21,896 bases of DNA, from IMG/VR virus record IMGVR_UViG_3300011181_000002, positions 1 through 21,896 of that record; one strand, 5' to 3'. Positions within the stretch are counted from its first letter, which is position 1. Each line of letters starts with the position of its first letter. The translations under genes were made by a program, and so were the position numbers. This stretch comes from a virus. Shown here piece after piece: positions 1 to 21,896 of this stretch. A model generated the notes under the pieces. The model ran no database searches, was not told the origin of the DNA, and saw nothing but the letters and a program-made list of their open reading frames with translations.

Positions 1-53
1 CTGCTGAGCAATAACCGTCGCGGCCGTTCCGGTACCGCGACCAACACCGAAGC

Positions 54-60
54 AAGGAGG
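54..60 (+). promoter_or_regulatory. Strong ribosome binding site for the first early gene
   Basis: AAGGAGG lies nine bases before the ATG at 70, a near-perfect Shine-Dalgarno match that fixes the start of the first gene. The bases to its left show no recognisable promoter or gene. Confidence 0.75.
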
Positions 61-69
61 AGCACATCC

Positions 70-393
70 ATGTCCGAAACAAAGACCCACAGCGCCGCAG
101 CGGAATGGCTGCTGCGCAACGGCCTGAGCCTCAACCGCGACAAAGCGATCGAGGCCTGCACCGCACACCTGATCGACAGCCTCGAGGTCAGTGAGTCCAC
201 CGCCAGCCAGGCCGCGCTGCAGGCGCTGGCGGATATCGAATGCGCCGGCCAGGAGGCCTGGATCGACGTCGATGCATCCACGGCCTACGTGGTCGTGATC
301 CGCCGGCCGAACGGCCGCTCGATCGCCTGCACGGTGAAGGACCTGATCCGCGTGCACGCGCTCGGATCGAAATCCCATCAGACCACCCACTGA
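70..393 (+). CDS. Hypothetical early phage protein, 107 aa
   Basis: I do not recognise this protein. It is a soluble, mildly acidic 107-residue protein without membrane segments or cysteine clusters. The N-terminal half looks helical (roughly residues 8-60). The C-terminal half, around residues 64-97, looks like a short beta hairpin rich in valine and isoleucine. The ATG is well supported by an AAGGAGG ribosome site, and third-position GC is high throughout. It ends 35 bases before the primase-helicase gene, so it is probably the preceding gene of the same early transcript. Its function cannot be deduced from sequence. Confidence 0.75.
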   Translation: MSETKTHSAAAEWLLRNGLSLNRDKAIEACTAHLIDSLEVSESTASQAALQALADIECAGQEAWIDVDASTAYVVVIRRPNGRSIACTVKDLIRVHALGSKSHQTTH

Positions 394-428
394 CGCACCC
401 CGGTGCGTACCGATAATTGCGGGCGGCT

Positions 429-3110
429 ATGAATCCGCAGCTTCACAGCGATATCCGGGAACGACTCCTCAAGGACTACGGGTTCCGGGAGCACGGCCGC
501 TACCTGCAGAAGGGGCGCTGCCCGGACTGCGACAAGCGCGAGCTGTTTGTGAACGCCGAGGCGCCGTGGATGCTCAAGTGCGGCCGCGAGAACCGTTGCG
601 GCTCGCAATTCCACGTCAAGGACATCTTCCCCGAGCTGTTCGAGAACTGGAGCGATCGCTACGGCCGGCCCGATAGCGCGGCCGCGAAGGCCGAGCCCGC
701 CAGCCAGACGCCCGTGGCGGATGCCTACCTGCGCTATGGCCGCGGCTTCGACCTGCGGCTGATTGCGGGCTGGTACAGCCAGGAGACGTTCTACGACCCG
801 AGGATCGAGGCGGCGAGCGCGACCGTGCGAGTGCCGCTAGCCAACGGCCACTGGGAGCGCCTCATCGACCGGCCCGAGCGCTTCGGCAAGCAGAAGGCGC
901 GGATCAAGTCCGGTACCGAGTACGGCGGGCAGTGGTGGCAGCCGCCGTCGATGACGCTCACCGAGCACGACGAGATCTGGATCGTCGAGGGCATCTTTGA
1001 CGCGATCGCGCTGCTGCACGTCGGCCTCGCCGCGGTCTCCGCGATCTCGTGCAACAACTACCCGGGCGACGCGCTCGCCGGCCTGGCCGAGCAGTGCCGG
1101 GCCTCGGACAAGGCGCGCCCGACGCTGGTCTGGGCGCTCGACAGCGACAAGGCCGGCCGGACCTACACGATCAAGCACGCACGCCGCGCCCGTGCCGAGG
1201 GCTGGGAGTGCCGGGCGGCGCAGGTGCCCGAGGTCCGCGGCGGCAAGCGCGACTGGAACGATGCGCTGCAGCGCGGCGAGCTCACCGACGAGGACCTCGA
1301 GGAGTACCGCTACCACGGCGCGCTGCTGATCGCGCAGAACGCGGCCGAGAAGGCGCTGCTGATGTACCAGCGGCGCGAGCGCCGCGAGTTCCCGTTCGAG
1401 TTCAGCCGGCGGGCCTTCTGGTTCAAGCTCGACATGGACAAATATGAGCGCGCCGTGAAGGAGATCGACGCGGACGACGGCGAGCAGCTCTCGCCCGAGC
1501 AGCGCGAGCAGGCGCTGCGCCAGGCGGGCGTGGTCACGGAGATCGCCTCCTGCTGGCCGCGGGCGCTGTACTACCAGGCCAACGCGATCACAGACGAGGC
1601 CTGGTACTACTACCGGGTCGACTTCCCGCACGACGGCCAACCGGTTCAGGACACCTTCACCTCCGGACAGCTCACGAGCGCGGCCGAGTTCAAGAAGCGG
1701 CTGATGCACATCGCCCCGGGCGCGCTGTGGGAAGGCACCACACAGCAGCTCGACCGGATGATGCGCGAGCAGACGTTCAACATCCGCCGCGTCGACACCA
1801 TCGACTTCATCGGCTACTCGCGGGAGCACGGCACGTGGATCTTCGGCGACCTCGCCGTGCAGGGCGGCGAGGTCCACCGGATCAACGACGACGAGTTCTT
1901 TGAGCTGCGCCGAGGGCTCAGCCTCAAGACGCTCTCACAGTCGGTCCCGCTGGCGATCAACGACGACCGCGACGCCTACCGCAGCGACTGGGCCAACCTG
2001 GTCTGGAAGGCCTTCGGCGCGCAGGGCGTGCTGGCGATCGCGTTCTGGCTCGGCTCGTTGTTCGCCGAGCAGATCCGCGCCGAGCAGAAGTCCTTCCCCT
2101 TCCTCGAGATCGTCGGCGAGCCGGGATCCGGCAAGTCCACGCTGATCGAGTTCCTCTGGAAGCTCGTCGGCCGGCGTGACTACGAGGGTTTCGACCCGAG
2201 CAAGGCGACCCAGGCGGCGCGGGCGCGCAACTTCGCCCAAGTCTCCGGGCTGCCGGTCGTGCTCATCGAGTCCGACCGTGACCAGTCCGAGAACGCGAAG
2301 GGCCGGCAGTTCGACTGGGACGAGCTGAAGACCGCGTACAACGGCCGCAGCGTCCGCGCACGCGGTCACAAGAACACGGGCAACGACACCTACGAGCCGC
2401 CCTTCCGCGGCGCCGTGGTGATCTCCCAGAACGCCGCGGTCAACGCCTCGGACGCGATCCTGCAGCGCATCGTCCACCTCGAGTTCACGCGCGAGACCCA
2501 CACCCCCGAGACCAAGGAACTCTCCGAGCGACTGGAACGGATCCCGGTCGAGGACGTCAGCGGCTTCGCGCTCGCGGCCACCACGCGCGAACGCAAGCTG
2601 CTGGACCTCGTCGCGGAGAAGACGCCCGTCTACGAGGACGGCATCGCCTCCCTGCCCGAGATCCGCATGCACCGCATCGCGAAGAACCACGGCCAGCTCA
2701 TGGCCCTGGTCGAGTGCCTCGGCCCGAACGGGCTCGGGCTGCTGCCGTCTAGCGCCGTCGGCGAAGCCATGACGCTGCTCGAGGACATGGCCCGCGAGCG
2801 CCAGCAGGCGATCAACGCGGACCACCCGATCGTCCAGGAGTTCTGGGAGGCGTTCGACCACGTCGAAAACGCCGCCGGGTTCCCCGTGCTGAACCACTAC
2901 CGGCCGGACCACAAAGAGATCGCGATCAACCTCAAGCACTTCGAGCAGGTGACCGCCGAGAAGAAGCTGCGCGTCCCGACGACCACCGAGCTCAAACGCC
3001 ACCTCAAGGCCAGCAAGGTCCGCAAGTTCGTCGAATCCAACCGTGCCGTGCGCTCCACGATCCACGACGGGCGGACCGTCAAATGCTGGGTATTCGAGCG
3101 GGAGTCCTGA
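429..3110 (+). CDS. TOPRIM primase-helicase (phage replication protein)
   Basis: Probable bifunctional primase and helicase of about 893 residues that would drive phage DNA replication. The N-terminus has a zinc ribbon (C31, C34, C51, C57). A TOPRIM domain follows, with its acidic residues in the context VEGIFDA (E187) and ALDSDKAGR (D238, D240). The C-terminal half has a P-loop ATPase with Walker A GEPGSGKST at residues 563-571 and a Walker-B-like LPVVLIESD about 45 residues later. The ATG at 429 is preferred to the in-frame TTG at 417. The architecture is that of primase-helicases in phiCTX/RSA1-like P2 relatives and replaces the P2 gpA rolling-circle nickase; no nickase was found in the window. 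The stop lies two bases before the antirepressor start, so the genes are coupled. Confidence 0.88.
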   Translation: MNPQLHSDIRERLLKDYGFREHGRYLQKGRCPDCDKRELFVNAEAPWMLKCGRENRCGSQFHVKDIFPELFENWSDRYGRPDSAAAKAEPASQTPVADAYLRYGRGFDLRLIAGWYSQETFYDPRIEAASATVRVPLANGHWERLIDRPERFGKQKARIKSGTEYGGQWWQPPSMTLTEHDEIWIVEGIFDAIALLHVGLAAVSAISCNNYPGDALAGLAEQCRASDKARPTLVWALDSDKAGRTYTIKHARRARAEGWECRAAQVPEVRGGKRDWNDALQRGELTDEDLEEYRYHGALLIAQNAAEKALLMYQRRERREFPFEFSRRAFWFKLDMDKYERAVKEIDADDGEQLSPEQREQALRQAGVVTEIASCWPRALYYQANAITDEAWYYYRVDFPHDGQPVQDTFTSGQLTSAAEFKKRLMHIAPGALWEGTTQQLDRMMREQTFNIRRVDTIDFIGYSREHGTWIFGDLAVQGGEVHRINDDEFFELRRGLSLKTLSQSVPLAINDDRDAYRSDWANLVWKAFGAQGVLAIAFWLGSLFAEQIRAEQKSFPFLEIVGEPGSGKSTLIEFLWKLVGRRDYEGFDPSKATQAARARNFAQVSGLPVVLIESDRDQSENAKGRQFDWDELKTAYNGRSVRARGHKNTGNDTYEPPFRGAVVISQNAAVNASDAILQRIVHLEFTRETHTPETKELSERLERIPVEDVSGFALAATTRERKLLDLVAEKTPVYEDGIASLPEIRMHRIAKNHGQLMALVECLGPNGLGLLPSSAVGEAMTLLEDMARERQQAINADHPIVQEFWEAFDHVENAAGFPVLNHYRPDHKEIAINLKHFEQVTAEKKLRVPTTTELKRHLKASKVRKFVESNRAVRSTIHDGRTVKCWVFERES

Positions 3111-3112
3111 CC

Positions 3113-3631
3113 ATGAGCCAACGCACCTACAGCCTGTCGGAAACCGCGGCCAAGCTGGATATCGGCCGCAACACCATGACCCGCCACCTGCGCGAACTCG
3201 GCGCGCTCGATCGCCAGAACCTGCCGGCCGGGCGCTACCGCGAAGACCCGCGCCTCGTCGTGCGCAAACGCCGCTACACCCACCCGGTGACCGGCCTGAC
3301 CGAGTACGGACGCACCGAGGTGACCGAAGACGGCGTCCGGTTCATCTCGCAGATCCTCAGTACGCACTGGGAGCACGGTGCCGCGCCGGCGAACCCCCTG
3401 CCCCCGACACCGAAGCCCGGCGTGCCCGAGGGCACCCTGCATGACGCCGGCGAGCTGACCGTCGTCACCCCCGACGGCGAGCGCGCCCACCACCGGGCAG
3501 CGATGGTCGTCGTGTTCGATTCGCCGGCGAGCCTGCAGCACGCGATCGACGCGCAGTGGTGCGGCTACGAAGCGCGCCGCGACATCCCCGAAGAGCAGCT
3601 CCACCCCGATCTGCTCGCCAAGCAGTCCTGA
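3113..3631 (+). CDS. KilAC-domain phage antirepressor-like protein
   Basis: A 172-residue protein resembling the C-terminal KilAC/ANT domain of phage antirepressors. The first part, with YSLSETAAKLDIGRNTMTRHL at about residues 5-25 (one residue off the longest run I may quote), reads as a helix-turn-helix, followed by a basic segment RLVVRKRRYTHPVTG and VRFISQIL, typical of this domain. The usual N-terminal BRO or Rha-like domain is absent, so this is a stand-alone DNA-binding module with a proline-rich linker and an unrelated C-terminal tail. The ATG at 3113 was chosen over an upstream one at 3083 because 3083 lies inside the primase gene. It could regulate early genes or lysogeny; the exact target is unknown. 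Confidence 0.75.
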   Translation: MSQRTYSLSETAAKLDIGRNTMTRHLRELGALDRQNLPAGRYREDPRLVVRKRRYTHPVTGLTEYGRTEVTEDGVRFISQILSTHWEHGAAPANPLPPTPKPGVPEGTLHDAGELTVVTPDGERAHHRAAMVVVFDSPASLQHAIDAQWCGYEARRDIPEEQLHPDLLAKQS

Positions 3632-3654
3632 CCACGATCCACGGAGAGAGCCCG

Positions 3655-4041
3655 ATGGAAGAGCACACGACAGCCGGAGCCCCGACGCCCCACGACATCC
3701 ACGAACTGATCGCCGCGCAGCGGCAGCAGCAGGCCGACAAGGAAGCCGGGGGCATCCCCGCGCTCCGGCGCCTGGTCGAGGTCGCACAGAAGAACAGCGG
3801 CCAGTCCCGGCACATTCGGCGCTTCCTGCTCGGGCTCTACAACGCCCACGCCTGGCCGTTCGAGCTCAACCGCCTGCGCAACCTCGACGCCAGCCTGCAG
3901 GCGGACGCCCTCGCGGTCCTGCAGATGGACATGACCGCGCGCCGCGAAGTCCACCTCTACATCGAGGACGGCGATGGCCTGTGGCGCGAGTGGTGGTACC
4001 GCGAGGAGGCGTTCGATGCCGACAACGAGACGGAGGGATGA
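3655..4041 (+). CDS. DUF7673-like phage protein
   Basis: A 128-residue protein matching, from memory, a widespread phage and plasmid family of unknown function (DUF7673). The diagnostic core is GIPALRRLVEVAQ, then SGQSRHIRRFLLGLYNA, then the L..LD...Q.D.LAVL.MD segment and REVHLYI near the end. The first 45 residues are a polar, glutamine-rich tail. The start at 3655 follows a GGAGAGAG ribosome site; an open frame extends further upstream but overlaps the antirepressor gene. The stop overlaps the next gene's ATG (ATGA at 4038-4041), so the two are translationally coupled. No function is known. Confidence 0.7.
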   Translation: MEEHTTAGAPTPHDIHELIAAQRQQQADKEAGGIPALRRLVEVAQKNSGQSRHIRRFLLGLYNAHAWPFELNRLRNLDASLQADALAVLQMDMTARREVHLYIEDGDGLWREWWYREEAFDADNETEG

Positions 4042-4372
4042 GCATGTCCGAAGACGCTTTCGATCAATGGGCGATCGTCGAACTCATGGGCGCCAGCGGA
4101 TGGCCGGCCGGGTCACCGAGCAACGGATCGGCGGCACTTCGTTCGTCCGCGTGGACGCTCCGGCCGTCGCTGACCGCCCCGCATTCACGAAGATCCTGGG
4201 CGCATCCGCGATCTACGCGATCAACCCGGTGACCGAGGAAACCGCCCGGGCAGCCGCCCAAGCGTTCCGCCATGTCCCGATCAGCGAATTCGAGATCCCT
4301 GCGTTGCGGCAGGGCGCGCTGAGCCTGGAGGAAGGCGACCCAGAGGCCCCGGACGACGAACGGCCGTTCTGA
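4038..4372 (+). pseudogene. Conserved small phage protein, frameshifted near 4092
   Basis: The gene starts at ATG 4038, overlapping the previous stop, and reads MSMSEDAFDQWAIVELMG in one frame. From about 4094 the continuation RMAGRVTEQRIGG, then GASAIYAINPVTEE, lies in another frame and ends at 4372. The family, common in phage and prophage replication regions, normally carries WAIVELMGH(Q)RMAG uninterrupted. One base missing at 4091-4094 (expected codon such as CAC read as GC) would restore it. Codon third positions are GC-rich in the first frame before the break and in the second after it, which supports a real frameshift rather than overlapping genes. A short product could start at the ATG at 4100. 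Function unknown; a sequencing error is possible. Confidence 0.75.
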
Positions 4373-4405
4373 ACGGTCACTGACAACGAGAACAAGGAGA
4401 ACCCC

Positions 4406-4603
4406 ATGGCCGACGACGCCGATATCGCCAGCGATTACGCCCACCGCCTGAACGAAGAACAGCTCGAGGCACGCGTGCGCTTCGAGGGCGAGAGCGAAAC
4501 GCACTGCATCGACTGCGACGAAGAGATCCCGCAGCTACGCTGCGAGAGCCTGCCGGGCGTCCAGCGTTGCGTCGACTGCCAGTCCATCGCGGAGCGCACC
4601 TGA
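4406..4603 (+). CDS. TraR/DksA-type C4 zinc finger protein
   Basis: A 65-residue TraR-like member of the DksA family, typical of P2-like and plasmid-borne forms. The four cysteines are C34, C37, C55 and C58 in CIDCDEEIP and RCVDCQ, separated by the usual R..LPGV stretch. The N-terminal helix (residues 1-25, with DIASDYAHRLNEEQLEARV) carries acidic residues like those that enter the RNA polymerase secondary channel in TraR. Family members bind RNA polymerase directly and modulate promoters such as rRNA promoters without ppGpp. A good ribosome site (AAGGAGA) precedes the ATG, and the stop overlaps the next start (TGATG at 4601). Confidence 0.85.
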   Translation: MADDADIASDYAHRLNEEQLEARVRFEGESETHCIDCDEEIPQLRCESLPGVQRCVDCQSIAERT

Positions 4604-4833
4604 TGCACACACTGCAGCCCGACGACGAAGGCCGGGTGAACATCACCCGGCTCGCACCGGCGGACAAGCGCGCGGCCTGGGCAGCGATCCAGCGCAACCG
4701 CCCCGACATCGCCGAAACCATCCAGCAAGAAAACTTCCAGGCACTCCGAGAGGCCTTCGACGCAGAGGTCTGCGTCGACGCCGACGCGGTGTCCGACTTC
4801 AAGAACGAGGGAGAGCAAGGTGTCACACGCTGA
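4603..4833 (+). CDS. Hypothetical early protein, 76 aa
   Basis: An unrecognised 76-residue protein. It starts at an ATG that overlaps the stop of the zinc finger gene, so it depends on translational coupling. The sequence is hydrophilic and mostly helical, with a central segment (about residues 20-55) rich in alternating charges and no membrane segment or metal-binding motif. Its last 14 bases overlap the start of the next gene, which supplies that gene's ribosome site. Third-position GC is high, so it is likely real. No function can be assigned. Confidence 0.65.
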   Translation: MHTLQPDDEGRVNITRLAPADKRAAWAAIQRNRPDIAETIQQENFQALREAFDAEVCVDADAVSDFKNEGEQGVTR

Positions 4834-5173
4834 CTTGATCGAACCGCTCGGCGCCGGCGAGCCGACAGCCGAGGAATTCCTGACGCACGCCCGCGACGAG
4901 ATGCGCGAACGCGCCAGCTCGCGCGACAGCGAAGGCGGCGAACGCTCCATGGGCCGCTGCATCGCCGCATTCAACGCGCTGTACGGCAAGGCCATCGAAG
5001 AACGCGTCGACGCGGGCAAACCGCCGCTGAGCGAAACCATGGGCTGGGAGTTCATGAGCGTGCTCAAGAAAGCCCGCGGCGCAAGCGGCGCCTACCGCGC
5101 CGACGACTACACCGACGACGTCGCCTACGCGGCCCTCGCGGCCGAGTGCGCGGGGAACGGGGGTGACCGATGA
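4820..5173 (+). CDS. DUF6378-like phage protein
   Basis: A 117-residue protein whose central motif SSRDSEGGERSMGR, followed by IAAFNALYGK, then LSETMGWEFMSVLKKAR and YRADDYTDDVAYAALAAE, matches a phage family I recall as DUF6378. Such proteins are common in replication or early regions of tailed phages; they resemble helical MazG-like nucleotide-metabolism proteins in size, but a catalytic role is not established. The start is GTG at 4820 with GAGGGAGAG just upstream, inside the preceding gene. The stop overlaps the next ATG (5170), continuing the chain of coupled genes. Confidence 0.75.
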   Translation: MSHADLIEPLGAGEPTAEEFLTHARDEMRERASSRDSEGGERSMGRCIAAFNALYGKAIEERVDAGKPPLSETMGWEFMSVLKKARGASGAYRADDYTDDVAYAALAAECAGNGGDR

Positions 5174-5364
5174 ACCGTTACCGCGTCGTTTATGCCGCGA
5201 CCTACGTCGGCGAAATCGTCGTCGAGGCGGAGAGCGTTGAGGAAGCACAAGTCAGCGCGCTCGAGGAGATCGACCCAAAGCACGAAACGCTCACCTACAC
5301 GGGCGAGCGCCTTGAGTTCACCGACGGGCAAGTGACCCGCGTAGATCCGGAGAGAGACCAATGA
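5170..5364 (+). CDS. Hypothetical early protein, 64 aa
   Basis: An unrecognised 64-residue acidic protein. It begins RYRVVYAATYVGEIVVEAES, a beta hairpin pattern, then has a helix EEAQVSALEEI and another beta strand. This beta-beta-alpha-beta outline is common in small phage accessory proteins (DpnD/PcfM-like folds show the same EIVVEAES-type pattern), but that comparison is weak. It is coupled to both neighbours by ATGA overlaps (5170 and 5361). Function unknown. Confidence 0.65.
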   Translation: MNRYRVVYAATYVGEIVVEAESVEEAQVSALEEIDPKHETLTYTGERLEFTDGQVTRVDPERDQ

Positions 5365-5933
5365 GCACTGTGCGCCGCTACTTCGAAGTCATCGGCGAAG
5401 CCGTCGACCAATGCGAGGCGATCTGGTCGGAACGCATCACCGAGATACAGAGGGTTCAAGCGGTCGCCGAAGAATACGGCTTCACGCACTGCGCCTGGTA
5501 CGACCATCCGATGACGGGGTGCGAGCTGGCCGGGTTCTCGCGTGAGGACGGCGAGCCCGACCGGGAGTACTGGATAAAGGTAGGCAATGCATCGAGCGGC
5601 GAAGCCGTCTGGAAGCCGAAGCGCTCGAGCAAATGGGGCAAGAAGATCTTCGACCAGCTGGACAAGATCCAGCCGCCGAGTTCGAAGAAGCTCTGCGAGC
5701 TGTTCGGGCTGCAGAACTGGGAAGTCCAGGGCGCCAGCCAACGCGGCATGACCATCGCGGTCGCGACGGCCCAGAAGTTCGGAGACCGATTCGTCGTATC
5801 CGTCCCCGAGAAGGACGACGCGAAAGCGAAGATCTTCGAGGGCCACCCATGTCTCCGCGAGCTCACGCTCGGCGAATGGCGCGAAGTTCAGCGCGCCGCC
5901 GAGGAAGGCTCGCGCGCCGAGACCTCCGCGTAG
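5361..5933 (+). CDS. Hypothetical phage protein, 190 aa
   Basis: I do not recognise a named family. The N-terminal third is helical (residues 5-40). A mixed region with CAWYDHPMTGCELAGF and WIKVGNASSGEAVWKPKR follows, then a lysine-rich segment SSKWGKKIFDQLDKI. A beta strand near RFVVSVPE and a helix near the C-terminus complete it. There are no transmembrane segments and no clear catalytic motif. It is the longest protein in the run of small early genes and is coupled to the gene before it by ATGA at 5361. Third-position GC supports coding throughout. Confidence 0.7.
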   Translation: MSTVRRYFEVIGEAVDQCEAIWSERITEIQRVQAVAEEYGFTHCAWYDHPMTGCELAGFSREDGEPDREYWIKVGNASSGEAVWKPKRSSKWGKKIFDQLDKIQPPSSKKLCELFGLQNWEVQGASQRGMTIAVATAQKFGDRFVVSVPEKDDAKAKIFEGHPCLRELTLGEWREVQRAAEEGSRAETSA

Positions 5934-5944
5934 AGGAGCCGCCG

Positions 5945-6169
5945 ATGCACCCATGCCTGCACACCACGAACAAGCAGCTCCGCGTCGGGAACCAGCGGAT
6001 CCAGACCCACCGGGCCGAGGACGGTACCGACGGTGGCCCCGTCGACGTCCCGATCATCGCGACCGAGTCGACCGATGGCGTCGACGGCCCCAAAACGGTG
6101 ATCGCCAAGTTCTGCCCCTTCTGCGGGCAGCGCCTGCGCGGCGATCGGGCAGGAGGTACCGACGAATGA
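5945..6169 (+). CDS. Hypothetical protein with CPFCG zinc motif, 74 aa
   Basis: A 74-residue protein ending in FCPFCGQRLRGD, a CxxCG zinc-knuckle half of the kind found in many small phage proteins. Only one clear CxxC pair is present; C4 and nearby histidines near the N-terminus could supply the other ligands, but this is speculative. GAGGAGCCGCCG precedes the ATG at 5945, which is the first start after the previous gene. The stop overlaps the next ATG (6166). Function unknown. Confidence 0.6.
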   Translation: MHPCLHTTNKQLRVGNQRIQTHRAEDGTDGGPVDVPIIATESTDGVDGPKTVIAKFCPFCGQRLRGDRAGGTDE

Positions 6170-6378
6170 GAGAGCACACGCACCGAATGGCGCAACGCCT
6201 CAACCGCGCGGCCGACCGCCTCAGCGACCGCCCAATGCCGGCGGAGCTGGACAAGATCCGTGGACAGATCCGGCAGCTGTGGATCGCGATCGACGTCGAC
6301 TACGTGCAGGAAACGCTCGAGGCGAAACAAGCCGAAGAAACCGGCGGAGGCGCCGACACCAGCGCCTCCGCCACCTGA
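6166..6378 (+). CDS. Hypothetical helical protein, 70 aa
   Basis: An unrecognised 70-residue protein that is predicted almost wholly helical, with alternating charged and hydrophobic residues from about residue 4 to 55 (RLNRAADRLSDRP, then KIRGQIRQLWIAIDVDYV) and a glycine/alanine/serine tail. It may form a short coiled coil. The ATG overlaps the previous stop. Its tail ends 19 bases before the next gene. No function can be assigned. Confidence 0.55.
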   Translation: MREHTHRMAQRLNRAADRLSDRPMPAELDKIRGQIRQLWIAIDVDYVQETLEAKQAEETGGGADTSASAT

Positions 6379-6397
6379 TCCGATTGGGAGAGAGCCC

Positions 6398-6673
6398 ATG
6401 TACCCGGAAACCGCACAGCGGACGCACGCCACATATCGCGACGGCCTGTCCTCATGGATCGCGAAAGCCGTCTCCACCGGCAGCGAACCGCGCACCCTCG
6501 GAACCACCTACGTCCGCGCACGCGACGAAGAACACGCCGCCGACCTCGGCCGCGACGCCCTGAGCCTGCGCTCGACCCTACGCGGCCGCCGCGACTGGAC
6601 CGTCGTCGCCCGTCCCGCGGATCCCGAAGAGGATCTCGGGATGGTTCGGCTCACGGGGGCCTCAACGTCATGA
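6398..6673 (+). CDS. Hypothetical early protein, 91 aa
   Basis: An unrecognised 91-residue soluble protein. After a helical N-terminus there is a beta strand around TTYVRARDEEHAADLGRDAL, then a stretch rich in arginine and a final beta strand WTVVARP. The start at 6398 follows GGGAGAGAG. The stop overlaps the next start (ATGA at 6670). Codon third positions are strongly GC-rich, supporting coding. Function unknown. Confidence 0.6.
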   Translation: MYPETAQRTHATYRDGLSSWIAKAVSTGSEPRTLGTTYVRARDEEHAADLGRDALSLRSTLRGRRDWTVVARPADPEEDLGMVRLTGASTS

Positions 6674-6829
6674 GCGCCGTGAGCTGTGAGGTTTGCGGCA
6701 AGGCCACGCCGTCACCCTGGCCGGTCGCGGTCAACGGCGTCGCCGGCGACGTGCGCGAGCTTTGCGATGGCTGCGCTGCTGTCAGCAGCCGCGGAGGTGT
6801 TTCACGTGCTCGAGCACGAGGAGGAATAA
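6670..6829 (+). pseudogene. Small double-CxxC zinc protein, probably frameshifted near 6775
   Basis: The gene starts MSAVSCEVCGKATPSPWPVA at 6670 and reaches a second CxxC in ELCDGCAA. After that the same frame has poor third-position GC and a low-complexity arginine/glycine tail to a stop at 6843, which overlaps the next gene. The frame beginning at 6761 has strong third-position GC and reads LLSAAAEVFHVLEHEEE, then TAA at 6827-6829, exactly before the next ribosome site. The simplest reading is one zinc protein with a single extra base near 6771-6780. The two CxxC pairs suggest one bound zinc. Function unknown. If the frame is genuine as sequenced, the product is 57 residues. Confidence 0.55.
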
Positions 6830-6833
6830 CGCG

Positions 6834-7190
6834 ATGGCCGTAGAAGCCTATCCCCTGCAGTGGCCCGAGGGTGTCGATCGGACGCACCCGAGCAAGCGCG
6901 AGCTCGCTCGCTTCTCGAAGAAGACAGGCGAGCGCATCGCCACCCAGAGACGCCTGACCGTGGCCGATGCGCTGCAGCGCCTGCACGACGAGATCGGGCC
7001 GAAGAAGCTACCGGCCAAGCATCTGGTCGTTTCGTCGAACGTCCCAACCCGGCAAGACGGCCTGCCGTACTCGAACGCGCGCGAGCCCGACGATCCCGGC
7101 GTCGCCGTCTACTTCCAGCTCGCCGGCGAACCGCACTGCCTCCCGTGCGACACCTTCACCCGCGTCGCCGACAACATCGCAGCGATCGCC
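6834..7190 (+). pseudogene. J-domain-like phage protein, C-terminus deleted
   Basis: The first 119 residues match a conserved phage family often annotated as J-domain-containing: AYPLQWPEG near the start, HLVVSSNVPTRQDGLPYS, then REPDDPGVAVYF, CLPCDTFTR and DNIAAIA. Family members normally continue with roughly KHIEALRG..RWG and a further C-terminal region. Here, right after IAAIA (codon at 7188), the sequence turns into out-of-frame integrase DNA, and the frame runs on meaninglessly to a stop at 7341-7343. A strong ribosome site (GAGGAGGA) precedes the ATG at 6834. The gene is therefore truncated by a deletion junction. Family function is not established. Confidence 0.75.
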
Positions 7191-7993
7191 CGATCACCGA
7201 GATCGAGCCGATGGAATGGCTGGAGATCCTGCGCAAGCTGGAACGCGCCGGCAAGCACGAGGCCAAGCGCCAGGTGCGCTCGATCGCCGGCGACATCTAC
7301 CGGCTGGCCATCGTCACCGGCCGCGCGACCACGAACCCGCTGAGCGAGATCGGGGTCGCCCTGCTCCCGTCGAAGCAGAAGCACCATCCCCACATCTCGG
7401 GAGATGAGCTGCCGGATCTGCTCAAGGCGATCTCCGCGTACGAGGGCAGCCAGCTCGTGCGCGCCGGGCTCCAGCTGCTGATGCTCACGGCGGCGCGCCC
7501 GGGCGAGCTGCGTGCCGCGGCCTGGGAGGAGATCGACCTCGAGGAGGGGATCTGGCGCGTGCCGCCGGAGCGGATGAAGACGGGGCGCCCGCACCGCGTG
7601 CCCCTGCCTCGCCAGGCCGTGGCCATCCTGAACGAGATCCGCCCGCTCGCCGGCCCCGGGCCGCTGGTATTCCCCGGCCGCAACGACCGGACCAAACCGC
7701 TCTCCGACGCCGCCTTCACGCGGGCCCTGAACCGCATGGGCTACCACGGCCGCCACGCGCCGCACGGGACGCGCCACCTGGTGGCCACCGAGCTGAAGGA
7801 GCTGCGCTACCCCGGCGAGTGGATCGAGGCGCAGCTGTCGCACAAGCTCCCGGGGATCGGCGGCGTCTACACGCACGCCGAGCACATGGCGCCCGGCCAG
7901 CGCCCGGCAATGATGCAGCACTGGGCCGATCACCTGGATTCCCTCGAGGCCGACAACGTCGTCCAGCTCCCGACCGCGGCTCAGAACCCGTAA
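7187..7993 (+). pseudogene. int: Tyrosine integrase, N-terminally truncated
   Basis: This is the C-terminal two thirds of a DUF4102-type phage integrase. Homology begins abruptly at RPITEIEP (7187), inside the core-binding domain, so roughly the first 130-150 residues, including the arm-binding domain, are missing. The catalytic domain looks complete. Counting from the only sensible ATG at 7211 (260 residues), the active-site set is R96 (TAARPGELR), K123 (ERMKTGRPH), H185 and R188 (HGTRH), H211 (QLSHK) and Y220 (GGVYTHAEH). The family integrates phage DNA by strand exchange through that tyrosine. Without the arm-binding part it is probably unable to recombine at attP, though a short product could still be made. 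Confidence 0.85.
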
Positions 7994-7997
7994 CCCT

Positions 7998-8013
7998 GCC
8001 GGCGGCCGCCGGC
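7998..8013. repeat. 16-base perfect palindrome after the integrase
   Basis: GCCGGCGGCCGCCGGC is self-complementary over all 16 bases and lies just after the integrase stop. No T-run follows. It may be part of a weak terminator or chance in GC-rich DNA. Confidence 0.5.
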
Positions 8014-8030
8014 GCACTCATCCTCTGCAA

Positions 8031-8057
8031 CCGACGCGAAAACGAATCGCGCGTCGG
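8031..8057 (+). terminator. GC hairpin downstream of integrase, possible weak terminator
   Basis: CCGACGCG at 8031-8038 pairs perfectly with CGCGTCGG at 8050-8057 around an 11-base loop. It lies about 40 bases after the integrase stop, a sensible place to end early transcription. There is no downstream T-tract, so intrinsic termination would be weak. Confidence 0.35.
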
Positions 8058-8110
8058 CGTGCGTGTGCGTCGCGCGTTGGGGGCGGCGCTAGAATTGGTG
8101 GGGGGTTGGG

Positions 8111-8394
8111 AAAAAGGTAACAAAGGTTACGGAGCCTCAGAATCGACTCTAACCGCCTGTTTTTCCGGGAAATTGCCGAGATCGCAAAAGGTTGCAAAAA
8201 GGTAACGGAAAGGTAACAACGTTACTTCTTATAAAGGTAACACCCTCCTTTCTCTATACCCTTGCAATTCAACAACTTGCGATCCTGTTACCTTTTGCGT
8301 TACCTCTTGTTACCTTTTCGAGGTAACAGCTATACCCCCAAGATTCAGGGACTTAGAAGCGCAAAATGGGGGCTGTTACCTTTGTTACCTTTTT
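8111..8394. repeat. Inverted array of GGTAAC boxes, candidate attP or origin
   Basis: Ten exact copies of GGTAAC or its complement lie within 284 bases: forward at 8116, 8201, 8212, 8236 and 8322; reverse at 8287, 8299, 8309, 8375 and 8384. Near-copies are at 8125 (GGTTAC), 8190 (GGTTGC) and 8221 (GTTAC). Forward boxes dominate the left half and reverse boxes the right. The outermost pairs form an almost perfect 20-base inverted repeat (8111-8130 against 8375-8394, one mismatch). Many boxes are preceded by A-runs, making this the most AT-rich stretch of the window. The arrangement next to an integrase fits arm-type integrase sites flanking an attP core at about 8242-8286. Replication iterons are the alternative. 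Confidence 0.75.
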
Positions 8395-8573
8395 CCGACG
8401 CCCCCCCTGTGCTTCAGGCCGGCCTGGGCGGCCCCGCGCTGCGGCCAGTTCGTGCAGATATCGCCGGAATCCGCATGTGTGGCAGGCACTTATGAGATCG
8501 CCGCGAACCCCGTAGCTGCCGCCTCAGCGGCCCAACCGCGTGCGCGCACAAAAACTGACCGCTCTAGATCGCG
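8395..8573. other. Gene-free spacer between the box array and the cos candidate
   Basis: No gene with coding character is seen here. Open frames crossing the region include the A/T-rich box array or lack a ribosome site and sensible composition. I see no tRNA, terminator or further box copy in it. Confidence 0.5.
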
Positions 8574-8592
8574 GGCGGGGCGGGGTGTCGAA
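8574..8592 (+). other. Candidate cohesive end site (cos)
   Basis: GGCGGGGCGGGG at 8574-8585 matches the first 12 bases of the P2 and phage 186 cohesive ends (GGCG-A/T-GGCGGGG) apart from the variable fifth base. It has the same orientation toward the portal gene and lies between the early module and Q, as in P2. The remaining seven bases differ from P2. Given the GC-rich background, this is suggestive rather than proven. Confidence 0.5.
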
Positions 8593-8648
8593 CGCGCGCG
8601 CCGGGCCCCTGGTGGGGGTGGTGGGGCTGGTTCCGGGGGCTGGACACG

Positions 8649-8671
8649 AAAAAGCCGCCCGAAGGCGGCTT
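8649..8671 (-). terminator. Intrinsic terminator for the portal-terminase transcript
   Basis: On the minus strand, an eight-base stem AAGCCGCC/GGCGGCTT closed by a TTCG tetraloop runs into a T-run (A-run at 8649-8653 on the + strand). It lies 28 bases past the portal stop and should end the leftward late transcript before the cos region. Confidence 0.85.
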
Positions 8672-8698
8672 GGTGAGACTGCGGAGCTGCGCGCCTGG

Positions 8699-9742
8699 TC
8701 AGCGCGCGGGGTCGAGGGCTGGGGCGCTGGATTCCTCGAGGACGTAGGGGCGGAAGCGGACCACCTCCTCGCCGAGGATGTCGTTGATCTCGCGGAAGAC
8801 CTCCTGGAGCGGCTGGAGCTCGTTGGCGACGAACACCCGGGCGGCCTTCTCGACGTCACCGAACCCGGCGCTGTTCTGCGGGATGATTCCCATCAGCTGC
8901 GGCGGCACGCGGTGGCCGGCGAGCTGGTCGTCGCGCGTGACGTTCTTCACGTTCCAGAACTCGTCCTTGGCGGCCACCTCGCTGATGGGGATCAGCTGCA
9001 CGCCGTCCTTCTTCCCGTTGGGCGCGTAGAGGAAGAGGTTGCGGAAGTTGCCCGGGCCCTTGCTCTCCTTGAGCGCCTTGCGCATCTCGTCGATGTCCTC
9101 CTGCTTCTGGGCGGCGTCGTTCATGTAGAGGATGAACCCGGCGTGGCTCCCGTTCAGGTAGTACTTGCGCCGGAACAGCGTCGCGCTCTCGTTCAGCCAG
9201 GCGCTCTGCAGGCTGCCGAGGTAGTCGGGCACGCCGTACACCTCCTGGTCGATGTCCGGCTCCATCAGGTGGATCAGCCGGCCGCGCGGGAACTTCTGGG
9301 GATCGAACCAGTTCGGCACCCACCAGTAGCGGTCCAGATCCGCGTGGCGGCGCACGTACTTGGCGCGCGCCGATCGCAGCCCGAGGAAGCGGCCGAGCCG
9401 GCCGTAGATCTTCTCGAGGTACGCGTTGCCGAAGACGAGGTAGTCCAGCGCCGCCGAGGCGAAGTCGCGGCGGCTCAGCAACGGGTGCGGCTGGAAGGTC
9501 TTCACCAGGATGTTCCGCTTCACCTGCAGCGCGGATCCGTGGTGCGCGGTCGCCCGGTAGGATTTCGCCAGTGCCGGCAGGTCGACGGGCGGTTCGTACC
9601 ATTCGTAGGGCGACTGCCAGATCCCGGCGTAGAGGAAGTCGTAGCGATCGAGCACCGGCGTCGGGTCGCCGAAGCTGAATGCCTCCATGTTGGCCGTGCC
9701 GCTCTCCGGGGCCGGATCGGTGGCCGGGCTGTCTTCGCTCAT
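8699..9742 (-). CDS. Q: Portal protein (P2 gpQ family)
   Basis: A 347-residue portal protein, close to the 344 residues of P2 gpQ. It forms the dodecameric ring at the capsid vertex through which DNA is packaged and to which the tail attaches. Recognisable family stretches are FSFGDPTPVLDR, WYEPPV, KSYRATAHHGSA, LDYLVFGNAYLEK, HLMEPDIDQEVYGVPDYL, SAWLNESATLFRRKYY and the C-terminal PPQLMGIIPQNSAGFGDVEKAA. The ATG at 9742 overlaps the terminase stop (ATGA on the minus strand), showing tight coupling; an earlier in-frame ATG at 9826 lies inside the terminase gene. It is the last gene of the leftward late operon. Confidence 0.95.
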   Translation of the reverse strand: MSEDSPATDPAPESGTANMEAFSFGDPTPVLDRYDFLYAGIWQSPYEWYEPPVDLPALAKSYRATAHHGSALQVKRNILVKTFQPHPLLSRRDFASAALDYLVFGNAYLEKIYGRLGRFLGLRSARAKYVRRHADLDRYWWVPNWFDPQKFPRGRLIHLMEPDIDQEVYGVPDYLGSLQSAWLNESATLFRRKYYLNGSHAGFILYMNDAAQKQEDIDEMRKALKESKGPGNFRNLFLYAPNGKKDGVQLIPISEVAAKDEFWNVKNVTRDDQLAGHRVPPQLMGIIPQNSAGFGDVEKAARVFVANELQPLQEVFREINDILGEEVVRFRPYVLEESSAPALDPAR

Positions 9743-11514
9743 TCGTACATCTCCATCAAGGACTGTTCGGCGCCGGAGGCCGGGCCGTCGAGGGGTTCGT
9801 TGTAAAGCGCGTGCATCGCGGCCCACGCGAGATCGGCGTGGCCGGTGGTGTTGTTCCGGCCGGACCGGTACGTCAGCTGGCCGCCGGCATCGGTCAGCGA
9901 TCGGCGGATCGCCATGAACGACTGCGCAAGATCGGTCCAGCCGGAGTCGAATTCGAGGCGCCCGCGGTCGATCACGTTCTGGGCCTTCATCACCAACCGG
10001 GCCTTGCTGTCCGGCGTGTACCGGAAGCGCACCACCGTCGGGAAGAACTTCTCGACGAGCTCGGCGACCAGGTCGCCGATGCCGGTGGTGTCGATGCCGA
10101 TGTAGGTCACGTTGTAGCGCTGGGTGACCTTGCGGACCTCTTCGGCCTGCTCTTGGTAGTCCAGGCCGCGCAGGCGTTTGCGCTCGACGGCTCGGTGCTT
10201 GCCCTGGCGGTTGCGGGCCGCGGCGATCACGACCAGGCCGGCGCCGTCGCCGTCCTCGCTATCGCCGGACGGGTCGTAGCCGACCCAGACCTCTTCGTCG
10301 GCGATCGGCCGTTGGGCGAAGGGCTTGAAGTCGCGCCAGACTTCCCAGCTGTCGACCATGCAGGCCTGCAGCGAGGCGAGCGGGAACACCGACAGGCTGT
10401 CGTCCACGAAGTGGCAGAGCAGCAGGTTGTTGTATTCCTCCAGGCTGTACTCGAGCTCGAGCTGCTCAAGGTCGAAGAGATCACAGCCGCCGGCGATCGC
10501 ATCCTCGACGGTGACGATCTGCCGCCACTGGCCGTCGGCGCAGGCCGCTCCGTTCTTCAGCGCCTCGTGACTGGTGTCGATCTCGACGCGCTCGGCCTTC
10601 GGCCGGCGCTTGTTGTAGAGCTCGCCGGTCCAGAACGGGTAGCCCTCGTGGCCGACCGAACTCGGCGTGCTGAAGTAGGTCTGGGTCCACTGCTTGTGCA
10701 TCGCCATGCCCGAGGCGACCTTGCGGAACTCCTGGAAGCGCTGGATCCAGAAGTACTCGTCCATGTAGATATCGCCGTGGTAGCTCTGGGCCGTCCGGGC
10801 GTTCGTGCCAAGGAAGTAGAGGCAGGCCCCGTTGGCTAGCACCAGCGGATCGCCCTTCAGCTCGACCCCGGTCACCTCGAACACGAACTGGACGATGTAC
10901 TGGCGGAAGACATGGGCCTGCGCCTTCGAGGCCGACATGAATATCTTGTTCTTCCCCGTCTGCAGCGCGTCGGTAACTGCCTCGCGGGCGAAGTACCAGG
11001 TCGCGCCGATCTGTCGGCTCTTGAGGAGGTTTCGGATCCGGTGGTCCTGCCCCGCCTGATACCAGGTGCGCTGGTAAGCGAACAGCGCATCCTCGAACGC
11101 ATCCCGGACCGCCTGCGCGCCCTCGTCGCCGACGTCGTTTTTCGCTTTCTTGCGCTTCGGCTTCGCGGCGTCCTTGCGATCGCGCTTGGGGTTCAGGTCT
11201 GACTCGGCGCCGGTTTCCTGGTAACGGTGCACGCGTGCCAGACGCTCGATCTGCCGCCCGAGCAGGTCGATCTCCTTGAAGTCGCGCCCCTCCTTCAGAT
11301 CCTTGTTGATCAGCTGAACCATGCGCGCCTCGAGGCTTCCCTCGACGCGCTCGGTCGGCGTGGCCGCGTCCCAGCCGTCGCGCCGCTTCCACGAATGCAC
11401 CGTCGCAGGCTTCTCGTTAAGCAGCTCCGCGATGCGCGCGATGCGCCACCCCTGCCAGTAGAGGTTGCGCGCATGCGTGCGTGGAGACTCGATCGTGTCC
11501 GGGAGAGAACTCAT
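9739..11514 (-). CDS. P: Terminase large subunit, ATPase/nuclease (P2 gpP family)
   Basis: This 591-residue motor protein matches P2 gpP (590 residues) in length and plan. An N-terminal helix-turn-helix (about residues 15-48, RIARIAELLNEKPATVHSW) is followed by a basic linker. The ATPase has an adenine/Walker A region LLKSRQIGAT (163-172) and Walker B DIYMDE (248-253). The nuclease domain carries aspartates at VGYDPSGD (D414), YIGIDTTG (D475) and GHADLAW near the C-terminus. It cuts at cos and pumps DNA into the prohead through the portal. The start at 11514 has no clear Shine-Dalgarno sequence; its distance from the upstream dyad at 11562 equals that of gene V from its dyad. Confidence 0.95.
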   Translation of the reverse strand: MSSLPDTIESPRTHARNLYWQGWRIARIAELLNEKPATVHSWKRRDGWDAATPTERVEGSLEARMVQLINKDLKEGRDFKEIDLLGRQIERLARVHRYQETGAESDLNPKRDRKDAAKPKRKKAKNDVGDEGAQAVRDAFEDALFAYQRTWYQAGQDHRIRNLLKSRQIGATWYFAREAVTDALQTGKNKIFMSASKAQAHVFRQYIVQFVFEVTGVELKGDPLVLANGACLYFLGTNARTAQSYHGDIYMDEYFWIQRFQEFRKVASGMAMHKQWTQTYFSTPSSVGHEGYPFWTGELYNKRRPKAERVEIDTSHEALKNGAACADGQWRQIVTVEDAIAGGCDLFDLEQLELEYSLEEYNNLLLCHFVDDSLSVFPLASLQACMVDSWEVWRDFKPFAQRPIADEEVWVGYDPSGDSEDGDGAGLVVIAAARNRQGKHRAVERKRLRGLDYQEQAEEVRKVTQRYNVTYIGIDTTGIGDLVAELVEKFFPTVVRFRYTPDSKARLVMKAQNVIDRGRLEFDSGWTDLAQSFMAIRRSLTDAGGQLTYRSGRNNTTGHADLAWAAMHALYNEPLDGPASGAEQSLMEMYE

Positions 11515-11561
11515 GCAGGCAGCGTACCCGTGCGCCTCGCGGCGCCCCTGCAGCGTGGAGC

Positions 11562-11581
11562 GGTAAGCGCAGCGCCTTACC
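11562..11581. promoter_or_regulatory. GGTAAG-N8-CTTACC dyad at the P/O late promoters
   Basis: GGTAAG at 11562-11567 and CTTACC at 11576-11581 form a perfect six-base dyad with an eight-base spacer, between the divergent terminase and scaffold genes. The same dyad with nearly the same spacer recurs before gene V. In P2 these are the sites of the PP/PO and PV promoters, activated by Ogr through a TGT-N12-ACA dyad near -55. By position this is the likely late-activator operator, serving both directions. Confidence 0.65.
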
Positions 11582-11665
11582 CTCCGCGCGCGTTGTCGCC
11601 GCGAGCGTCAGCGTCGAACCTGATCACGACACAGAAATCAGGCATTTGCCCGAGGATTGACGGCC

Positions 11666-12499
11666 ATGGCGAAGAAGTTCCGCGTAGCGACCGAAGGGGC
11701 GACCACTGACGGTCGCAAGCTTGCTCGGGAAAGCCTCGAGCAGATGGCGAAGAACTACGACCCGAAGCGCTACGGCGCCCGGGTCTGGCTCGAGCACATG
11801 CGCGGCATGTTCCCCGATGGCCCCTTCGCGGCGCTCGGCGACGTGCTCTCGCTGTCGACCGGCGAGATCAAGGACGGCACGGACTCCGGCAAGGTCGGTC
11901 TCTACGCCGAGATCGAGCCGACCGAGAAGCTCAAGGAGATCAACCAGCAGCGCCAGAAGATCTACTCGAGCATCGAGGTGGACCCCGAGTTCGCGGACAC
12001 CGGCGAACCCTACATGGTCGGCATGGCCGTGACGGACTCGCCGGCGAGCCTCGGTACCGAGATGCTCCAGTTCTCCGTGCAGCAGGGCGAGAACAGCCCG
12101 CTCGCGGCGCGCAAGCAGAGCGCGCACAACGTGTTCACCGCAGCCGCCGAGGTCGACTTCGACTTCTCTGAGGAGGAGCAGCCGGGCGGCGACAAACCGA
12201 AGCTGCTCGACAACGTGAAGGCCATGTTCAAGCGGCACCGCCAGACGGGCGACGCCCAGATGCAGGCCTTCCGCGACGACGTCGAATCGACCCTCGAACT
12301 GTTCGTGAAGGAAGCCGGTGAGCTGCGAGCCGAACTCGACAAGCGTCCGACCGCGGAGCGGTTCGACCAGCTCAAGGCCGACCACGACAAGCTGCAGAAG
12401 GATTTCTCCGGGCTGCACAGCCAGCTCGACCTGACCCCGGACACGCCGGGCCGCGAAACGGCGACCGGCCAGGACGGCGCAGTCGAGACCGACTGCTGA
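11666..12499 (+). CDS. O: Capsid scaffold/autoprotease (P2 gpO family)
   Basis: A 277-residue scaffold protein with serine protease activity, close to P2 gpO (284). The N-terminal protease half has the expected triad: D15 (ATTDGR), H44 (WLEHMRG) and a serine in QKIYSSIEV (S102 most likely). SPASLGTEML closes the protease domain. The C-terminal half is a charged, helical scaffold region with a likely coiled coil (about residues 210-255). It guides gpN assembly, cleaves capsid components, then cleaves itself. The ATG at 11666 follows a GAGGA site; a TTG at 11657 is less likely. It is the first gene of the rightward late operon. Confidence 0.93.
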   Translation: MAKKFRVATEGATTDGRKLARESLEQMAKNYDPKRYGARVWLEHMRGMFPDGPFAALGDVLSLSTGEIKDGTDSGKVGLYAEIEPTEKLKEINQQRQKIYSSIEVDPEFADTGEPYMVGMAVTDSPASLGTEMLQFSVQQGENSPLAARKQSAHNVFTAAAEVDFDFSEEEQPGGDKPKLLDNVKAMFKRHRQTGDAQMQAFRDDVESTLELFVKEAGELRAELDKRPTAERFDQLKADHDKLQKDFSGLHSQLDLTPDTPGRETATGQDGAVETDC

Positions 12500-12555
12500 T
12501 TCGCAGCCCTGCACCGACCGCACCGATAGAGACTTGACTCAAAGAGGCCAGCGTC

Positions 12556-13572
12556 ATGCGTAACGACACCCGCATCGAGTACGAGCGATTCACCCAGCGC
12601 GTGGCGCAGCTCAACGGCGTCTCGGATGCAACGAAGACATTCGCCGTCGAGCCGAGCGTCCAGCAGACGCTGGAACAGAAGATCCAGGAGTCGAGTTCCT
12701 TCCTCGGCCGGGTCAACGTCATCGGCGTGGACGAGCTCAAGGGGCAGAAGCTCAAGCTCGGCACCTCCGGCCCGATCGCCGGGCGGACCGACGTCTCGGC
12801 GAACGACCGCCAGACCCGGGACCTGTCGGACCTGACCGGAGAGGACTACGAGTGCCGCTTCACCGAGTTCGACACGCACATCCCGTACGCCACGCTCGAC
12901 GCCTGGGCGAAGTTCCGCAACTTCCAGACGATGCTGCGCAACGCCATCGTCCGCCAGCAGGCGCTCGACCGGATCATGATCGGGCTCAACGGCACCTCGG
13001 CTGCCACGGCGACTGACCGCGTCGCCAACCCGCTGCTCGAGGACGTCAACATCGGCTGGCTGCAGGCCTACCGGAACAACGCCCCCGCCCGGGTGATGAC
13101 CGAGGGTGCGAACACCGGCGTGATCCAGGTCGGCGCCGACGGCGACTACGCCAACCTCGACGCCCTGGTCTACGACGCCGTCAACGAGCTGATTGAGCCT
13201 TGGCACCGCGAGTCGACCGACCTGGTCGCCATCTGCGGCCGGAAGCTGCTCGCCGACAAGTACTTCCCGCTGGTCGACCAGGACCACAAGCCGACCGAGC
13301 ACCGCGCGCTGGACATGATCATCAGCCAGAAGCGCATGGGCGGCCAGCAGGCGGTCCAGGTGCCCTTCGTGCCCGATGGCGCGATCCTGGTTACCACGCT
13401 CGACAACCTCTCCCTCTACTTTCAGCGCGAGGGGCGCCGCCGGCACGTCGAGGAGAGCCCGAAGCGCAACCGGATCGAGAACTACGAGTCCTCGAACGAC
13501 GCGTACGTGGTCGAGGATTACGGCGCCGGTTGCCTGGTCGAGAACATCTCGATCGGCGACTTCAGCGTATAA
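12556..13572 (+). CDS. N: Major capsid protein (P2 gpN family)
   Basis: A 338-residue HK97-fold capsid protein of the P2 gpN family (P2: 357). It opens MRNDTRIEYERFTQRVAQLN, has the FAVEPSVQQTLEQKIQESS-type segment at about residues 29-47, then FLGRVNVIGVDELKGQK and the DRIMIGLNGTSAA motif in the middle. It ends with a strand-rich domain containing DAYVVEDYGAGCLVENI. P2 gpN is trimmed at its N-terminus by gpO after assembly, so the first ~30 residues may be removed here too. It lies between scaffold and small terminase genes as in P2. Ribosome binding site is weak (AGAGG). Confidence 0.95.
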   Translation: MRNDTRIEYERFTQRVAQLNGVSDATKTFAVEPSVQQTLEQKIQESSSFLGRVNVIGVDELKGQKLKLGTSGPIAGRTDVSANDRQTRDLSDLTGEDYECRFTEFDTHIPYATLDAWAKFRNFQTMLRNAIVRQQALDRIMIGLNGTSAATATDRVANPLLEDVNIGWLQAYRNNAPARVMTEGANTGVIQVGADGDYANLDALVYDAVNELIEPWHRESTDLVAICGRKLLADKYFPLVDQDHKPTEHRALDMIISQKRMGGQQAVQVPFVPDGAILVTTLDNLSLYFQREGRRRHVEESPKRNRIENYESSNDAYVVEDYGAGCLVENISIGDFSV

Positions 13573-13587
13573 CCGGAGCAGCGATCG

Positions 13588-14265
13588 ATGACGAGTCCAG
13601 CCCGCCGCCACTTTCAGCGTGTCACGGCCGCCCGCGAGGCGGCCGGGGCCGGTTCCGAGCCCATGACCGGCGATACCTACCAGCTGATGCAGGCATCGCT
13701 GATGGAAGACCGGCGGCGGCTCAAGGACATCCAGAGCATCGAGCGCAAGATCGAGGTCAAGCGCGAGCTGTTGCCGAAGTACGACGACTACGTCGCCGGC
13801 GTGCTCGAGTCCGGCCAGGGCGCGCAGGACGATGTCCTGATGACCTGCATGGTCTGGGCGTTCGACGTCGGCGCCCTGCCCGCGGGTCTCGACGTCGCCG
13901 AGTACGCGCTCGCGCACGACCTGACGCCCCCTGACCACTACGAGCGCGGCACGGCCGCCATCGTTGCGGAGGAAGTCGCCACGGAGGCGCTGCGCCAGCT
14001 CGGCGGCGAGGACGCCGACGCCGAATCGCTGGTCCCGCTGCTCGAGCGGGCGCGTGACCTGACCGAAGGCGCGGACATGCACGACCAGATCCGCGCCAAG
14101 CTGCACAAGGCCTCCGGCTACGCCCTCTGGGGCGCCGGCCGCGGCGAGGATGCGCTCGAGCACCTGCAGCGGGCGCTCGCACTGGACGAGAAGGTCGGCG
14201 TGAAGAAGGACATCGAGAAGCTCACGCGAGACCTCAAGAACGCGGGCGGTCAGTCCGAGGGCTGA
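13588..14265 (+). CDS. M: Terminase small subunit (P2 gpM family)
   Basis: A 225-residue DNA-recognition subunit of the terminase (P2 gpM: 247). It begins with SPARRHFQRVTAAREAA, typical of the family, followed by a helical central region (YQLMQASLMEDRRRLKDIQS, KIEVKRELLPKYDDYVAGVL) and the conserved DVLMTCMVWAFDVG. The C-terminal part, about residues 165-215, looks TPR-like with HLQRALALDEK. It should bind near cos and recruit gpP. GGAGCAGCGATCG precedes the ATG. A 117-base gap with a hairpin separates it from the next gene. Confidence 0.93.
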   Translation: MTSPARRHFQRVTAAREAAGAGSEPMTGDTYQLMQASLMEDRRRLKDIQSIERKIEVKRELLPKYDDYVAGVLESGQGAQDDVLMTCMVWAFDVGALPAGLDVAEYALAHDLTPPDHYERGTAAIVAEEVATEALRQLGGEDADAESLVPLLERARDLTEGADMHDQIRAKLHKASGYALWGAGRGEDALEHLQRALALDEKVGVKKDIEKLTRDLKNAGGQSEG

Positions 14266-14305
14266 CCCGCCACACCGAGTCGGCCACCCCGACGTCGGGC
14301 GGCGC

Positions 14306-14346
14306 GGCGCACCACACGTTTTCGCTCTCTCCCCGTGTGATGCGCC
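14306..14346 (+). other. Stem-loop between genes M and L
   Basis: GGCGCACCACACG (14306-14318) pairs with CGTGTGATGCGCC (14334-14346) with one mismatch, around a 15-base pyrimidine-rich loop. The flanking GGGCGGCG/CGCCGCCC sequences could extend it. There is no T-run, so it is more likely an mRNA processing or stability element than a terminator. Confidence 0.5.
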
Positions 14347-14382
14347 GCCCACCGCCCTCTTACGGGAGGCTTTGGGGGAAGG

Positions 14383-14850
14383 ATGAGCTTCGTCGTCGCC
14401 GGAAATAGCAACGCCGAGGCGGGGGAGGCCATCGAGAACAACGGCTTCTGGCCGGGCGTCGACCCCGCCGATTTCCGCGCCACCACGCGCGTGGACACCA
14501 CCATCACCGAAGAGCGCGTCGCCGGCGCCCTGCGCGCCGCGATGATCGACACCAACGATCGCCTGCGCGACTGGCAGGCCGACCAGGTCGCCGCCGGGCA
14601 CGCCTCAGCGGGCGATGTGCCCGAGCCGAGCCACCGGCCCGCCGGATCGATCACCGCCCTGTATCTCCGCGCCGTCTACGCGCTGGCGAAGGCGAACCTG
14701 GTCGAGCGGTACCGCGACTACGACAGCGCCGGCAGTGAGAGCGAACGCGTCGAGGACCTGACCCCGACGATCGACGACTACCGCCGCGACGCCGCCTGGG
14801 CTATCTCCGACCTGATCGGGCGCAATCGCTCGACGGTCGAACTGATCTGA
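14383..14850 (+). CDS. L: Head completion/stabilisation protein (P2 gpL family)
   Basis: A 155-residue protein of the P2 gpL family (169 in P2), which binds the portal and closes the DNA-filled head before tail joining. Family features are the NNGFWPGVDPADFRATTRVD segment near residue 20, the ITEERVAGALRAAMIDTN helix and the C-terminal RDAAWAISDLIGR. The ribosome site is GGGGGAAGG. Its stop overlaps the start of gene X (TGATG). Position after M is as in P2. Confidence 0.92.
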   Translation: MSFVVAGNSNAEAGEAIENNGFWPGVDPADFRATTRVDTTITEERVAGALRAAMIDTNDRLRDWQADQVAAGHASAGDVPEPSHRPAGSITALYLRAVYALAKANLVERYRDYDSAGSESERVEDLTPTIDDYRRDAAWAISDLIGRNRSTVELI

Positions 14851-15062
14851 TGCCCGAGCGGGTCGTGCACGCGCAGCAGGGCGACACGGTCGACCTGATC
14901 TGCAGCCGGCACTACGGCCAGACGGCCGAGATCACCGAGCGCGTCTACCGCGCCAACCCGGGGCTGTGCGAGCTGGGGCCGATCCTGCCGATCGGCACCG
15001 CCGTCCGGCTGCCCGATGTCGAGCCGCAACCGCAGCGCGCCAGCGTGCAGCTCTGGGAGTAA
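14850..15062 (+). CDS. X: Tail protein X
   Basis: A 70-residue protein of the P2 gpX family (67 residues), a small LysM-like tail protein needed for tail assembly. It shows the conserved QQGDTVDLICSRHYG, then RVYRANPGL and LPIGTAVRLPD. It is coupled to gene L by a one-base overlap at 14850 and ends four bases before the lysis cassette. Confidence 0.92.
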   Translation: MPERVVHAQQGDTVDLICSRHYGQTAEITERVYRANPGLCELGPILPIGTAVRLPDVEPQPQRASVQLWE

Positions 15063-15065
15063 CGG

Positions 15066-15473
15066 ATGAGCGAAGAGGACAGCGTGACGGTGCGTGAACC
15101 TACCGTTGCCGAAATTGCCCATCGACAGGAACGAATGGAGCGCGAGCAGCGGGACCAGTGGCAGCAGATCCACGCGACCCGCGATCGCGTGGCGGCGGCC
15201 GAAGCCGGAATGGAACGGCTCTGGGGCGAGCTGCATGCGTTCCGGACCGAGTCGCGCGAAGACGCGAGACAGGTCACCGAAGCGATCGGCAACCTCGGGC
15301 AGAGCCTGTCGAATAAGGCGGACGCAGAAACGGACAACTGGCGGCGCCGAGTCGATGAGGCGCTGATGACGCGAGAGGGCAGCCGCCGTCTGGCGCGATG
15401 GCTCCTCGGGCTCGGTATCCCCGCGATCGCGGCCATTGCGACCACTGCCTACTACCTCGGCGCGATCCTGTGA
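15066..15473 (+). CDS. Coiled-coil protein with C-terminal membrane anchor, lysis cassette
   Basis: A 135-residue protein with a long charged helical region (about residues 12-105, heptad-like QERMEREQRDQWQQI) and one hydrophobic segment near the C-terminus (about 111-133). It resembles XhlA-type hemolysin/holin accessory proteins in layout, not by clear sequence match. It stands where P2 has its holin gene Y, directly before the endolysin, and its stop overlaps the endolysin start (TGATG at 15471). It may be an antiholin, a holin partner or a membrane tether. The role is inferred from position only. Confidence 0.6.
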   Translation: MSEEDSVTVREPTVAEIAHRQERMEREQRDQWQQIHATRDRVAAAEAGMERLWGELHAFRTESREDARQVTEAIGNLGQSLSNKADAETDNWRRRVDEALMTREGSRRLARWLLGLGIPAIAAIATTAYYLGAIL

Positions 15474-15967
15474 TGGAAGTGATCCAACGCCACCTGTCGG
15501 ATGGATTCAACGACTACGAGATCAAGCCGGAGGGCCTGCTGGTCCACTACGTCTCGGCCCGCTACACGATGCCCGACGACCCGTACAACGTCGACGAGAT
15601 CATCCGGATCCTCGCCGAGTACGGGCTCGGCTATCACGACCTGCTCCCACGCGAAGGCGGCGTGATCGAGCTGGTGCCGGCACCGCTGCGCGCCTGGCAC
15701 GCCGGCGAGTCCGTGTGGAAGGGCCGCACCGACTGCAATTCCTGGATGCTGGGTGTAGCGCTGATCGGAATGCACGGCGAGCCGTTCACCGATCGCCAGT
15801 ACGACGACCTCGCGCAACGCACCGCCCGCCACGTAGCACGGTTCCCGATCCGGCGCGAGAACGTGGCAGGGCACGAGGACGTCGCACCCGACCGCAAGAA
15901 AGACCCCGGCCCGTCATTCGACTGGGACCGGTACGAGTCGTCGATCGCCGGACTGTGGAGACCGTGA
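15473..15967 (+). CDS. Endolysin, N-acetylmuramoyl-L-alanine amidase (Amidase_2)
   Basis: A 164-residue zinc amidase of the AmpD/T7 lysozyme fold that would cut the amide bond between N-acetylmuramic acid and L-alanine during lysis. Zinc ligands by alignment from memory are H25 (LLVHYVSA), H134 (VAGHEDVAP) and D144 (KKDPGPSFDW, where AmpD has the CPG-like DPG). The family motifs GYHDLLPREGGVIELV and AWHAGES lie between them. No signal peptide or SAR segment is visible, so release would depend on a holin. P2 instead uses a transglycosylase-type gpK, so the enzyme type differs from P2. The start overlaps the preceding stop, and the stop overlaps the holin-like start. Confidence 0.88.
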   Translation: MEVIQRHLSDGFNDYEIKPEGLLVHYVSARYTMPDDPYNVDEIIRILAEYGLGYHDLLPREGGVIELVPAPLRAWHAGESVWKGRTDCNSWMLGVALIGMHGEPFTDRQYDDLAQRTARHVARFPIRRENVAGHEDVAPDRKKDPGPSFDWDRYESSIAGLWRP

Positions 15968-16242
15968 TGCTGACCGATCCGATCTGGTGGGTCCTGGTGG
16001 CGCTGGGCATCGCCGCCAACTTCGTGCTCGCACTCAAAGAGGCCAAGGAAGCCGCCGGCGTGTTCGTGGGCCCACTCGCCTACATCCGAGGGCAGCCTTA
16101 CGCCGTGATTCTGGGTCTGCTGGGCGGGATCGGCGCCGGTTTCTGGATGGCCTCCGACGTGGAGGCGGCAAAATGGGGCCTCGCCGCGGGCCTTGCTGGT
16201 ACCGGCTTCTTCGAGCGCATCGCGAAGAAGAAGGCACCGTAG
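15967..16242 (+). CDS. Holin-like small membrane protein, 91 aa
   Basis: A 91-residue membrane protein with three probable hydrophobic segments (about residues 6-23, 45-60 and 68-82) and a basic lysine-rich C-terminus KKKAP, which is the usual class I holin outline. It lies immediately after the endolysin, coupled by TGATG, and directly before the spanin genes. It would form the inner-membrane hole that lets the amidase out. No named family is recognised, so the call rests on topology and position. Confidence 0.7.
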   Translation: MLTDPIWWVLVALGIAANFVLALKEAKEAAGVFVGPLAYIRGQPYAVILGLLGGIGAGFWMASDVEAAKWGLAAGLAGTGFFERIAKKKAP

Positions 16243-16575
16243 ATGCAGCGCAAAATCCTCATCCTCGTGGCCTTCTTCCTGACCGTCGGCGCCGCGTTCT
16301 GGGGCGGCAAGCTCTGGGGTTGGAGCGCCGCCGAGGCCGAAATGGCCGAAGCGCGCGAGGAAGCGATCCGGGATGCCGTCGCCCAGGACCGCCGGGAACG
16401 CGCCCGCGCCGACTTCAATGCGCAGGAGCGCGAGCGCAAGCGGCTGCAGGAACTGCGATCGCGCGTGGCGGACCTGCAGGCAAAGAACCGACGTGCGCGC
16501 GAGTGGCAATCGAGCCAGGCCGCCCAGCGCGAGTGCTTCCCGCCGGATGCGCTCAAGATCTTCCGGAGCTACTGA
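16243..16575 (+). CDS. Inner-membrane spanin (Rz-like)
   Basis: A 110-residue protein with an N-terminal membrane anchor (ILILVAFFLTVGAAFW, about residues 5-20) followed by a long periplasmic helical region rich in arginine and glutamate (about 28-90), the layout of an Rz/LysB i-spanin. The C-terminus ends CFPPDALKIF. It starts directly after the holin-like stop and its own stop overlaps the lipoprotein start. With the o-spanin it would fuse inner and outer membranes at the end of lysis. Confidence 0.75.
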   Translation: MQRKILILVAFFLTVGAAFWGGKLWGWSAAEAEMAEAREEAIRDAVAQDRRERARADFNAQERERKRLQELRSRVADLQAKNRRAREWQSSQAAQRECFPPDALKIFRSY

Positions 16576-16898
16576 TGCGAGCGATTCTCTGCGCGCTGCT
16601 TGGGCTCGCCGTCACGGCATGCGCCCCGAATCCGACGGTGCTGCCGCCGTCGCCCGACACCTACCCGGCCGCGCCGGAACGATTGCTCGACCCGGCCAAC
16701 TGCCCGGACGCAGATCCAGACGGCGAAGGTGTGCTGCACGATCCGGCTGACGGCACCGCCGGCGCGGTGCTCGACGCGCGCGGCCGCAACGGCGAGATGT
16801 ACGTCCGATGCCGCGCCGCGTTCGAGGGCCTCGTCGACCACGAGCGGGAACGCATGCGCCGCCAGCGCGAAAAGGCGATGGAGGGAAGCGGCGAATGA
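16575..16898 (+). CDS. Outer-membrane lipoprotein, probable o-spanin (Rz1-like)
   Basis: A 107-residue protein with a short lipoprotein signal, LLGLAVTAC, putting the lipidated cysteine at residue 16, followed by a proline-rich stretch (NPTVLPPSPDTYPAAPE) as in many o-spanins. It is longer than classic Rz1 and has a charged C-terminal helix. Unlike P2 lysC, which is nested within lysB, it follows the i-spanin gene as a separate, coupled gene. The pairing with the neighbour gives the function; the sequence alone shows only a lipoprotein. Confidence 0.68.
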   Translation: MRAILCALLGLAVTACAPNPTVLPPSPDTYPAAPERLLDPANCPDADPDGEGVLHDPADGTAGAVLDARGRNGEMYVRCRAAFEGLVDHERERMRRQREKAMEGSGE

Positions 16899-17371
16899 AG
16901 AAGCTCACCAGCCTGCGCCAGTACCTGATCGACGCCTGCCCGGCTCTGCAGCGGGATCCGGACCAGCTGATCACCCTGATCGATTCCGGCAGCGTCCGGT
17001 TCCACGTCGGCGAGAGCCTGTCGCACCTCTACGACTTCCGCGCCAGCGTCATCCTGACCGAGTTCGGCGCGGACGTGGACACCGTCACCCTGCCGCTGCT
17101 GCACTGGCTGTCGATCTACCAGCCCGACCTCCAGCCGGAGGAGGCCATCACGTTCGAGAGCGAGATCCTCAAGAACGACAAGATCGACCTCCTGATCACC
17201 GTGCAGCTCACCGAACGCGTGACCGTCGCGCAGAACGAAGACGGACACTACGTGGCGACCCACCATGAGGATCCGCGCGAGATTTACGAGTACGGCCCGA
17301 CGCCCTGGGATCTGCACGCCACCGACGAGACCGCGGACGAGACCGACGTCTACCAGGGCGGGGACGGCTAA
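16895..17371 (+). CDS. R: Tail completion protein R (P2 gpR family)
   Basis: A 158-residue tail completion protein (P2 gpR: 155). Family stretches are KKLTSLRQYLIDACPALQ at the start, SVRFHVGESLSHLYDF, then DVDTVTLPLLHWLSIYQPDL and FESEILKNDKIDLLITVQLTERV. It acts with gpS at the head-proximal end of the tail. The start overlaps the lipoprotein stop (ATGA at 16895). An acidic tail (EYGPTPWDL, then several aspartates) ends the protein. Confidence 0.93.
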   Translation: MKKLTSLRQYLIDACPALQRDPDQLITLIDSGSVRFHVGESLSHLYDFRASVILTEFGADVDTVTLPLLHWLSIYQPDLQPEEAITFESEILKNDKIDLLITVQLTERVTVAQNEDGHYVATHHEDPREIYEYGPTPWDLHATDETADETDVYQGGDG

Positions 17372-17380
17372 GGCCGCGCC

Positions 17381-17830
17381 ATGGACGACGACCTGCAATC
17401 CCTCGAGGATTGGGCGACCCCGCTGCTCGAGCGCCTCAATGCCAGCGAGCGGCGCGGGCTGATGCGCAAGATGGCCACGGAGCTGCGCCGCAGCCAGCGC
17501 GAGCGCATCCGTGACCAGAAGAACCCGGACGGCAGCGCCTACGAGCCGCGCAAGCGCCTGCGAGGCAAGTCCGGCAGCATCCGTCGCCGCGCCATGTTCC
17601 ACGAGCTGAGCAAGGCCCGGTGGCTGAAGGCGAAGGCCACCACGGACAGCGCCACCACCGGATTCTTCGGCCGCGTCGCCAGCATCGCAGCCGTGCACCA
17701 GTACGGCGAGCGCGACAAGGTCGACCCCAACGGCCCCGTCTACCACTACCCGCAACGGAAGCTGCTCGGGTTCAGCGATCGCGATCGCACACTGATCCGC
17801 GACCTGCTGATCGACTATCTCGGACGGTAA
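17381..17830 (+). CDS. S: Tail completion protein S (P2 gpS family)
   Basis: A 149-residue tail completion protein (P2 gpS: 150). It shows the conserved LEDWATPLLERLNASERRGLMR-type N-terminus and QRERIRDQKNPDGSAYEPRK, a stretch rich in basic residues, and AAVHQYGERDKV followed by YPQRKLLGFSDRD near the C-terminus. It works with gpR in tail maturation. Its stop codon (17828-17830) sits inside the left half of the dyad upstream of V. Confidence 0.93.
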   Translation: MDDDLQSLEDWATPLLERLNASERRGLMRKMATELRRSQRERIRDQKNPDGSAYEPRKRLRGKSGSIRRRAMFHELSKARWLKAKATTDSATTGFFGRVASIAAVHQYGERDKVDPNGPVYHYPQRKLLGFSDRDRTLIRDLLIDYLGR

Positions 17831-17845
17831 GGGCAGCGTCTTACC
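17826..17845. promoter_or_regulatory. GGTAAG-N8-CTTACC dyad upstream of V (late promoter)
   Basis: This is the second copy of the dyad, with GGTAAG at 17826-17831 and CTTACC at 17840-17845 around GGCAGCGT. It shares GGTAAG-GCAGCG-CTTACCCTCCG with the copy at 11562, differing at two spacer bases. It lies where P2 has the PV promoter. The dyad centre is 56 bases before the V start, against about 57 for terminase on the other strand, suggesting transcription starts at or close to these start codons. Confidence 0.65.
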
Positions 17846-17891
17846 CTCCGTTATCGTTCGGCAGCGCGTCTCGGCAGGCGACCATGCCTGT

Positions 17892-18587
17892 ATGCGTTCC
17901 GCCGAACTCCATCGCCTGATCGAGAATCTCGTCCGCGTCGGCACCGTCGCCGAGGTGGATCACGACGCCGCGCGCGTTCGCGTGGAGTCCGGCGAACTCC
18001 TCACCGGCTGGCTGCTGTGGCAGGCACAGCGTGCCGGCGACGCCCTCGAGTGGGATCCGCCCACGGTCGGCGAGCAGGTTGTCGTGGTATCGCCCGGCGG
18101 CGACCCGAACAACGGCATCGCGATCGCGTTCATCTACTCCACCGACCACCCGGCGCCATCCAGTAGTCCCAGCCTGGACCGGCGCAAGTACCCGGACGGG
18201 ACGCTGGTCGACTACGACCACGACGCCAAGCACCTGACGATCGATTGCGTCGGCTCCGTCACGGTGAAGGGGGCACAAGCCCTCCTGGTCGATTTCGGCG
18301 GCACGGTCGATGTCAAAGCGGGCGGCAATGCGACGGTCGAAGCGCCCAAGGTGGTCCTGAAGACGCCGCTCACCGAGTGCACGCAGCAGCTCACCGTGAA
18401 GGGCCCGCTCATCGCGCAGGCAGGGATGGCCGTCAGCGGCACGGCGGCGACCGGCGGCGGCTCGGTGATGAGCCTCGAAGGCCAGCTCGACATGAAGGAC
18501 GGCGACATCCTGTTCGCCGGCCTCAGCTCCTACCGCAGCCACACCCATCCGGGCGACAGCGGCGGCACGACGGGCGGGCCGCAGTGA
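17892..18587 (+). CDS. V: Baseplate assembly protein V, tail spike tip
   Basis: A 231-residue spike protein (P2 gpV: 211). The N-terminal OB-fold (about residues 10-95) carries GTVAEVDHDAARVRVESGEL and the conserved PPTVGEQVVVVSPGGD. The middle is a beta-helix with strand repeats such as SVTVKGAQALLVDFGGTVDVKAGG. The C-terminus has the SHTHPGDSGGTTGGP tip, where the HxH pair binds iron at the trimer apex in gpV. The spike pierces the outer membrane. The start at 17892 lacks a clear ribosome site; an out-of-frame ATG sits at 17884. Confidence 0.94.
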   Translation: MRSAELHRLIENLVRVGTVAEVDHDAARVRVESGELLTGWLLWQAQRAGDALEWDPPTVGEQVVVVSPGGDPNNGIAIAFIYSTDHPAPSSSPSLDRRKYPDGTLVDYDHDAKHLTIDCVGSVTVKGAQALLVDFGGTVDVKAGGNATVEAPKVVLKTPLTECTQQLTVKGPLIAQAGMAVSGTAATGGGSVMSLEGQLDMKDGDILFAGLSSYRSHTHPGDSGGTTGGPQ

Positions 18588-18940
18588 TGGCGGGCATGAG
18601 CCGGCACACAGGGAAACGGCTCGACGAGCTGGCGCACATCCGCCAGAGCGTCGCCGACATCCTCACCACCCCGATCGGCTCGCGCGTGATGCGCCGCGAG
18701 TACGGCTCGCGCCTGCCCGAGCTTATCGATCAGCCGCTCACCGGTGCCACGCTGCTGCGCGCCTACGCCGCGACCACGGACGCGATCATCCGCTGGGAGC
18801 TGCGCATCAAAGTCCGCGCGATCACCCGCCTGGTGCATACCGATCGCCCCGGCGCCGTCACGCTCGGGCTGAACGGCGTGCGTACCGATTCCGGTGAGGC
18901 GTTCTCGATGGAAGTCCCGCTGTCGGGAGGTGGGGCATGA
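18587..18940 (+). CDS. W: Baseplate protein W (gp25-like)
   Basis: A 117-residue baseplate wedge protein of the P2 gpW / T4 gp25 family (P2: 115). The conserved core is HIRQSVADILTTPIGSRVMR, then EYGSRLPELIDQP, with EPR-type strands at the end. It nucleates the sheath at the baseplate. The ATG at 18587 overlaps the V stop; an ATG at 18596 is an alternative. It overlaps the start of J by four bases. Confidence 0.93.
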   Translation: MAGMSRHTGKRLDELAHIRQSVADILTTPIGSRVMRREYGSRLPELIDQPLTGATLLRAYAATTDAIIRWELRIKVRAITRLVHTDRPGAVTLGLNGVRTDSGEAFSMEVPLSGGGA

Positions 18941-19830
18941 CGACCATCGATCTGTCGCAGCTCCCCGCCCCGGCCGTCGTCGAGGAGATCGACTTCGAGA
19001 CGATCCTCGCCGAGCGCAAGGCCGAATTCCTGGCGCGCTATCCCGAGGCTGAAGAAGAGATCGACCTGGAGTCGTCGGCGCTCGCGAAGATGCTCGAGGA
19101 GAACGCCTACCGCGAGGTCGGTTGGCGTCAGCGGGTCAACGAGGCAGCGCGCGCGGTCCTGCTAGCGTTCTCCAGTGGCTCGGACCTCGACCAGGTCGCC
19201 GCGAACCTCGAAACCGAGCGCCTACTGATCGACCCGGGCGACCCGGACGCCAACCCGCCGGTCGAGCCGACCTATGAGTCGGACAAGGACCTGCGCCAGC
19301 GCGCGCAGAGCGCCTTCGAGGGCCTGTCCGTCGCCGGCCCCCGCTCCGCCTACGTCGTGCACGCCCTGTCGGCCGACGGCCGCGTGGCCGACGCCACGGC
19401 CACGAGCCCGAACCCGGCCGAGGCCCTGGTCACCATCCTCTCGCGCGAAGGCGACGGCACCGCCGCGCAGGATCTGCTCGACGCCGTGGAAGCGGACCTG
19501 TCGGCCGAGGACGTACGCCCCGTCGCGGACCGCCTCACGGTGCAATCGGCCGAAATCGTCGACTATGCGGTCGACGCGACCCTGTACATCTACCCGGGAC
19601 CCGAGGCCGAGCCGATCCTCGACGAGGCGAACGCGCGCCTGGACGCATACACGGAAGAGCAACGCCGCCTGGGGCGCGACATCCGCCGCTCCGCCCTGCA
19701 CGCCGCCCTGCACGCGGAAGGCGTGCAGCGGGTGGAGCTGAACTCGCCGGCGGCGGACGTCGTGCTCGACGAGACCCAGGCGGCGCACTGCACCGCCAAG
19801 ACCGCGGTCGTCGGGGGCACCGATGAGTAG
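18937..19830 (+). CDS. J: Baseplate assembly protein J
   Basis: A 297-residue baseplate wedge protein of the gpJ / Baseplate_J family (P2: 302). Family stretches are IDLSQLPAPAVVEEIDFETI at the start, RVNEAARAVLLAFSSGSDLD, the conserved LRQRAQSAFEGLSVAGPRSAY, and DVRPVADRLTVQSAE. The C-terminal strand-rich part contains the HAEGVQRVELNSPAAD segment. Together with W it forms the wedges around the V spike. It ends with TAG at 19828, overlapping the start of gene I by eight bases. Confidence 0.95.
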   Translation: MTTIDLSQLPAPAVVEEIDFETILAERKAEFLARYPEAEEEIDLESSALAKMLEENAYREVGWRQRVNEAARAVLLAFSSGSDLDQVAANLETERLLIDPGDPDANPPVEPTYESDKDLRQRAQSAFEGLSVAGPRSAYVVHALSADGRVADATATSPNPAEALVTILSREGDGTAAQDLLDAVEADLSAEDVRPVADRLTVQSAEIVDYAVDATLYIYPGPEAEPILDEANARLDAYTEEQRRLGRDIRRSALHAALHAEGVQRVELNSPAADVVLDETQAAHCTAKTAVVGGTDE

Positions 19831-20437
19831 CCTGCTGCCACCCAACTCGACGCCGCTCGAGCGCGCCGCCACCGAGGCGATGGCCGAGATCAAGCGCGTC
19901 GAGATCCCGCTGCGCAAGCTCTGGAATCCGGATACGTGCCCGGTGGAGGTGCTGCCGTACCTCGCCTGGGCATTCAGCGTCGACCGCTGGGATTCGACCT
20001 GGCTGGAAGCCACCAAGCGCGAGGTCGTGCGCTCGAGCTACTACATCCACCGGCGCAAGGGGACGATCGCCGCGCTGCGGCGCGTGGTCGAGCCGCTCGG
20101 CTACCTGCTCGAGGTCACCGAATGGTGGGAGCTGGACCCGGAGGGTACGCCCGGCACCTTCCAGGTGGCCATCGGCGTGCTCGACAGCGGCATCACCGAC
20201 CAGATGTTCACCGAGCTCGAGCGCCTGCTCGACGACGCCAAGCCGGTCTCGCGGCATCTGACCGGTCTGGACATCTACGGCGAGACGCGCGGCACAGGCT
20301 ACGTCGGCGCCGGCACGTACACCGGCGAGATCTCGACCGTATACCCCTATCTCGCCACCGACGCCGAAGTGAGCGGTTTCCTCTACTTCGGCGTGGCTGA
20401 TCACACCATCGACACCGCGAGCGTGTACCCACAATGA
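19823..20437 (+). CDS. I: Tail protein I
   Basis: A 204-residue tail protein of the gpI family (P2: 176), a baseplate component linking J to the tail fibre. It opens SLLPPNSTPLERAATEAMAE and shows LWNPDTCPVEVLPYLAWAFS and VDRWDSTWLEA, hallmarks of the family. The C-terminus has a GYVGAGTYTGEIS-like segment (about residue 155-170) resembling the added strand-rich tails seen in some relatives, which explains the extra length. Its stop overlaps the H start (ATGA at 20434). Confidence 0.93.
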   Translation: MSSLLPPNSTPLERAATEAMAEIKRVEIPLRKLWNPDTCPVEVLPYLAWAFSVDRWDSTWLEATKREVVRSSYYIHRRKGTIAALRRVVEPLGYLLEVTEWWELDPEGTPGTFQVAIGVLDSGITDQMFTELERLLDDAKPVSRHLTGLDIYGETRGTGYVGAGTYTGEISTVYPYLATDAEVSGFLYFGVADHTIDTASVYPQ

Positions 20438-21111
20438 GCACTTACTACACCGTCATCACCGACGTCGGCCAGGCGAAGCTGGCCAATGCCACGGCCCTGG
20501 GGGAGACCGTCGAGCTGACGGCGCTTGCCGTGGGCGATGGCGGCGGCGCGACGCCCGTCCCGGATTCCGAGGCCGAGGCGCTCGTGAACCAGCAGCGCTC
20601 GGCCGCGATCAACCAGGTCAGCGTCGACCCGGACAACCCCAACTACATCATCTGCGAGCAGGTGATCCCCGAGGACGTCGGCGGCTGGTGGATCCGCGAG
20701 GTCGGCATCTTCGACGCCGACGGCGACCTGATCGCCTACGGCAACTTCCCCGAGACCTACAAGCCGCAACTCGAGGAAGGCTCCGGCCGCACCCAGACCA
20801 TCCGCGTCGTGATCATGGTCAGCGACACGGCCGCCATCACGCTCAAGATCGATCCGTCGATCGTGTTGGCCACGCGCGAATATGCCGATACCGTGGTAGC
20901 CGACCATGCCGCCAGCCGCAACCACCCGGCTGCAACGACGTCGGCGCAGGGCATGGTCGAGATGGCCACCAGCCAGGAGCACCTGAACGGAACCCGTTCC
21001 GACCGAGCCACGCACCCGGCCGGCGTCAAGGCGGCGGTGGAGAGCAGGTTCTCGATAACCACCCACAAGCTCGTCGTGATCGACGGCGTCCTCGCGATGG
21101 AGGAGCTCTAA
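20434..21111 (+). CDS. H: Short tail fibre protein (P2 gpH N-terminal part)
   Basis: A 225-residue tail fibre protein, one third the size of P2 gpH (669). The N-terminal phage_tail fibre domain (about residues 1-150) has YYTVITDVGQAKLANATALG, GWWIREVGIFDADGDLIAYG and YKPQLEEGSGRTQTIRV. A single fibre repeat (NHPAATTSAQGMVEMATSQE, then THPAGVKAAVE) follows. The long shaft and the C-terminal receptor-binding tip seen in P2 are absent. The protein may act only as an adaptor attaching the receptor-binding protein encoded downstream (21459 onward). It looks complete, ending with TAA, so this seems evolved rather than a frameshift. Confidence 0.85.
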   Translation: MSTYYTVITDVGQAKLANATALGETVELTALAVGDGGGATPVPDSEAEALVNQQRSAAINQVSVDPDNPNYIICEQVIPEDVGGWWIREVGIFDADGDLIAYGNFPETYKPQLEEGSGRTQTIRVVIMVSDTAAITLKIDPSIVLATREYADTVVADHAASRNHPAATTSAQGMVEMATSQEHLNGTRSDRATHPAGVKAAVESRFSITTHKLVVIDGVLAMEEL

Positions 21112-21459
21112 ATGTACGGCTACCCCAAAGTCATCAACACCCGCGAGGACGTCGACCTGCTGGTCGACTATCTCGGCACGATCTCGGCCACGCCCGAGCT
21201 GGTCGCGCGCGGCCTTGCCTACCTCAAGGGCCTGCGCGACAAAACGAAGCACTACGTCTTCGACCGCGTGCTGGCCGACGGCGAGGATCCGGACGGCGGC
21301 GAGCCGGACTACCGGGTACTGGAGGAGGAGGCCGACGACGGGAGCACGGTGCGTCGCCAGTACACCCTCGAGGACAACCCGCGCGCCCCGATTCACCGCC
21401 TCGGTTTCACGGTGGACGAGGTGCAGGCGCTGATCGACCAGATTGAAGGAGCACAGTAA
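21112..21459 (+). CDS. Unknown tail-region protein, 115 aa
   Basis: A 115-residue acidic protein beginning MYGYPKVINTREDVDLLVDYLG, an opening I recall from small phage proteins found beside tail fibre genes, but without a named family. It is helical at the start (residues 10-45), has an acidic loop (EDPDGGEPD) and ends in a helix VDEVQALIDQIEGAQ. It starts at the first base after the H stop and its own TAA overlaps the next ATG (21457-21461). The position between the short fibre and the receptor-binding gene suggests a tail fibre chaperone or connector. That is inference from context. Confidence 0.65.
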   Translation: MYGYPKVINTREDVDLLVDYLGTISATPELVARGLAYLKGLRDKTKHYVFDRVLADGEDPDGGEPDYRVLEEEADDGSTVRRQYTLEDNPRAPIHRLGFTVDEVQALIDQIEGAQ

Positions 21460-21896
21460 TGGCGGCAGGCGACAAGATCGTGATCCCGGCGCAGGCCGCC
21501 GGCTTCGTGAGCCTCTTCGGGTACATGGGCAAGGGCACCGGTGACACGCTCGACCTCCCCGAAGGCATGGTCAACATCGGCGGCAACAGCCTGGGGTATC
21601 TGCTCGCCGCGCAGACCGACTGGGACCCGGTTGCCAACAGCGACGGCTCGTTCGCCGGCCTCGCGCTCGGCGACGACGCCTACATCTACGCCGTGGCCGA
21701 TGCCTCCGGCACGGCGCAGTGGGTGGCTAGCAAGAACTCCACTGTGCCGGATGGGGAGACGGCGGACACCTCGCGCAAGATCGGCGGCTTCCACTACGGC
21801 CGCGTGCGCACCGTGGCCGAGCGCTACGACACCGGCATCACCCCGGCCACGCAGATCGTGCCCAACAGCGTGTGGGACCTGAAGCACCGCCCGACC
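21459..21896 (+). CDS. Tail receptor-binding protein, N-terminus; likely C-type-lectin-fold (Mtd-like), cut by window edge
   Basis: The first 146 residues of a tail protein open to the right edge. After a beta-prism-like start (MAAGDKIVIPAQ, LDLPEGMVNIGG) comes a carrier segment with DAYIYAVADAS and SKNSTVPDGETADTSRKIGG, then FHYGRVR (to residue 117) and QIVPNSVWDLKHRP at residues 132-145. From memory, the TADTSRKIGGFH..(~25 aa)..SVWDLKHRP pattern is the segment just before the C-type lectin (FGE-sulfatase-like) domain in tail proteins that serve as targets of diversity-generating retroelements, related to Bordetella phage Mtd. It probably makes the host contact that the short H fibre lacks. 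The lectin domain, variable repeat and any reverse transcriptase would lie outside this window. Confidence 0.72.
   Translation, partial: MAAGDKIVIPAQAAGFVSLFGYMGKGTGDTLDLPEGMVNIGGNSLGYLLAAQTDWDPVANSDGSFAGLALGDDAYIYAVADASGTAQWVASKNSTVPDGETADTSRKIGGFHYGRVRTVAERYDTGITPATQIVPNSVWDLKHRPT

Follow-up and report, generated by a model that had tools for sequence, protein, structure and literature searches.

An Mtd-family receptor-binding protein gene at the edge of a P2-like phage fragment whose relatives carry a diversity-generating retroelement

Introduction

Among the targets of diversity-generating retroelements (DGRs), the earliest to become known was Mtd, the tropism determinant of Bordetella phage BPP-1, whose tail is of the podovirus type, unlike that of the P2-like phage described here. 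One study surveyed over 30,000 DGRs and found three lineages mainly in phages, apparently aimed at attachment proteins (PMC8144416), and the presence of a GRNA-loop hairpin after the variable repeat is a published rule for phage DGRs (PMC3240598). P2-type tails with DGRs have been published for Pseudoalteromonas phages ACA1 and ACA2, with VHML as a relative, in a 2023 paper whose authors stated that, apart from their ACA phages, no P2-like phage characterised so far possessed a DGR (PMC10612066).

Here, we analysed a 21,896-nucleotide stretch (hereafter the window) that makes up the complete virus record IMGVR_UViG_3300011181_000002 and is itself a fragment, its right flank being read only through relatives. 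We consider it highly likely that the product of the gene at the right edge is a receptor-binding protein of the Mtd family from a P2-like temperate phage, that the variable repeat of its relatives is rewritten by a DGR, and that the window's phage carries or carried such a cassette.

Results

The window holds a probable phage replication gene for an 897-amino-acid Toprim-domain protein (417-3110), and a phage integrase gene lies in its left part (about 7049-7993). Pfam matches then revealed the P2 gene order, with inverted portal and terminase genes, GPO, Phage_cap_P2, small terminase, GPL, Tail_X, GpR, V, J, I and the N-terminus of H (of the P2 tail and head genes, the search covered O, N, M, L, X, R, V, J, I and H). 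On the plus strand, these include a P2-family major capsid protein (12556-13572; PF05125, E 7.7e-146), a baseplate J-like gene in its P2 map position (18937-19830; PF04865, E 4.2e-22), a P2-type tail protein I (19823-20437; PF09684, E 1.2e-54) and a short H-like tail-fibre gene of 225 amino acids (20434-21111; PF12571 Phage_tail_fib, E 8.4e-63). By this gene order the window phage is P2-like (Peduoviridae-type), and both the order and the Pfam matches bear out the setting proposed in the initial annotation. That annotation also held that H has lost its tip, which agrees with the PF12571 match covering residues 1-148: the short H represents the N-terminal baseplate-attachment part only, without a receptor-binding tip, and longer PHROG tail-fibre families align to it over the first part only, mostly about 200 positions. 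Its placement of H just upstream of the target was nearly right, the immediate neighbour being a 115-amino-acid gene (21112-21459, plus strand) that overlaps the target start by one base.

The target gene (21459-21896, plus strand) starts with ATG and, being open at the contig end, covers 146 N-terminal residues of a receptor-binding protein of the Mtd family. It matched the Pfam family PF21916 'Mtd second domain' over residues 27-140 (90.4 bits, cut-off 24.6; E 1.2e-25), PHROG 11262 'tail protein' with an E-value of 1.5e-19 and, in a phmmer search of PDB sequences, the Mtd variants 1yu0-1yu4 and 2iou with E-values of about 1e-6. The two signatures pointed out beforehand, DTSRKIGGFH (residues 103-112) and SVWDLKHRP (residues 137-145), were located as claimed, and both belong to the best-conserved positions of a 37-sequence family alignment, in which K107, G109, G110, F111 and H112 as well as S137, W139, R144 and P145 are invariant or near-invariant. 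Such matches are well beyond chance, and the edge gene thus encodes the front part of an Mtd-family protein. The N-terminal beta-prism domain Mtd_N (PF18454), which does match BPP-1 Mtd, gave no match at E<=1 in the window protein, in the related proteins of contigs L004 and L006 or in that of Chromohalobacter phage YPCBV-1, and the window protein is therefore a relative of Mtd and not a full-architecture Mtd.

Completion of the protein was possible because three viral contigs (L003, L004 and L005) match the window DNA at 99.6-99.8% identity, and L004 supplies the full 355-amino-acid target followed by the start of an avd gene. The L004 protein combines PF21916 with a C-terminus of the formylglycine-generating enzyme (FGE)/C-type-lectin kind. 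Its AlphaFold2 model (pLDDT 89.5) found five Mtd structures, 1yu0-1yu4, as the best Foldseek matches in the PDB (E 3e-20 to 3e-19, TM 0.65-0.68); C-type-lectin-like FGE proteins came next, along with TaqVP, a DGR variable protein from Thermus aquaticus. The lectin fold anticipated for the window gene was thus recovered in the model of its 99.8%-identical relative: the completed protein is predicted to adopt the Mtd fold, with a C-terminal C-type-lectin domain that holds the variable repeat.

The cassette itself was seen in more distant relatives. In L006 (78% identity), the target (10001-11068) is followed by avd (11065-11427), a template repeat (11455-11583) and a reverse transcriptase (RT) gene (11755-12786), and then by tail sheath and tube genes, which places the cassette in the P2 interval between H and FI. 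The same target-avd-template-RT order occurs in L007, L015, YPCBV-1 and many others, with all three elements within about 1.8 kb of the target and with an intact avd in L006, L007 and L015. The Avd proteins of the relatives matched bAvd (PF22296) and NCBIfam NF033474 above cut-off, and the RT matched RVT_1 above cut-off; that of L006 is 42% identical to BPP-1 Brt and 77% identical to the YPCBV-1 enzyme. RVT_1 was present in 14 of the 22 related records, and those lacking it include L004, L014 and L084, which may be fragments. Among host genomes, that of Halomonas saccharevitans (L116), a culturable lysogen, has the cassette intact. In Achromobacter pulmonis (L117), Avd and RT lie about 1.1 kb and about 1.8 kb past the Mtd-like gene, the usual distances being ~0 and ~0.7 kb, perhaps with a second target in between.

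When template and variable repeats were compared without any filter on the base, 508 of 545 mismatches (93%) in 46 distinct pairs fell on template adenines, although A makes up 20% of the template letters; host genomes gave 544 of 563 (97%) in 46 pairs. Because many of the loci are close relatives, these pairs are not independent events, but the adenine bias in the relatives is overwhelming. A hairpin with a GRNA loop, CCCCGC-GACA-GCGGGG, follows the stop codon at a distance of ~27 bases in L004 and close relatives of it, in agreement with the published rule (PMC3240598); it is present in L004, L006, L014, L015, L018 and L019, and similar stems occur in L016, L017, L024, L028, L029, L034 and YPCBV-1. 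The same strict test was negative in most of the more distant groups.

Given the Mtd family membership, the fold and the cassettes in relatives, the identification of the edge gene as a DGR target is supported. The further expectation of a template repeat, avd and RT to the right of this gene held in relatives and not in L004, the nearest relative extending far enough, where avd is truncated and neither template nor RT was seen; the window ends before the position of all three elements and holds none of them.

Comparison of L004 with L014, a different phage with a different target N-terminal part, revealed that L004:3253-4346 and L014:10298-11391 are 100% identical over 1094 bp, and blastn gave no further match between the two outside this segment. 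The segment begins at window base 21774, so that its start (21774-21896, plus strand; codons RKIGGFHYG...) is, via L004, 100% identical in L014, whereas the window and L014 proteins are 67% identical over their matched residues. One C-terminal half is therefore joined to two kinds of N-terminal/tail attachment module at RKIGGFHYG, and each combination is found in at least two assemblies (L003 and L004 for one, L014 and L015 for the other). This pattern suggests a recent recombination at the conserved motif that exchanged the receptor-binding half. Such an exchange would also explain why the window and L005 end 123 and 109 bases, respectively, past this point. A limited literature search returned no description of half-gene exchange of this kind.

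The window phage's own cassette, lying outside the fragment, may be broken. The reading that competes best with ours accepts an Mtd-type target and proposes that the DGR of this lineage is dead, leaving a fixed tip that changes only by recombination with other phages. We regard this as a serious possibility, if somewhat short of an even chance, and give about the same weight to its particular version, in which an illegitimate junction cut avd and the template and RT are gone. In its favour, avd is broken after about 72 codons in L004, L014 and L084 and runs into the end of an H-like gene followed by a second small gene, the two sides of the junction sharing two bases or so at the most (L004:4220-4346, L084:400-1340, L014:11266-11395), and none of the three records has an RT. 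Beyond the junction, L084 has a second Mtd start and what is left of another, different Mtd C-terminus before it reaches the sheath, tube and tape measure genes. Furthermore, L004 and L014, which come from different samples, do not differ in their variable repeats, in keeping with a frozen target, and L084 shares the mutated 3' half of this repeat, its 5' half being of other origin. Exact-pattern scans of viral contigs found no window-group contig with an intact avd and RT.

By contrast, several observations speak against a dead element. The window-type contig L003 is identical to L004 over the first 640 bases of the target and has a different variable repeat, although it stops inside this repeat and a one-base shift, possibly a sequencing error, precedes it. 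L015, which is 98% identical over the target C-terminal half and avd, carries an intact cassette. A mis-join or a tandem duplication is possible, since the ends of L004 and L014 lie roughly one k-mer length inside a repeated segment: L004 could join two co-occurring phages, their common segment being 100% identical, or a duplication could put an intact cassette past its end.

Whatever its present state, diversification at some past time follows from the repeat itself, since 14 of the 15 sites at which the L004 variable repeat differs from the L015 template (taken as a proxy for that of L003 and L004) are at template adenines. The same count bears on a second alternative, namely that the edge gene codes for a common tail protein of Mtd-like fold and has at no time been targeted by a DGR. 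Mtd-like genes without a nearby RT do exist, both of the Thalassospira type (L022-L033, L122-L124) and in L021, L121 and L125. However, the adenine-specific changes in L004, together with the avd start and GRNA hairpin that follow its target, contradict this alternative unless L003 and L004 belong to another phage group than the window, and we consider it very improbable. Finally, the notion of a formylglycine-generating/EgtB (SUMF1) family enzyme, as the YPCBV-1 homologue is annotated in GenBank, is scarcely credible: the C-terminal domain of the L004 protein matches PF03781 weakly (23.1 bits, just below the cut-off of 23.3) and FGE and EgtB chains are among its fold matches, but these enzymes have the C-type-lectin-like fold in common with Mtd, the Mtd structures match better by about 14 orders of magnitude in E-value, and the gene is located in a tail operon.

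The 115-amino-acid gene in front of the target gave no usable Pfam, PHROG or NCBIfam match. Of the 137 loci, from viral contigs and host genomes, in which the position immediately before the Mtd-like gene is visible, 125 have a small gene of this family there (further examples are L006:9667-9999, L014:9630-9980 and L071:9483-9770). Its members have 90-160 amino acids, most of them starting with M.G.P....(T/S)(R/K).D, and were found in genomes of Halomonas, Achromobacter, Pusillimonas, Bordetella hinzii, Halothiobacillus, Halanaerobium, Lachnospiraceae and Treponema. Since the small gene is also present where no RT is nearby (10 of 98), it belongs with the tail protein and not with the mutator. 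The AlphaFold2 model of the small protein (pLDDT 90) found nothing convincing among PDB folds, the best Foldseek E-value being 0.64 and the best VIA-align Z-score of 5.4 (rmsd 3.1, 63 aligned) lying below a meaningful level; among viral models it had one match, a 142-amino-acid uncharacterised myovirus protein (E 2.5e-4). Its profile had no match in BPP-1, VP58.5 or ACA1, and a scan of genome contigs with the small protein returned nothing, whereas the Mtd N-terminus as a query did give matches. The gene is absent where Mtd has its own N-terminal domain, as in BPP-1.

From its position we infer that the small protein is an adaptor or assembly partner of the receptor-binding protein, and a chaperone role fits the data equally well as an adaptor. 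More tentatively, and with rather more doubt than belief, it could represent an undescribed adaptor/assembly family that links a detachable receptor-binding protein of the Mtd type to a tail fibre that is separate and truncated, and accompanies Mtd-like genes in phages of Proteobacteria, Firmicutes, Halanaerobiales and spirochaetes, with a DGR nearby or not. No description of the family was found in a limited literature search.

Two further observations concern the arrangement of this gene. In Sideroxydans (L173), the order is reversed: an ORF resembling the small gene (7539-7865) follows the target ORF, and an RT-like match is found close by. Thalassospira-type loci (L022, L023, L025, L026, L030-L033 and L122-L124) have Mtd-like genes 54-60% identical to the window N-terminus, and no small gene, avd, template or RT was found in their available flanks. 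Among Mtd-like proteins without a small gene, an extra N-terminal segment is present in L022 and L122 and absent in others. The idea that loss of the small gene is always paired with a fused attachment domain fits L022, L025 and L122 and fails for L030-L033, L123 and L124, which makes it a partial pattern.

Discussion

In the working model for this lineage, the short H would attach to the baseplate and the Mtd-like protein would take over, in the P2 tail map, the host recognition of the missing H tip, the role of H and its link to the Mtd-like protein both being conjectural. The variable repeat is formed by the last ~40 codons of the target. By analogy with the biochemistry of BPP-1, RT and Avd in the relatives would copy the downstream template repeat with errors at adenines (mutagenic retrohoming), and the mutated copy would replace the variable repeat, whose invariant 3' end would provide the anchor together with the GRNA-loop hairpin that comes just after it. 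Receptor switching could follow from such replacement, in the window phage as well if its own cassette was, or still is, in place. Two questions become accessible in this group: in what way an unnamed partner would hold an Mtd-type tip on a contractile tail, and how the exchange of whole receptor-binding halves between phages goes together with a local mutator acting on the binding surface.

With the described P2-like Pseudoalteromonas phages ACA1 and ACA2 (PMC10612066) and the Vibrio phages VHML and VP58.5, the window group has in common an attachment-only H and a separate DGR-targeted antireceptor beside it, and VP58.5 has its cassette between H and the sheath gene, as in L006. However, the ACA1 and VP58.5 targets lack PF21916, match the window-group profile weakly (E ~1e-3) and have no small gene between H and target; in the ACA phages, in addition, translation of the template gives the RT an N-terminal extension (PMC10612066). 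YPCBV-1 (OP380511) has a matching cassette, with a 116-amino-acid small gene, an Mtd-like target, Avd, template and RT in the same order, a target N-terminus 58.5% identical to that of the window and 14 of 14 template/variable mismatches at A. By contrast, the baseplate genes before its target are annotated as gp46/gp47 and DUF2313, in Mu-like nomenclature, and not as P2 J-I-H. BPP-1 resembles the group in the Mtd second domain, the overall fold, the C-terminal lectin domain with its variable repeat, the target-avd-template-RT order, the adenine-biased changes, the RT and the published GRNA-loop hairpin after the variable repeat, while its Mtd has the Mtd_N domain that went undetected in L004, L006 and YPCBV-1, and no small upstream gene accompanies it. 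Given that DGR-targeted receptor-binding proteins and DGRs in P2-type tails have both been published, a P2-like lineage with an Mtd-type, DGR-diversified receptor-binding protein adds to a known kind.
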